This document shows positions 1 through 64,000 of a stretch of 64,000 nucleotides of DNA, piece after piece; position 1 is the stretch's first letter; each line of letters opens with the position of its first letter. Below the pieces are notes generated by a model. The model worked only from the letters and a program-made list of their open reading frames with translations, was not told the origin of the DNA and did not search any database. The stretch is from Shewanella sp. 10N.286.48.A6 (lineage in GTDB: Bacteria; Pseudomonadota; Gammaproteobacteria; Enterobacterales; Shewanellaceae): positions 36,300 through 100,299 of the forward strand of contig NZ_MCVI01000035.1 of assembly GCF_002873135.1 (NCBI RefSeq), written 5' to 3'. The translations under genes and the position numbers were made by a program.

Positions 1-1129
1 GTTTAGCATGACCGGCATATTGCTTCCGAATTGAAATTACTGCCATGCGATACGAGCAACCTTCAGGCGGCAAGTAAAAGTCGATAATTTCAGGATATTG
101 CTTACGTAAAATCGGCACAAAGACTTCGTTTAACGCCACACCTAACATGGCAGGCTCATCCGGTGGACGACCTGTGTAGGTGCTGTGATAAATCGCATCT
201 TTACGCTGGGTCATATGGGTGACGGTGAAAACTGGAAACTTGTCTGTTTCGTTATAGTAACCAGTGTGATCGCCATAAGGGCCTTCTTCAGCCATTTCTT
301 CAGGGTCAATATAGCCTTCTAAAATGATTTCGCTGGTGGCTGGGACTTCTAAGTCGCAACTGATGGCTTTGCACACTTCGGTGCGTTCACCACGCAGTAA
401 ACCCGCAAAAGCATATTCGCTCATTGAGTCTGGCACAGGGGTTACCGCGCCTAAAATAGTCACCGGATCGGCGCCTAATGCCACCACCACAGGGTAGCGC
501 TCACCTGGGTGTTTTTCTTTGAAATCTTTAAAGTCTAATGCGCCGCCGCGGTGATCAAGCCAGCGCATAATCAGTTTGTTTTTACCTAATAACTGCTGGC
601 GATAAATGCCTAAGTTTTGTCTTTTTTGGCGCGGACCTTTAGTAATGGTTAATCCCCAAGTCACTAGAGGCGCCACATCGCCAGGCCAGCAATGTTGTAC
701 CGGTAATTTGGTTAAATCCACCTCGTCACCAGTTAATACCACTTCCTGACAAGGTGGGTTACGTACTGTTTTTGGCGGCATGTTTAACGCTTGTTTGAAC
801 TTAGGTATTTTGGCAATAGCGTCTTTAAAGCCACTTGGCGGCTCAGGTTCTTTTAAAAAAGCTAGCAATTCACCCACTTCACGCAAAGCCAGTGGGTCGT
901 CTTTACCTAACGCCATAGCAACACGTTTTGGAGTGCCAAATAAATTCACTAAAACTGGCATGTCGTTATTGGTTGGGTTTTCAAATAACAACGCAGGGCC
1001 GCCAGAGCGCAAGACGCGATCGGCAATTTCAGTCATTTCTAGATTGGGATCAACAGCATAACTAATCCGCTTTAGTTCACCATTAGCTTCAAGGTGATCA
1101 ATGAAGCTACGTAAATCCTTAAAACTCAT
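1..1129 (-). CDS. ubiD: 3-octaprenyl-4-hydroxybenzoate carboxy-lyase UbiD, 5' part (runs off the window edge)
   Basis: UbiD decarboxylates the polyprenyl-4-hydroxybenzoate intermediate of ubiquinone synthesis, using prenylated FMN made by UbiX. About 376 N-terminal residues are visible, read from an ATG at 1129 ([20 protein letters not shown]); the family is close to 490-500 residues, so the C-terminal quarter lies outside. Typical stretches seen include [47 protein letters not shown], and [11 protein letters not shown] near residue 285. The frame is open throughout, with no sign of damage. The identification is secure; only the missing end is unseen. Confidence 0.95.
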
Positions 1130-1173
1130 GGCTTATTCACTCTATTGTTAATCGCTCTTTGGGGCGCACTATA

Positions 1174-1390
1174 GCATTTTTCTAAAATAGGGTTAAGCTA
1201 TGTTTATTTGTTGGTCGTTGATTTTAATTAACCTGCTCATAGCTATTGCCCGCGTATCTATCAGCATTTTTATAAAACTGGGTTAAGCGATGATTATGGG
1301 TTAGATGTTGATTTGAATTAACCAGATAGCGCCGGTATCTATGAGCATTTTTCTAAAATAGGGTTAAGCGATGGTTATTGGTTATAGGTT
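1174..1390. repeat. Short degenerate tandem repeat, 80-90 bp units
   Basis: Three copies of a block beginning GCATTTTTNTAAAANNGGGT and continuing TAAGC start at 1174, 1264 and 1344. The spacers also resemble each other (TTGATTTNAATTAACC follows in the first two copies). Units are 90 and 80 bp and the third fades out near 1390. It lies between ubiD and the next gene, in the leader of the latter. I see no convincing open frame or terminator in it, and its role is unknown. Confidence 0.7.
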
Positions 1391-1486
1391 GTTTTGAGCT
1401 AGACTTGTTTATAGGGTAATTGCCATTTAATTGCCCTATATTAGCTGCTGTAGAAAATGCTGCTTAGGTACAAAGGGGGGCGTGAG

Positions 1487-2146
1487 ATGAACAAAGAAGC
1501 ACAACAGACACTGCCAAAGACCTGCTTTACGGCTTTATATCTGATGAGCTTAAAAGGGTATATCTCAGTAACTGTAGGCTTGAGTTTAATGCTTGGCATA
1601 AGCACTAATGCCCAAGGGGCTAATGCTCAAGACGCGAGTCCCCACAAAATTTCAGCAAGCATGCAAGCTTTTGATGGTTTGCCGCAACTGCGATATCTTA
1701 CATCCGATCGTCATCATGGTCATTCGCGTCATTCGCGTCATTCACGTCATTCAGGTTCATCAGTGCGCTGGGGCGTCGGTGTGGGGTGGAATAACGGTTG
1801 GCGTTACCCTTATTATAATCGGTGGGGAAATCGATGGAATAATGGCTGGGGCTATGGCTGGAATAATGGCATAGGCTGGAATAACGGCTGGCAAACGCCC
1901 TATCGCTATGATTACTATGATCGCCATTACCGCAGAAACTATGTGCAACCGCAGCAACATCAAGTGGTGTCTCCACCGAAACGATCCACCACCAGTATTG
2001 AATACTCCAGTGGCTTAACCCAGCTACCTGAAAATGCCCGCGCTATCCAAAGAGACGGCAGAACAATTTATCAGTGGCAAGGGCAAGAGTATTACTTTGA
2101 CTGGTCATCACAACGCTATATGAGATTAGCCGCAGAAAAAGACTAG
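1487..2146 (+). CDS. His/Trp/Asn-rich exported protein, DUF6515-like
   Basis: This is a 219-residue protein of unknown function. The chosen ATG at 1487 has a strong ribosome site (AAAGGGGGG, 1472-1480); an in-frame ATG at 1457 lacks one. A hydrophobic segment (about residues 29-40 of this start) looks like a signal or membrane sequence. A low-complexity core follows: SRHSRHSRHS, then repeated WNNGW/WGYGWNNG motifs and a Tyr/Arg-rich part. The C-terminal 45 residues (LPENARAIQRDGRTIYQWQG, then EYYFDW) resemble the conserved tail of DUF6515 proteins. The His and Trp repeats are also visible as short DNA repeats around 1730-1880. The gene has its own terminator. The DUF assignment is from memory and moderate. 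Confidence 0.75.
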   Translation: MNKEAQQTLPKTCFTALYLMSLKGYISVTVGLSLMLGISTNAQGANAQDASPHKISASMQAFDGLPQLRYLTSDRHHGHSRHSRHSRHSGSSVRWGVGVGWNNGWRYPYYNRWGNRWNNGWGYGWNNGIGWNNGWQTPYRYDYYDRHYRRNYVQPQQHQVVSPPKRSTTSIEYSSGLTQLPENARAIQRDGRTIYQWQGQEYYFDWSSQRYMRLAAEKD

Positions 2147-2198
2147 TTGAGTGGCGCTGTTTCTACATAGGCTGAGAACGTTTATAACGTTTAAAGAT

Positions 2199-2234
2199 AA
2201 AAAGCCCTGATGGATCCTTCCATCAGGGCTTTTT
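2199..2234 (+). terminator. Rho-independent terminator after the His/Trp-rich gene
   Basis: A long perfect stem (AAAAGCCCTGATGGA paired with TCCATCAGGGCTTTT) with a four-base loop ends in a T run. The flanking A run makes it usable in both directions, so it could also stop minus-strand transcripts that come through the repeat array. Confidence 0.9.
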
Positions 2235-2301
2235 GTGCATTGTCTACCGACAAAATGTATCGGCATTAAAACTGTTGTTGATGAAAACTTATTCATTCGC
2301 T

Positions 2302-2598
2302 CACTACGAAAACTGGGGAGAGAAGCAGTTGCTCATGTCCAAATAGTCGTCAACGGACTCAATAGGTTTGATAGTAGAAAGCAATTCCATGAAGTAAGGG
2401 GTATAGAATGTTTTCATAATCAATAGTCGCTGGGGACGACCATCAATCAAATCAAAGCTATTGGTTGTTAAATTAGTTAATACTCGTAATACATCTCCTA
2501 GTTTATGCTTTTTAATATTTCCCCTTATGACTTCCATTCATCAGGGTTACGCTGTTGCTTGCCTACGACATATTATTGTTATTATTCCTTGTTGCAGG
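2302..2598. repeat. Array unit 0, highly degenerate
   Basis: Only the architecture is recognisable. An H1-like hairpin AACTG...CAGTT with loop GGGGAGAGAAG lies at about 2311-2330. An H3-like hairpin GTCG-CTGGGGA-CGAC lies at 2426-2440, followed by ATCAAATCAAA. The closing box CCTACGAC...GTTGCAGG is at 2562-2598. The left boundary is approximate. An open frame of 77 residues on the minus strand here (2304-2537) is probably fortuitous. Confidence 0.5.
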
Positions 2599-2862
2599 TA
2601 TTCAATTCAGTGACCATGCAAGCATGGGGGAGAGTGCTGTCACCTTGTTGAAACGGATAAATTAGCCATGTTGATAGAAGTATTACCTTGGGCGCTTAAG
2701 CCCTAATAAAACCTCTATTGCTCACTGCTGGGGAACAGTTAGCAACACATCAAATCTGCCTGAATCTATCTCCAATCACCCTAGTGACATCCTTACTTTA
2801 GGGTGGTTTACCTGCCTGTAGGCATACCTGCGACTTATAATTATTGTTAGCCTTGTTGCAGG
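2599..2862. repeat. Array unit 1, diverged
   Basis: The H1 hairpin is GTGAC...GTCAC at 2610-2643 with loop GGGGGAGAG. H3 is TTGCT-CA-CTG...CAG-TT-AGCAA at 2718-2745 with the loop motif CTGGGG. It is followed by ATCAAATCTGCCTGAATC. H4 is CACCCTA...TAGGGTG around GTGACATCC. The short stem TGCC-TGTA-GGCA and the closing stem CCTGCGAC (2827-2834)/GTTGCAGG (2855-2862) are kept. Stem sequences differ from units 2 and 3 while pairing is retained. Confidence 0.7.
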
Positions 2863-3141
2863 TTTCAATTCAGTGATACTGCAATCATGGGGGGAATGCA
2901 GTCACTGAGCTTGAATAAAATTGACAAGCTTGATTGTTTAAAAGCCTTTATCGTCGGAATATTAGCTTCTTAATAAGTGCACTTGGGGTGGTGCGCTTAT
3001 CGAATCAAACCTACCGGAATCGTTATAAAATCAATTCGTTTTGTCTTTACTGGCACTAATGACATCCTTTCATTAGCACCGGCCTTACACTGCCTTTTGG
3101 CATTCCTGCGACCTATTATTATTGTTAGTCCCTGTTGCAGG
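2863..3141. repeat. Array unit 2, canonical 279-bp copy
   Basis: H1 is at 2871-2907: CAGTGA-ta-CTGCA pairs with TGCAG-TCACTG around ATCATGGGGGGAA. H3 is at 2974-2999: TAAGTGCAC pairs with GTGCGCTTA around TTGGGGTG. H4 is CTAATGA-CATCCTT-TCATTAG. It is almost identical to unit 3 except for one base in the H1 loop and a cluster of changes at 3013-3057. Confidence 0.9.
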
Positions 3142-3420
3142 TTTCAATTCAGTGATACTGCAATCATGGGGGGGATGCAGTCACTGAGCTTGAATAAAAT
3201 TGACAAGCTTGATTGTTTAAAAGCCTTTATCGTCGGAATATTAGCTTCTTAATAAGTGCACTTGGGGTGGTGCGCTTATCGAATCAAACCTGCCGGAACA
3301 GTCTTAAAATCCATTCGTTTCGTATTCACGGGCACCAATGACATCCTTTCATTAGCACCGGCCTTACACTGCCTTTTGGCATTCCTGCGACCTATTATTA
3401 TTGTTAGTCCCTGTTGCAGG
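3142..3420. repeat. Array unit 3, canonical 279-bp copy
   Basis: Same length and layout as the preceding unit: H1 at 3150-3186, H3 at 3253-3278, closing box GTTGCAGG at 3413-3420. The stretch 3292-3336 carries 11 of the 12 differences from the preceding unit. One of them weakens a pair in H4 (CACCAATGA against TCATTAG). Confidence 0.9.
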
Positions 3421-3582
3421 TTTTTAGCTTACATAGCTGCTTTATATCAGCTTTTTATGTAATAAAATTGACAAACCTGAGGGTGAACAGCTCTATATTT
3501 TACAATAGATTTGTCGCTAATTAATTGCCGATGGGGGCAGCGTTTAATTCAATCAAGTTTGTCGGAACTGTGTTAATCCCCA
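3421..3582. repeat. Array unit 4, truncated and diverged copy next to OrfA
   Basis: At the H1 position there is an unrelated sequence that still folds: TTACATA-GCTG (3429-3439) pairs with CAGC...TATGTAA (to 3462). The box AATAAAATTGACAA is kept (3461-3474). H3 is AATTAA...TTAATT at 3519-3549 around TGCC-GATGG-GGCA, followed by ATCAAGTTTGTCGGAAC. The unit ends where the OrfA coding region begins, so the H4 part is missing or replaced. Confidence 0.7.
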
Positions 3583-3882
3583 CTAATTGCTATTAATCGA
3601 TAACAGCTGCTGATTCAGCTGAGATAACTTAAGTTGTAAGTGAGCTATCTCTGACACTAAAGCGCTTTTCTGTTTAGCTTGTGTACGCTTGCGAGTGGTC
3701 ACGCCCTCGGCATTAGTTTTTGATGTCATCGCGGTTTCTTTATTTTTAACCCATTGGTAAACCGTTTTTGCTGAGATGCAGTATTGCTTAGCAACATCAG
3801 AAATTAATCGATTATGTTGCTTCACTTCAGCGATCACTTGCTGCTGAAAGCTCTCGGGATAAAACTTTGTTTGTGCTGACAT
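3583..3882 (-). CDS. Orphan IS3-family OrfA-like HTH protein
   Basis: This 99-residue protein matches the OrfA (transposase N-terminal) type of IS3 elements. It has an N-terminal helix-turn-helix (SDVAKQYCISAKTVYQWVKN) and a C-terminal leucine-rich coiled coil (VSEIAHLQLKLSQLNQQLLS) of the kind that multimerises. The ATG at 3882 (MSAQTKFYPESF) is preferred because GGAG lies five bases upstream; an ATG at 3897 is possible. In a normal IS3 element OrfB with the DDE domain follows by frameshift. Here there is no OrfB: the tandem repeat array begins directly at the stop codon on the same strand. It may be an IS remnant or a domesticated DNA-binding protein. Confidence 0.8.
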   Translation of the reverse strand: MSAQTKFYPESFQQQVIAEVKQHNRLISDVAKQYCISAKTVYQWVKNKETAMTSKTNAEGVTTRKRTQAKQKSALVSEIAHLQLKLSQLNQQLLSINSN

Positions 3883-4301
3883 ATTAGCTCCAAGCATTTA
3901 AAAGCGATTAACTTCGTCGGCTTAACGATAAGACTATTCTACTTCCCATAGGCTACAGCCTACATGCTTATAAAAGTGGCACTGATTACGACAAAGATTC
4001 AAACATATGTGTAATAATTTCATCATCGACTCCTGCTGATATTCAAATTTATAAGGCTTAAATTTCTCCACTAAATTGGTCAAATTAAAAGCTACCTCTT
4101 TAGTGATACATAACTCAATGGAATACTTGTGCCAATTATGAAATAAATATTTTACCCTTTTATTACAGTGACTTATTTTTTTAAAGTGTTAGCTCTAAAA
4201 AGTGGGCGTGAAACATCTTGGTGCAAAAGTACTATTTTGGTGCGAATTGGTTTTAATTGGTAAACAAAAGTAACCATTAAAACTCTATGGTTTTAAGGCA
4301 C
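3883..4301. other. AT-rich intergenic region upstream of the OrfA-like gene
   Basis: No gene is supported here. It contains a small palindrome TAGGCT-AC-AGCCTA near 3950 and a short direct repeat AATTGGTTTTAATTGG near 4245. The promoter of the OrfA-like gene should lie here, but no convincing -35/-10 pair with normal spacing was found. The bases TTCGTCGG near 3910 recall the TCGTCGGAA box of the array; this is too short to call another unit. Confidence 0.4.
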
Positions 4302-4329
4302 AAAAAAGCGGCAATAAATGCCGCTTTTT
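4302..4329 (-). terminator. Terminator after mgtE
   Basis: Stem AAAAGCGGCA with TGCCGCTTTT and loop ATAAA, flanked by A and T runs, lies 30 bases past the mgtE stop codon. Confidence 0.9.
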
Positions 4330-4358
4330 ATGCTGATGAGAGAGGGGGTTTTACGGCG

Positions 4359-5720
4359 CTACATTAAGAAAATGGTCGCTAAGCCTAAAAAGGCGAATAA
4401 GCCAATCACATCGGTGACTGTGGTTAGTACCATACCGCCAGCCAATGCCGGATCGATATTGAGTTTTTTAAGTATGAGCGGAATACTGGCCCCCGCTAGT
4501 CCGGCAACGGTCATGTTAATGAGCATCGCGCCGCCAATGAGACCGCCCAGTGCCATATCACCTTTCCATAGCCACACTGCAAAGAAGACCAGTACCGACC
4601 ACATGAGGCCATTAAGAAAACCAATGGCTAATTCTTTACCGATAAGCCAACGGGAGTTACTTTGGCCAATATGACCCAAGGCGATACCACGAATAACCAG
4701 AGCTAAGGTTTGATTGCCTGCCACACCGCCCATACTAGGGACAATAGTCATTAAAATAGCGATGGTGGCAAATTGCTCTAACGTGCCTTCAAACATATTA
4801 CTTACTGATGCAGCAAGTAAGGCGGCAAACAAGTTAATGGTAAGCCATAGCGAGCGTCTGAAGGTGCTTTTCATTACGGGGCCAAAGGTATCTTCATCGT
4901 CATCCATACCCGCCATCCCCATCATTGAGTGTTCGGCGTCTTCACGAATAACATCGACCACATCATCAATGGTAATACGGCCTAATAATTTTTGCGCTTC
5001 ATCTACCACTGGGGCCGAAATCCAGTCATGGCGTTCAAATAATTGCGCCACTTCATTATCAGGCATGTCCACAGGGATGCTTTCTAATTCAGGATCCATG
5101 ATGCTGCGAATGGTTGAATTAGGATCACAGGTGAGTAGATCGGCAAGGCGCACCCCACCAAGCACATGATCGTTGCGATCAACCACATATAAGGTATCTG
5201 TGGTATCGGGTAAGTTGCCGCGCTGGCGCAAATAGCGTAATACCACATCAATATTAACGTCAGGACGCAAAGTGACCGTATCTGTATTCATGATACTGCC
5301 AGCGGTGTCATCAGGGTATGACAGTGCTTGTTCGACGCGATGGCGGTCTTGACTGCTCATGGATTGCAGTACTTTTTTATAAACAGCATCTGGCAAACTT
5401 CTTAAGATGTAAGCCAAGTCATCGGTATCCATCCCTGAGGTGGCTTGGGCTACTTTTTCTGGGGTCATAGCGCTGATGAGTGAATCTTTTAACTCTTCAC
5501 CGAGTTCTTCTAGGATTTCACCCGCTTGCTCATGATCAATCAGTTGCCATAACACTTGACGAGTTTTCGGCGGTGATGATTCAAGAATTAATGCGACATC
5601 GGAGGCGGCCATGTCATGAAGCATATTTCTGACATGAACAAACATACCGCTACCTAATGCTTGTGTAAGCTGATTAAGACGTTGTTCGGTCAGTTCGCTG
5701 TCGATGACTTCAATACCCAT
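4359..5720 (-). CDS. mgtE: Magnesium transporter MgtE
   Basis: This is an inner-membrane magnesium channel of 453 residues, the usual size. It has an N-terminal superhelical MgtE_N domain (about 10-130), a pair of CBS domains (about 140-260) that sense cytosolic magnesium and gate the pore, and five membrane helices (about 290-453). The pore-lining segment TTVTDVIGLF near the end carries the conserved aspartate. The ATG at 5720 is preceded by AGGAG. It stands alone, with its own terminator. Confidence 0.95.
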   Translation of the reverse strand: MGIEVIDSELTEQRLNQLTQALGSGMFVHVRNMLHDMAASDVALILESSPPKTRQVLWQLIDHEQAGEILEELGEELKDSLISAMTPEKVAQATSGMDTDDLAYILRSLPDAVYKKVLQSMSSQDRHRVEQALSYPDDTAGSIMNTDTVTLRPDVNIDVVLRYLRQRGNLPDTTDTLYVVDRNDHVLGGVRLADLLTCDPNSTIRSIMDPELESIPVDMPDNEVAQLFERHDWISAPVVDEAQKLLGRITIDDVVDVIREDAEHSMMGMAGMDDDEDTFGPVMKSTFRRSLWLTINLFAALLAASVSNMFEGTLEQFATIAILMTIVPSMGGVAGNQTLALVIRGIALGHIGQSNSRWLIGKELAIGFLNGLMWSVLVFFAVWLWKGDMALGGLIGGAMLINMTVAGLAGASIPLILKKLNIDPALAGGMVLTTVTDVIGLFAFLGLATIFLM

Positions 5721-5918
5721 TGGCTACTCCTGAAAAGACGATGATGAAATGTTAACTTAACTCACCGGAAAGAATGAAGAAATTTCTAATATCTGATGGC
5801 TTGATGCGCAATTCATAAATACGCTAATACTGCTTGGTGGTGTGTTGAGTATAGCTAATAAAATAATGGTAAAGGTGAGTCGCTGTGTTTCCTTGGAGAT
5901 GTTACTGGGCGCAGGCGG

Positions 5919-6191
5919 TTAGCTTTCTTCGTCAAATTTATCGTTGATTAACTTGCATACGGCCTCAAGGGCTTTTTCTGCATCACGGCCTTGAGCTTCA
6001 ACAGTAATGATTTTACCAATGCCACTTTCTAACATTAATAACCCCAATACACTGGCAGCACTGGCTTGTTTCTCACCTTGGATAAGGGTGATAGTTGCGT
6101 CAAACTCGGTAGCTAAAATTGCCAATTTAGTCGCCGCTCGCGCATGCAAGCCTAGCTTGTTACTGATGGTAATTTGCTTTGAATAGGCCAC
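5919..6191 (-). CDS. ptsO: Nitrogen-PTS phosphocarrier NPr
   Basis: An HPr-like protein of about 90 residues. The phosphorylated histidine sits in GLHARAATK (His16 from this start). NPr passes phosphate from PtsP to PtsN. The frame stays open upstream and overlaps the end of rapZ. A GTG at 6191 (MAYSKQITIS) gives the family length but has no clear ribosome site. A TTG at 6224 (NKLTTSPAK after the start) has AGAGAG upstream and would overlap rapZ by 8 bases. The start is therefore uncertain; the identity is not. Last gene of the rpoN-linked operon. Confidence 0.88.
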   Translation of the reverse strand: MAYSKQITISNKLGLHARAATKLAILATEFDATITLIQGEKQASAASVLGLLMLESGIGKIITVEAQGRDAEKALEAVCKLINDKFDEES

Positions 6192-6216
6192 CGTTTTGGC
6201 TGGCGATGTGGTTAGC

Positions 6217-7065
6217 TTATTCAATGCCAAGCTCTCTATGGCGGGCGCTGACTTTGTGCTTAGAGTTGTTGAAACGTTTAGCGAGCTGATCGGCAATATA
6301 AACCGAACGGTGCTGACCGCCAGTACAACCAATGGCAATGGTCAGGTAGCTGCGGTTATTACGCTCTAAATGTGGCATCCAAGTGTCAAAAAGGTTTTCA
6401 ATTTGCCAGATAAACTTATTCACCAAAGGCTGTCGCTCTAAGAACTCTTGCACGGGCGCATCTAGGCCTGTGTAGGGCCTTAACTCAAGCTCCCAGTGCG
6501 GATTCGGTAAAAAGCGCACATCAAACATAAAGTCTGCTTCAGCCGGCATGCCATGCTTAAAGCCAAATGACTCAAAATGTACCACTAATTCTTTATCAAC
6601 ACTGCCTAGCAAGATTTGCCGAACATGATCGCTCAATTCGTAGATATTAGTTTGCGAGGTGTCGATATAGTGATCAACCATTTTGGCTATGGGTTCGAGT
6701 AACCGCCCCTCAAGCTTAATGGCTTCTTGTAACGAAATTTGATTCTTAGACAGTGGGTGTAATCGGCGGGTCTCACTAAAACGCTTCAGTAACACTTTAT
6801 CGTTGGCGTTTAAAAAGAAACTGGTAATGCTGGTATCGTCAGACAGTAAAGCAATTTGCTCTTTGAGTACTTTGCCTTGCTCTTCGATATTACGCACATC
6901 GACGCTAATGGCGACAAGCTCGTTACTATCTTTAAGCTGTTCAAGCAGGCTGCCAATCAGTGGCAGTGGCAGGTTATCAACACAGTAATAACCTAAATCT
7001 TCAAGCACTCTCAGTGCGACTGATTTTCCTGAACCTGAACGTCCCGATACGATGACAAGTTTCAT
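6217..7065 (-). CDS. rapZ: RNase adapter protein RapZ
   Basis: In enterobacteria RapZ delivers the small RNA GlmZ to RNase E and so controls glucosamine-6-phosphate synthesis. The protein has 282 residues, the standard length. A P-loop GRSGSGKS is at residues 8-15, with DNLPLPL further on. The C-terminal RNA-binding domain contains [19 protein letters not shown]. The start overlaps the ptsN stop by 4 bases, so the two are translationally coupled. Whether a GlmZ-type RNA exists in this organism cannot be seen here. Confidence 0.95.
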
Positions 7066-7505
7066 GCAGTAATAACCTGATAAAGTTCTGTAGCGTCATG
7101 ACTCTTTCGAAGTCGTTTAAGTATCAATTTATCACTGAGTTTCTCTGCCATGCTAGATAATGTGCTTAGGTGTTGCTGGCACTGATCTGCAGGTACAAGA
7201 AGCGCAAATAAAATATCTACAGGTTGCTTGTCTATGGCATCAAAGGCGATTGGCTCTTCGCATTTGATTAAAATAGCAATGGGTTCTTCGATATTATCTA
7301 AGCGCCCATGTGGAATTGCTATGCCATTTCCTATACCTGTACTGCCCATTTTTTCACGCGCTATTAGACTTTCAAAAATAGCCTGTGAAGAAAGGGTTGG
7401 GTACTGGGCAGCCATTAAATTGCTGATTAATTCCAGTACCTTTTTCTTACTGCCCGGAGTGGCACAGGTAGTGCACGCCGGCTGCAGGATGGTACGAAGT
7501 TCCAT
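7062..7505 (-). CDS. ptsN: PTS IIA-like nitrogen regulatory protein PtsN
   Basis: EIIA-Ntr of 147 residues. The phospho-accepting histidine is His66 in AIPHGRLDN. It is the terminal acceptor of the PtsP-NPr-PtsN relay, which controls potassium uptake and other systems by protein contact. It begins right after hpf and overlaps rapZ, the conserved gene order around rpoN in gammaproteobacteria. Confidence 0.95.
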
Positions 7506-7507
7506 CG

Positions 7508-7795
7508 TTAATGCTTAGTGAGTTTCTCTTTATGTTTAATTACCTGACGGTCTAGCTTATCTATCAGGGCGTCTATTGCCACATACATATCAGCGTTACG
7601 CGATACAGCAAACACTTCACCGCCTTTTAGGTGCAGTTTGGCTTCGGCAATCTGTTGTAGCTTTTGAACATCGAGCACAACGTGAACATTATTGATCTGT
7701 TCGAAGTGTCGTTCAAGCTTTGAAAATTTTGTTTGCACGTATTCCCGTAAAGATTGAGTTATTTCAATATGGTTTCCAGTCAGGTTAATTTGCAT
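7508..7795 (-). CDS. hpf: Ribosome hibernation promoting factor (short HPF)
   Basis: A 95-residue protein of the short HPF/YfiA class, with start MQINLTGNHIEITQSLREYV and core HVVLDVQKLQQIAEAKLHL. It binds the 30S decoding region in stationary phase and promotes 100S dimers. It sits between rpoN and ptsN, with an AGGA-type ribosome site upstream of the ATG (GGATGACCT before the start). No long C-terminal dimerisation domain is present. Confidence 0.93.
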   Translation of the reverse strand: MQINLTGNHIEITQSLREYVQTKFSKLERHFEQINNVHVVLDVQKLQQIAEAKLHLKGGEVFAVSRNADMYVAIDALIDKLDRQVIKHKEKLTKH

Positions 7796-7818
7796 AGGTC
7801 ATCCTCCAATAACAAAAG

Positions 7819-9303
7819 TTATAAGCTTTTGCGTTGGTTTGAGGGAGGGATGAGCATTGCCTCTCGATATTTGGCTATCGTACGTCGAGCAACGTTAATC
7901 CCTTGTTCAGCCAATAGTGTCGCCATTTTACTATCACTAAGAGGCTTTTTCGGGTTTTCTGCAGCTACGAGCTTTTTAATAAATGCGCGAATTGCTGTAG
8001 AAGAGCATTCTCCACCATCATCGGTACTTACATGGCTTGAGAAAAAATATTTTAGTTCAAAAAGTCCACGGGGGGTATGCATGTATTTTTGGGTCGTGAC
8101 CCGTGAAATGGTCGACTCGTGCATTTCAACCGCTTCAGCAATATCATTGAGCACCATCGGCTTCATGGCTTCTTCACCGAACTCAAAGAAACCTTGCTGA
8201 AATTGTACGATACAGTTAGCCACTTTTAGTAAGGTTTCATTACGGCTATCGATGCTTTTGATAAACCATTTAGCTTCTTGTAAATGACCACGAATAAATT
8301 GGCTGTCAGCTTGGCTTGAACCGCCTTTGGCCATAGCTGCATATTGCTGATTAACGCCAATTTTAGGCATGTTATCGGGATTTAGCTCGACCACCCAGCG
8401 ACCATTCTTTTTAAGTACAGTAACATCAGGAATGACGTACTCATCTTTAATGGGGGTAATTTGCAAGCCTGGACGTGGATTGAGCGTTTGAATAAATTCA
8501 ATGGCTTCACGTAAATCATCTTCTTTAAGCTTGGTTTTACGCATCAGTAACCTAAAGTCACGACCGGCGATTAAATCAAGATGATCTTTAATCAGTAACT
8601 TAACATTATCTATGCAAGGAATTTCATTAGGGTATTGGCCTAATTGAATTAATAGACACTCACTTAAATCTCGCGCTGCAATGCCGACGGGATCGAAGTG
8701 TTGTACCCGTTTAAGTACAGCTTCAACTTCATCGAGTTCGATATCGTCAGTGCCTAAGGATTGCAAAATGTCTTCAACGCTCTGGGTGAGGTAACCGCGC
8801 TCATCAATGGCATCAATAATGGCGGTTGCAATCACTAAGTCATTTTCAGAAAAGGGAGTGAGGTTTTTTTGCCATTCAAGATGCTCATACAAGCCTTCAC
8901 TGGTTTCGCCTTGAAACGGCATATCATTACCGCTCGATACTGCGCCAGAGACAGAAGTCGGCGAGGCGGTATACACCTCATCCCATGTGGTATCCATAGG
9001 GAGTTCTTCAGGCATAGAATCTTTAGTGAGCGATTCAGTGGTATCAACCGTTGAGGTGTCTTTTTCTATGGTGACTTGGCTATTATCACTAAAATCGGTG
9101 TCAGTTTGCAGGGCGTTTTCTTTTACGGGCTCTTTGGCTTTAGTGAATTCGTCTTCAAGCTCTAATAGCGGGTTTGAATCAAGTGCTTGTTGAATTTCTT
9201 GCTGTAGCTCCAATGAGGAAAGTTGCAATAAGCGAATCGCTTGTTGCAACTGTGGGGTCATGGTTAAGTGTTGACCCATTTTGAGTTGGAGTGAGGCTTT
9301 CAT
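7819..9303 (-). CDS. rpoN: RNA polymerase sigma-54 factor
   Basis: 494 residues, full length. The N-terminal activator-interacting region is glutamine/leucine-rich ([20 protein letters not shown]). An acidic linker (about 50-125), the core-binding domain and a C-terminal DNA-binding domain follow. The RpoN box [10 protein letters not shown] is at about 472-481. It is the sigma factor needed for the sigma-54-type promoter at 40363-40379 in this same window. Confidence 0.97.
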
Positions 9304-9437
9304 GTACCGCTTGTCCCTAATTGAATTACATCATCGCGACGAACAGTGTGGGCGCTAGTTTATGATCCTAGAAAAATAGACTAGATTAAGGTTTGTTGTT
9401 GGCCGCGAATGCCATACTAAAAACTGAATAGTGCTAA

Positions 9438-10169
9438 CTATAGCTTGAATTGTTCACCTAAGTATACTGACCTAACTTGCTGATTGACTAAGATCTCAGC
9501 AGGTGTTCCTTCAGCAATCAAGTTTCCGTGACTCACAATATATGCTCGCTCACACACATCAAGTGTTTCACGGACATTATGGTCGGTAATTAGCACCCCT
9601 AAACCACGGCTTTTAAGTTGTTGAATAATTTTCTTGATGTCGATTACTGAGATAGGATCTACCCCTGCAAAAGGTTCATCTAATAAAATAAACTTAGGAT
9701 TTGCCGCTAATGCGCGTGCAATTTCAACTCGGCGACGCTCGCCTCCCGATAACGCCATACCTTGGCTATCACGGATATGAGTTATGTTAAATTCTTCTAA
9801 TAAATGTTCCAGTTCTTCAATGCGCTGCTCATTTGTTAAGCTTTTGCGAGTTTGAAGCACTGCCATTATATTATCGTGTACTGTGAGCTTACGAAAAATA
9901 CTGGCTTCTTGAGGTAAGTAGCCAATGCCTTTTCGGGCGCGCAAATGCATTGGATCTGCGGTTAAATCATCTTCATCGATCAGAATGCGGCCCTTATCAC
10001 TTTTGACTAGGCCTACGACCATATAAAAGGTGGTGGTTTTACCCGCACCATTAGGGCCAAGTAAGCCAACAATTTGGCCGGTTTTTACCGTCAGGCTGAC
10101 ATCTTTTACTACCTGGCGACTTTTATAACTCTTAGCGAGATTTTCAGCGGTTAACGTAATTTGGGTCAT
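9438..10169 (-). CDS. lptB: LPS export ABC transporter ATPase LptB
   Basis: The cytoplasmic ATPase of the LptB2FGC extractor that drives LPS across the periplasm. 243 residues: Walker [10 protein letters not shown] at 38-46, signature [15 protein letters not shown] near 140, Walker [13 protein letters not shown] near 160, switch histidine in [11 protein letters not shown]. It follows lptA with a one-base stop/start overlap (10169). The lptF/lptG partners are not in this window. Confidence 0.97.
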
Positions 10170-10879
10170 TAGTCATTTTGCTCAGCTGCTGGGGCTGACA
10201 ATGTCGCCTGCGCCTCAGCGTTAAGTGATTCAGTTACTTCGGGTGTTTCAGTTGAGTTCACAGCCTCTACAGCAGATAAATTGTTGTTTTCAATTATAGC
10301 TGGTGGCGTGTCATCACCGGGTTTAGCGCTGTCTGGTAAATGTGGTTGCTCATCTTTTTTCTTTTCAGAATCAATCAAGTCTGGGTGACTTTCTGGTTGA
10401 AAAATAGTGATAACCCGATCTTCACCAGTACCGGTGCTTTCAGCAATTAACTGCTGCTTTTCAATGTTGTAGCTAATTAGGTTACCAGTAACCTGGCTGC
10501 CAGCTTGGTCCAATTTAGCATTACCCGTTAAGGTTAAAATGCTAGTGGCAAGCTCATATTTAATTTCATCGGCACTGGCAGTACCAATACGGCCATCATC
10601 TAACTCTTGGGAAAATGTCGCAGGGTTACCTGTGGCAACCATGGTTTTTTGGGTGCCGCTTTCGGTGCCAAATGCGCGTAATTCGTCGGCATTAATGTTA
10701 ATCGACCCTTGAGTCACATTAACTGGGCCATAGAAGATGACCTGATTGTTTTTTATGTCAGCTTTTTGGCTCACAGCTGCGACTTTAAGCTCTTGCTGTA
10801 AATCGCCTTCTTTTGCATAGGCGCTGGCAATACTGACTACACTGAGTAGTGAGGCAATCAAAAGTTTACTTTGCTTCAT
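10169..10879 (-). CDS. lptA: Periplasmic LPS-transport protein LptA with long acidic tail
   Basis: LptA forms the periplasmic beta-jellyroll bridge that carries LPS between LptC and LptD. A signal peptide is clear ([22 protein letters not shown]). The OstA-type domain covers about residues 30-165 ([40 protein letters not shown]). The C-terminal 70 residues are low-complexity, rich in Pro, Glu, Asp, Ala and Thr, and make the protein 236 residues against about 185 in E. coli. The start lies inside the end of lptC (14-base overlap). Confidence 0.95.
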
Positions 10880-11426
10880 ACGTTCCTTCTACTTGACTTA
10901 AAAGTTCAAGTTCTTGAGCATTTAAATCAGCATACAGGCCTAAACCTTGTATATTAAAATCTGACCCAGTAACAAAAATTTGTCTATCTGAGGTCAAAAT
11001 CATGGTGTTCATATCGAGTGCCAACATGGTGGTTGTCAAAGATTGTAATGGCTCGTCGATGTTTATTGCATCAATAATAACATTATTTTCTAAAACTACT
11101 TTGCCTGTTTCATTATTCAGCTTGCCTAAATCTGCGCTTAATTGCCATTCGGCTTCACCATTTTCAGGATAAATAAGGTAGACAGGCTCAGTAAACATGG
11201 TTTCATTACTTTGCTGAAAGTGCTCCATGTATTTCGCTGAGACTCGGCTTTGCACTAAACCTTGCTCATTAAATTCAGTGGTGCGTAAGTCATTGGCGAT
11301 AAAATCAGGGCGAGCAGGGGCAGGCAATTTACTTGCCTCCATCTGACTACGTTTAATTTGTACTTGCCAATAAAGGACTAAGGCTGCGCCAAAAAATCCG
11401 ATAATAGCGAAGGTCACTCGGCTCAT
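10866..11426 (-). CDS. lptC: LPS export protein LptC
   Basis: A bitopic inner-membrane protein of 186 residues with one N-terminal membrane helix (VTFAIIGFFGAALVLYWQV). Its periplasmic domain receives LPS from LptB2FG and passes it to LptA. It overlaps kdsC by 4 bases and lptA by 14 bases, so the kdsD-kdsC-lptC-lptA-lptB run is one tight operon. Confidence 0.95.
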   Translation of the reverse strand: MSRVTFAIIGFFGAALVLYWQVQIKRSQMEASKLPAPARPDFIANDLRTTEFNEQGLVQSRVSAKYMEHFQQSNETMFTEPVYLIYPENGEAEWQLSADLGKLNNETGKVVLENNVIIDAINIDEPLQSLTTTMLALDMNTMILTSDRQIFVTGSDFNIQGLGLYADLNAQELELLSQVEGTYEAK

Positions 11427-11989
11427 ATACTCATTCCGTGGGCATTTTCAAACTTATCTTGGCTAAGTAATAGCAAATCGGTGAGTTCACGTAATGCGCC
11501 ATTTCCGCCGTTAATGGTGGTGGTCATATGGCAATGTTGTTTAACATAAGGATGGCCATCAGCCACACAAACTGCAAGGCCAACCTGTTTCATCACAGGT
11601 AAGTCAACCATGTCATCACCAATATAGGCGACTTCATCTGGGCTAACGCCATAGGTATCTAACAGGCTTTGGTAAGGCACTAGTTTATCATCAACACCTT
11701 GATAAATATGAGTGACACCTAAAGCGGTCATTCTATTTTCCACAATGGCAGATTTACGCCCGGTTATCACAGCAACATGAATATTACTGGTTAAAATAGA
11801 GCGAATGCCATAACCATCACGGGTATGAAATGCTTTTAACTCTTCCCCTGCATTACTTAAATAAATACGGCCATCGGAAAATACCCCATCGACATCGCAA
11901 ATAAGCAGCTTAATTTTTTTGGCTTTTTGCCAAACATCATCAGAGATTGGGCCGTAAAAACCTTGGTGCAGTGTTTCGTGTAATGACAT
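11423..11989 (-). CDS. kdsC: 3-deoxy-D-manno-octulosonate 8-phosphate phosphatase KdsC
   Basis: A HAD-superfamily enzyme of 188 residues that removes phosphate from Kdo-8-phosphate. The nucleophile motif CDVDGVFSDG has aspartates at 32 and 34. VITGRKS (motif II) and GDDMVDLPVM (motif IV) are present. It follows kdsD with one base between stop and start and feeds Kdo into the LPS core that the next genes export. Confidence 0.96.
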   Translation of the reverse strand: MSLHETLHQGFYGPISDDVWQKAKKIKLLICDVDGVFSDGRIYLSNAGEELKAFHTRDGYGIRSILTSNIHVAVITGRKSAIVENRMTALGVTHIYQGVDDKLVPYQSLLDTYGVSPDEVAYIGDDMVDLPVMKQVGLAVCVADGHPYVKQHCHMTTTINGGNGALRELTDLLLLSQDKFENAHGMSI

Positions 11990-11990
11990 G

Positions 11991-12968
11991 TTAAATGACT
12001 CCAGCTTTAACCATATCGAGCATGTTAAGTGCGCCGACTGGGCGTTGGTTCTCGTCTACGACAATTAAACCGTTAATACTTTTTTCTTCCATAATCTGTA
12101 ATGCTTGCGCGGCTAAAATACCTGGGCTGATGGTAATGCAGTTGGTTGTCATTACATCGGCAATAGCGGTAGTACGCAGGTTCACTTCAGCATCGATGAC
12201 GCGGCGTAAATCACCGTCAGTAAAGATCCCGACTAGCTTGTCTGCATTATCGATCACTGCAGTCATACCTAAACCTTTATTTGAGATCTCATATAGGGTT
12301 TCAGTAATGCAGAGCTCACTTTTCACCTGTGGAATATCAGCGCCTTTGTGCATTACATCGCTGACTTTAAGTAATAGTTTACGACCTAAAGATCCACCAG
12401 GGTGGGATAGGGCGAAATCATCACGGGTAAAGCCTTTCGCTTGCAATAATGCTACGGCCAAGGCGTCACCCATCACCAAGGTTGCGGTAGTGCTTGATGT
12501 TGGTGCTAGCCCTAATGGGCAGGCCTCTTCAGGCACTTCAATACATAAATGCAGTTTAGATAGCTTGGCCATATTGGATTCTGGTTTACCCGTAATCGCG
12601 ATTACCGGGACCCCCATGCGCTGTATAACGGGCATTAAGGTGAGAATTTCACTGGCTTCACCAGAATTTGATATGGCTAAAATAATATCATTTTTTGCCA
12701 GAGCGCCTAAGTCGCCATGGCTTGCTTCGCCAGGGTGAACAAAAAATGCAGGCGTGCCTGTGCTGGCGAGTGTGGCAGAAATCTTATTGCCAATGTGGCC
12801 AGATTTGCCCATGCCCATGACAATGACTTTGCCTTTACATTCTAAAATGAGTTCACAGGCTTGGCCAAACTCGTCTGAGTCTACATATTGATAAAGGTTA
12901 TCTAATGCTGCCTTTTCAATATCAATGACTTGACGACCCCATTGGCGCAATTGTGTTTGTTCTGTCAT
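11991..12968 (-). CDS. kdsD: Arabinose-5-phosphate isomerase KdsD
   Basis: Converts ribulose-5-phosphate to arabinose-5-phosphate, the first step towards Kdo. The N-terminal SIS sugar-isomerase domain (about 30-180, with GMGKSGHIGNKISATLASTG and HPGEASHGDLG) is followed by two CBS domains (about 200-325). The ATG at 12968 (MTEQTQLRQWG) is chosen because AGAGAGAG lies just upstream. An in-frame ATG at 12989 would add seven residues. First gene of the Kdo/Lpt operon. Confidence 0.95.
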   Translation of the reverse strand: MTEQTQLRQWGRQVIDIEKAALDNLYQYVDSDEFGQACELILECKGKVIVMGMGKSGHIGNKISATLASTGTPAFFVHPGEASHGDLGALAKNDIILAISNSGEASEILTLMPVIQRMGVPVIAITGKPESNMAKLSKLHLCIEVPEEACPLGLAPTSSTTATLVMGDALAVALLQAKGFTRDDFALSHPGGSLGRKLLLKVSDVMHKGADIPQVKSELCITETLYEISNKGLGMTAVIDNADKLVGIFTDGDLRRVIDAEVNLRTTAIADVMTTNCITISPGILAAQALQIMEEKSINGLIVVDENQRPVGALNMLDMVKAGVI

Positions 12969-13036
12969 ATGTCTCTCTCTATTGTCCAAAGCGATTTCGG
13001 GTTACGCTTTGGTGAGTCACACATCTTTATGCCCCA

Positions 13037-13999
13037 TTATTGTGATTGAAATAAGACAACTTGGTACGCAATAAAGACGATTAATAAAAGGGCTCCATGC
13101 CAGCGAGTAAGCTGCTTTTTAGCGCCACTCGATAATACCAGTACTGCTAATGCGGTGCTGGTTGCTAGTACCATGTAAAAATCTCGACCGCTTGCATTTA
13201 TGTCGATTTCACCTGGGGCAATCAGGCCTGGAATGGCCAGCACTGCTAAAATATTAAAAATGTTTGAGCCAACAATATTACCAATCGCGAGGTCGTCTTC
13301 TTTTTTTAGGACGCCAGCGATGCATGCTGCTAGTTCCGGTAAACTGGTGCCAATGGCAATAATGGTCAAGCCGATGACCAGATCTGACAAGCCAAATGTC
13401 TTGGCAATGCCTACCGCGCCTGTCACCATCCAGTCTGCCGAGAGTGGCAATAACACCATACCAACAATGATCCAGATAATAGCATGTAATGTGGGTACAT
13501 TTTTAGGGATCTCTGCGTCAGACTCATCAGCTAGGACATCTTTTTTCTTATTTCGCATCGCGCTCCAAATGAAATAGCCCATCAAGGCGAAAAATGCGAT
13601 TAATAATACCCCACCTTCAACACGGGTGAGCATGCCGTCGTGAATAAGGTAGCCAGCTAATACGGTTGCGGCAATCATGATTGGAATTTCACGCTTTAAG
13701 GTTTCTGAGCGAACTGAAATAGCCCCAAACAATGCGGTAACCCCTAATATCAAGGTGATGTTAGCCACGTTTGAGCCGAGCACGTTACCAATTGCAGTAT
13801 CGCTCATGCCTTCCATTGATGCGGTGGCAGCAACCAGCATTTCTGGCGCTGAGCTGCCCATGGCCACAATGGTTAAACCGATTAACATTGGTGGCAGGCC
13901 TAAGTTTCTAGCAAAGGCGGCAGCTCCGTAAACAAAGCGATCTGCGCTCCAAACTAATGCGCCCAATCCGACGATGAGCATCATGATATTAAAAAGCAT
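13037..13999 (-). CDS. yrbG: Calcium/sodium antiporter, YrbG type
   Basis: A 320-residue inner-membrane exchanger built of two inverted Na_Ca_ex repeats. Each repeat has the ion-binding motif: GSSAPEMLVAATAS with GNVLGSNVANITLILG in the first half, and GTSLPELAACIAG with GNIVGSNIFNILAVLA in the second. About ten membrane helices are evident. It lies just upstream of kdsD on the same strand, a common order in gammaproteobacteria. The true substrate is not shown by sequence. Confidence 0.93.
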   Translation of the reverse strand: MLFNIMMLIVGLGALVWSADRFVYGAAAFARNLGLPPMLIGLTIVAMGSSAPEMLVAATASMEGMSDTAIGNVLGSNVANITLILGVTALFGAISVRSETLKREIPIMIAATVLAGYLIHDGMLTRVEGGVLLIAFFALMGYFIWSAMRNKKKDVLADESDAEIPKNVPTLHAIIWIIVGMVLLPLSADWMVTGAVGIAKTFGLSDLVIGLTIIAIGTSLPELAACIAGVLKKEDDLAIGNIVGSNIFNILAVLAIPGLIAPGEIDINASGRDFYMVLATSTALAVLVLSSGAKKQLTRWHGALLLIVFIAYQVVLFQSQ

Positions 14000-14182
14000 C
14001 TTGTTCCAATTATTTGAGTTATGGCGATATTTTTGTCAGATATTAACAAAAATCATCGCTATTGCGAAAATTGTTAGGGATTGTAACGCATGGTGATTGA
14101 TTTGTTGTAGGTTCTTACACAATTTCGTACACTTCAGCTCTACATCTCGTTCTCTAGGAAGGCTATTATTTCCTCTATAGAC

Positions 14183-15010
14183 ATGTCTACTCCAAGTTTA
14201 GAGCCCACTAGGTCAGCCCTTGTAGAAGTTAAGAACATGGGCTTTAGCCGAGGGACTAAGGTTATCTTTGATGATATCAGTCTCAGCATTCCAACTGGCA
14301 AAGTGACCGCCATTATGGGGCCAAGTGGCATAGGTAAAACCACCTTACTTAAACTTATCGGCGGTCAATTAACCCCTGATAGTGGTGAGGTGCTTTTTGC
14401 TGGGCAAAACATTCACCAACTGAAGCGGCAACAATTATTTGAGCAGCGAAAGCGCATGAGTATGTTGTTTCAAAGTGGGGCGCTTTTTACCGATATGAAT
14501 GTGTTTGATAATGTGGCGTTTGCGCTGCGTGAGCACTCAGGGTTAGCTGAAACTATTATTCGTAAGATTGTGTTGATGAAGCTGCAAGCCGTGGGGCTGC
14601 GGGGCGCCGCTCTGATGATGCCCAATGAGTTATCCGGCGGCATGCAGCGCCGAGTTGCATTGGCGCGGGCGATAGCACTTGAGCCTGAAATGATTTTGTA
14701 TGACGAGCCTTTCGCCGGTCAAGATCCTATTTCGATGGCGGTGCTGGTGAAATTGATTGGCGAATTATCTGAAACATTGAGGCTGACTTCGGTGGTCGTG
14801 TCCCACGATGTGGATGCAGTATTGAGTATTGCCGACTATGTTTATGTTATCGCCGAGAAAAAAGTAATCGCTTCAGGCACGCCTGCTGAATTACGGGCTT
14901 CAACCAATCCACAAATTGAGCAATTTATTCATGGAGCACCCGATGGGCCGGTGGCTTTTCATTATCCAGCTGAAGACTATCAACAGGAGATGTTAAGTGG
15001 ACGTGATTAA
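14183..15010 (+). CDS. mlaF: Phospholipid ABC transporter ATPase MlaF
   Basis: Energises the MlaFEDB complex, which moves phospholipid between the inner membrane and the periplasmic carrier MlaC to keep the outer leaflet free of phospholipid. 275 residues with Walker [10 protein letters not shown] near 46, signature [15 protein letters not shown] and Walker [14 protein letters not shown]. It opens the mlaFEDCB operon, divergent from yrbG. The ATG at 14183 has no strong ribosome site. Confidence 0.96.
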
Positions 15011-15782
15011 CTTTATCAGTAATATTGGCCGCTTTGCTTTGGATTTTATTTCAGGTCTAGGCCGAGCAGGGCTGATGTTATGGGGCGCTATTGCCCGTTG
15101 GCCGAATGTTAAAAAAGATATTGGCTTAATCACCAAGCAAGTTTATGTGTTGGGTGTTCGCTCCATGGTGATCATCATAGTCTCTGGCCTGTTCATCGGT
15201 ATGGTGCTGGCATTACAAGCTTATACGGTACTGGCTGATTTTGGCACGGTCGAAAGCCTAGGGCCCATGGTGGCATTGAGCTTATTAAGAGAGCTTGGTC
15301 CTGTGGTTGCGGCATTACTTTTTGCAGGGCGCGCAGGCTCGGCATTAACCGCTGAAATTGGCTTAATGAAGTCAACCGAGCAGTTATCAAGCTTAGAGAT
15401 GATGGCGGTTGACCCTTTACACCAAATCATAGCGCCACGTTTTTGGGCGGGGGTTATCACCCTGCCATTATTAGTGATGATGTTTTGTCTTGTTGGCATT
15501 ATCGGCGGTCATTTAGTGGGAGTTGAATGGAAAGGCATTGATAGCGGCTCTTTTTGGTCAATTCTGCAAGCATCGGTTGAGTGGCGCCAAGATATTGTAA
15601 ATTGTTTAATCAAAAGTGTGCTTTTTGGCGTAGTGGTAACCTGGATATCTTTATATCGTGGTTATGAAGTCATTCCCAACCCCGAAGGCATTAGCCGAGC
15701 GACCACATCCACTGTGGTTCAGGCGAGTTTAGCAGTGTTAGCGCTCGATTTTTTACTGACAGCGATTATGTTCGGCAATTGA
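14997..15782 (+). CDS. mlaE: Phospholipid ABC transporter permease MlaE
   Basis: A 261-residue integral membrane permease of the MlaE family. The start is GTG at 14997, preceded by AGGAG, inside the last codons of mlaF (14-base overlap). Family hallmarks seen are [36 protein letters not shown] and a C-terminal SLYRGYEV. Confidence 0.96.
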
Positions 15783-15855
15783 TGTTAACTGCTGAGTGTT
15801 AGCGGGAGGTAAGTTGGGTAAATTTTGCATTCATTAATTAAAGTGGTTTAGTCGT

Positions 15856-16329
15856 ATGTTGACACGGAAAATAGAGTTATTGGTTGGATTGTTCTTATTG
15901 TCAGGCTTAGTGGCATTTTGTGTGCTGGTATTTAATGTGGCCAATGTTGAGCTTAAGCCTAATCAGGCAACTTACAGTTTACACGCTGAATTTAGCAATA
16001 TCGGTGGCTTAAAAGTACGCTCGCCAGTGAAAGTGGGCGGGGTGGTTGTCGGAAGGGTAACTGATATTCAGCTCGACCCCAAAAAGCTTGTACCGATAGT
16101 GAGCATCACTATGGATAAGCAATATGATCAATTTCCAGAGACCAGCAGCTTATCGATTTTAACTGCAGGTTTATTGGGTGAGCAGTTTTTGGGGTTAACC
16201 CCAGGCTTTATGGATGATGATATTGAGATGCTCGCTGATGGCGATAAAATTTATGACACGCGCTCAGCATTAGTACTGGAAGACTTAATCGGTCAGTTAA
16301 TCTATAGCATGTCATCGGATGATAAGTAG
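15856..16329 (+). CDS. mlaD: Phospholipid-binding MCE protein MlaD
   Basis: 157 residues. One N-terminal membrane helix (IELLVGLFLLSGLVAFCVLV) is followed by a single MCE domain (about 40-120, including GGLKVRSPVKVGGVVVGRV). It forms the hexameric ring on the periplasmic face of MlaFE that holds lipid. The gap of 73 bases after mlaE is the largest inside the operon. Confidence 0.95.
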   Translation: MLTRKIELLVGLFLLSGLVAFCVLVFNVANVELKPNQATYSLHAEFSNIGGLKVRSPVKVGGVVVGRVTDIQLDPKKLVPIVSITMDKQYDQFPETSSLSILTAGLLGEQFLGLTPGFMDDDIEMLADGDKIYDTRSALVLEDLIGQLIYSMSSDDK

Positions 16330-16338
16330 GAGCGGTAT

Positions 16339-17004
16339 ATGAAGCAGTTTATTCGCGTTATGTTAAGTGTCTTTTTATGGTTAAGCATCAGCCCGCTTGG
16401 TGCTGCAGAGCTGACGACTGATGACATAGATACCCATGATCCGTTCAAGCTAGTGCAGCAAGTATCAGAGAAAACCTTTGCGCGTTTTGATAAAGACAAA
16501 GCCCTCATTGACAATGATTTAAGCTATTTAAAAGTTATCGTTCGCGAAGAGCTTATGCCCTATGTTGATTATAAATACGCCGCGTATAAAGTGATGGGGC
16601 AATACCTGGGTGACACGACTCCTGAACAACGTCAGCGGTTTGTGGATGCTTTTGAAGGTTATTTAGTGGCTACCTATGCCCAAGCCTTTACTGAGTACAC
16701 TGGTCAGCAAGTACAGTTTTTCCCGGCTGCTAATTTTAGTAACGAGAAAATGATCGATGTCCGCGTCGAAATTATTGAAGATGGTCGCCCGCCCATTAAA
16801 GTGGTGTTTAAAGCCAGACGTCTAAAAGATGACAGCTGGAAAGCGTTTGATTTGGTGGCGGAAGGCGTGAGTTTACTGGCGTCAAAGCAATCAGAAATTT
16901 CCAATTTAATTCGCCAAAAAGGCGTCGATAAGGTCATCGACATGCTTTATGAGCGCACCAACCAAGATATTCGCTTAGATCAGGACGAGGGCAATGCTGC
17001 GTGA
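16339..17004 (+). CDS. mlaC: Periplasmic phospholipid carrier MlaC
   Basis: 221 residues with a signal peptide (MLSVFLWLSISPLGAAE after the first basic residues). The Tol-Tol-Ttg2/MlaC fold follows (DKDKALIDNDLSYLKVIVRE, MGQYLGDTTPEQRQRFVDAF). It shuttles phospholipid between MlaA-OmpC in the outer membrane and MlaFEDB. The stop overlaps the mlaB start. Confidence 0.95.
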   Translation: MKQFIRVMLSVFLWLSISPLGAAELTTDDIDTHDPFKLVQQVSEKTFARFDKDKALIDNDLSYLKVIVREELMPYVDYKYAAYKVMGQYLGDTTPEQRQRFVDAFEGYLVATYAQAFTEYTGQQVQFFPAANFSNEKMIDVRVEIIEDGRPPIKVVFKARRLKDDSWKAFDLVAEGVSLLASKQSEISNLIRQKGVDKVIDMLYERTNQDIRLDQDEGNAA

Positions 17005-17297
17005 TTGAATTTTCACAGCAAGGTGATATTTGTCACCTAAAAGGGCAATTAACTCAGGTTGAGGTCAGAGAATTGTGGCCAAATCAACAACAATTGTTTA
17101 CTGATACGACTCAAGTGTTAGACTTGTCTGCTTTAGAGTATGTTGACAGTGCAGGCGTGGCCTTATTGCTTGAACTAATATGTTTAGGTCATTGTCATGG
17201 GGACAACACTCAGCCAAGGAGCTTGGCTAATCCGAGTAAGCATCTAAAAAAACTTATCGAGTTGTATGATTTAGAGTCCTTTTTCATAGAACAATAG
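17001..17297 (+). CDS. mlaB: STAS-domain protein MlaB
   Basis: A 98-residue cytoplasmic STAS domain that binds MlaF and supports complex assembly and activity. The core motif is LDLSALEYVDSAGVALLLEL. It starts with GTG at 17001, coupled to mlaC by a 4-base overlap. Confidence 0.92.
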   Translation: MIEFSQQGDICHLKGQLTQVEVRELWPNQQQLFTDTTQVLDLSALEYVDSAGVALLLELICLGHCHGDNTQPRSLANPSKHLKKLIELYDLESFFIEQ

Positions 17298-17322
17298 CAT
17301 TGAATTTAAGGTAGCACATTTC

Positions 17323-17574
17323 ATGGATTGCAAAGTAATTGAGCAGATTTTATCAGAGGCGTTAACCCTAGATGAAGTACATGTGACTTCAGATGGTAGC
17401 CACTACAAAGTGGTTGCAGTTGGCGAAATGTTCGACGCTATGAGTAAAGTGAAGCAGCAGCAGACCATTTATGCACCACTGAATGAACATATTGCCAGTG
17501 GTGAGTTACATGCGCTTACTATCAAGACTTTTACGCCGACTCAGTGGAAGCGTGAAAAATTATTTAATATGTAA
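17323..17574 (+). CDS. ibaG: BolA-family protein IbaG
   Basis: An 83-residue BolA/IbaG protein (SDGSHYKVVAVGEMFDAMSK, then ALTIKTFTPTQW). The family pairs with monothiol glutaredoxins through an Fe-S cluster. Its position between mlaB and murA is conserved in gammaproteobacteria. Confidence 0.92.
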   Translation: MDCKVIEQILSEALTLDEVHVTSDGSHYKVVAVGEMFDAMSKVKQQQTIYAPLNEHIASGELHALTIKTFTPTQWKREKLFNM

Positions 17575-17601
17575 GCGTAATACTGAGTGTAGAGAATTAG
17601 T

Positions 17602-18861
17602 GTGGATAAATTAACAATACAAGCCAGCAAGCCCCTTGCCGGAGATGTGACCATCTCTGGCGCCAAGAATGCGGCTTTGCCGATCCTGTTTGCTGGTGTT
17701 TTAGCTGAAACTGACTTTAATATTTCGAATGTACCTAACCTTCGCGATGTAAAAACAACCTGTGAATTACTTCGCTGCCTTGGTGCTGATGTCACTGAGT
17801 TAGGCAATAGCCAATATCGGATCTCAACCACTAATCTCAAAGAGTTTTGTGCGCCATACGATTTGGTTAGAACCATGCGCGCCTCTATTTTGATTTTAGG
17901 GCCGTTACTGGCTCGATTTGGTACCGCTGATGTTTCATTGCCTGGTGGCTGCGCGATTGGCGCAAGACCTGTGAACTTGCATTTGCAAGGGCTAGAGCAA
18001 ATGGGCGCTACTATTGAGGTAAAAGAAGGTTATATTAAAGCCAGAGTTGATGGCCGCTTAAAAGGCGCGCATATCTTTATGGATATGGTCAGCGTTGGTG
18101 CCACTGAAAACCTATTGATGGCTGCGACCTTAGCTGATGGTGAAACCATTATTGAAAATGCCGCTCGCGAACCTGAAATTAATGATTTAGCACATTGCTT
18201 AATTGCAATGGGCGCAAAAATTACCGGTGTTGGCAGCGCAACCTTGCGTATTCAAGGGGTTGAGAAACTCTCTGGTTGTAACCACAGAGTGATGCCTGAT
18301 CGCATCGAAACCGGCTCATTTTTAGTGGCTGCAGCCGTGACGCGCGGAAAAATTCGCTGTCTAAGCGCTGATCCTTCAAGCCTAGAAGCAGTTCTGGCAA
18401 AACTTGAAGATGCTGGCGCGGTGATTAATACTGGCGACGATTGGATTGAACTTGATATGCAAGGCAAGCGCCCTAAAGCGGTTAATATTAAAACTGCGCC
18501 ATATCCTGCTTTTCCGACGGACATGCAAGCGCAATTTTGTGTGTTAAACGCATTAGCTGAAGGCACCAGTCATGTGACTGAAACGATTTTTGAAAATCGT
18601 TTTATGCATGTACCTGAGTTAAGCCGTATGGGCGCTGAAATGGAGCTAGAGGGTAACACCTGCATCATTAATGGTATTGAGCGCATGAACGGTGCGCAAG
18701 TGATGGCGACAGATTTACGCGCTTCAGCGAGTTTAGTGATTGCAGGCCTTATGGCTGACGGTACGACAACCGTTGATCGTATATATCACTTAGATCGTGG
18801 TTATGAGCATATCGAAGAGAAGTTTAAAGCCATCGGCGGTGAAGTGGTTCGTATTGCATAA
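17602..18861 (+). CDS. murA: UDP-N-acetylglucosamine 1-carboxyvinyltransferase MurA
   Basis: First committed step of peptidoglycan synthesis: transfer of enolpyruvate from PEP to UDP-GlcNAc. 419 residues, full length. The catalytic cysteine, target of fosfomycin, is Cys117 in [12 protein letters not shown]. The N-terminal substrate motif [13 protein letters not shown] is intact. The start is GTG at 17602. Ends the mla-ibaG-murA run and shares a terminator with convergent degS. Confidence 0.97.
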
Positions 18862-18907
18862 GCTGTAGATTGCTTAAGTTGTTTGCCAAAGCTTTATAGT
18901 AAAGAAT

Positions 18908-18941
18908 AAAAAGTCAGTTACCTAAGGTAGCTGACTTTTTT
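18908..18941. terminator. Bidirectional terminator between murA and degS
   Basis: Stem AAAAAGTCAGTTACC with GGTAGCTGACTTTTT and a TAA loop, with T and A runs on the two sides. It serves both convergent genes. Confidence 0.9.
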
Positions 18942-18971
18942 ATGATTAAATGGTTAAGTTGTAATTTGTGC

Positions 18972-20045
18972 TTAAGGTTCGACAGCCTTCTCACCAATAA
19001 TCACTGGCACATCATAAGACTTACCTTCGCGGATGATGGTCATTGTGATGCTATCTCCGGGCGCTGTTTCAGCAATTCTATCCATCAGCATTTCAACCCC
19101 AGGAACACTCTCTTCTGCATAAGCGATAATCACATCTCTTGGACGCAGTTTCGCATCTGCCGCAGGCCCTTTGGGATCAACAGCGGTGACCAATACGCCT
19201 TTTAAATCCGGTAAGTTGAGGATTTGCGCCATAACAGGGCTTAACGGCTCGCCTGAAATCCCTAACGCGCCACGAATAACGCGGCCATTTTTAATCAACT
19301 TTCCCATAATGCTGTGAGCCAGTTTAATTGGGATGGCAAAGTTAATACCGTGCCCGCCACCTTCATCACCGATTTGAAATGCCGCAGTATTAATACCAAT
19401 TAGTTCGCCAGTGGTGTCGATAAGTGCACCGCCAGAGTTACCGGCATTAATGGCTGCATCGGTTTGTAAGAAATCAAGATAGCCTGAACTTAAGCCGTTT
19501 CGGCCGGTTGCACTGATAATACCTTGGGTAATGGTTTGGCCTAAGTTGTAAGGGTTACCAATGGCAAGTACCACATCGCCCACTTGTGCAGGTTTGGATA
19601 AATTGATCGGCACGATAGGTAGATTATCGCCTTCAATTTTAAGGACCGCTAAATCGGTGACTGGATCTGAACCGACAACTTCTGAGGTAAATTTTCGGCC
19701 ATCTTGTAGCGCGATAACAATTTCATCGGCTTTTTTAATTACATGGTAATTGGTTAAAATGTAGCCTTCTTTACTCATGATAACCCCAGAACCCAAGCCT
19801 TGAAGCGAGCTTGAATTTAATGGGCTATTTTGATCTAAACTAAGGCTATAAATATTGACCACAGCAGGGGCTGCTCGACGAACGGCTTTAGCAAAGGATA
19901 AGTCATTGTGGTGCTGGGTAGTGGTTAAGCCATTATTAAAATTACTGTTGTTGGTTATCGAAGTAACAAATATGAAAGCGGCCGCCATGACTAATCCAAA
20001 TGCCACAGCTTTGGTCAAATATAAAATTGTGTCTTTGAAATTCAT
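18972..20045 (-). CDS. degS: Site-1 serine protease DegS
   Basis: 357 residues. An N-terminal membrane anchor (about 10-28) is followed by a trypsin-like domain with histidine in TNYHVIKKAD, aspartate in DPVTDLAVLKI and serine in NAGNSGGALID. A single C-terminal PDZ domain (about 265-350) senses misfolded outer-membrane proteins. In the sigma-E pathway it cuts the anti-sigma factor RseA. One PDZ plus an anchor, rather than two PDZ plus a signal peptide, separates it from DegQ next door. Confidence 0.95.
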   Translation of the reverse strand: MNFKDTILYLTKAVAFGLVMAAAFIFVTSITNNSNFNNGLTTTQHHNDLSFAKAVRRAAPAVVNIYSLSLDQNSPLNSSSLQGLGSGVIMSKEGYILTNYHVIKKADEIVIALQDGRKFTSEVVGSDPVTDLAVLKIEGDNLPIVPINLSKPAQVGDVVLAIGNPYNLGQTITQGIISATGRNGLSSGYLDFLQTDAAINAGNSGGALIDTTGELIGINTAAFQIGDEGGGHGINFAIPIKLAHSIMGKLIKNGRVIRGALGISGEPLSPVMAQILNLPDLKGVLVTAVDPKGPAADAKLRPRDVIIAYAEESVPGVEMLMDRIAETAPGDSITMTIIREGKSYDVPVIIGEKAVEP

Positions 20046-20161
20046 TGGCTGACTAAATTATGAAAAAGTACCCAAGATATTATCATGATTAAAAAAATTA
20101 AGCATCGTAACAGGGCTACGATGCTTATTGGGTAAAACAACAGGGTTTATTCGGTGCTGCT

Positions 20162-21514
20162 TTAACGCAGTACCAAGTAAAGCAGCTTATTGTCACGCAA
20201 TATTTTCAATGCGATCGCGCCTTGCTGAGTCTTTAGCTGCTCTTTTAAGTCTTTAAGGCTTTTTACTTTACTGCGATTTAGCCCGACAATTAAATCGCCT
20301 TTCTCGAGTCCATTTCTGGCGGCTGGCGATCCTTGAGCCACTTCAGCAATTTCAATACCTTTACGGCTATTACTTAACTCAGCCCCTTCAAGCATTGGGT
20401 GTAATGCATCAGCACTGGTGCCTGAACTGCTATTTGACTCACCAAGGGTGACATTAATGGTTTCATTATCACCATCGCGAATGATGCCAATTTTAACTTT
20501 AGCACCAGCGCCCATAGTGGCGACCTTTGCTCGCAAGGCTTGGAAGTTTTTAATCTGCTTACCATTGACACTGACAATGATGTCACCCGCTTCTATACCT
20601 GCTTTGTCTGCGGCGCTATCAGGCATGACTTCACTAATAAAACCGCCATGCTGGGTTTCTAGACCAAATGCTTTGGCCAATTCGTTATCTAAGTCTCGGC
20701 CCATAACGCCAAGCACGCCACGTTTAACTTCACCATGCTCAATAATTTGATTAATTAGGTTGTTAACCATATTAGCCGGAATAGCAAAGCCAATACCGAC
20801 GTTGCCACCACCGGGGGCCACAATGGCGGTATTAATACCGATTAACTCACCGTTAAGATTAACCAAGGCGCCGCCTGAGTTACCACTATTAATCGCGGCG
20901 TCAGTTTGGATAAAGTTCTCCAGCATTTCAATCCCTAAACCGCTACGGCCCAAGGCGCTAACAATACCTGAAGTCACGGTTTGCCCTAAACCAAATGGGT
21001 TACCAATGGCGATAGCAAAATCGCCGACACGGATATCATCAGAGTTGGTTTGTTTCACTTGGGTAAGGTTTTTCGCTTCTATTTGTAATAGCGCAATATC
21101 AGATTCAGGATCTGAGCCAATGAGTTTTGCGTCAATCTCACGGCCATCATGCAGACCAATTTTAATTTCATCAGCACCATTAATAACGTGGTTATTCGTG
21201 ACGATGTAACCCTCTTTGGCGTTAATGATGACCCCTGATCCTAAGCCTCTAAAAGGGCGTTCACGCACTTGTTCTTGGGGGGCGTTAGGGCCAAAGAAAT
21301 ATCGAAACACATCGGGAATTTGTTGTTTAGAGGTTTGGGTGCCGCTGACTGCAACAGAGACGACAGCGGGAGTTGTTTTTTCTAGCATGGGAGCGAGGCT
21401 AGGTAGCGCTTGACCATTAACAGTTTGTGGAATTGCAGCTTGGGACAACGCCGGCATTAACGATAAAGAGGCGGATAATATCGCTGCTGAAACTAAGGTT
21501 AATTTGGGTTTCAT
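20162..21514 (-). CDS. degQ: Periplasmic Do-family serine protease/chaperone DegQ
   Basis: 450 residues from the ATG at 21514, which has AAGGAG upstream; the frame extends 13 codons further without a better site. A signal peptide (to SQAAIPQ) precedes a protease domain with TNNHVINGAD, DPESDIALLQI and NSGNSGGALVN, then two PDZ domains (about 275-360 and 385-450). A possible sigma-E-like promoter, TGAACTT then 17 bases then TCCGA, lies on this strand at 21612-21640; this is weak. Degrades and refolds envelope proteins. DegP is an alternative name for the same architecture. Confidence 0.92.
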   Translation of the reverse strand: MKPKLTLVSAAILSASLSLMPALSQAAIPQTVNGQALPSLAPMLEKTTPAVVSVAVSGTQTSKQQIPDVFRYFFGPNAPQEQVRERPFRGLGSGVIINAKEGYIVTNNHVINGADEIKIGLHDGREIDAKLIGSDPESDIALLQIEAKNLTQVKQTNSDDIRVGDFAIAIGNPFGLGQTVTSGIVSALGRSGLGIEMLENFIQTDAAINSGNSGGALVNLNGELIGINTAIVAPGGGNVGIGFAIPANMVNNLINQIIEHGEVKRGVLGVMGRDLDNELAKAFGLETQHGGFISEVMPDSAADKAGIEAGDIIVSVNGKQIKNFQALRAKVATMGAGAKVKIGIIRDGDNETINVTLGESNSSSGTSADALHPMLEGAELSNSRKGIEIAEVAQGSPAARNGLEKGDLIVGLNRSKVKSLKDLKEQLKTQQGAIALKILRDNKLLYLVLR

Positions 21515-21747
21515 TGTTTCTTGCTCCTTGAAAATTAATCTTTGCTTATACACATATTATGGGTGACTGGCGTAAATACAACTTCAGTTTAGCTGTATTG
21601 ACTATATAACCTCGGAGTGTTCTAGGTTTCAATAAGTTCAGCCATCATTAACAAAGGTTAATTTTTATGTGGTTTACCGTTACGCCGGCTAAGGGTGATA
21701 TGTTATGGTTGTGTGGAATTTTCAGCAGTATATAGAGAGTAGTCCCC

Positions 21748-22860
21748 GTGTCGCAGTTAAGCCCTTGGCAGCATTACCAGCAAGATTTAACCCGTGAAGG
21801 TTTCTCCCATGATTTAGCCCAAGAGCAAGCGGTAAAGTCATTGCAACGTGTTTATGAAGAACTTATCGCAGCCGATGTTCAGCAGTCCTCATTGAGTCGG
21901 CTTTTAGGTTCAATCGGCCTTAAAAAATCAGCCCCTAGCGTCAAAGGTTTATATTTATGGGGCGGAGTAGGTCGTGGTAAAACTTACTTGATGGATACTT
22001 TTTTTGATGCGCTGCCAACAGAGAAAAAACTGCGGGCCCACTTTCATCGCTTTATGCACCAGCTACACCATGACTTAGGCGAACTTGACGGTGTTCAGGA
22101 CCCATTAATTACTATTGCTAACAAAATGGCGCAGCAATATAACATCATATGTTTCGATGAATTTTTTGTTTCTGACATTACCGATGCCATGTTATTGGGC
22201 ACCTTGTTCCAACACTTATTTAAAGAAGGGGTCGCGTTAGTGGCCACCTCAAACATCATTCCCGATGACCTCTATAAAAATGGCTTACAGCGCGCAAGAT
22301 TTTTACCCGCAATCGCCTTAATAAACCAAAACTGCGAAATCCTTAATGTGGATTCGGGTATTGATTATCGCTTACGAACCCTTGAGCAAGCTGAGATTTA
22401 CCACTACCCACTGGATGAGCAGGCTGACACCAACTTGTTAAGCTATTTTGCCCAGCTTGCTCCAGAATCAGAAGTATTCACTGACGCCATTGAAATTGAA
22501 GGCCGTGAGGTGAATATTCGCCAGCAATCCCAAGGGGTGCTATTGGCCAACTTTAGAGACTTATGTGACGGCCCTCGATCCCAGCGCGACTATATGGAAG
22601 TGGCTCGTTTGTACCATACCGTTCTATTAAGTGGGCTTGAACAAATGGGCTCAGCCACAACCGGTGATGATATTGCTCGGCGATTTCTCGCGATGGTAGA
22701 TGAATTTTATGAGCGTAATGTGAAGTTAATTATTTCTGCTGAAGTTTCATTAGAAGATATTTACACAGATGGTTTACTCAGTTTTGAGTTTAGACGCTGC
22801 CGCTCAAGATTGATTGAAATGCAATCACATGACTATTTAATGTTGGAGCATTTACCATAA
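21748..22860 (+). CDS. zapE: Cell division protein ZapE (AFG1-family ATPase)
   Basis: 370 residues of the AFG1/ZapE ATPase family. Walker A GGVGRGKTYLMD is near residue 73, Walker B IICFDEFFVSDITDA, and FRDLCDGPRSQRDYMEVARL near 270. In E. coli it acts on the Z ring during constriction. The start is GTG at 21748. It is divergent from degQ and just upstream of rplM. Confidence 0.93.
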   Translation: MSQLSPWQHYQQDLTREGFSHDLAQEQAVKSLQRVYEELIAADVQQSSLSRLLGSIGLKKSAPSVKGLYLWGGVGRGKTYLMDTFFDALPTEKKLRAHFHRFMHQLHHDLGELDGVQDPLITIANKMAQQYNIICFDEFFVSDITDAMLLGTLFQHLFKEGVALVATSNIIPDDLYKNGLQRARFLPAIALINQNCEILNVDSGIDYRLRTLEQAEIYHYPLDEQADTNLLSYFAQLAPESEVFTDAIEIEGREVNIRQQSQGVLLANFRDLCDGPRSQRDYMEVARLYHTVLLSGLEQMGSATTGDDIARRFLAMVDEFYERNVKLIISAEVSLEDIYTDGLLSFEFRRCRSRLIEMQSHDYLMLEHLP

Positions 22861-23102
22861 ATAGTTATTGAGGGATGAAATCAGCTAAAGCACCAGAGAA
22901 GTTTTTTAGAAAACTATCAGAAATTAGGTGATTTTTAACTCAGCTTTGTCTATAATCCGCCACCTGCCCTCGTTACTCCACCGAATTTGGGTGGACGATT
23001 TAAACCAATTTCAGCTCGAAGGGGCTTTGAAATGGTCATTGTGTTGTTTGCATTCCGCATTCAGCATTGAGACAGAATTTTAAACATTGGGTTTTTGTAA
23101 AA
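22861..23102 (+). promoter_or_regulatory. rplM promoter/leader region
   Basis: The region between zapE and rplM has a -10-like TATAAT near 22953 and a small perfect hairpin CCACC-GAATTTG-GGTGG at about 22979-22995 in the leader. In E. coli the rplM-rpsI mRNA leader is the site of L13 autoregulation. That this hairpin does the same job is an inference. Confidence 0.4.
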
Positions 23103-23531
23103 ATGAAGACTACATTTACTGCTACACCAGAAACAGTCACACGTGACTGGTTCGTCGTTGATGCCGAAGGTAAAACTTTAGGTCGTATCGCTACTGAAAT
23201 TGCTACTCGTTTACGTGGTAAGCACAAGCCAGAGTATACTCCTCATGTTGACACTGGTGACTACATCATCGTTATTAACGCTGAGAAAGTTACTGTGACT
23301 GGTAACAAAGCTAAAGGCAAAATTTACTACTCACATACAGGTTTCATCGGTGGTATTAAGCAGATTTCTTTTGAAAAGCTGCAAGATCATAAGCCTGAAA
23401 TGATTATCGAGAAAGCAGTTAAGGGTATGTTACCAAAAGGTCCTTTGGGCCGTGCTATGTTCCGTAAGCTTAAAGTTTACGCTGGCACTGAACATAACCA
23501 TGCTGCACAACAACCTCAAGTTCTTGATATC
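23103..23531 (+). CDS. rplM: 50S ribosomal protein L13
   Basis: 142 residues from the ATG at 23103 ([20 protein letters not shown]). Twelve more codons are open upstream but do not belong to the family. Motifs include [20 protein letters not shown] and [21 protein letters not shown]13 is an early 50S assembly protein. The stop codon is TAA, and rpsI follows after about 16 bases. Confidence 0.97.
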
Positions 23532-23549
23532 TAATACGGGAGTAAGCTA

Positions 23550-23942
23550 ATGTCTGCAACTCAGTACTACGGCACTGGCCGTCGTAAAACATCAACTGCT
23601 CGCGTATTCGCTAAAGCAGGTAGTGGTCAAATCGTTGTTAACCAACGTCCACTAGATGTATATTTTGGTCGTGAAACTGCTCGCATGGTTGTTCGTCAGC
23701 CTCTAGAGCTAGTTGAAATGACTGACAAACTTGACATCTATGTAACTGTTAAGGGCGGTGGAACCACTGGCCAAGCAGGTGCAATTCGTCACGGTATTAC
23801 TCGTGCATTGCTTCAGTTAGACGAAGCTCTACGTCCTTCTTTACGTTCTGCTGGTTTCGTTACCCGTGATGCTCGTAAAGTTGAGCGTAAGAAAGTTGGT
23901 CTACGTAAAGCACGTCGTAAGCCACAATTCTCAAAACGTTAA
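23550..23942 (+). CDS. rpsI: 30S ribosomal protein S9
   Basis: 130 residues with the typical ending [17 protein letters not shown], whose basic tail reaches the P-site t[23 protein letters not shown] is conserved. Cotranscribed with rplM and followed by a terminator. Confidence 0.98.
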
Positions 23943-23958
23943 TACGTTTTCAGAATTC

Positions 23959-23987
23959 AAAAAACCCAGCTATATGCTGGGTTTTTT
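23959..23987 (+). terminator. Terminator after rplM-rpsI
   Basis: AAAAAACCCAGC pairs with GCTGGGTTTTTT around TATAT, 17 bases past the rpsI stop. Confidence 0.93.
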
Positions 23988-24109
23988 ATTGGCTTTTTTT
24001 AGGTAAAAACGCCAATTAGTCATTCGATGTAATGCGATGACCACTTAGAAGCGTTATGGTGTAGTCGATGTTTTTTGCTAATGTGTAAACCAAATAGTGG
24101 AACTAGACC

Positions 24110-25661
<1,552 letters not shown>

Positions 25662-25666
25662 CACAT

Positions 25667-25694
25667 AAAAAGGCCGCTATTTAGCGGCCTTTTT
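25667..25694 (+). terminator. Terminator after purA
   Basis: AAAAAGGCCGCTA pairs with TAGCGGCCTTTTT around TT. Confidence 0.94.
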
Positions 25695-25891
25695 AATATG
25701 CAGAATTAACAAACCTTAGACGATAAAATTGAAACTGTAACTCCGCGCAATTTCTCTTCTTTTTACTGCTTTTTTAAAATCATTTTGGCAATTCAAATAA
25801 CCACTAAATATTATTGTTTGTGCAGTTAATACTCAAGATATAGGCTATAATGCCGATGCATAGAGTAACTAAAGTGTCATTGAGAATCGTT

Positions 25892-26509
25892 ATGCTGCGT
25901 TTATGTTTGTTGGTGTTGTGCTTACTGCCGAATTTAGCTGTTGCTGAATTAACCGCGGTGGATATCTATGGTGATGAGCAATTAATTAAATTGATCCGCA
26001 ATGATGTTTATTTAAAGCAAGTTAAACGCGATGACTGCCAACTAGTGCAAGATATTGAAGCTAGAGCAGAAGTACTCCAGCAGCCCATGTATCAGTTTTT
26101 ATGGGCCGAAATGCTCAACCATGGTGTGTGTGTAGATAAACACGCTTCCCGTGGCATGGCGTTATTACAAACTGCTGCAGAGCAAGGTAGCGCTGAGGCG
26201 ATGCTGAAACTAGCCGAATATTACTATCACGGTGAAATGGTAGTGCAAGACAAAAATCGAGCAGTGCAATATGTGATGCCGGCAGCAGCCAATGGCGATC
26301 TGCCTGCAAGATTGATGTTAGTTCGCCTATACGGCGAAGGTTATGGTAGCCCTGTTGATTATCAATTAGGTTACCATTGGTTATATAACAGCGTATTTAA
26401 TGATGCCGCGACACAGAAAAAAGCCACATCATTATTGCAGATGTTAGCCGCTAAAATGCCCGCCAGTATAATAGAGCGAGCACAGCAGCCACAGCTGCAC
26501 AACCGCTAA
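25892..26509 (+). CDS. motX: Sodium-driven polar flagellar motor protein MotX
   Basis: A periplasmic protein with Sel1-like repeats. The start VAELTAVDIY after the signal peptide, then DDCQLVQDIEARAEVL, GVCVDKHASRG and GYHWLYNSVF, matches what I recall of Vibrio/Shewanella MotX. MotX and MotY form the T ring that anchors PomAB stators around the polar flagellar motor. The ATG at 25892 (MLRLCLLVLCLLPNLAVAE) gives a clean signal peptide and 205 residues; ATGs at 25850 and 25856 would add 12-14 residues. Its location upstream of rnr is an isolated one, away from other flagellar genes. Confidence 0.85.
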   Translation: MLRLCLLVLCLLPNLAVAELTAVDIYGDEQLIKLIRNDVYLKQVKRDDCQLVQDIEARAEVLQQPMYQFLWAEMLNHGVCVDKHASRGMALLQTAAEQGSAEAMLKLAEYYYHGEMVVQDKNRAVQYVMPAAANGDLPARLMLVRLYGEGYGSPVDYQLGYHWLYNSVFNDAATQKKATSLLQMLAAKMPASIIERAQQPQLHNR

Positions 26510-26544
26510 GACTCCCACGAGGGAGTAAATTATTTGGAAATTGA

Positions 26545-29019
26545 ATGATCATCGATCCTCATTTTGAGAGAGAGCAAGACAAGTACGAAAACCCAATCCC
26601 AAGCCGTGAATACATACTAGAGTATTTGCGTGAGCAAAAGTCACCTGTCACCAGAGAACATATCGCCGCCGCGCTAAAAATGGTTGATGAAGACCACTTA
26701 GAAGCGTTAAGAAGACGGCTGCGCGCCATGGAGCGTGATGGGCAACTGGTTTATACCCGTGGCCATAGTTATGGTCTTCCTGAAAAAATGGATCTGCTTA
26801 CCGGTACGATTATCGGCCATCGTGATGGTTTCGGATTTTTTAAATCTGATGAAGGCGGTGACGATCTCTTTATTAATAATCGTGATATGCAGATGTATTT
26901 TCACGGTGATAAAGTGTTGGCGCAAAAAGCAGGTTCCGATCGCCGTGGACGACGTGAAGCGCGTATCGTTCGTTTAGTGCAGCAGCGCAGCGCGCCATTA
27001 GTCGGCCGTTATCATGTTGATGCTGGCATGGCATTTGTGATTGCCGATGACAGACGCATTACCCAAGAAATCTTGATTGCCAAAGAAGACGCTAATGGCG
27101 CCAGAGCTGGCGACGTTGTTGTGCTTGAATTAATCCGTCGTCCTGGACGATTTGTTAAAGCGGCAGCTAAAGTGACCGAAGTGCTCGGTAAAACAATGGC
27201 GCCAGGTATGGAAATTGAAATTGCTCTGCGCAATTACGATTTGCCTCACAAATGGTCAGCTGTTATTGAGAAAAAACTTAAGCGCATTCCGGATGAAGTC
27301 CCAGAGTCTGATAAACAAGGTCGCGTCGATTTAAGACATTTACCCTTAGTGACCATTGATGGCGAAGATGCCCGCGATTTTGACGATGCTGTTTATGCCG
27401 AAACTAAACCTAGCGGTGGCTGGCGTTTATGGGTCGCTATTGCTGATGTAAGTCACTATGTGCGTACAGACTCGGCATTAGATGATGAAGCGAGATCCCG
27501 TGGTAACTCAGTGTATTTTCCATCGCAAGTTATCCCGATGCTACCAGAGAAAATCTCTAATGGTTTGTGTTCACTAAATCCCCATGTTGATCGCCTTTGT
27601 ATGGTGGCTGAGATGACCATTTCAGCTGCGGGTAAACTATCGGGTTATAAGTTTTATCCGGCAGTGATGCACTCACATGCGCGTTTTACTTACACGCAAG
27701 TGGCAGCCATGCTAGAAGGTGGCAAGATTGCCCCTGAGCATGAAGCTTTGTTCCCGCATCTTCAGTGTTTACAGTCGTTATATTTAACCTTAAATGAGCG
27801 CCGCGCAGAACGTGGGGCGATTGCGTTTGAAACCGTTGAAACCCAGTTTGTGTTTAACGAGCAACGTAAAATTGAAGCAATTGTGCCCCGTAGCCGTAAT
27901 CAGGCACATAAAATCATTGAAGAATGTATGATTTTAGCCAACGTCGCTTCAGCTAAGTTCGTCAAAAAGCATAAAGGTGAAGTGTTATACCGTGTGCATG
28001 AGTCACCTTCAGAAACCAAGTTGGCAAACTTCAAAGAGTTTCTGGCAGAACGCGGTTTATCAATGAATGGCGGCACTGAACCTACGCCGTCAGATTATCA
28101 GGACTTAATGCTGAAAATTGCAGATAGACCGGATGCTGAATTGATCCAGGTAATGTTACTGCGCTCAATGAGACAAGCGATATACACCCCTGATAATGAC
28201 GGTCACTTTGGCTTGGCATTAGAAGAGTATTCACACTTTACCTCGCCTATTCGTCGTTACCCTGACTTAGTCTTACATCGCGTTATCCGTTATTTGTTAG
28301 CGGCAGAGCAAGGTGAGATGAAGCAGAAGTGGACCCCAGAAGGTGGCTACCATTATCTACTTGAAGAGCTAGATAAACTGGGCGAAGAGTGTTCAACTAC
28401 TGAGCGCCGTGCAGATGAAGCCACACGTGATGTCAGCGACTGGCTCAAATGTGAATACATGCAAGATCATGTTGGTGATGAATTTGAAGCTGTCATTGCT
28501 TCAGTGACCAATTTTGGTTTGTTTGTACGTTTAAAGGATTTGTATATCGATGGCTTAGTGCATATCTCAAGCTTAGTCAGCGATTATTATCAGTTTGACC
28601 CAATGCGTCAGCGTTTGATTGGCGAAAACACCCGCAAGGTTTATCAAGTGGGTGACGAGGTCAATGTCAAAGTTGCCGCGGTTAACTTAGATGATCGTCA
28701 AATCGATCTGATCATGATTGGTGATCACGGTAAGAGCCGTAAGAAAGCCAATAAGAAGCCATTAACAGCCAGAGAAAGAGCCAATCTTGAAGGCGCTAAA
28801 ATGGGCGCATCAGCAAAAGGTGAGCCAGCTGCAGAGTCGTCAGCAAAGGGGCGTTCTGGCAAAGCGGGTAAAAGCACAGCGGGCAAAGCGAAAAAATCTG
28901 CCACTAAAGGCGGAAAAAAGCGCAAGCCTGCAGCTAAAGCTGCAAATAGTTCAGCGGCTGGTGTAACATCACCGGCTGCTAAAAAACCATCGACTAAAGC
29001 AAAGCGCAAGAGAAAATAA
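26545..29019 (+). CDS. rnr: Ribonuclease R
   Basis: A 3'-5' exoribonuclease that degrades structured RNA and helps in trans-translation and cold adaptation. 824 residues: N-terminal winged helix (about 20-85), two cold-shock domains, and an RNB catalytic domain with [17 protein letters not shown] carrying the metal-binding aspartates. An S1 domain follows (about 645-730, [20 protein letters not shown]). The tail from about 735 is a Lys/Ala-rich basic extension. rlmB starts 4 bases after the stop. Confidence 0.97.
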
Positions 29020-29023
29020 GTAA

Positions 29024-29767
29024 ATGAAAAAACAAGATATCATTTTTGGCATTCACGCAGTAGAAGCTTTGCTAAGCAACTCACCTGAACGCGTCATTGA
29101 AGTTTGGGTATTACAAGGTCGTGATGACGAGCGTTTATTACCATTAATCAAAAAAGCGACAGAGTTTGGTGTGTCTGTACAAAGTTCAGGTCGTAAAGTA
29201 CTAGATGACAAAGCATCGAGCACTCAGCATCAGGGTATTGTTGCACGAGTTAAAGCTGCTAAAATCTTGGCTGAAGCGGACTTAGATGCTTTATTAGAAA
29301 AGACAGACCTACCATTTTTGTTAATTCTTGATGGTGTCACTGACCCACATAATCTAGGTGCTTGTTTACGTAATGCCGATGCTGCCGGTGTACAAGGGAT
29401 TATCGTACCAAAAGATAACTCGGTGGGACTGACGTCAATCGTGAGCAAGGTTGCTTGCGGCGCGGCTGAAACGATTCCATTATTCCAAGTTACCAACCTT
29501 GCCCGTACTATGCGTCATATTCAGCAAAAAGGGGTGTGGATTATTGGTGCAGCTGGTGAAGCGGATTGTGAGTTATACCAAGCAGACTTAAAAGGGCCTT
29601 TAGCCATTGCGATGGGCGCAGAAGATAAAGGTTTACGCCGTTTAACCCGTGAAAGCTGTGATTCAATTGTTTCCATTCCAATGGCGGGCAGTGTTTCGAG
29701 TTTGAATGTGTCTGTAGCGACAGGTGTTTGCTTGTTTGAAGCAGTGCGTCAACGCTTAGTAAAGTAA
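29024..29767 (+). CDS. rlmB: 23S rRNA (guanosine-2'-O-)-methyltransferase RlmB
   Basis: Methylates G2251 of 23S rRNA (E. coli numbering). 247 residues of the SpoU/TrmH class with the three knot motifs: [30 protein letters not shown] and [20 protein letters not shown]. The N-terminal domain (1-75) is the ribosomal-protein-like RNA-binding part. Coupled to rnr. Confidence 0.96.
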
Positions 29768-29794
29768 TTTACTGAACGGTTAAGCAGATATTGA

Positions 29795-29817
29795 AGCGGG
29801 CCTTAGGGCCCGTTTTT
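29795..29817. terminator. Terminator after rnr-rlmB
   Basis: CGGGCC-TTAG-GGCCCG followed by five T bases. It lies between rlmB and the convergent DUF481 gene; the T run serves the plus strand. Confidence 0.85.
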
Positions 29818-29878
29818 GTTTATCTGGGGTTTGAGAAACCAAGCCAACGCTAATCACTTAATATTAGATTAGTGCGGA

Positions 29879-30622
29879 TTACTGGAAGGTATATAGCAAG
29901 TTAAATGTGGTGATGGTATCGGTTTTTACACTGTCTTCAGGTACCACTGCTGTGTATCTCACGTTCACCCCGAGTTTAAAGGCCCAATCCTGTAAAAAGG
30001 TATTTCTATAACTGACATCCAAGGTCAAGGTATTGTTATCTTCACCAATTTCTGAGGTTAAATCGGCATTAAGACTGGTATATTCTTGCAATTTAATATT
30101 GTACTTGGCTGCAGTACGTAAAATGATGTCTTGGTTGGCTGCTGGGTTTAGGTCCGAATCCGTTGCTTTGGGTAAGTCATAACGAAAACCGGGACCAACT
30201 TCTAAACTCAGGCTTTGGTTATAATTTGAGACCACATCAAAACCATAACCAGTAGAAACCGTCGACAGTTTGGTATAACTACCAAAATCATCCCAAGTAA
30301 ATTCCCCTCGGCCAAAAATATAGCCGCTTTCTAGCTTATAACTCGACTGGGCAAATACATCATACTTTTCTGCCGTGGTAGAGTCTTTATCTGCGGCGTA
30401 ATACACCTTAAAGGTAAATTCCTGACGGGCTTTTTCAGTATCATAATTTAAATAAGTTCGGCCATTAAAGTTCTGCGACTGGTTGTTACCGGTATTGAGT
30501 TGCATACCCGCTTCAATTTCAGCTTTAAAGTCACTTGGTGGCTCTTTATAGTCAGGGGGAACAAGTGCCCACGCTGAAGACGTAGTGAGTAAAGAAGATA
30601 TGAAGATGCAGACTTTTTTCAT
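29879..30622 (-). CDS. DUF481 (YdiY-like) outer-membrane protein
   Basis: 247 residues with a signal peptide (MKKVCIFISSLLTTSSAWA). Alternating beta-strand pattern with many aromatic residues (EFTWDDFGSYTKLSTVSTGY, NTFLQDWAFKLGVNVRYTAV) and a terminal aromatic residue two from the end (TFNLLYTFQ) fit a beta-barrel. It resembles the DUF481/YdiY 'salt-induced outer membrane protein' group. Function is not established. Confidence 0.82.
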   Translation of the reverse strand: MKKVCIFISSLLTTSSAWALVPPDYKEPPSDFKAEIEAGMQLNTGNNQSQNFNGRTYLNYDTEKARQEFTFKVYYAADKDSTTAEKYDVFAQSSYKLESGYIFGRGEFTWDDFGSYTKLSTVSTGYGFDVVSNYNQSLSLEVGPGFRYDLPKATDSDLNPAANQDIILRTAAKYNIKLQEYTSLNADLTSEIGEDNNTLTLDVSYRNTFLQDWAFKLGVNVRYTAVVPEDSVKTDTITTFNLLYTFQ

Positions 30623-30987
30623 TACGTTGTTTCTATATAGTTATTAGGAACGCCTGAAATACGGATGAAGCGCCATAATACCTGTATTCGCAGTAGCTGC
30701 AAAGCGCTCAATGGCTTCATCTGTGTATTCAATATCAAATTAAATTTCACGCTGGTTATTGTTTTTTGCTGGGTATTTTCATTATTTACCGTCATTGCTG
30801 TCAACGCCTGCTTGAGTGAGTTAATCAGTTAAAGGTAATAAAGCATGCACCACACAAGTATTGCTTGAGTTTTGTGCGGGCTTTATGTATCATCCCGCGC
30901 TTAAATCAGTCATTTAATTCCGTTCCTTGCCTCCAACTTGGTCTGACTGAGCCACACGTGAGGCTAATTAACCGTAAGGAGCAATAA
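30623..30987 (+). promoter_or_regulatory. rpsF operon promoter and leader
   Basis: A good sigma-70 promoter for rpsF reads TTGAGT (30865-30870), 17 bases, TATCAT (30888-30893), then a GC-rich discriminator CCCGCGC typical of stringently controlled genes. The leader has complementary blocks GCCTC (near 30929) and GAGGC (near 30961) before the ribosome site AAGGAG. It could be the S6:S18 leader motif known for rpsF operons; I could not confirm the conserved loop. The minus-strand frame at 30622-30804 is not supported as a gene. Confidence 0.55.
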
Positions 30988-31392
30988 ATGCGTCATTATG
31001 AAATCGTATTTATGGTTCACCCAGATCAAAGTGAACAAGTCCCAGGTATGATCGAGCGTTACAGCAGTGTAATCACTGATGCTAACGGTACTATCAGCCG
31101 TTTAGAAGATTGGGGTCGTCGTCAATTGGCTTACCCAATTCAAGACCTACATAAAGCTCACTATGTTCTTATGAACGTAGAAGCAACTGCAGAGTCTATC
31201 GAAGAGTTAGAAACAGCTTTCCGTTTCAATGACGCTGTTCTGCGTAACATGGTAATGCGCACTAAAACTGCTGTTACTGAAGCTTCTCCAATGGCTAAAG
31301 CAAAAGATGAGCGTGATTCACGTCGTGCTCCTACTGCTGCACCAGCTGCTGAAAAAGAAGTTGAAGCAAGCGCTGAAGAAACTGCTGAATAA
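30988..31392 (+). CDS. rpsF: 30S ribosomal protein S6
   Basis: 134 residues. [20 protein letters not shown] and [19 protein letters not shown] are typical. The C-terminal 30 residues are an Ala/Glu-rich tail ([20 protein letters not shown]). In E. coli such a tail is extended by RimK-added glutamates. First gene of rpsF-priB-rpsR-rplI. Confidence 0.97.
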
Positions 31393-31399
31393 TTAGTCT

Positions 31400-31702
31400 G
31401 TGATTAATCACTTAGTGTTGACCGGAACGATAACTCGTTCAAAGCGTTTTGATAGTCCCAGCGGCATTCCCCATAAGGTGATTACGCTAGAACACAAAAC
31501 ACAGCGGTATGACGATCAAATGTTGAGAAATGTTTATTGTCTGATCCAAGTCATATTAAGTGGTAAGCGCTTTAACAGCGTAACAGAAGAATTAAAAGCA
31601 GGTGTGCAGGTCCAAGTTGAAGGGTTTATCTCTTTACAACAAGGGCGAAATGGCCAAAATAAATTGGTTTTGCATGCCGAAAATGTCGAATTGAAAACTT
31701 AG
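31400..31702 (+). CDS. priB: Primosomal replication protein N (PriB)
   Basis: A 100-residue single OB-fold protein (LVLTGTITRSKRFDSPSGIP, VEGFISLQQGRNGQNKLVLH). It binds single-stranded DNA and PriA during replication restart. The start is GTG at 31400. Its place between rpsF and rpsR is conserved. Confidence 0.95.
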   Translation: MINHLVLTGTITRSKRFDSPSGIPHKVITLEHKTQRYDDQMLRNVYCLIQVILSGKRFNSVTEELKAGVQVQVEGFISLQQGRNGQNKLVLHAENVELKT

Positions 31703-31942
<240 letters not shown>

Positions 31943-31972
31943 TCGCAGTATTTAAATCAGAGGAATTAGATA

Positions 31973-32425
31973 ATGAACGTTATTCTGCTTGATAAAATCG
32001 CTAACCTAGGCAACTTAGGTGACCAAGTTGCTGTTAAAGCTGGTTATGCTCGTAACTTCCTTTTGCCACAAGGCAAAGCTGTTATCGCTAATGACGAAAA
32101 CGTTAAAGTTTTCGAAGCACGTCGCGCTGAATTAGAAGCTAAATTAGCTGCTGAATTAAGTGTTTGTACTGCTCGCGCTGAAAAGCTTGCTGCATTAGAG
32201 TCAGTTGTTATCGCTTCTAAAGCTGGTGACGAAGGTAAATTATTCGGTTCAGTGGGCAACCGCGACATCGCTGATGCAGTTACTGCAGCAGGCGTTGAGC
32301 TAGCTAAAGCTGAAGTACGTCTACCTTTAGGTGCTTTACGCAACCTAGGTGACTTTGAAGTTGAAGTTCAACTTCATACTGAAGTTAAATCAGTAGTTAA
32401 AATCTCTGTTGTTGCAGAAGATTAA
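31973..32425 (+). CDS. rplI: 50S ribosomal protein L9
   Basis: 150 residues. The N-terminal domain [20 protein letters not shown] with [13 protein letters not shown] binds 23S rRNA. A long helix connects it to the C-terminal domain. Last gene of the operon. Confidence 0.98.
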
Positions 32426-32443
32426 TAGCTCATTGATTTAAAT

Positions 32444-32473
32444 AAAAACACCGCCAATTGGCGGTGTTTTTTT
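32444..32473. terminator. Terminator after the rpsF operon
   Basis: AAAAACACCGCC pairs with GGCGGTGTTTTT around AATT, usable in both directions. A second hairpin, CCCCAA...TTGGGG at 32535-32561, lies just past the stop codon of the convergent peptidase gene and may be its own 3' structure. Confidence 0.92.
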
Positions 32474-32570
32474 ATGTCTTAATTTTAGGCTTTTAAGGCT
32501 TCAGCTTTACCTGTAATGAGAGTGGTCAGGGTCACCCCAAGCTCGTTTGCACAAGTTGGGGCGTGATACT

Positions 32571-34769
32571 CTAATTTCTTACTAGCTCTAACTCATCAAT
32601 CAAGTTTTGGGCGTGATCAACTTTATCCATCATCCATAGGATGTAACGAAAGTCTACGTGTACTGCACGGGTTATCGTTGGGTTAAAGAACCAATCTTTA
32701 GTAATCGCCTCGTAAGTTGAATCAAAGTTCAAACCTACTAACTCACCTTTACCGTTAAATACCGGTGAACCTGAGTTACCACCTGTAGTGTCAACACTGG
32801 ATAAGAAGTTAACCGGCACTGAGTTAAATTCTTCTGGCGTATCTAAACAAGAGAATAAACGACAAATCCATGAGCGTGGATCTTGATAAACCGATGCGAC
32901 AGAGTGCTCACCGTTATCATTGGCTTTAATTGCCGTTAATAGCTTTTGTGGCGCGTTATATGGATCTTCGCCAGTATGTTTAGCCACTATGCCTTCGAGA
33001 CGGGTAAAAGGCTGCTTATAGAGTGCATCTGCAGACTGATAACCATCGACCATGCCGTAGGTGATCCGTAAGGTGCGATTGGCATCTGGATACACAGGCC
33101 AGTCATTGGCTTTGTAATAGCTGATGATGGCTTTCATGTATTCAGGGCGAGCGGTTGATAACTTACCTTTTAAAGTGTTTTCGGCTTTTTCCTGTGCCAT
33201 GTTGGTGTCGTGCAGCGCTACCGCTAAGCGAATAAACGGATCTGAGCTGGTTTCAAAGGCTTGGGCGTCTTTGTCCATCCAAGCTAAACGCTGCTCTTTA
33301 TCCATTAAAGTGGTTAAGGCGTAATAGGCATCTAATTTTGCTGATAATGCCTCAGCATCAGAGATCTTATTCAGTGCGTTATCAAGAATTTCAACGCGCT
33401 GATTTTGCCCCATGTAAGCGTTCAAGTCTTGTAGCCACAAGGTTTTATCGACACTGGCATCAAAACTTCTATCAAGGCGTTTTAAGTTGGCGGCAAACAT
33501 TTTCATATCACGCTGCTGAAACCCTTGCTCACGCTCTGCATCGGGCAGTTGTTTTTCTTTGGCTAAACGATAGAGCTTTTTAGCTGCGGCAAGTATTGCA
33601 CTTGATTGGGCATTATTAAAATAATAGTCAGTTTGAATGAGGTTATTTTGCTCAGCCAGTAATGCTTCTAATTCACCAATCAATTGATGGTTAGCATTGG
33701 CGTCTTTTTTAAGCCAAGCTAAGAAGTTATCTTCACGTGATTGTTTGATACCGACAATATCTGTGGCTTTAAAACCATCGAGTAACCCGTTCAGTTTTTT
33801 CATTCTGTTTGCCATGGAGGCAAGGTTACCGGCGTATTTAATCGCAATGGCGTTATTGTCGGCAGCCATTTGATTAATGGTGTCGATTTGCAGTTGATAG
33901 CGCTTAGCGTAGGTTGGATACATCCAATCACTGGCAAACTCTAACTCGCTGGTTAGGCGGTAACGACTGGTCGCTCCCGGATAGCCTGCGGCAAACACGC
34001 CATCTCCGGCTTTAACGCCATCAGCATTTATTTTAAGATAACTTTTTGGCTGATAAGGCACATTGTCTTCGGCATAACTTGCCGGCTGACCGTCTTTGCC
34101 CACATAGGCACGTAAGAAGGTAAAATCGCCCGAGTGGCGTGGGTATTCATAGTTATCAATATCGCCGCCAAAAGCCCCTACGCTTTCAGGTGGTGCGTAT
34201 ACTAGTCTGACATCACGAATAATGAGTTGTTTAATTAAGTAATACTCAAGTCCATTATGAAAGCTGCTGACTGAACAACGGTAGTTTTCGTCGGTTTCGC
34301 AGTCTTTGATTAATGCTTTACGGTTTGATTGGATATCTTCATAACGGCTAAGAGGATCGCGACTTAAATTCGCATTCACTTGAGAAGTGACATCCGTTAC
34401 CTTCTCAGTGATGTATAATCGCTCATTAGGGCCTGCTGATGGCTCCTCTTTTTTAGTATTAGCTAGAAAGCCGTCTGCTAAGTAATTATGTTCAGTTTTG
34501 CTGTTATATTGGATGGCTCGATAGGCACAATGGTGATTGGTCACAACTAAGCCTTGGGGAGAGACAAAACTGGCGGTACAATAGCCCAGACCCACAACCG
34601 CATTCATTGGATACTGGGTTAAATCTGCAAGCTGTTTAGCAGGAATATCGATGCCGCGTTGTGCTAATTTATCTGCAATAGAAGGCATTTGATAGGGTTG
34701 CCACTGACCTTCATCGGCATAGGCAAATCCAGAAGACAGCACAAGGGCTGCAACGAGTGCATAACGCAT
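32571..34769 (-). CDS. S46 family dipeptidyl-peptidase (DPP7/DPP11 type)
   Basis: 732 residues with a signal peptide (MRYALVAALVLSSGFAYA). Catalytic histidine in VTNHHCAYRAIQY near residue 75, aspartate in GGDIDNYEYPRHSGDF, and serine in TTGGNSGSPVFNGKGELVGL near 655. An alpha-helical insertion spans about 280-570. The family removes dipeptides from peptide N-termini in the periplasm and supports growth on peptides. Whether it prefers hydrophobic (DPP7) or acidic (DPP11) residues cannot be judged reliably here. Confidence 0.9.
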   Translation of the reverse strand: MRYALVAALVLSSGFAYADEGQWQPYQMPSIADKLAQRGIDIPAKQLADLTQYPMNAVVGLGYCTASFVSPQGLVVTNHHCAYRAIQYNSKTEHNYLADGFLANTKKEEPSAGPNERLYITEKVTDVTSQVNANLSRDPLSRYEDIQSNRKALIKDCETDENYRCSVSSFHNGLEYYLIKQLIIRDVRLVYAPPESVGAFGGDIDNYEYPRHSGDFTFLRAYVGKDGQPASYAEDNVPYQPKSYLKINADGVKAGDGVFAAGYPGATSRYRLTSELEFASDWMYPTYAKRYQLQIDTINQMAADNNAIAIKYAGNLASMANRMKKLNGLLDGFKATDIVGIKQSREDNFLAWLKKDANANHQLIGELEALLAEQNNLIQTDYYFNNAQSSAILAAAKKLYRLAKEKQLPDAEREQGFQQRDMKMFAANLKRLDRSFDASVDKTLWLQDLNAYMGQNQRVEILDNALNKISDAEALSAKLDAYYALTTLMDKEQRLAWMDKDAQAFETSSDPFIRLAVALHDTNMAQEKAENTLKGKLSTARPEYMKAIISYYKANDWPVYPDANRTLRITYGMVDGYQSADALYKQPFTRLEGIVAKHTGEDPYNAPQKLLTAIKANDNGEHSVASVYQDPRSWICRLFSCLDTPEEFNSVPVNFLSSVDTTGGNSGSPVFNGKGELVGLNFDSTYEAITKDWFFNPTITRAVHVDFRYILWMMDKVDHAQNLIDELELVRN

Positions 34770-34922
34770 GTTCTTTCCTTATTTTTTATTATTTATTGTT
34801 GTTATTTATACTGATTGTTTATCCGTGTTGGGATAAATGTTACGCGATATCATTGTACTACATGTTTGCATGACCTCGGTGTTATACCATATTTACAAAC
34901 AGGTTGGGAATTGGGAGTTTTA

Positions 34923-36332
34923 ATGTCACAGAAAGGTCCTTTTAAAGCCAGAGAAAGGTTCAAAGATGCTCAAGTTGATGCGCTGAAATTACCGCCGCAT
35001 TCAATTGAAGCTGAGCAATCGGTTCTTGGTGGGTTGATGCTTGATGCTGAGGCCTGGGATAGAGTGGCTGAAGCGCTTGTGCCCGAAGATTTTTATTCTC
35101 GCTCCCATCGGATGATTTACGCTGCGATGAGCCGTTTGGTTGAAAGCAGTCACCCGATTGATTTGATCACCGTATCAGAGCGCCTGGAAGTTGAAGATCA
35201 ACTTGAAGACGCTGGCGGCTTTGCTTACTTAGGTGAAATTGCCAAAAACACCCCGAGTGCGGGTAATATTTTATCTTATGCCGATATTGTACGTGAACGA
35301 GCTGTTGTACGTGACATGATTGGTGTTGCCCATGAAATTGCTGATGCAGGCTATAACCCTGAGGGTCGTAACTCCAGTGATTTACTGGATTTAGCGGAAA
35401 CTAAAGTTTTTAAAATTGCTGAGTCGCGTGCTAATGCCAACGAAGGCCCTGAAGGGATTAAATCGATCCTTGAAAAAACCGTCGACAAAATTGAGCAGTT
35501 ATACAATAACCCCCATAACGGTGTGACCGGTGTATCAAGTGGTTTTACCGATCTTGATAAAATGACCGCCGGCTTCCAATCGGGTGACCTTGTTATTGTG
35601 GCGGCACGTCCTTCAATGGGTAAAACCACCTTTGCGATGAACTTGTGTGAACAAGCAGCCATGAATGAAGATAAACCTGTGCTTATTTTCAGTTTAGAGA
35701 TGCCATCAGAACAAATTATGATGCGTATGCTGGCATCACTTGGCCGGGTTGATCAAACTAAAATTCGTACCGGTCAGTTAGATGATGAAGATTGGGCGCG
35801 TGTTTCTTCAACCATGGGGATTATGCTTGAGCAAGGCAAAATGTATATCGATGACGGTTCAGGCTTAACGCCGACAGAAGTGCGAAGTCGTGCCCGTCGT
35901 ATTGCGCGTGAGTATGGCGGTTTATCAATGATCATGATTGATTACTTGCAGTTAATGCAGGTGCCTTCATTAAAAGATAACCGTACCTTAGAAATTGCAG
36001 AAATCTCGCGCTCACTTAAATCCTTAGCCAAAGAACTAGAGATCCCGGTCATTGCGTTATCACAGCTTAACCGCTCGTTGGAGCAACGTGCTGATAAGCG
36101 CCCAGTTAACTCTGACTTACGTGAATCAGGTTCAATTGAGCAAGATGCGGATTTGATCATGTTTATTTATCGTGATGAAGTGTATAACGATGATTCAGAA
36201 CAAAAAGGTGTCGCTGAAATCATTATTGGTAAACAACGTAACGGCCCGATTGGCCGCGTGCCGCTGGCGTTCCAAGGCCAGTTCTCGCGTTTTGATAATT
36301 ATTCTGGCGCACAAGTCTTTGATGAAGATTAA
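34923..36332 (+). CDS. dnaB: Replicative DNA helicase DnaB
   Basis: 469 residues from the ATG at 34923 (MSQKGPFKARERF), with GGGAG upstream. The open frame continues 36 codons further but that part is not family-like. N-terminal domain with PHSIEAEQSVLGGLMLDAEA. RecA-like C-terminal domain with Walker A ARPSMGKTTFAMN and Walker B MIMIDYLQLM. No intein interrupts it. Confidence 0.97.
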   Translation: MSQKGPFKARERFKDAQVDALKLPPHSIEAEQSVLGGLMLDAEAWDRVAEALVPEDFYSRSHRMIYAAMSRLVESSHPIDLITVSERLEVEDQLEDAGGFAYLGEIAKNTPSAGNILSYADIVRERAVVRDMIGVAHEIADAGYNPEGRNSSDLLDLAETKVFKIAESRANANEGPEGIKSILEKTVDKIEQLYNNPHNGVTGVSSGFTDLDKMTAGFQSGDLVIVAARPSMGKTTFAMNLCEQAAMNEDKPVLIFSLEMPSEQIMMRMLASLGRVDQTKIRTGQLDDEDWARVSSTMGIMLEQGKMYIDDGSGLTPTEVRSRARRIAREYGGLSMIMIDYLQLMQVPSLKDNRTLEIAEISRSLKSLAKELEIPVIALSQLNRSLEQRADKRPVNSDLRESGSIEQDADLIMFIYRDEVYNDDSEQKGVAEIIIGKQRNGPIGRVPLAFQGQFSRFDNYSGAQVFDED

Positions 36333-36459
36333 TCTCATCAGATAGGTATTTAGTCTTTGCGTTAGTCGTACCGAAAAGCCTCTGTTTTAACGCAGAGGCT
36401 CATTTTTTAGTCTTGTGTTGCTCAATTATTTGAATGAAGCAATCAGTAAGGTTAGTTAT

Positions 36460-37551
36460 TTGAAACCATTTCCCCGTGCTGAAATTAGTCGTAAAGCTTT
36501 GCAAGCTAACCTTGCAAGGCTGCGTGAAATTGCGCCCAACAGTAAAGTCATGGCTGTGGTTAAAGCCAATGGTTATGGGCATGGCTTGCTCAACGTGGCC
36601 GAGTCTGTCGCTGACTGTATTGACTGCGCCGATGGATTTGGACTGGCGCGACTTGAAGAAGCGCTTGAATTACGCCAAGGCGGTGTTAACGCTAAGCTAC
36701 TGTTGCTTGAAGGTTGTTTTCGTCAATCTGACTTACCCACATTAGTTGAGCATAAAATTGATACCGTGGTGCATCATGAGTCGCAATTGGTGATGTTAGA
36801 GCAATCGACACTTACTGCGCCCATTACCGTCTGGCTTAAAATTGATACAGGCATGCATCGTTTAGGCTTTGGTATTGAACAATTCAAGGCTGTTTATCAA
36901 CGCTTAATGGCTTGCCCACAAGTTGCCAAACCTATTCATTTAATGACCCATTTTGCTTGTGCCGATGAGCCTGATAACCCCTTAACCCAAGTGCAAATTG
37001 ATGCTTTTCAGCAGTTGATTAACGATTTACCTGGCGATCGAACGTTAGCTAATTCTGCCGCTACGTTATTTTGGCCTCAAAGCCAGTGTGACTGGATAAG
37101 ACCAGGTATCGCACTCTATGGGGTATCGCCTGTACTGGGTGATAAAGGTGTTCATCATGGGCTAGTTCCCGCAATGGAGTTAGTGTCAAACCTTATTGCG
37201 GTACGTGAGCATAAAGCCGGACAAAGTGTTGGCTATGGCGCTTATTGGACTGCAAAACAAGATACTCGTCTAGGCGTGGTTGCCATAGGTTATGGCGATG
37301 GTTATCCGCGCAATGCCCCTGAAGGTACCCCCGTGTTGCTTAATGGCCGCAGAGTGCCCATTGTTGGTCGAGTCTCTATGGACATGCTGACCGTTGATTT
37401 GGGGCTTGATGCAACTGATAAGGTCGGGGATTCAGTGCAGCTGTGGGGTAAAGGGCTTGCTGTAGAAGAAGTGGCAGAGCACATTGGCACCATTGCTTAT
37501 GAGTTAGTAACTAAACTCACCCCAAGAGTCGTGGTTGATTTACAAGATTAA
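36460..37551 (+). CDS. alr: Alanine racemase
   Basis: Makes D-alanine for peptidoglycan with PLP. 363 residues from a TTG at 36460 ([20 protein letters not shown] after the start), preceded by AAGG. The PLP lysine is in [11 protein letters not shown] near residue 34, and the catalytic tyrosine region [20 protein letters not shown] is near 265. A GTG at 36415 is the alternative start. It follows dnaB as in many gammaproteobacteria. Confidence 0.95.
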
Positions 37552-37620
37552 TCTCAATTTAATTAATGGTTTATAGCCTAGAGCTTGAATCTTAAATTAG
37601 TCATAGATAGGAAGTATTAA

Positions 37621-39006
37621 GTGCAGTTGTATAAATCAGTCGTTATGATTTATTGCGTGTTTTTTAGTATCGACAGTGTCGCCCAGTCTGAAGCTATTCA
37701 CTCCGTAATTTCAAATGATCCAGAGTATGTGACTGCCAGTAAAACCACAACGAGTCATCGCCCTGATACAGAAGTGGTTGTAGAGACTGAGCTTATTTCT
37801 GAGATAAACCCACAGTCACAGCAACAAAATACTGCTGAAAAGCCGTCTGCGGTAACGCCCTCTGAAAAAGCACTGTCTCCAGAATTTGTCGCAGTGCCAA
37901 TTGTCTTTTCAACTGAGACCTTGAGCACCACATTCGGCGCAGCAGGTGTCCTTAAGCATGCCGGTCAACCGCAAGCCGTAGCATTAGGCATTGGCTTATA
38001 CTCTGCCAATGACAGTTGGCTAAGTTATGCAGGTTTTTATCATTATCAATTGCCAGAGCTTGATCAATGGTTATTTAGTGCCGAATTGTTTCGTGGTCAT
38101 TACGAGCAAGGGATATATTACTTGCCCAATAGTGACCTATACGAGCCAAAAGCCAATGACATCAGTCGAGTCATTAGTGTCGGGGATGAAGGCTTTAACA
38201 AACTGACCATGGAATATGTATTACCCATCGCCAGAGGTAAGCATGGCGCTGCAAACGCGCTTGGGGAAAACACCACACCAATTAGCTGGAACCCATTAGA
38301 GTCAGGTGTTAGCTCTATCAGCTTAACCCCGTTTAGCAAGTATCGAGAGCTTGAAGCATTAGCCTATTTAGCCGACGAAGCCCGTGGTGTTGAGCTTGCT
38401 TTTAATTGGGATAACCGCGATGCCAAACTAAATAGCACCGAGGGTGGTCAAACAAATCTAACCATCACCAAAGGCTTTAGTGTCGATGATGATCCAAGCT
38501 GGTTGATGTGGGAATTTGAACAAAGCGCATTTATGTCTTTTGGGAGTAACAGTTGGTTTGAGCAACAAGTGCTCGGGATTAATTTCTACTTAGCGGATAC
38601 CCCAAGTTGGGAGCAAGATTATAAACAACAGCAATTTCAGCAGCCTCCTAGTTTTGCTGGGGTGTCATTAGGTGGCTTTGATCGTTTGCGCGGTTACTCT
38701 TCAAAGCAGTTTACTGGCCGCAGCGCAGTCAATTATGCCCTAGAGTATCGAGTCACACCTCAATGGCAGCCACTACAATCACTGCCGGTGTTTAATCTAT
38801 ATAACATTCCTTGGTGGCAGTGGGTATTATTTGCCGAAGCTGGCAATGTGGCTGATGAATTTACTTTAACTGAACTGCATGATGATATGAAAACTAACTA
38901 CGGCGCAGGCATACGTTTTGAAGTTGAAGGTATAGTGATAAGAACCGACTTTGTTACTGGCGGTGATGAAAGTCAGTTTTGGGTTATGGTTAATCAAGCA
39001 TTTTAG
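37621..39006 (+). CDS. Outer-membrane surface-antigen (D15/Omp85-like) protein
   Basis: 461 residues with a signal peptide (VVMIYCVFFSIDSVAQ). A low-complexity Ser/Thr/Glu-rich region (about 20-90) precedes a beta-barrel-like domain. The segment LGGFDRLRGYSSKQFTGRSA near 350 is the L6/RGY motif of Omp85-fold barrels, followed by YALEYRV. No POTRA repeats are apparent. The start is GTG at 37621. It may be a small D15-type barrel; substrate unknown. Confidence 0.78.
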   Translation: MQLYKSVVMIYCVFFSIDSVAQSEAIHSVISNDPEYVTASKTTTSHRPDTEVVVETELISEINPQSQQQNTAEKPSAVTPSEKALSPEFVAVPIVFSTETLSTTFGAAGVLKHAGQPQAVALGIGLYSANDSWLSYAGFYHYQLPELDQWLFSAELFRGHYEQGIYYLPNSDLYEPKANDISRVISVGDEGFNKLTMEYVLPIARGKHGAANALGENTTPISWNPLESGVSSISLTPFSKYRELEALAYLADEARGVELAFNWDNRDAKLNSTEGGQTNLTITKGFSVDDDPSWLMWEFEQSAFMSFGSNSWFEQQVLGINFYLADTPSWEQDYKQQQFQQPPSFAGVSLGGFDRLRGYSSKQFTGRSAVNYALEYRVTPQWQPLQSLPVFNLYNIPWWQWVLFAEAGNVADEFTLTELHDDMKTNYGAGIRFEVEGIVIRTDFVTGGDESQFWVMVNQAF

Positions 39007-39133
39007 TTTCTTGGTGATGAAATTAGTGGCTGCTGATATTAATTAGCCGTTTGTTAATGATATAATCACTAGTTCGTTTTTTAGTAAGCATCATATTTTA
39101 TTAATCGTTGATTTTCTTCGATAAGGTACCATT

Positions 39134-40159
39134 TTGGCTCTAACAACACTCAACCGCTCACTTTCAATCGCTCCAATGCTTGATTGGACCGATAGGCATT
39201 ACCGTTACTTTGCGCGCCTGATGTCTGCACATACTGTGCTTTATACCGAAATGGTGACGACAGGGGCGATCATTCATGGTCAGGCTGATTACTTAGCTTA
39301 TAACCAAGAAGAGCATCCGCTTGCTTTGCAGCTTGGTGGGTCTAACCCTAAAGATTTAGCCACCTGTGCCAAACTGGCTTTTGAGCGCGGTTATGATGAA
39401 ATCAATTTAAATGTGGGTTGTCCATCAGATAGAGTCCAAAGCGGACGGTTTGGCGCTTGTTTGATGGCTGAGCCTAAGTTAGTTGCAGAATGTGTTGATG
39501 CCATGAAGCAAGTTGCTGATATCCCTGTGACGGTTAAAACCCGTATTGGTATCGATGAGCAAGACAGTTATGAATTTCTCACCGAATTTGTTGATACGGT
39601 TAAAGCTATTGGTTGCGATACTTTTATTGTCCATGCCAGAAAAGCGTGGTTACAAGGGTTAAGCCCAAAAGAAAATCGTGAAATTCCAGAGCTTAACTAT
39701 GAGCGGGTGTATCAATTAAAGCGGGATTATGCCGATTTAAATATCAGTATTAATGGCGGCGTTAAAACCATTGAAGATTCATTGGTGCATTTACAGCAAT
39801 TAGATGGGGTGATGATCGGCCGTGAAGCGTACCAAAACCCTTATATATTAGCTGAAGTGGATCAACGTATTTACGGTGACGACAAAGCTGTGTTAACTCG
39901 TGAGCAAGTGATTGAACAAATGGTGCCCTACATTGAGCAGCATATACAGTCAGGCGGGCGTTTAAACCACATCACTCGTCACATGATTGGCTTATTTCAA
40001 GGCCTACCTGGCTCAAGGGGCTGGCGTAGATATCTTAGTGAAAACGCTCATAAGCCGGGTGCGGGTGTTGAGGTTATTTGGGATGCGGTTGAGAAAATGC
40101 ATCAAAGTAGGCCGCCTGCTGATGTGACTTTCTACCCTAATAACATGAGTAATGATTAA
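39134..40159 (+). CDS. dusA: tRNA-dihydrouridine(20/20a) synthase DusA
   Basis: An FMN enzyme that reduces U20/U20a in the tRNA D loop. 341 residues from a TTG at 39134 with AAGG upstream. [39 protein letters not shown] with the catalytic cysteine, KTRIGID and [10 protein letters not shown] are all present. The DusA-type insertion [19 protein letters not shown] separates it from DusB and DusC. Confidence 0.96.
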
Positions 40160-40178
40160 GTCTTTATTCGTTAAAAAT

Positions 40179-40203
40179 AGCGTCTCATTGAGGCGCTTTT
40201 TTT
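40179..40203 (+). terminator. Terminator after dusA
   Basis: AGCGTCT pairs with AGGCGCT (one G-T pair) around CATTG, then seven T bases. Confidence 0.85.
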
Positions 40204-40362
40204 ATGCCTGTAGCTTAGCTAATTAAGTATTAGCTAAATTCACTATCAGGATGGTGAAAATGACTAATTGTTTGATTATTGTTCAGTGGCTGTTGTGAGC
40301 CTGTTTTTGTTTAAAGTTAATATAACTACTATTAATCAGTCGTTTATATTGTTTTTTAAAAC

Positions 40363-40379
40363 TTGGCACGTAGCTTGTA
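40363..40379 (+). promoter_or_regulatory. Sigma-54-type promoter of the PspC-domain operon
   Basis: TTGGCACGTAGCTTGTA matches the -24/-12 pattern (TGGCAC, then five bases, TTGCA/T) with GG and the TTG element at the correct distance. It lies 40 bases before the first ATG of the operon. Sigma-54 promoters need an enhancer-binding protein; none is encoded nearby. Phage-shock genes in E. coli are sigma-54 genes activated by PspF, which fits the PspC-domain gene downstream. Confidence 0.75.
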
Positions 40380-40418
40380 ATAACCATGGTGTACCCAACA
40401 TTAGGAAAGGAAAACATC

Positions 40419-40754
40419 ATGTTTAACTCAATATCAAATGAAAATTCAGTGGTTAGTTCATCATCTATAACAAGCAATCGCATGTTTAAGAAACTGGCAT
40501 TAATTGCTGTTATCGCCACCGCAAGTATTGGTGCTCAAGCAAATGAACTTAATAGTGCTGACATGGTAGAGGTATTAGAAGCTCGTTTGACTGATGCAAC
40601 CACTGAAATGCTACAAACTGCGAGACAAGAAATTAGCTTGAGCTTACATAGCCAAATTGCTGAACAAGTTTTTGAGTTAAACAGCTCGCTTGAAATGACT
40701 GACGATGTAATAGCAACACAATCAGACACTGCTTTAGCAAGCAATGAGGACTGA
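40419..40754 (+). CDS. Small exported protein, first gene of the sigma-54/PspC operon
   Basis: 111 residues from the ATG at 40419, with AGGAAAGGA upstream. A 20-residue polar start is followed by a hydrophobic signal (KLALIAVIATASIGAQA) and a predicted mostly helical, acidic mature part (MVEVLEARLTDATTEMLQTA). I do not recognise the family. Its place directly behind a sigma-54 promoter and ahead of two small membrane-protein genes suggests an envelope-stress role. Confidence 0.7.
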   Translation: MFNSISNENSVVSSSSITSNRMFKKLALIAVIATASIGAQANELNSADMVEVLEARLTDATTEMLQTARQEISLSLHSQIAEQVFELNSSLEMTDDVIATQSDTALASNED

Positions 40755-40757
40755 TTT

Positions 40758-40937
40758 ATGGATTTAATGATGATATTTCATTTAGCTGATCCATTAACTT
40801 CTTTACTACTGCTTCCTGTTTTTAGCTTTATCGCATGCTCGATAATGATATGTGGGTTGCAGTGGTACCAATTTAATAGCGTCAAGGCAATGTCTGCTGA
40901 ACTGGCTTCAATGGAGATCGCAGGAGAACAAAAATGA
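40758..40937 (+). CDS. 59-residue membrane protein in the PspC operon
   Basis: A small gene between the exported-protein gene and the PspC-domain gene. It has one strong hydrophobic segment (about residues 13-36, SLLLLPVFSFIACSIMICGL) and a short polar tail. Its TGA overlaps the next ATG (ATGA), and it starts 3 bases after the preceding stop codon, so it is placed like an operon member. Size, topology and position recall PspB, but the sequence does not clearly match it. Confidence 0.6.
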   Translation: MDLMMIFHLADPLTSLLLLPVFSFIACSIMICGLQWYQFNSVKAMSAELASMEIAGEQK

Positions 40938-41140
40938 ACTTAACAGACTTAGAAAAATGGTTAACAACCGATGACAGTTTGATATGTGGCGCATCACACG
41001 GATTAGCAAAACAATTTGGCTGGTCAGTATTGTGGACCCGAGTGTTAACCCTAGTGGCAATTTTAATGAGCCCTAGCATCGGACTCATTGGTTACTTTGT
41101 GACTGCCATTATTATGACCCAGAAAAAATCCAGATATTAA
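40934..41140 (+). CDS. Short PspC-domain protein
   Basis: 68 residues. The core CGASHGLAKQFGWSVLWTRV followed by a hydrophobic helix (LTLVAILMSPSIGLIGYFV) is the PspC domain; E. coli PspC is about twice as long and has a second part. GGAG sits before the ATG. In enterobacteria PspC with PspB senses secretin or membrane stress and releases PspA. No pspA or pspF is present in the window, so this is a separate small module. Confidence 0.85.
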   Translation: MNLTDLEKWLTTDDSLICGASHGLAKQFGWSVLWTRVLTLVAILMSPSIGLIGYFVTAIIMTQKKSRY

Positions 41141-41201
41141 ACTGAAGTATGAACGCTGCTGTCGTTCAAGATTAGTTCAGCATTATCATTCATACTTCAG
41201 T
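41141..41201. repeat. Perfect 12-bp inverted repeat after the PspC operon
   Basis: ACTGAAGTATGA (41141-41152) and TCATACTTCAGT (41190-41201) are exact inverted copies. A smaller hairpin GAACG...CGTTC lies between them. It begins at the base after the PspC-domain stop codon. There is no T run, so it is not a standard intrinsic terminator. It could stabilise the mRNA end or be a tiny mobile-element remnant. Confidence 0.7.
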
Positions 41202-41262
41202 GTTAAATGACTATTTTACTGGTTTATCCCAGCGTAAATGATATCAATGCTTAAACCAGAGA

Positions 41263-42000
41263 CTACTTCGTTAAAAAAGCTTGGAACCGAGCTTTGGCCT
41301 CATCACTTTTTAGTCTTTCACTAAACAACACTAACTCTTTAAGCATTTGTTGTTTCACTTCAGCTTGGTTATGCCTTAATAACTGTTTAGATGCCTGCAG
41401 CGCCAACGGTGGCTGAGCTGCTAATTTCTTTGCTTGTGATAATACAAAATCATCTAATTGTGATTGCTCAACCACTTGGTTGATAATATTTAATTCTTTT
41501 GCGGTGCTGGCAGTAAAGCTTTCACCTAATAAGATAAGTTCAGCCGCTTTTTGCTGCCCGACAATGAGCGGAAGTAACAAGCTTGATGCTGCTTCTGGTA
41601 CCAAGGCGAGATTGACAAAAGGTAGCTGAAATGTAGCGCTGTTATCGGCATAAACCAAATCGCAATGCAGTAATAAAGTGGTACCAATGCCCACAGCTGC
41701 GCCAGATATTGCGGCTATCAATGGCTTTTTTATCTCAAGGATACAATGCAAAAATTGCACTGTGGGATGGGTTTCATTTAACTCGCCGCTGTTGAGGAAA
41801 TCGCTAATATCATTACCCGATGTGAAACAATTGCCTTCGCCTCGTAACATAAAGGCGCGAATTGCATTGTCGTGCTCACCTTGGATCAGGTATTCTGTAA
41901 GCTGTTGGTACATTTTAAGATTAAAGGCATTTCGTTTTTCAGGACGATTGAAACTGATAATACGTACGCCTTGATCATCCTTTATCTGAATCTGACTCAT
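41263..42000 (-). CDS. Enoyl-CoA hydratase/isomerase family protein
   Basis: A 245-residue crotonase-fold protein. RPEKRNAFNLKMYQQLTEYL is the N-terminal motif, SGNDISDFL the first oxyanion-hole loop, and GAAVGIGTTLLLHCDLVYAD the second. VPEAASSLLLP keeps one acidic residue expected at the active site. Likely acts on an acyl-CoA; the precise reaction (hydratase or isomerase) is not evident. Transcribed divergently from the copper-chaperone gene. Confidence 0.88.
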   Translation of the reverse strand: MSQIQIKDDQGVRIISFNRPEKRNAFNLKMYQQLTEYLIQGEHDNAIRAFMLRGEGNCFTSGNDISDFLNSGELNETHPTVQFLHCILEIKKPLIAAISGAAVGIGTTLLLHCDLVYADNSATFQLPFVNLALVPEAASSLLLPLIVGQQKAAELILLGESFTASTAKELNIINQVVEQSQLDDFVLSQAKKLAAQPPLALQASKQLLRHNQAEVKQQMLKELVLFSERLKSDEAKARFQAFLTK

Positions 42001-42035
42001 AGGCTGTTTTCCTTCGGGAAGCGACTAGGGTGTAC

Positions 42036-42521
42036 ATGGAGTTTAAGACATTGAAAGCGATATTCAAACAGCTGTTTAGTTTTTTAGTTTTAACCACATT
42101 TTCTATTTCGGCCACTGCGGGCATTATGCTTTCAGAAGGCCATGTTAGAGCCATGCCTGCAAGTGTGCCCAACACCGCAGCTTATCTTACTTTAATGAAC
42201 CATTCAGATAACACTGCTACATTAGTCTCTGTGACTACACCAGTGGCAAAAGAAGCCCAATTACATACCCTAATTGAAGAAAATGGCATTGTGAAAATGC
42301 GCCAAGTTGAAGGGTTTGATATAGAATCACATGGCAGCTTAACATTGCAACCATCGGGTGATCACATCATGCTGTTGTCACTGGTTAAGCCGTTAACCGT
42401 CGGTGATAAAGTACCATTAACATTAACTTTTGCTGATGGTCAGCAGTTAAATATTGAATTAATGGTTGATAAAAAGGCGAGTACTGATCAGCAAGAAAGC
42501 CATCATCACCATCATCATTAA
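42036..42521 (+). CDS. PCu(A)C copper chaperone with natural six-histidine tail
   Basis: About 161 residues. A signal peptide (LFSFLVLTTFSISATA) is followed by a PCu(A)C domain (DUF461) with GHVRAMPASVPNTAAYLTLM, LHTLIEENGIVKMRQV and the GDHIMLLSLVKPL copper-site region. The family delivers Cu(I) to cytochrome oxidase in the periplasm. The last seven residues are Ser followed by six His, encoded by CAT/CAC codons. ATG at 42036 or GTG at 42030 are both possible starts. Confidence 0.9.
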   Translation: MEFKTLKAIFKQLFSFLVLTTFSISATAGIMLSEGHVRAMPASVPNTAAYLTLMNHSDNTATLVSVTTPVAKEAQLHTLIEENGIVKMRQVEGFDIESHGSLTLQPSGDHIMLLSLVKPLTVGDKVPLTLTFADGQQLNIELMVDKKASTDQQESHHHHHH

Positions 42522-42533
42522 GGAGTTGTATTG

Positions 42534-43505
42534 ATGCAAATCACAAGGAAAAAAATTTTTAGTGTCATAGGGATTATTCTATTAATCGGCTATGTCATTG
42601 CGGTTTGGTGGAGCATTGAGCCAGACATCCTAGAGCCCGAAACGCTACAAAATGAACGTGGCGAGCACGTTATTGGCTACGCGACAACTTCTTCACTGAT
42701 AGACACTCTCGAAAGCTTATTGGACAAACCAGGTGGCTGGCTTTCCAACGATATTATGCCGCCATCAGTGATGATGGATAATATGCCAGCATTTGAGTTT
42801 GGTGCATTAGAGCAGTCTCGCGATTTAGCGCTGATTATGCGTAAAGAGTTTAGTCGCTCACAATCTCAATCGACAGCAGATAGCGATTTACTGGCTGCGC
42901 ATTCAAAACTTAATATTGAGCATACCAGTTGGTTGGTGCCTAGCGCTGAAGGCGAGTACCGTGAAGCGATAAAATTACTGAAACTTTACCGCGCTAAAAT
43001 CAGTGATACCGAAAACAGTAATGCCCAGTTTTACGCTCGCGCAGACAACCTCAATGAATGGCTTAAAGAAGTGCAAAAACGTTTAGGCAGTATCTCACAA
43101 CGGCTGTCTGCCAGTGTTGGTCAAGAGCGTTTAAATACTGATTTAGCCGGTGATTCTACTGCAAGGCAATCAACGCCATCGCTCGCCAGTTCAGAAATTA
43201 AAACCAGCTGGTGGAAAATTGATGATGTGCTTTATGAAAGCCGAGGCAGTGCTTGGGCTTTGCTTAATTTCATGAAGGCAATTGAAGTTGATTTTGCAGA
43301 TGTACTGGAAAAGAAAAATGCTGAGGTGAGTTTACGACAAATTATTCGTGAACTTGAAGCCACTCAGCAAACTGTTTGGAGCCCAATGGTGCTGAACGGA
43401 GATGGTTTTGGTTTAGTCGCCAACCATTCATTAGTCATGGCTAACTATATTTCCCGCGCGAATGCTGCGGTAATCGATTTAACTAACTTACTCTCTCAGG
43501 GATAA
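42534..43505 (+). CDS. DUF2333 family protein
   Basis: 323 residues from the ATG at 42534, with AAGGAG upstream. An N-terminal membrane helix (IFSVIGIILLIGYVIAVWWS) is followed by a mostly helical periplasmic part (GYATTSSLIDTLESLLDKPG, SWWKIDDVLYESRGSAWALL). This matches DUF2333, a gammaproteobacterial family of unknown role. The stop overlaps the next start by one base. Confidence 0.87.
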   Translation: MQITRKKIFSVIGIILLIGYVIAVWWSIEPDILEPETLQNERGEHVIGYATTSSLIDTLESLLDKPGGWLSNDIMPPSVMMDNMPAFEFGALEQSRDLALIMRKEFSRSQSQSTADSDLLAAHSKLNIEHTSWLVPSAEGEYREAIKLLKLYRAKISDTENSNAQFYARADNLNEWLKEVQKRLGSISQRLSASVGQERLNTDLAGDSTARQSTPSLASSEIKTSWWKIDDVLYESRGSAWALLNFMKAIEVDFADVLEKKNAEVSLRQIIRELEATQQTVWSPMVLNGDGFGLVANHSLVMANYISRANAAVIDLTNLLSQG

Positions 43506-44245
43506 TGATGAAAAAGACACTTCTTGCCACCAGTTTATTGGGTTTATTAAGCATCTCTTCAGCGCAAGCTGCAACTGTACTTGGTTTTAAAGTCGGTGGT
43601 GATTATTGGCAAGCTGACACCAGCGGCTCATTCAATAGTGACGATGGTGTAGGGCAAACTTATAACTATGACTCTGATGCACAGGGCAGTGTATGGATTG
43701 CTTTTGAGCACCCAATTCCGTTAGTGCCTAACGTTAAAATTCGTGAAAATCGTTTAGAAGGTAAAGGCAAGCAAACTGATTCAAACTTTGCCTTTAATGG
43801 TCATGATTTTAATGGCGCGACCACGGCATATAATGACTTAAGCAATACTGATTTCGTACTTTATTACGAAATTTTAGATAATGACTTAGTGGCATTAGAT
43901 TTAGGTGCGGCTTATAAGCAAATGCATGGTTCTTTACGTGTCCAAGATGCTGGTCACCCTGAAGAAGTCGATGTTGATAGCGGTATTGTTATGCTTTACG
44001 GTAGTGCTGAAGTCGGTGTGCCAGGGCTGGGTTTATATGCATTTGCTGACGTTATGCTAGGCATTGATGAGTCAAATGTTTATGACTACAACGCTGGTTT
44101 AGGTTGGAAATTTGATGGTGTTGCTTTAGACACGGCAATCCGAGTGGGTTACCGCGAGTTCAAATTTGATGTTGATGATTTTTCTCGCACAACTCAGAAT
44201 ATGTCGTTTAAAGGTGCCTTTGCCGGTGTTGAACTGACATTCTAA
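43505..44245 (+). CDS. TIGR04219 family outer-membrane beta-barrel protein
   Basis: 246 residues with a signal peptide (LLATSLLGLLSISSAQA). It begins mature as ATVLGFKVGGDYWQADTSGS and ends FKGAFAGVELTF, with the C-terminal aromatic residue expected of an outer-membrane barrel. The TIGR04219 family is typical of Shewanella and relatives; function unknown. ATG 43505 or 43508. Confidence 0.87.
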   Translation: MMKKTLLATSLLGLLSISSAQAATVLGFKVGGDYWQADTSGSFNSDDGVGQTYNYDSDAQGSVWIAFEHPIPLVPNVKIRENRLEGKGKQTDSNFAFNGHDFNGATTAYNDLSNTDFVLYYEILDNDLVALDLGAAYKQMHGSLRVQDAGHPEEVDVDSGIVMLYGSAEVGVPGLGLYAFADVMLGIDESNVYDYNAGLGWKFDGVALDTAIRVGYREFKFDVDDFSRTTQNMSFKGAFAGVELTF

Positions 44246-44274
44246 AGACTGAATAAGCGTTATAAATGCCCAAT

Positions 44275-44301
44275 AAAAAACCGCCATTTGGCGGTTTTTT
44301 T
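44275..44301. terminator. Bidirectional terminator between the TIGR04219 gene and tolC
   Basis: AAAAAACCGCC pairs with GGCGGTTTTTT around ATTT. It lies between convergent genes and serves both. Confidence 0.93.
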
Positions 44302-44348
44302 GTTGCCTGAATAAGGCATCAGCAATAGGGCTTACTCAGTAACAAAGG

Positions 44349-45656
44349 TTATTCTGAAATAAGGCCATTGTTAATTGAGATGATATCGTCTTCGTTTAAA
44401 GTACCGGCTGCTTGTTTAAGAGCAAGGATTGAAGTGATATAGCCGTAACGAGCATCAGACAGTTGACGCTTTGAATCGTATAAATCACGAGTACGGTTTA
44501 ATACATCAACAATGGTACGCGTGCCCACTTCAAAACCTGCTTGAGTGGCTTTTAAAGCACTTTCAGAAGATATAACAGATTGCTCGTAAGCGCGGATAGA
44601 GCTGATTGACGCGCCGACATTGTTAAAGTTATTGCGTACATTTTTAACCACACTACGGTGAGTTTGCTCAAGCAGTTCACTGGCTTCAACATATTGATAT
44701 TGAGCTTGCTTTACTTGTGACGAAACTTTAAAGCCTTCAAAAATCGGTACGCTTAAGGTAATGCCAATGTTGGCATTGTCGTAATCAAGACCTGGGTTTT
44801 GATCAAAGCCTTTAGTGTAACCAGCGCCCAAGTTTAATGATGGCATATGGCCAGCTTTAAAAAGGCTAATGGTTTCACTGGCAATATCACGGCCAATACG
44901 TTGGGTCATTAAATCAATACTGTTGGTTTCTGCAATTTTTAACCATTCAGCTGAGGTTGTTGGCGAGGTTGCGCCAGCAGAAAAGCGGGTCGTATCTAGA
45001 ATGTTAATTGACTTGTGATCTATACCTGTGATTTCACGTAATGCTTCGTAACTGTTTGCTAAGGTATTTTCGGCCAAAATCTCAGTGGCTGAGGCTAAAT
45101 CATATTGCGCTTGAGCTTCATGAACGTCGGTAATCGCGGTAAGACCTACTGCAAAACGTTGCTTAGTTTGCTCCAATTGACGCTCAATCGCACGTTTTTC
45201 AGCACCTTGGAACTCAAAGTTATCTTTTGCGGTTAATACAGCAAAGTATGCATCAGTTACACGGATAATTAATGATTGTAACGTTGATGCATAAGCTGAG
45301 TCAGCTTGTGATGCTGCCATTTCAGCTAAATCTAAACCGACCCAAGCGCTGTGATCATAAATAACTTGGTTTAAGCTGATACCACCAGTAAAGCCATCTG
45401 GCTTGTTGGTGTCCTGACCATCTTCTTTATTCCATGCCTTTGAGTAACCCACGTTGGCACTAATAGTCGGCAGTAAAGGCGCACGGTTTTCTTCAATGCT
45501 TTCGTATAATGCATCGCGCTGAGCTTGTGCTTGCAGTACTACGGTGTCACTGGTAAGTGCTTGTTGATAAATTTGCAGTAAATCGTCAGCATTTGCCGCA
45601 GGTGCAGCAACTGCTAATGTTAGCGCTGCGTATATTGAACTAATTTTAAATTTCAT
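44349..45656 (-). CDS. tolC: Outer-membrane efflux channel TolC
   Basis: 435 residues with a signal peptide (MKFKISSIYAALTLAVAAPAANA). Two OEP repeats (about 25-215 and 235-425) form the trimeric channel-tunnel. Motifs: LPTISANVGYSKAW, GLTAITDVHEAQAQYDLASA and the matching GFEVGTRTIVDVLNRTRDLY in the second half. It serves as exit duct for RND pumps and type I secretion. It stands divergent from nudF, the usual order in gammaproteobacteria. Confidence 0.96.
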   Translation of the reverse strand: MKFKISSIYAALTLAVAAPAANADDLLQIYQQALTSDTVVLQAQAQRDALYESIEENRAPLLPTISANVGYSKAWNKEDGQDTNKPDGFTGGISLNQVIYDHSAWVGLDLAEMAASQADSAYASTLQSLIIRVTDAYFAVLTAKDNFEFQGAEKRAIERQLEQTKQRFAVGLTAITDVHEAQAQYDLASATEILAENTLANSYEALREITGIDHKSINILDTTRFSAGATSPTTSAEWLKIAETNSIDLMTQRIGRDIASETISLFKAGHMPSLNLGAGYTKGFDQNPGLDYDNANIGITLSVPIFEGFKVSSQVKQAQYQYVEASELLEQTHRSVVKNVRNNFNNVGASISSIRAYEQSVISSESALKATQAGFEVGTRTIVDVLNRTRDLYDSKRQLSDARYGYITSILALKQAAGTLNEDDIISINNGLISE

Positions 45657-46108
45657 TTGCTGCCCTTTTAGACAATATCTCCATCAATGGAGGAAAAATA
45701 ATTTTGGTGTTTACGGTACTCATTATTAAGTAAGCATCATTTAGTACTATCGCACTTGCTTAAAATCCTGAGTTGTCGCTATGCAGCGAGGATCTGTTCA
45801 TCTTTCTAGCTTAAATTTTACAGTGTTTCAGTAGCATTTATTGCTACGGATAATGCATTAATTGGTATGAAAAATGCCAATGTTACATTTATTGCTCAAT
45901 TACCTAGATAGATTTTAGCTGTTGTTGCAAAAATAACCATGAAAGATCAACAGACTCTGCTGTATATCGTGAAAAAGGTTATCATTTCTAAGGCAAATAT
46001 CAACTTTCAAGTTGTAACAGACTTTATTAAAATCCCCTGCTTAAATATAACCACCGTATAATAGTGTATGAAATATTTTAAAGGGCTTACAAATTGTAAG
46101 AAAAAAAT
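45657..46108. promoter_or_regulatory. tolC-nudF divergent intergenic region
   Basis: 452 bases without a gene. It carries several small hairpins: CGCT-ATGC-AGCG near 45780, GTAGCA-TTTAT-TGCTAC near 45830, TTGGTAT-GAAAA-ATGCCAA near 45860. A short palindrome CTTACAA-A-TTGTAAG lies just before the nudF start. Promoters for both genes must lie here. None could be assigned with confidence. Confidence 0.4.
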
Positions 46109-46729
46109 ATGAAAAATAATGAAATACTTGCACAGTTTAACGCTGAAACAGATGTTGAAATCATTGACACTAAAACCGTTTTTAAAGGCTTTTTTCAAGT
46201 GGATGAATATCAATTTAAGCATAAACTTTTTGACGGTGGTTGGAGTGAGGTTGTCTCTCGTGAAGTATTTGAAAGGGGTAATGCGGTTGTGGTACTGCCC
46301 TATGATCCAGTCACTCATCAAGTCGTCCTTATCGAGCAAATACGCTTACCTGCAATAGGGACCACCAATTCTGTTTGGCTACTTGAATTGGTTGCAGGTA
46401 TGATCGCCACTGACGAGGTGGCCGAAGAGGTTGCCCATCGAGAGTTAATGGAAGAGACAGGGCTTAGTGCGACTGAAATGCATTTCGTTAATAGCTTTCT
46501 GGCGACACCAGGTGGTTCATCTGAACGATTTTATTTTTACTGGGCTAAAGTTGATGCCAGTAAAGCCCAAGGCATACACGGCCTTGAATATGAGCATGAA
46601 GATATAAAAGTGCATGTGGTCGATTTTGATGTCGCCATGGACATGGTCAACAATGGTCGTATTGATAATGCCTCTACCGTGATTGGTCTACAATGGTTGG
46701 CATTAAACTTAGATAAAGTGACCTCATAG
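46109..46729 (+). CDS. nudF: ADP-ribose diphosphatase NudF
   Basis: Hydrolyses ADP-ribose to AMP and ribose-5-phosphate. 206 residues. The Nudix box is complete: GMIATDEVAEEVAHRELMEE followed by TGL. FLATPGGSSERFYFYWAKVD is the family-specific part after it. Confidence 0.94.
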   Translation: MKNNEILAQFNAETDVEIIDTKTVFKGFFQVDEYQFKHKLFDGGWSEVVSREVFERGNAVVVLPYDPVTHQVVLIEQIRLPAIGTTNSVWLLELVAGMIATDEVAEEVAHRELMEETGLSATEMHFVNSFLATPGGSSERFYFYWAKVDASKAQGIHGLEYEHEDIKVHVVDFDVAMDMVNNGRIDNASTVIGLQWLALNLDKVTS

Positions 46730-46807
46730 CCGTTCAATCAGCACACTGGCTAAGCGGCTTATCATCAATATTTAAGCGTAATGTAAAGCTAATTAAAGAG
46801 GTTTGAA

Positions 46808-47242
46808 TTGAGTCAGCAAGTAACCAAAAATAAGTACCAGCCAAACGTGAGTGCTTTTTTAGCATTGTGCGGCCGTAATTATGCGCTGATTTTGAAATGG
46901 TTACCTGAAGATGGTGAAATTAATGAGCCTTGGACTGTTAAAGGCCAATTTGGGCTACTAGATATCACGATTATTGAAAATACTAAATATACACAACTAA
47001 TTGAAATAAAGCGGCATTTTCCTTTGGGAGATTTCCTTACCACACCTAAAGCATGTGTGCGAGTCTATCATGATGCTCAATTAGCAGAAGTGTTAACTAG
47101 TCAACAGATTTATCGATTAAAAGCAGTGTATGATTATCCAAATGTACATATGCATCAAACGGATGAGAAATATCAAGTTAATGCATTTTTGGAAGAGCTA
47201 CTTAAGATTGGATGCCGTCCCCAGCATCTATGTTCGACATAG
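46808..47242 (+). CDS. DUF1249 family protein
   Basis: 144 residues from a TTG at 46808 with AAAGAGG upstream. NVSAFLALCGRNYALILKWL and RVYHDAQLAEVLTSQQIYRL are typical of DUF1249 (YqiB). The gene lies between nudF and cpdA, as in E. coli. Function unknown. Confidence 0.9.
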   Translation: MSQQVTKNKYQPNVSAFLALCGRNYALILKWLPEDGEINEPWTVKGQFGLLDITIIENTKYTQLIEIKRHFPLGDFLTTPKACVRVYHDAQLAEVLTSQQIYRLKAVYDYPNVHMHQTDEKYQVNAFLEELLKIGCRPQHLCST

Positions 47243-47281
47243 TTCTGCTACATTGAATTAATTTATGTCTAGGATTAATTA

Positions 47282-48121
47282 GTGCTAAAAGAGCCAGTGA
47301 GTTACCCCATCGCTGAAACGGATGTCGTCAGGCTGATTCAAGTCACTGATCCTCATCTATTTGCCGATCCAGAAGCGCAGCTTTTAGGGGTGAATACGGC
47401 TGCCAGTTTTCAGGCGGTACTAGACACTTTTTTAGCATCAGATCAGCAAGCTGACATCATGTTGGCCTCTGGCGATATCAGCCAAGACTACTCTCCTCAG
47501 TCATACCAGCATTTTTCAAATGCAGTTACAAAACTCGATATGCCTTGTCATTATTTACCGGGTAATCATGATGACCCACGCTTGATGAGCTTGCATATGC
47601 AGGGCAAACAATTGTTTGGTCAGCAGCGCATTATCATTGGTAACTGGCAAATATTGATGTTGGACTCAACAGTGCGTGGTAAACCGGGTGGCTTTATGGC
47701 TGAAGATCAATTTAAATTGATTGATGCTGCTATCAAAGCTGATCCTGAGAAACACGTGTTACTGGTTATGCACCATAATCCCATTTTAGTGCAGTGCAGC
47801 TGGCTTGATCAGCATTGCATGATTAATGGCGATAACTTTTTACAGCGCATGGGGGAATACCCTCAAGTGAAAGCCGCGCTATGGGGCCATGTGCATCAAG
47901 CTATTGATAGTGAACATCAAGGCGCCAATGGTGCTATTCACTTAATGGCGACCCCGTCAACTTGTATACAATTTAAGCCAAAATCTTCTTATTTTGCCCT
48001 AGATGGACTTCAACCCGGCTATCGTTTGCTGGAGCTAGCTAGCAATGGTAGCATTCATACTAATGTTTATCGGGTGCCTGGCGAAAACTTCTCTCCAGAT
48101 AATGATGCGAGCGGTTATTAG
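47282..48121 (+). CDS. cpdA: 3',5'-cyclic-AMP phosphodiesterase CpdA
   Basis: A class III metallophosphoesterase of 279 residues. All metal motifs are present: TDPHLF, SGDISQDY, GNHDD, MHHNP and GHVHQ. It lowers cAMP and so tunes CRP control. The start is GTG at 47282. The order nudF-DUF1249-cpdA-yqiA-parE is the conserved one. Confidence 0.95.
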   Translation: MLKEPVSYPIAETDVVRLIQVTDPHLFADPEAQLLGVNTAASFQAVLDTFLASDQQADIMLASGDISQDYSPQSYQHFSNAVTKLDMPCHYLPGNHDDPRLMSLHMQGKQLFGQQRIIIGNWQILMLDSTVRGKPGGFMAEDQFKLIDAAIKADPEKHVLLVMHHNPILVQCSWLDQHCMINGDNFLQRMGEYPQVKAALWGHVHQAIDSEHQGANGAIHLMATPSTCIQFKPKSSYFALDGLQPGYRLLELASNGSIHTNVYRVPGENFSPDNDASGY

Positions 48122-48196
48122 ACGTTTTTTCGTTATTGGTTAACTTGATATTCATTCTGCTGTTGGAATTTCAATATCACCTTAGCGAGAGGAAAT

Positions 48197-48772
48197 ATGC
48201 TGCTCTATATACATGGATTTAATAGTTCACCTCTTTCAGATAAAGCCAAGGAAACGGCTGACTATATAAAACAACGTTTTCCGGATTACCCTTTTCACCA
48301 ACCTCAACTTCCTTCATCACCTAAAGCGGCGATGACCTTGTTATGTGGTATTGTGGAACAAGCGAAAGCCGAAGGTGAACCGTTAACCTACATTGGATCG
48401 TCTTTAGGTGGGTACTTTGCTAGCTATTTAGCTGAACAATATGGCGGTAAAGCAGTGTTGATAAACCCTGCAGTAAAACCCTTTGAATTGTTTGATGGGT
48501 TTTTAGGGCCGCAATATAACCCCTATACCGATGAACATTACCAAGTATTACCGCAACATAAACTTGATGTTGCTGAATATAATACTGAAGTCATTCGTCG
48601 CCCAGATAGATTTTTAGTTTTTTTGCAAACTGGCGATGAAGTGTTAGATTATCGTCAAGCATTATCGAAATATCATTGTTGTCAGCTTCATTTAGAGGCC
48701 AACGGTGACCACAGTTTTATTGGCTACAAAAATCAGCTAGATAAGATATGTGATTTTTTACAAATTAAATAA
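48197..48772 (+). CDS. yqiA: Esterase YqiA
   Basis: 191 residues with an alpha/beta-hydrolase fold. The oxyanion motif is YIHGFNSSPLS at the start. The nucleophile serine is in YIGSSLGGYFASYLAE, the acid in QTGDEVLDYR, and the histidine in NGDHSFIGY. The physiological ester substrate is unknown. Confidence 0.93.
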   Translation: MLLYIHGFNSSPLSDKAKETADYIKQRFPDYPFHQPQLPSSPKAAMTLLCGIVEQAKAEGEPLTYIGSSLGGYFASYLAEQYGGKAVLINPAVKPFELFDGFLGPQYNPYTDEHYQVLPQHKLDVAEYNTEVIRRPDRFLVFLQTGDEVLDYRQALSKYHCCQLHLEANGDHSFIGYKNQLDKICDFLQIK

Positions 48773-48828
48773 CAAGTATTCTTTTCGGCCTGTAATATTG
48801 GGCCAATAATTGACCAAATGTGTGGACT

Positions 48829-50715
48829 ATGAGCAATCAATATACTTCTGACGCTATCGAGGTTCTTAATGGACTCGACCCTGTTAAACGCCGTCCTGGT
48901 ATGTACACCGACACCACCAGGCCGAATCATTTAGGTCAAGAAGTTATCGACAACAGTGTCGATGAAGCGCTCGCCGGTCACGCCTCAAAAATCGAAGTAG
49001 TATTGCACGCCGATAATTCATTGGAAGTGACTGATGATGGCCGTGGTATGCCTGTGGATATTCACCCTGAAGAAGGTATTCCTGGGGTTGAATTGATCCT
49101 CACTAAATTGCACGCCGGTGGTAAGTTCTCGAATAAAAATTACCAATTCTCTGGTGGTTTGCACGGGGTAGGTATTTCGGTGGTGAATGCCTTATCGACT
49201 CGGGTTGAAATTACCGTTCGTCGTGATGCTCAAGTGTATGATATGGCATTTGAAAATGGTGACAAGGTCGAAGACTTACGTGTTACCGGCACCTGTGGTC
49301 GTCGTAATACCGGTACCCGAGTTCATTTTTGGCCAGATGCCAGTTATTTTGACTCAGGTAACTTCTCGCTTACTAAGCTACTTTATTTATTGCGGGCTAA
49401 AGCTGTGCTTTGCCCTGGTTTACGGATTAAGTTTAGCAATAAGCAAAACGGTGAAGTACATGAGTGGTTTTACGAAAGTGGCTTAACTGATTACTTAAAA
49501 GAAGCGGTAAAAGATTCGGTCTTGTTACCTGAAGAGCCATTCATTGGTAGTTTTACCGGTAAAATGGACGCGGCAGAGTGGGCCATTACTTGGCTACCTG
49601 AAGGTGGAGATAGTTTGTATGAAAGTTACGTTAACTTGATCCCTACGCCACTTGGCGGGACTCACGTTAATGGTTTCAGACAAGGCTTATTGGAGTCGAT
49701 GCGCGAGTTCTGCGAGTTTCGTAATCTGGTGCCTCGAGGCATTAAGCTCTCACCTGAAGATATTTGGGATAAAGCCTCATTTATTTTATCTATCAAAATG
49801 CAGGACCCACAATTTTCCGGTCAAACTAAAGAGAAGCTTTCAAGCCGTCAAAGCTCTGCCTTTGTTTCTGGTATTGTTCGTGATGCTTTCTCGCTATGGC
49901 TTAACTCTAATACCGAGCAAGCTGAACAATTAGCTGAACTTTGTATTAACAATGCTCAAAAACGCTTAAAAGCGGCTAAAAAAGTAGCCCGTAAAAAAGT
50001 TACTTCAGGGCCGGCTTTACCGGGTAAATTAACTGATTGTAGTGGCCAAGACCCAATGCGCGGTGAGCTATTTCTAGTGGAGGGTGACTCTGCGGGTGGT
50101 AGTGCTAAACAGGCGCGCGATCGTGAGTTTCAAGCGATTATGCCCCTTAGAGGTAAGATTTTAAATACCTGGGAAGTGGACGCGTCACAGGTATTAGCCT
50201 CGCAAGAAGTACATGATATCTCAGTCGCTATAGGCTGCGATCCAGACAGTGCTGATATTTCAGAGTTACGCTACGGCAAAATTTGTATTCTTGCTGATGC
50301 CGACTCCGACGGTCTGCATATTGCGACCCTATTATGTGCTTTATTTATGAAGCATTATCGTGTGTTGGTCGAGAAAGGCCATGTGTATATTGCAATGCCA
50401 CCGCTGTTTCGTATCGATTTAGGCAAAGAAGTTTTTTATGCTTTAGATGAAGATGAAAAAAACGGTATATTAGACCGAATTGTGGCAGAAAAGAAAAAAG
50501 GCAAAGTGCAAGTCACTCGTTTCAAAGGTCTAGGTGAGATGAACCCATTGCAACTGCGAGAAACCACAATGGATCCTAATACCCGCCGTTTGGTGCAATT
50601 AACCATTGATGATAATGAAGACACAGTCGCACTCATGGATATGTTACTTGCGAAAAAGCGCTCGCCAGATCGTAAAATCTGGTTAGAGTCTAAAGGTGAT
50701 CTAGCTCAGCTGTAA
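48829..50715 (+). CDS. parE: DNA topoisomerase IV subunit B
   Basis: The ATPase subunit of topoisomerase IV, which decatenates daughter chromosomes. 628 residues from the ATG at 48829; a GTG at 48820 is less likely. GHKL motifs: IDNSVDEALAGHA, DDGRGMPVDIHPEEGIPGVE and QFSGGLHGVGISVVNALS. TOPRIM motif VEGDSAGGSAKQARDREFQA and the metal-binding ILADADSDGLHI. The absence of the long GyrB insertion and its partner parC downstream mark it as ParE. Confidence 0.97.
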   Translation: MSNQYTSDAIEVLNGLDPVKRRPGMYTDTTRPNHLGQEVIDNSVDEALAGHASKIEVVLHADNSLEVTDDGRGMPVDIHPEEGIPGVELILTKLHAGGKFSNKNYQFSGGLHGVGISVVNALSTRVEITVRRDAQVYDMAFENGDKVEDLRVTGTCGRRNTGTRVHFWPDASYFDSGNFSLTKLLYLLRAKAVLCPGLRIKFSNKQNGEVHEWFYESGLTDYLKEAVKDSVLLPEEPFIGSFTGKMDAAEWAITWLPEGGDSLYESYVNLIPTPLGGTHVNGFRQGLLESMREFCEFRNLVPRGIKLSPEDIWDKASFILSIKMQDPQFSGQTKEKLSSRQSSAFVSGIVRDAFSLWLNSNTEQAEQLAELCINNAQKRLKAAKKVARKKVTSGPALPGKLTDCSGQDPMRGELFLVEGDSAGGSAKQARDREFQAIMPLRGKILNTWEVDASQVLASQEVHDISVAIGCDPDSADISELRYGKICILADADSDGLHIATLLCALFMKHYRVLVEKGHVYIAMPPLFRIDLGKEVFYALDEDEKNGILDRIVAEKKKGKVQVTRFKGLGEMNPLQLRETTMDPNTRRLVQLTIDDNEDTVALMDMLLAKKRSPDRKIWLESKGDLAQL

Positions 50716-50782
50716 TTTACTCAGTTTTATGCCCATAACAATTGCCCATAACGATTGCTGATAGCAATTGCTTATAACAACA

Positions 50783-51940
50783 ATGAAGGCAAAAATTACT
50801 AAGATGTCGAACATAAAATTTAAAATGGACTTTAAGCAAGCTAAGACAGCGTTAAAGGCGTTGTCCGTGCTTGCTTTAACACAAATGACTGTGGTTAAAG
50901 CTTTTGCAGCCGACACCATGATGATTACTGTGACTAAAGGATTTGGGCTGACACTGTATGCCTCAGATTTAGGTGATGCCAAACAAATGGCAATGGGCAC
51001 TAACGGCACCTTGTTTGTCGGCTCAAAAAAGAGCGGCACCATTTATGCTTTAGTCGACTCTGATAACGATGGTCAGGTAAACAAACGCTACCTAATTGGT
51101 AAAGGCTTAGAGTACCCAGAAGCTATCGCGTTTCATGACGGTGATTTGTATGTCGCTGATCAAGACCGTATTTTACGTTATCAAGATATTGAAGACCGCC
51201 TTAGGCGTCCTGGTAGACCCAAAGAGGTGTACTCAGGGCTGCCAAGTGTTGAGCGCAAACATGCTCGTGGGATGAAGTTTGGACCCGATGGCCGACTGTA
51301 TATCTCTATTGGTTCTCCGTGTAATGTGTGTGAAGCAGAAGCGCCATTTAGCAGCATGTTAGCCATTGATATTAAGACGGGTGACACCGAACAAGTGGCA
51401 TCAGGATTAAGGCGGGTTATTGGTTTTGACTGGTCGCCGAGCAGCGCTAAATTATGGTTTGCTGATCAAGGCCGAAATTGGATGGGTGATACCATGCCAG
51501 CCGATGAAATAAACCGCATAGACGTAAAGGGTAGCCATTTTGGTTTTCCCTATATTCATGGAACCAATGTTGTTGAGCCTTCTTTTAAGAAACCAGACAA
51601 CCTCAATGTTTCAACACCAGAATTTGAATTACCAGCGCATGTAAAACCAACCAGCCTACTTTTTTATCAAGGTGATAATTTTCCTGAGCGTTACCATCAT
51701 CAATTATTTGTTGCTGAAAATGGCTCGTGGAATCGCTCAAGTAAAATTGGTTATCAGGTGGTGATGTTAGCCCTTGAAGATGACCAAATTATCAAGCGCG
51801 AAAGAGTCGTCAGCTTTTTAGACGGTGAGTTTCCCGTTGCTAGACCTTATGACCTGATAAATGCACCCGATGGTGCAGTGTTCATCTCTGATGACCTAAA
51901 AGGCAATGTATATCGCTTGTTTTATAAAGCGCCAGAATAA
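50783..51940 (+). CDS. PQQ-dependent sugar (sorbosone) dehydrogenase-like beta-propeller
   Basis: About 385 residues. A hydrophobic signal-like segment (ALSVLALTQMTVVKAFAA) precedes repeated beta-propeller blades (AMGTNGTLFVGSKKSGTIYA, ARGMKFGPDGRLYISIGSPC, FVAENGSWNRSSKIGYQVVM). It resembles soluble glucose/sorbosone dehydrogenases of the GSDH type. The reaction and cofactor are inferred. ATG at 50783 or 50804; a TTG at 50768 also reads in. It is inserted between parE and parC. Confidence 0.82.
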   Translation: MKAKITKMSNIKFKMDFKQAKTALKALSVLALTQMTVVKAFAADTMMITVTKGFGLTLYASDLGDAKQMAMGTNGTLFVGSKKSGTIYALVDSDNDGQVNKRYLIGKGLEYPEAIAFHDGDLYVADQDRILRYQDIEDRLRRPGRPKEVYSGLPSVERKHARGMKFGPDGRLYISIGSPCNVCEAEAPFSSMLAIDIKTGDTEQVASGLRRVIGFDWSPSSAKLWFADQGRNWMGDTMPADEINRIDVKGSHFGFPYIHGTNVVEPSFKKPDNLNVSTPEFELPAHVKPTSLLFYQGDNFPERYHHQLFVAENGSWNRSSKIGYQVVMLALEDDQIIKRERVVSFLDGEFPVARPYDLINAPDGAVFISDDLKGNVYRLFYKAPE

Positions 51941-51958
51941 TCACAGGAATATTAACTA

Positions 51959-54250
51959 ATGAGTGATGCGATTGAATTAAGCCTTGATGGTGTAGAGCAA
52001 ATGCCCCTACGCCGTTTTACAGAAGAGGCTTATTTAAACTATTCAATGTACGTAATCATGGATCGTGCTTTGCCACATATTGGCGATGGTTTAAAGCCTG
52101 TTCAACGTCGTATTATTTACGCTATGAGCGAGCTTGGATTATCAGCTCAATCTAAGCCTAAAAAGTCTGCTAGAACCGTGGGTGACGTATTAGGTAAATA
52201 CCATCCCCATGGTGACAGTGCGTGTTATGAAGCTATGGTATTAATGGCGCAGCCATTTTCCTATCGTTACCCCTTAGTCAAAGGTCAAGGTAACTGGGGG
52301 GCGCCAGACGACCCTAAGTCATTCGCAGCCATGCGTTATACCGAAGCGACCTTATCAAAATTTTCAGAAGTGCTTTTATCTGAATTAGGCCAAGGCACGG
52401 TTGAATGGGGCGTTAACTTTGACGGAACTTTAAAAGAGCCGAAATCATTGCCTGCACGCTTACCGCATATTTTATTAAACGGTATTACCGGTATTGCCGT
52501 GGGTATGGCAACCGATATCCCACCACACAATGTGCGTGAATTAGTGTCTGCGTGTGTGGAGTTATTGGATAATCCTAAAGCGGAACTTGAGCGCCTAATG
52601 GAGCTGGTACCAGGGCCAGATTATCCGACCCAAGCTGAAATTATTACCCCAAGTAAAGACATTGCCAAGATTTATGAAACAGGTCGTGGCTCGATTAAAA
52701 TGCGCGCGGTTTACGAGATTGATAGCGGCGAAATTGTCATTACTTGTTTGCCACATCAAGCTGGTAGCGGCAAGATTTTAGAGCAAATTGCTAACCAAAT
52801 GCAGGCTAAAAAGTTGCCGATGGTGGCAGATTTACGTGATGAATCTGATCACGAAAACCCAGTACGATTAATCATTGTGCCTCGCTCAAATCGTGTTGAT
52901 TGCGATCAGTTAATGGCGCATTTGTTTGCCACTACGGATTTAGAAAAGAGCTTTCGAGTTAACTTAAATGTGCTCGGCCTTGATGGTCGCCCAAGGGTTA
53001 AAGGCCTGAAAGAGATGCTAACTGAGTGGCTCAGTTACCGCATCTCAACCGTGACTCGTCGTTTGCAATACCGTCTTGATAAGGTACTTGCAAGGCTGCA
53101 TATTCTTGATGCTTTGATGATTGCCTTCTTAAATATTGATGAAGTCATCGAGATCATTCGCTTCAATGATGAGCCGAAAAAAGAGTTAATGTCACGGTTT
53201 GATTTATCAGATAAGCAAGCCGAAGCGATTTTAGAGCTTAAGTTACGTCATTTGGCCAAGCTTGAAGAATTTAAAATTAAAGGTGAGCAAGAAGAGTTAG
53301 CTGCAGAGCGCGATAAGCTGCAACTTATTTTGGGTTCTGAGCGCCGCTTAAAAACCTTAGTTAAAAAAGAGCTCATACAAGATGGTGAAACCTATGGCGA
53401 TGATCGCCGCTCGCCTATCATTGAGCGTATTGAATCAAAAGCCTTAACTGAGCAAGAGTTGACCCCAGCAGAGTCAGTGACCGTAGTGTTATCTGACAAA
53501 GGTTGGGTACGCTGCGCGAAAGGTCATGATATTGATGGCGAAGGGTTAAATTATAAAGCCGGTGATAGCTTCTTATGTAGTGCCAGCGGTAAGAGTAATC
53601 AGCCATCAGTGTTTATCGACTCGACAGGGCGGGCGTTTGCAACCGATACACATACGCTACCTTCTGCTAGAAGTCAGGGGGAGCCAATCACGACACGCTT
53701 TAATTTAGCGCCAGGGGCGGTAATGCGCCATGTGTTGATGGGCGTTGATTCACAATGCTATTTATTAGCCAGTGATGCCGGTTACGGTTTTATCGGCTCT
53801 TATGCAGATATGGTGAGTCGTAATAAGGCTGGTAAAGCATTATTAAGCCTGCCTGCGAATGCGCAGTCCTTAGTGCCTAAATTGGTTAAAAAAGGCGTGC
53901 CTCAGTCAATTATGGCGATAACCAATGAAGGCCGAATGCTTATCTTTGATGTTGATGCCTTGCCGCAGTTATCGAAAGGTAAGGGTAACAAGATCATTGG
54001 TATCCCAACGGATCGCGCTAAGAGCAGAGAAGAGCTATTGATCCATCTTGATGTTATTCCACAAGAGGCGTCAGTTACCCTGTGGGCTGGTAAACGTAAG
54101 CTAACTTTAAAACCATCTGATCTTGAGCATTATCGTGGTGAGAGAGGCCGTAGAGGCGCGAAACTACCTCGTGGTTTACAACGGGTCGATAGTGTTGATA
54201 TCGAGCTCGGTGCGCAAACGGATGCTGACATTGAGCCATCAAGCGATTAA
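51959..54250 (+). CDS. parC: DNA topoisomerase IV subunit A
   Basis: The DNA-cutting subunit of topoisomerase IV. 763 residues. The catalytic tyrosine lies in [15 protein letters not shown] near residue 125. The quinolone-resistance region [20 protein letters not shown] shows Ser at the position equivalent to E. coli Ser80 and Glu four residues later, the sensitive-type residues. The C-terminal beta-pinwheel starts at about 500. Confidence 0.97.
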
Positions 54251-54283
54251 TCGCGCAGCAGAATAGCCATAAAAGAAAGACAT

Positions 54284-54313
54284 AAAAAATGCTGCCAATG
54301 GGCAGCATTTTTT
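54284..54313. terminator. Terminator between parC and bfd
   Basis: AAAAAATGCTGCC pairs with GGCAGCATTTTTT around a short loop. Usable by both convergent genes. Confidence 0.92.
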
Positions 54314-54380
54314 ATGAGAATTTGATTTTAACCTGAGGATGAACTTAAGGCTTGAGTTAGCCTTGCTTTTTAGCAACAGC

Positions 54381-54575
54381 TTACGCCACTTCGTAAAATT
54401 TAGGTTCTACGTCAACTTGAGCCTGAATAATGTTGCTCGCCATACGTGCACATTTACCACATTGATCAGCAACACCTAAGCGTTTTTTAACGTCAGCTAA
54501 AGAGCTATCGCCATGTTTGCTTACCGCTTCTTTAATTTGGGTATCAGTAATTCCGTGACAAAGACAAACGTACAT
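54381..54575 (-). CDS. bfd: Bacterioferritin-associated [2Fe-2S] ferredoxin Bfd
   Basis: 64 residues. Four cysteines in the Bfd pattern: C4 and C6 in MYVCLCHGIT, and the CGKC pair near residue 40. It reduces iron in bacterioferritin so that it can be released under iron starvation. A Fur-box-like site lies upstream at 54666-54684. No bacterioferritin gene is adjacent. Confidence 0.93.
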   Translation of the reverse strand: MYVCLCHGITDTQIKEAVSKHGDSSLADVKKRLGVADQCGKCARMASNIIQAQVDVEPKFYEVA

Positions 54576-54955
54576 AAAGCCTCTTCAATTAATCTGATTC
54601 ATATCTTAACTTAGACAATTCATAAGGCTAAGAAATGCTCGCTCGTTGACTATAATGCAATTCTAAATGAAAACCGTTCTCATTGCTAATAACTTTTTTA
54701 TCAATTTCTTAATTGGTGCCAAGAATATTAGTTATTAAAAATTGCTAACTTGCTCACAATTACTGCTGCAATGGGAGTTTAATGCCAATATCGGCGTTAT
54801 CAATTGGATTAAAAGGAAGAGGTCTTAGGGTTTTCAAGTCGGGAGGACATAGACTCCAGAGGGGGTTACTTTTATTCAATATCAGCTCATCCATGAGATT
54901 TAAATTACAGTATGACTTAATTGTTAGGCATTATGCTGGCGGTTAATAATAAAGA
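54576..54955. other. Intergenic region between bfd and the hydroxyacid dehydrogenase
   Basis: 380 bases. The bfd promoter/Fur region is at its left end. A short plus-strand frame of 54 codons (54782-54946, MPISALSIGLKGRG at its start) has GGGAG four bases before its ATG. It has no recognisable domain, so it is only a possibility. Nothing else is supported. Confidence 0.4.
54666..54684 (-). promoter_or_regulatory. Fur-box-like operator upstream of bfd
   Basis: AATGAAAACCGTTCTCATT agrees with the 19-bp Fur consensus (AATGATAATNATTATCATT) at 14 of 18 defined positions and keeps the outer AATGA/TCATT arms. A -10-like TATAGT on the minus strand follows near 54650, so Fur would block the promoter. 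Regulation of bfd by Fur is known in other bacteria. Confidence 0.65.
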
Positions 54956-55882
54956 TTAATAGCCCTTAAAAAAATCGACCAGATGCTTTAAAGGTTGCTG
55001 TGTTGTCCATAAATGGAAGTTTTCAACGAACACTTCTACCACTTGTTCAGGAAAGCTTGGGGCGGCAATATGGGGGGTGATAATGGCATTAGGGCAATGC
55101 CAAATAGGGTGGTCTGCGGGCAATGGCTCTTGATTAAAGACATCAAGGATTGCGTTTTGTTGTGGCTTATTGAGTAATTGCGCAGCTAAGGCATCTAAAT
55201 CGAGCACATTTCCGCGGCCAAGGTTGAACAGCACACATTCATCAGGTAGTAATGCCAGCATGGTTTTGCTTAATACATTCTCAGTTTCTAAGGTGCTAGG
55301 TAGCGTACTGGCGATGGTGTGTGCACTAGGCAAATAGTTAGCTAAGTGCTCAATAGTATCAACATGGTCAAAATGCGCCTTTGGCTCGCCGCTACGACTC
55401 AGGCCGGTAACCGTCATGCCGAAATGCTTCGCCGTTTTAGCAATATGCTGGGCAATCGAGCCGGTACCGAGTAACAGTAAGCCTTGGCCTTGTAAGGTTC
55501 TGTAGCTACCAGGGATCCATTGCTTATGTTGCTGCTGTTGTTTATATTTTGCATGCTCTCGCTGGTGGGCAAGTAAATAACCAAATAAATATTCACTCAT
55601 CAAAGGGCCAAAAATCCCTTTGATATTGGTTAGGACGTAATCCCGTCGTTGTCTAGAACCTGTAAGGCGATCAACACCAGCAAAAGTGGATTGCATCCAA
55701 GTTAAGTTGCGACCTAAGTTAAGTAATGGCGCCGCAAGATGTGGCTCTGCAAACCAGATATCAGCCTCAGTAATACTACTAGGCTCATCGCCTAGAATTG
55801 TCAGATCCTTAAGGTGGTGAGCCGCTAATAATTGACGAAACCTGTCGTTATCTTGGGTTAACAATAATAACTTGTGTGCCAT
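54956..55882 (-). CDS. D-2-hydroxyacid dehydrogenase (glyoxylate/hydroxypyruvate reductase-like)
   Basis: 308 residues, NAD(P)-dependent. The nucleotide-binding loop is LLGTGSIAQHIAKTAKHFGM near 140. The catalytic set is seen as arginine in NLGRGNVLDLDAL, glutamate in FNQEPLPADHPIW and histidine in ITPHIAAPS. The substrate cannot be fixed; the length and layout recall GhrA-type enzymes. Confidence 0.87.
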   Translation of the reverse strand: MAHKLLLLTQDNDRFRQLLAAHHLKDLTILGDEPSSITEADIWFAEPHLAAPLLNLGRNLTWMQSTFAGVDRLTGSRQRRDYVLTNIKGIFGPLMSEYLFGYLLAHQREHAKYKQQQQHKQWIPGSYRTLQGQGLLLLGTGSIAQHIAKTAKHFGMTVTGLSRSGEPKAHFDHVDTIEHLANYLPSAHTIASTLPSTLETENVLSKTMLALLPDECVLFNLGRGNVLDLDALAAQLLNKPQQNAILDVFNQEPLPADHPIWHCPNAIITPHIAAPSFPEQVVEVFVENFHLWTTQQPLKHLVDFFKGY

Positions 55883-55917
55883 AAAATCCCTGTAAGTCGA
55901 TTAAATTGAGGAAGTTA

Positions 55918-56250
55918 ATGGATCAAATAATAGCATTTATTGCCCAGTTTGGCGCAATGCTTCATCCGTGGATGAGTGAAATTGCCACTGCGTTAGTGGC
56001 CTGTTGTATTGTGGTGTTTGCCACCGATATTAATCGTCTATTACGCAAGGCGTTATCGGGTCAGGGCTTTTTTGTCCGAACTTGGGTATTTGTACTGGTG
56101 AATGCTTTTGGTTACGGCTTAGGGATTGTCAGCGTTAGCCCGTGGTTAGCGAGGCAACTTAAATCAATGCCTTCACAATGGATGCTGTTACTGCTACTGG
56201 TGGCATTTTTTGCTGTTGGCGCTTGGGCGCAACGAAACAGGCAAGTTTAA
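55918..56250 (+). CDS. DUF3392 family membrane protein
   Basis: 110 residues from the ATG at 55918, with GAGGAAG upstream. Three hydrophobic helices (about 17-35, 52-77, 85-105) and a short basic end. It matches the DUF3392 family; function unknown. Divergent from the dehydrogenase gene. Confidence 0.82.
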   Translation: MDQIIAFIAQFGAMLHPWMSEIATALVACCIVVFATDINRLLRKALSGQGFFVRTWVFVLVNAFGYGLGIVSVSPWLARQLKSMPSQWMLLLLLVAFFAVGAWAQRNRQV

Positions 56251-56282
56251 CGGTGTCACTTGCCTGTTGCTTTAGGGGGTAT

Positions 56283-57026
56283 TTAGCCAAAGCATAAATG
56301 GTGGTCAGTTGCTTGAGAATCAGTGTCTTGTTGATTTAATTGCTGGATTACAGCGGCGGCTTTATCGGGATAGTTACTGAATATCCCATCTACGCCAATG
56401 GCGTTCAAAGCTTGAATGTCTTCGGCATTATCGACGGTGTAGACATAAATTTTAGCGCCGCGTTGATGGGCATCATTGACCATTTTATGGGTGACAAAAT
56501 GTATATCAACATGGATAGAATAGGCATCAAGGGCTGATACTGATTCAGCATAGTTTAGCGGCACGCCCGCTAAAATGGGTGCCACTCTAGCATGGGGGAG
56601 ATGTTGTTTAACCTCGAGTAAGTAAGGCTGATTAAATGATGAGATCAGTAGCTGATCTGGGCTAAAGCCAAGCTGCTCAATCATGTCGTTATAGCAAGCA
56701 ATAAGAGGCGCGGCGGTGTGATAGCCTTTAAGCTCAATATTGACAATACAGCGACCTTTAATCAGGCCCATGACTTGCCATAGCGTCGGTAGTTTATGCT
56801 GCTTGATAGTCACATTATTGATAGTGTCTAAGCTACTTAGATGCACTAACCCTTGTCCTGAGGTTTTGGTTTCTAGGCGGCGATCATGAAATACAATCAG
56901 TTGCCCTTCCACATTATAAACATCAAGTTCAATGGCACTAACCTTTAACGCCAGTGCTTTTTCCATTGCCGCAAGGGTGTTTTCTACTTCATAACCACTC
57001 GCACCGCGGTGAGCAAAAATCAGCAT
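56283..57026 (-). CDS. Glycerophosphodiester phosphodiesterase (UgpQ-like)
   Basis: 247 residues, no signal peptide, so cytoplasmic. The GDPD motifs are FAHRGASGYEVENTLAAMEK, AIELDVYNVEGQLIVFHDRR and a C-terminal VDGIFSNYPDKAA. It would release glycerol-3-phosphate from glycerophosphodiesters. Starts 4 bases after the mechanosensitive-channel stop codon. Confidence 0.92.
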   Translation of the reverse strand: MLIFAHRGASGYEVENTLAAMEKALALKVSAIELDVYNVEGQLIVFHDRRLETKTSGQGLVHLSSLDTINNVTIKQHKLPTLWQVMGLIKGRCIVNIELKGYHTAAPLIACYNDMIEQLGFSPDQLLISSFNQPYLLEVKQHLPHARVAPILAGVPLNYAESVSALDAYSIHVDIHFVTHKMVNDAHQRGAKIYVYTVDNAEDIQALNAIGVDGIFSNYPDKAAAVIQQLNQQDTDSQATDHHLCFG

Positions 57027-57030
57027 TTAT

Positions 57031-60000
57031 TTAACCTTTGATAATTTTATTAAATTCACGACTCTGACCATTATTGATATGGATTTCCATTTGTGGGTAC
57101 GCCAATTCAACTTGGTTTTCTTTTAGTTTTTTACAAATACGTTTGTGAAGGTTATGCCTTAAGGGCCAACGATCGTTCATGTCTTTAGCATAGGATCTGA
57201 CTTCATAATCTTGGGTGTGCTGGCCAAAACCTGCAAACCAGACTTCAGGCTCAGGGAAGGTCAATGATAAGTCACATTCTCTTACTGCTTGATGGAGTAA
57301 GGCTTCAACTTTTGATGGATCTGCATCACGCTGCACTGACACATAAACGATAACTCGGGTAATAGGATCAGATAACGACCAGTTGACCAGTTGTTCTGTA
57401 ATAAAGGCTTTATTGGGGACAATAATCTCTTTTCTGTCCCAATCGACAATGGTTGTGGCTCGAATTTCAATTTTGCTGACGGTGCCGGTTAAGTCGCGAA
57501 TGGTCACCGTATCGCCTATTCGAATCGGTTTTTCAAATAAGATAATCAAACCAGAAATAAAGTTAGCAAAAATTTCTTGTAAGCCAAAACCAAGGCCCAC
57601 CGATAGCGCTGCAACAAGCCATTGTAATTTCGACCATTCAACCCCGACGGTGGAAAACCCGATTAACATGCCAAGAAATACCACCACGTAACTACTTACG
57701 GTGGTGATAGCAAACCCTGTACCTGGCGATAGCTCTAATCGTTGTAAAATGGTCAGCTCTAGTAAACCCGGCAGATTTTTAGCAATCATGGCGGAAAAGC
57801 CAACGGTGATAAAGGCAAACAGAATTGACTTTAAGGTGATCGGAATTTGCTGCTCTATACCGTTAACTACCGAATGGGTGCTCCATAAGGTAATGCCATC
57901 AAGGAAAGAAAACAGTGCAGTATGGGTTTGAGAAATAAGCCCAAGTAAACTAGCAAAAAAGGCTAAAATCAGTAGCGAACGTACTAACCCCAGCGACTGA
58001 CTCGAGATAGTTTCCAGGTCGACTTTGGGCTCTTCATAGTTTTCAGAGACATCGGGGGTATTATTGAGTTCGCCACGCTCACGTTGCGCCAGTCTTTCTG
58101 CTCGTTTGGTTTTAGCGCGATCAAAGGCAATTAAACGGCGCTCGATTAGCATCCAACGCTTTAGTAGTTGGTACAACAATAAAAAGCCTAAGCCTAGCAA
58201 TAAGGCTAATTGCAGCTGCAGTAATACTTGAAAGGCACTAAAATAGTAACCTATTAGGGCGAAAACAATGCTGGCGCAAGGCACTGTGATTAAAAATGCC
58301 CAAATGACTTTATGGAGTAATTTCATGTTCTTGCCATCATTGGCGTTGGCACGAAAATCATTAATAAAGGCATATAAATCTTTATATAGCATCAATAGCG
58401 AGATGGTGAATAAGAAAAATGCCAAACGACCAATACTGTTACGAATAAGCGAGCTATCAAGGGCTTCAGTAAAACCGATAATGCCAATTAATGGCCAGCT
58501 TAAGACAATAAAGCGCAGGGTTTTTTCTTGAAGGCGCCTAATTAAGGTTTCAGGTCTTCTAAAGTGACAGACTAAAATGCCATTATCACAGGCAAGTAAT
58601 GCAAAGACTCGGTACACCAAGTAGCTGCCACCCACAGATAACACGCCAACCCCAATTGCATGCACCAAGTTCAGTTCTGAGGCAAATAAAATCCATCCAG
58701 CAAGTAGTACCGGTAATGGTTTTACTAGCGAATAACATAAACTTAGCGCTAAGGTTTTAGCGGTGTATTTGAATTTATCTTGGGTTACGTTACCCACATA
58801 TTGACCATAATGTTCAATGGTTCTATTAAATTTAGGCGTCAATAAATCCTGGGCCATTAAGCACAATATCAAGGTGATCACCCACCAAGCCCAATATATA
58901 TTTTGATCTGCCCACGCTTGTTTAAGCAGTTGCCCTTGTTGGGTTTGCATCATCCATACGGTGGCATTCTTTAAGTCAATAAGCCACAAACCGGATATTG
59001 CCGCCGCATTGGGAACCCAAAATAAATGTTCATTGAGGGTGTTTTTAAGATCAAGATAAATCTGTGTTAGCTGCTCATAACTATTGCGCAGTTTAGCTTG
59101 CTCATTGAGGTATACATCATAGCTTTGTACTACTTGTTCGATTAGGCTTTGCTGAGAGGTAAGTAATTTTACTTGGGTATTATTAAGATACTTCTGATTG
59201 CTCAATTGTTGCTTATTTAACGCTTTTTGTTGCTCAGCCTGATAACGCTTTAGGCGTGAGTCAGCAACGGATGCCAGTAATTTATCTTGGTTTGTCGGCT
59301 TAGGTAAGGACTGCAGCATCTGTAAAAAACGGTCGCCAAATGCAGAGTTAGTTTCTACCCAGGTGATTTGCTCCTCAACATTAGCCAGCTGTAGCGCATG
59401 GGATTGGTATTGTTTCTCTGCTTTTTCTTGCAACTCGATGGTGTCTGAAATGGCATTATTTATACGGATTAATTCGTCAGCATACTGCTGATTTTGTGCG
59501 CTTATCTCTTGCGAGGCTTCATCGGCAAGTTGTTGCTCATCAATCAGGTTGTTGGCAATGGTATTGGCGGCTTTTTGTTGGCGATATTGATTGTTTTTTT
59601 GGTTTAACTGCTCAATTAATCGCTCTTGCTGGGCATGCTCTAAGCGCAAAAGCTGTAATTGCAGTTGCACGATTTGTTTTTGTTTAGGACCACTGGAGAG
59701 CTCAGAAGATAAGGTTGCGATATGTTGCTCAAGTAACTCAGCTTGTAAGCTTTGCAGCTTGCCTAAAGGGGTATCCAAAGGCGCTTGTCGGGCACGCTTA
59801 TGCTGATTTAAGGCTTCTTTGGCTTGGCGTATTAAGGTGGGTAAGGCTGTTTGTCTTTTATTAAGCTCAACTAACTGCAAGCTTAAATCATTTTCGGATT
59901 GTTTTTGCTCTGATAAATGGTAGTAAGCCATTGAGGCTTGTTGGCTAATATCAACATCGTCATTGATGATGATTGGCGCTGCGGGCTGATTGATTTTTGC

Positions 60001-60234
60001 AGTAATGCTGTTGATTGTGCCAGCACTTGTCGACTCAAGATCATCATAGCTTTGGGCTTCATTACGCAGCCTTGTGATACTTTGCTGGACATTGTCTATT
60101 TGAGTTGGAATGTCCACAACCGCGATTGTATTGGTATTTTTAGCAAAGCCCAAGCGCTTGTCTAACTGCAGCGGAGAGGTTGCAGAGGCAGTAAAAGAAA
60201 TAATACAGAACAATAAAACCGCAATACGTATCAT
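57031..60234 (-). CDS. Large MscS-family mechanosensitive channel (MscK/MscM type)
   Basis: 1067 residues. A signal peptide (MIRIAVLLFCIISFTASA) is followed by a long periplasmic coiled-coil part rich in Gln and Leu (about 25-430). A series of membrane helices (about 450-900) ends in the pore helix GLGFGLQEIFANFISGLIIL. The MscS beta domain is RIGDTVTIRDLTGTVSKIEI, and the C-terminal alpha/beta domain contains EVRSYAKDMND. Protects against hypo-osmotic shock. MscK (KefA) and MscM (YjeP) share this layout; the position near psd favours the YjeP type. Confidence 0.9.
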   Translation of the reverse strand: MIRIAVLLFCIISFTASATSPLQLDKRLGFAKNTNTIAVVDIPTQIDNVQQSITRLRNEAQSYDDLESTSAGTINSITAKINQPAAPIIINDDVDISQQASMAYYHLSEQKQSENDLSLQLVELNKRQTALPTLIRQAKEALNQHKRARQAPLDTPLGKLQSLQAELLEQHIATLSSELSSGPKQKQIVQLQLQLLRLEHAQQERLIEQLNQKNNQYRQQKAANTIANNLIDEQQLADEASQEISAQNQQYADELIRINNAISDTIELQEKAEKQYQSHALQLANVEEQITWVETNSAFGDRFLQMLQSLPKPTNQDKLLASVADSRLKRYQAEQQKALNKQQLSNQKYLNNTQVKLLTSQQSLIEQVVQSYDVYLNEQAKLRNSYEQLTQIYLDLKNTLNEHLFWVPNAAAISGLWLIDLKNATVWMMQTQQGQLLKQAWADQNIYWAWWVITLILCLMAQDLLTPKFNRTIEHYGQYVGNVTQDKFKYTAKTLALSLCYSLVKPLPVLLAGWILFASELNLVHAIGVGVLSVGGSYLVYRVFALLACDNGILVCHFRRPETLIRRLQEKTLRFIVLSWPLIGIIGFTEALDSSLIRNSIGRLAFFLFTISLLMLYKDLYAFINDFRANANDGKNMKLLHKVIWAFLITVPCASIVFALIGYYFSAFQVLLQLQLALLLGLGFLLLYQLLKRWMLIERRLIAFDRAKTKRAERLAQRERGELNNTPDVSENYEEPKVDLETISSQSLGLVRSLLILAFFASLLGLISQTHTALFSFLDGITLWSTHSVVNGIEQQIPITLKSILFAFITVGFSAMIAKNLPGLLELTILQRLELSPGTGFAITTVSSYVVVFLGMLIGFSTVGVEWSKLQWLVAALSVGLGFGLQEIFANFISGLIILFEKPIRIGDTVTIRDLTGTVSKIEIRATTIVDWDRKEIIVPNKAFITEQLVNWSLSDPITRVIVYVSVQRDADPSKVEALLHQAVRECDLSLTFPEPEVWFAGFGQHTQDYEVRSYAKDMNDRWPLRHNLHKRICKKLKENQVELAYPQMEIHINNGQSREFNKIIKG

Positions 60235-60286
60235 AGTTGGATGATTACTTAAGAGGGACTAATACAATGGTAACAAAAACCTGAGT

Positions 60287-61177
60287 TTACGCTTTATTTT
60301 TTTTATGATTTTGCTGAGTTTCGAAAATTGCGGTGGCTAAGATAATCAACCCTCCCACAGTGGTAGTGACATTGACTTGCTCATTTAACAATAGCAAGGC
60401 TAATACCGTGCCATAAAAGGGCTGCAGACATGAGACGAGTCCGACAGTTTTAGCGCTTAATTGACGCAGCGCTGAGGCAAATAAGGCGTGGGGGGCAGCG
60501 GTAAAAAATACCCCTAAAATGACAATTGTTGTCCACATTTCAGCCTTGATAGTATCTAATTCCACTTCTAACCACGGGCTTAACACGACTACAGCTACGA
60601 ATGTTTGATAAAACATAGCCTGAGGGCCGCTATAACCACTGAAGTAGCGTTTATGGAACAAATTGCGGCCAGTGAATAACGCAGCAGATAAAATACCTGT
60701 AGCAATGCCTAAGGTGACATCATTTTCGAGGTTGGCCTCGGGAATAAGTAACATCACTCCGATTAATACCACTAAACCTGAAATAACATCCACTAATTTA
60801 AGCCGTGTGTTATTGACTAGCGGCTCTATAAGCACAGTCATGACGGGGTAGGTGAAAAAAGCAATCATGCCAATGGCAACTGATGACAGTTGCATTGAGG
60901 CGAAATAGGTCACCCAATGCAAGCTAACAAGAATACCGAGGCCTAGGGCGACTAAGTAATGTTTGAATTGCTGTAATTGTAGCTTTTTCTTGCTTAATTT
61001 GACGATACAGCCAAGTGCAAAAAAGGCGATAACACAACGCAGTACTGTGATGTCTAGCGCATTGAGGGGGATAATTTTAGAAAATAGTGCAGTACCGCCA
61101 AATAGCAGTACTGCGATATGCAATTGAATTAACCCTGAGTTTGGATTCGATCCTTTGAAAGCGCCTGTTGGCATCAT
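60287..61177 (-). CDS. EamA/DMT family transporter
   Basis: 296 residues with ten hydrophobic helices arranged as two EamA repeats of five (for example LVALGLGILVSLHWVTYFAS in the first and VGLVSCLQPFYGTVLALLLL in the second). The family exports diverse metabolites; substrate not evident. It begins with two Met codons at 61177 and 61174. Confidence 0.88.
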   Translation of the reverse strand: MMPTGAFKGSNPNSGLIQLHIAVLLFGGTALFSKIIPLNALDITVLRCVIAFFALGCIVKLSKKKLQLQQFKHYLVALGLGILVSLHWVTYFASMQLSSVAIGMIAFFTYPVMTVLIEPLVNNTRLKLVDVISGLVVLIGVMLLIPEANLENDVTLGIATGILSAALFTGRNLFHKRYFSGYSGPQAMFYQTFVAVVVLSPWLEVELDTIKAEMWTTIVILGVFFTAAPHALFASALRQLSAKTVGLVSCLQPFYGTVLALLLLNEQVNVTTTVGGLIILATAIFETQQNHKKNKA

Positions 61178-61212
61178 ACTCGTTCAACTAACCATGTTGT
61201 GGGCAATAACGA

Positions 61213-62073
61213 TTACTTTAAATGAGCGAAGGCTTGACCCATGCGTGTGGTTTGCGTTGGCTCAACGCCTTCGGCAAAGCTTTCAATAGCGTCTTGAGCA
61301 AATAACATTACTACGGTAGAGCCTAACTTAAAGCGGCCCATTTCGGCGCCTTTTTCTAACGTCAGTGCTTCAGGACCTTCAGTTGGGTAATCCCATGTGA
61401 AGACTTGCTTACCACAAGGCGGGGTCACTGTGCCTGCCCAAACAGTTTCAATACTTGCCACAATCGTTGCGCCAACTAATACCATGGCAAGTGGGCCTAC
61501 TTCAGTTTCAAAAATAGCGACAACACGTTCGTTACGGGCAAATAGCCCTGGTACATTTTGCGCAGTTAACGGGTTAACCGAAAACAAATCACCAGGAATA
61601 TAAGTCATTTTCGACAAGGTGCCAGTGATTGGCATGTGAATTCGGTGATAATCTTTGGGTGCTAAATAAATCGTTGCAAACTCGCCATCATTAAAACGTT
61701 CAGCATCCTTAATCTGACCGCCTAACAGGGCTAAGGTGGTGTAGTCATGGCCTTTTGCTTGGACAATTTTGCCAGCTTGTACTGGACCACATTGACTTAC
61801 TGCGCCATCAACAGGGTGAGCGACTGTTTTCGCATCTTCAACAATTGGGCGAAGACCCGGTTTTAATGCGCGGGTAAAAAAGGCATTAAATGTTTTATAG
61901 GCTTCAGGCTCACTTTGAGCCGCTTCAGACATATCAATTTTATACTGCTTGATGAACCATCGAATACCTGCAGTGGTGATTGCGCCAGCTTCAGCGGCAG
62001 CAAGTTTACCCACAAGACGTGAAAGTAAGTGTTTAGGTAAGATGTATTGCAAAGCAATTTTAACAGAGTCCAA
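61213..62073 (-). CDS. psd: Phosphatidylserine decarboxylase proenzyme
   Basis: Makes phosphatidylethanolamine at the inner membrane. 286 residues. The self-cleavage site is LGST in [14 protein letters not shown] near 253; cleavage leaves a pyruvoyl group on the serine. [11 protein letters not shown] and [13 protein letters not shown] are also conserved. Confidence 0.96.
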
Positions 62074-62139
62074 TTGAATACCCTTTTGAGTTGTTGAGGT
62101 TGTTATAATATAACAGTTAATATTTGTACGTCAGCGACG

Positions 62140-63195
62140 TTACTCGTCAGCGGCGCGGAAGTGGCGAGCATGTCGCTGTTCATCTAGGCTGGCAATAATG
62201 CGCTGGTAATTACTAAATCTATCTTGGGTTATTTTCCCATCAGCTAGCGCCGCTTGCAAGGCGCAACCTGGATCATCACCATGTTTGCAGTCTCTAAACT
62301 TACAGGTACCGATGTAATCTCTAAATTCAATAAAGCACCAGCCTACGCGCGGGGCAGGTAAGTGCCATAGCGCAAACTCTCGTACACCTGGAGAGTCAAT
62401 TAAGTCGCCGCCACTTTGAAAGTGAAGTAACTTTGCCGTCGTTGTAGTGTGCTGACCTAGGCCTGAGTTATTGGATACATCGCCAATTGCTAGCTCTGCA
62501 TCAGGCATCAGTGCATTAATCAGCGATGATTTACCTACACCTGATTGCCCTGCAAATACGCTAATTTTATCAGCAAGTAAGGCTTTTATTTGATCAACAC
62601 CTTCACCAGTATGGCTACTGACCATATAGACGGGGTAACCAATCTGGCGGTAACGCTCTAATGCCACTTCGACTTCTTCACGATTGTCATCGGTTAATAA
62701 ATCCATTTTATTAAGAATGATGACTGGTGGAATATCGGTGTCTTCAGCGGCAACCAAGTAGCGGTCAATAATTTGGGTGGTAAAGCTGGGTAAAATCGAC
62801 GATACAATCAAAATTTGATCAATATTGGCAGCAATGATTTTTACGCCATCATATAAATCTGGACGAGTTAGCGACGAAATCCGTGGATGAACCGCTTCAA
62901 CAATGCCCCCAATACCACGATCGGTTTCATTGGCAAGGCGCACTAGCACTTTATCACCGGTTACAAGGCTAGTGATATTACGGCGAATATTACAACGGGC
63001 GACAGTGCCATCTTCGGTTTCAATATCAGCATGCTGACCGAAACGTGAAATAACAATACCCTGCTGTTCAGGCCCTAGTAGACTATCCTGTAACTCGTTA
63101 GCAGAATCTTGTGTGTCTTTGCGTTTTAGGCGCTTACTCTGATTGTCGCGCATTCTGCGCTTTTGACCTTGGCTAAGTGGTTTCTTTTTACTCAC
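62140..63195 (-). CDS. rsgA: Ribosome small-subunit-dependent GTPase RsgA
   Basis: A circularly permuted GTPase that checks late 30S assembly. 351 residues. A basic N-terminal tail ([20 protein letters not shown]) precedes an OB domain. The G motifs come in order G4 (ILNKMDLL), G1 ([14 protein letters not shown]) and G3 (DSPGVREF). The C-terminal zinc site is [16 protein letters not shown]. The order orn / rsgA / psd matches E. coli. Confidence 0.96.
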
Positions 63196-63308
63196 AGGCT
63201 AATCTTCATTAATTTGGTGTTTTTGTGTCGCTTAAAAAAACAGTATGATACACCCTCTTTAATAAAAAAGCCTGAATTATGGGCTTTTGACAGAATAAGG
63301 CAGATATT

Positions 63309-63854
63309 ATGGCTGTAAACTCAAGCAATCTAATTTGGGTTGATTTAGAAATGACGGGTCTAGAACCTAGCGTCGATCGTGTAATTGAAATTGCCACTAT
63401 TGTGACAGATCAAGAGTTAAACGTATTAGCCCAAGGCCCTGTGGTTGCGATTCATCAATCAGATGAAGTGTTAGCCGGTATGGATGAATGGAATCAAACT
63501 CACCATGGACAATCAGGTTTAATTGATCGCGTAAAGGCGAGTTCATACACTGAAGAAGATGCCATTAGACAGACGATTGCCTTTTTAGAGCAGTATGTGC
63601 CAAAAGGTGCGTCACCTATGTGTGGCAATACCATTGGCCAAGATCGCCGCTTTTTGAACAAGTACATGTTGGAGCTGGAAGAGTTCTTCCATTATCGCAA
63701 TATTGATGTCAGTACGATTAAAGAGCTTACCAAGCGCTGGAAACCGGAAGTGATGGATGGGCTGACTAAGAAGAATACCCACCAAGCTTTAGAAGATATC
63801 AAAGAATCTATCGAAGAATTGCAGTTTTATCGCCGCGAAGTATTTAAAATTTAA
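63309..63854 (+). CDS. orn: Oligoribonuclease
   Basis: A 3'-5' exonuclease of the DEDDh class that finishes RNA decay by cutting dinucleotides, including pGpG. 181 residues with [13 protein letters not shown] (Asp, Glu), [15 protein letters not shown] (Asp) and [14 protein letters not shown] (His, Asp). Divergent from rsgA. Confidence 0.97.
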
Positions 63855-63883
63855 CCGATCAGACTTTTTTTTTGAAATAAGGG

Positions 63884-63911
63884 TTGCAGTGTAGTGAATA
63901 TTACATATAAT
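63884..63911 (+). promoter_or_regulatory. tRNA promoter
   Basis: TTGCAG (63884-63889), 16 bases, TATAAT (63906-63911), then the GC-rich discriminator GCGGCC. This is typical of stable-RNA promoters under stringent control. Confidence 0.8.
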
Positions 63912-63982
63912 GCGGCCTCAACTTTTTACAGTAAGAGTCATTACTGCAAGAGGTTGAAGTTTGAAAGTTGAAACACCAAAAT

Positions 63983-64000
63983 GCGACATTAGCTCAGTTG
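63983..64000 (+). tRNA. 5' end of a tRNA gene, probably tRNA-Gly (cut by the window edge)
   Basis: GCGACATTAGCTCAGTTG has the layout of a tRNA acceptor stem followed by the D-stem start (TAGCTCAGTTG). It sits behind a strong promoter and after orn; in E. coli orn is followed by glycine tRNA genes. The anticodon lies outside the window, so the amino acid is an inference. Confidence 0.75.

Follow-up and report, generated by a model that had tools for sequence, protein, structure and literature searches.

We propose that a locus in Shewanella sp. 10N.286.48.A6 is a chromosomal operon that probably serves as the regulated precursor of tandem small RNAs, a reading that draws on sequence conservation and on analogy with better-characterized systems. 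In the window (i.e., the whole 64,000-nucleotide stretch of DNA that was analyzed), the operon lies on the minus strand. Its order, as read from sequence, is a promoter, a gene for a tiny protein (about 28 to 56 residues), a gene for a helix-turn-helix (HTH) protein, and, depending on the locus, one to eight RNA copies. The initial annotation described a free-standing repeat without coding logic; instead, the array forms the 3′ portion of a conserved operon that also comprises two small genes and a promoter motif, and the full feature is wider than the repeats, extending from a terminator at position 2199 to a promoter at position 4135. Because a conserved, folded RNA ends this small operon in many Shewanella, the tandem array has the appearance of a regulated RNA system and not of junk satellite DNA.

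The repeats were first described as about five units of about 280 bp. The tandem array itself was borne out, as was its spacing: the box GTTGCAGG ends at 2598, 2862, 3141, and 3420, with intervals of 264, 279, and 279 bases, and the box alone is not rare (5 occurrences in the 64,000-nucleotide window versus 2.4 expected by chance). Tandem Repeats Finder reported one 279-bp array in the window (score of 1092), and a repeat search of the window recovered a pair of 279-nt copies (95%) that have weaker matches on either side. The units, however, are not equal. Unit A (3142..3420) and unit B (2863..3141), each 279 bp and read on the minus strand, are 95.7% identical. The next minus-strand unit (2599..2862) is 264 bp long and shares 62% identity with these two center units, and the degenerate outermost unit (2302..2598, minus strand) shares 52 to 55% with all others; neither contains a match to the RNA model R1 described below. 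Because of these identities, the array is best described as a pair of nearly identical units, a third unit that has diverged, and degenerate edges, and not as five equal copies. The earlier description of a near-identical center with decayed edges stands, while its suggestion of ongoing homogenization is not borne out: the center units are 95.7% identical within the window's genome and 92.1% identical within the nearest genome, versus 92 to 94% between the two genomes, values that would fit an old duplication or weak homogenization. The array is the only such locus in the 64 kb, as evidenced by Tandem Repeats Finder and R1, both of which matched it alone, and a single locus was found in the window's own genome. 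Its copies lie together rather than scattered singly, and the unit was not found to be an annotated known element. Among the loci scanned, L046 alone has a second, shorter direct repeat, with a period of about 78 bp, located 600 to 850 nt upstream of the HTH gene.

Folding identified the strand on which the array can be read, which is the minus strand and not the plus strand, on which the array was first presented. One unit folded as minus-strand RNA gave a z-score of −3.57, better than all 200 shuffles, whereas the same unit folded as plus-strand RNA gave −0.82, with 39 of 200 shuffles at least as good; the minus strand is therefore the informative one. What is conserved between loci is a core RNA of about 75 to 133 nt, not the whole repeat unit. 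R1, a covariance model built from the core alignment, has three matches in the window, all inside the array and on the minus strand, and nothing else at an E value of ≤5. These are copy 1 (3462..3568; 60.0 bits; E = 5.5e-12), copy 2 (3194..3299; 53.2 bits), and copy 3 (2915..3020; 42.8 bits). At the gathering score, Rfam had 0 matches in the window and in the loci of nine relatives, in agreement with the earlier view that the family is not a known one, and we rate the core RNA as a candidate new structured RNA family.

The core fold was analyzed in alignment A2, which comprises 44 elements from 34 loci, taken 3′ of HTH genes and bounded by GTTYN and NNTT[TA]. A long closing stem (P1) encloses an inner hairpin (P2) with a CCCC(C)A loop, and three C columns of the P2 loop are invariant in 44/44 elements. 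Across P1 and P2, 94.7% of cells are able to pair, compared to 74.9% in shuffles and 34 to 45% in slid versions of the alignment, and both sides vary in 13 of the 14 pairs. The covariation score of 0.632, a measure inflated by the relatedness of the sequences, compares with 0.247 in shuffles and was reached by 0 of 500. Because the element filter required at least seven of eight pairs in columns 6 to 13, those pairs are partly circular as evidence; columns 14 to 16 and P2 were outside the filter and still covary. RNAalifold, unaided, predicted P1 and not P2. In the window, two of the three P2 pairs of copies 2 and 3 are nonstandard as aligned to R1; copy 2 folded alone forms a CCCC-loop hairpin, and on this basis, copies 2 and 3 are each predicted to fold alone into such a hairpin. 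Together, the minus-strand folding and the covarying, conserved fold uphold the initial description of the repeats as structured.

In addition to the core, the arrays contain other hairpins. The array in the window ends with an intrinsic terminator (2199..2234, minus strand) that was detected by an inverted-repeat search and consists of a 16-bp perfect hairpin with an AGGA loop, followed by a T tract. Under a strict terminator scan, 7 of 38 loci gave such a terminator, and the other 31 gave none. Loops were also counted in 20 arrays, the lengths of which were set by eye. The GGA loops suggest that CsrA might be a partner in some species, and RNAs of the CsrB, CsrC, RsmY, and RsmZ type are known for repeated GGA-loop hairpins. 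We nevertheless consider it unlikely that the array acts as a sponge for CsrA (RsmA) in the manner of CsrB or RsmZ, in which A(N)GGA loops would titrate CsrA, each further tandem copy would contribute binding sites, and the C-rich hairpins would be structural. GGA-loop hairpins are enriched over the 20 arrays (29 versus 8.9 expected) and recur in differing sequence (e.g., in L041, L049, L053, L060, and L062), and the terminator loop is AGGA or ATGGA in all seven loci with a strict terminator, observations that a sponge would explain; yet CCCC-loop hairpins are far more enriched (50 versus 2.7 expected in the same arrays), and the GGA loops are unevenly distributed, with at least two in seven arrays, the terminator's only in five, a single one in one, and none in seven. 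Moreover, copies within a locus are not independent, and no Rfam family, Csr types included, matched the window or the nine relatives' loci.

A further reading, which we hold to be rather unlikely, concerns the relationship between the proteins and the RNA. An OrfA-derived protein, originally the DNA-binding protein of a transposase, may have been domesticated as an RNA-protein regulator and, together with the tiny protein, might bind the core RNAs through their invariant GTT...TTT frame and CCC loop, such that the array would supply cofactors at a tunable dosage. It is also improbable that the cores act individually as transcription terminators or attenuators to reduce read-through, with the tandem copies as backups. 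The 3′ end of the core, a stable stem with NNTTT and A/T-rich sequence after it, has the form of a terminator, but termination would need neither the inner CCCC(C)A hairpin nor the 5′ GTT box. Also, the cores occur in series, and in the window's clade, the array is closed by a strong terminator that is distinct from the cores.

The model R1 was used to follow the RNA beyond the window. Within the genus, 60 of 129 genomes have a match; 34 of these supplied model sequences and match by construction, while 26 did not. Larger searches were run with stricter filters, which lose weak matches. In a sample of the order, 18 of 394 genomes matched, all of them Shewanella (1 of 114 genera), and in a sample of the class, the only match among 369 genomes was the window's own (1 of 272 genera); the other 113 genera of the order sample and 271 genera of the class sample had no match under these filters. 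The 95 loci that were fetched yielded 166 R1 matches at an E value of ≤0.01, of which the best 150 were aligned. Ninety-two loci with an HTH gene were examined, and one of these, L126, is a duplicate of L064 and was left out of the R1 search.

At 57 of the 92 loci, the HTH gene is accompanied by at least one core among the best 150 of the 166 matches. Copies per locus, which are lower bounds, number one (19 loci), two (12 loci), three (16 loci), four (4 loci), five (4 loci), seven (1 locus), and eight (1 locus). All 142 aligned copies in these 57 loci are on the strand of the HTH gene and within 2.5 kb downstream of it; the other 8 of the best 150 sit in L231 to L234. Regular expressions detected the promoter motif in 54 of the 57 RNA-carrying loci and the small gene in 53. 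The 35 loci without a core among the best 150 of the 166 matches include the duplicate L126 and L150, which has a weak match, and several of the 35 keep the promoter and the small gene without an R1 match. For instance, L160, L162 to L165, and L176 to L178 combine the promoter motif, a small gene encoding HLGxSQWDVE (or an ending in WDVD), and the HTH gene, with no R1 match. Downstream of the HTH gene in L177 are A-rich stretches and a short CCCC-loop hairpin, perhaps a diverged RNA.

The three remaining genomes of the 60 with R1 matches are informative about which parts of the operon travel together. First, G011 and G053 have the small gene, a shorter and diverged HTH frame, and three cores each. 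Second, G061 (L233, around 3700 to 4390) has the promoter, the small gene, and the core RNA; an HTH frame was not detected among these parts, and the OrfA-like gene has apparently been lost naturally. The RNA, small gene, and promoter therefore stay together even where no HTH gene was found. A separate observation comes from G076, which has an extra, lone core-like match about 20 kb from its main locus (L234, 3550 to 3652; 45 bits). No promoter motif is present in the fetched stretch, no small or HTH gene was recognized upstream, and the inner loop lacks CCCC.

These distributions also bear on the level at which the array is conserved. The initial annotation had taken the 279-bp unit as the sequence to trace through Shewanella and other gammaproteobacterial genomes; a DNA-level match to the repeat unit was found in 5 of 129 genomes of the genus, and the unit length is not conserved but varies between species from about 134 to 280 bp. 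That the array works as DNA, with the HTH protein binding the repeats as, for example, an autoregulatory or chromosome-organizing site, is a reading to which we assign a quite low probability. By family, the HTH protein is expected to bind DNA through its fold, and the repeats adjoin its gene; still, conservation tracks RNA pairing (5 of 129 genomes by DNA match versus 60 of 129 by RNA model), and G061 keeps promoter, small gene, and core without a detected HTH frame.

The regulated RNA precursor that we favor would be transcribed from the sigma54-like promoter TTGGCACAAGTATTCCAT (4118..4135, minus strand), the sole match to the search pattern in the window. The window's genome has three matches to this pattern, and the other two lie inside long open frames. 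The motif TGG[CT]A[CT]-N5-T[TC]NCAT precedes the small gene in 67 of 90 loci versus 0.2% of shuffled regions, and it is spaced as sigma54 promoters are. GG at −24 and C at −12 were fixed in the search pattern, which left the base before the −12 C free, so the presence of GG at −24 within TGGCAC in 67 of 90 loci is in part imposed. The GC expected at −13/−12 is absent from these loci. Because the −12 C is preceded by A (37 loci), C (18 loci), or T (12 loci) and never by G, the match to sigma54 promoters is imperfect.

Two GCACCA half-sites are located farther upstream on the minus strand, at 4238..4243 and 4219..4224, which is 109 and 90 nt upstream of the promoter TGG, respectively. The spacing pair of 109 and 90 nt is common to L041 to L047; a half-site at 88 to 90 nt occurs in L041 to L061, L066 to L068, and some others, and further loci have half-sites at 100 to 124 nt upstream. 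Exact GCACC-N5-GGTGC palindromes are found in L181 and L186, and no GCACC half-site was found in L062 to L065 and relatives. Upstream sites of NtrC resemble these half-sites and palindromes, and the pair at 4238..4243 and 4219..4224 may thus be NtrC-like upstream sites. Membership of the operon in an NtrC regulon is doubtful, though, because neither the promoter motif nor a GCACC half-site occurs in the 450 nt that precede glnA in the window's genome.

Downstream of the promoter is the small gene (3934..4026, minus strand; 30 codons, MMKLLHICLNLCRNQCHFYKHVGCSLWEVE), an open frame with relatives of about 28 to 56 codons upstream of HTH genes at other loci. The encoded proteins share the motif HLGxSQWDVE or similar at or near the C-terminal end. 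In the group of 32-residue proteins, differences by codon position number 525, 423, and 1106, a third-position excess that fits a translated gene. In the group of 50-residue proteins, this excess is mild (1114, 1198, and 1611).

The second gene (3583..3882, minus strand) is an orphan IS3-OrfA-like HTH gene of 99 codons from an ATG at 3882, within a frame that is open to 3897. Its product matches the Pfam family HTH_Tnp_1 (PF01527), the DNA-binding half of IS3 transposases, at 26.9 bits (cutoff of 24.1). Comparison with the PDB returned only weak coiled-coil and RacA-type matches, and the C-terminal segment has coiled-coil-type matches. On the minus strand, no long frame follows the HTH gene before the terminator, and no OrfB is present in the window. 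The HTH profile A1 has a match at an E value of ≤1e-6 in 98 of 129 Shewanella genomes, where weaker A1 matches, several per genome, look like IS3 copies. Many Shewanella HTH genes have their own tandem repeats downstream, in units of about 134 to 280 bp. Relatives of the HTH gene were located at 24 loci in named records, among them Shewanella olleyana, S. frigidimarina, S. electrodiphila, S. basaltis, S. hafniensis, and strain ANA-3. The ANA-3 locus (L116) has coordinates identical to those of G112, whose locus (L128) contains three cores.

Related HTH genes occur in other contexts too. L155 to L173 encode HTH proteins of an A1 subgroup, many ending in KQLLxRR or similar, for which no small gene, promoter motif, or core was found; several have GCACC-N5-GTGC-like sites upstream, possibly marking a related system with a different RNA. 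In the order sample, 19 genomes outside the genus have A1 matches, and 12 of the 19 loci were taken (L189 to L200). Eight of these are IS3-like, and an rve integrase adjoins the HTH gene in all seven that were tested (L192 was left out). The A1-scoring HTH genes of L189, L190, L195, and L198, which come from a different family within the order, were seen to have neither an OrfB-length frame nor a small gene or core downstream.

In the window, the operon sits below a cluster identified via Pfam as encoding a sigma-54 factor, sigma-54 modulation protein, PTS EIIA, RapZ, PTS-HPr, and MgtE (rpoN-rapZ-mgtE), a position that we count in favor of the small-RNA precursor reading. Among the 92 loci, RapZ is an upstream neighbor in 34 and MgtE in 39; none of four neighbors was found in 39 of 92, most of which have only about 2.5 kb of upstream flank. 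It is very unlikely that the locus is a remnant or satellite of an IS3-type element, with the OrfA-like gene as a fossil and the repeats as decayed ends or duplicated sequence, because the HTH_Tnp_1 match and the naming of the only other protein from the database search (2 proteins, one of them the window's own) as a transposase are set against a single-copy, syntenic pattern with RapZ or MgtE upstream in many loci, the lack of OrfB in the window, the finding in eight relatives that the longest frames in the 1.5 kb after the HTH gene are unrelated neighbors (NMT1-like, DUF6136, lyase, and GGDEF, with no integrase) versus an integrase in 7 of 7 tested loci outside the genus, an RNA fold kept by covariation, 16 invariant columns in the HTH protein alignment, and searches of 50,697 phage and 72,556 plasmid records that gave no match. 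Synteny, fold conservation, and the lack of a catalytic gene led us to reject a satellite or IS remnant.

The other flank of the operon in the window carries a 229-residue frame (1457-2146, plus strand) that is rich in His, Trp, Asn, and Gly, has no Pfam match, and is convergent to the operon. This frame was found near the operon in 23 of 92 loci. In L057, L058, L066, L136, and L142, an NMT1/THI5-like gene follows the array, at the place where the window has the His-rich frame and UbiD.

For the tandem small RNA precursor, we envisage the following mechanism. Sigma54 and an NtrC-type activator would read the promoter under a starvation signal, giving one transcript from which both small proteins would be translated. 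This transcript would be cut between core elements to release several small RNAs, and the exposed CCCC(C)A loops might then pair with G-rich stretches of target mRNAs, with tandem copies providing a higher small-RNA dose. The HTH protein could autoregulate the operon or bind its nucleic acid, and the tiny protein may help in processing or activity.

The operon is apparently undescribed. It was not found in the literature, a search of open-license papers only and hence not proof, and none of five terms that were looked up is present in a paper on sRNAs of S. piezotolerans (PMC5471319). If our reading is true, a well-studied genus has a widespread regulatory operon that combines a new structured RNA family with a tiny protein and with a gene named only as a transposase in at least one record. 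Also, the series of one to eight RNA copies behind one gene would be a natural one for studying dosage and concerted evolution of tandem RNAs.

Several known systems share features with this locus. CRISPR and TIGR guide arrays likewise place a tandem RNA array beside a protein gene; here, the loop is constant (CCC in 44/44 elements) rather than a variable guide, and the operon has no nuclease gene, and so a guide-type array was rejected. The HTH protein resembles IS3 OrfA (PF01527) in its above-cutoff HTH and coiled-coil-type C-terminal segment, but unlike an IS3 element, the locus has no OrfB, a fixed place, and a linked small gene and RNA array. NrsZ of Pseudomonas is a nitrogen-regulated sRNA under NtrC/RpoN-type control, a promoter class that the Shewanella operon may share, although the Shewanella RNA has no Rfam match. 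GGA-loop hairpins link part of the Shewanella arrays to CsrB, CsrC, RsmY, and RsmZ, from which the locus differs by its two-protein operon, its CCCC-loop core, the absence of GGA loops in 7 of 20 arrays, and, again, the lack of an Rfam match.

The closest parallel is with the CcaF1-CcsR/cuckoo (CIN1) systems of alphaproteobacteria. In Rhodobacter, RNase E and a small protein mature four tandem sRNAs from the 3′ UTR of the CcaF1-CcsR1-4 operon (PMC10253847, PMC8625941), which has an alternative-sigma promoter (RpoHI/HII), a DUF1127 small-protein gene, tandem homologous sRNAs, and a terminator at the end (PMC10253847). The related sRNA NfeR1 has a C-rich motif, CCUCCUCCC, that is exposed in unpaired regions (PMC10746234). 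The Shewanella operon shares a small-protein gene, tandem RNA elements 3′ of it, an alternative-sigma-like promoter, and an end terminator. The tandem elements downstream of the small-protein gene are present as sequence elements, with one copy in 19 of 57 loci, and they would be sRNAs. Nonetheless, the Shewanella motif is CCCC(C)A (A2) rather than the anti-Shine-Dalgarno CCUCCUCCC, the promoter is sigma54-like, there is an extra OrfA-like gene, and the small protein lacks a DUF1127 match. None of six small proteins matched DUF1127 in Pfam; a profile comparison, with DUF1127 sequences from only 4 of 30 fetched DUF1127 loci, gave a probability of 0.8% and scores not above shuffles; and the window's genome had no DUF1127 match. 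Lacking DUF1127 and an Rfam match and having a different motif, the locus was not assigned to the cuckoo/CcsR (CIN1) group. We rate it as a 3′-UTR tandem RNA operon whose RNA family is new and which also encodes an OrfA-derived protein, and for which CcaF1-CcsR is, by analogy, most likely the nearest worked-out model of how it works. If so, Shewanella would provide a second, apparently independent case of the alphaproteobacterial design that joins a small protein to tandem C-rich-loop RNAs.
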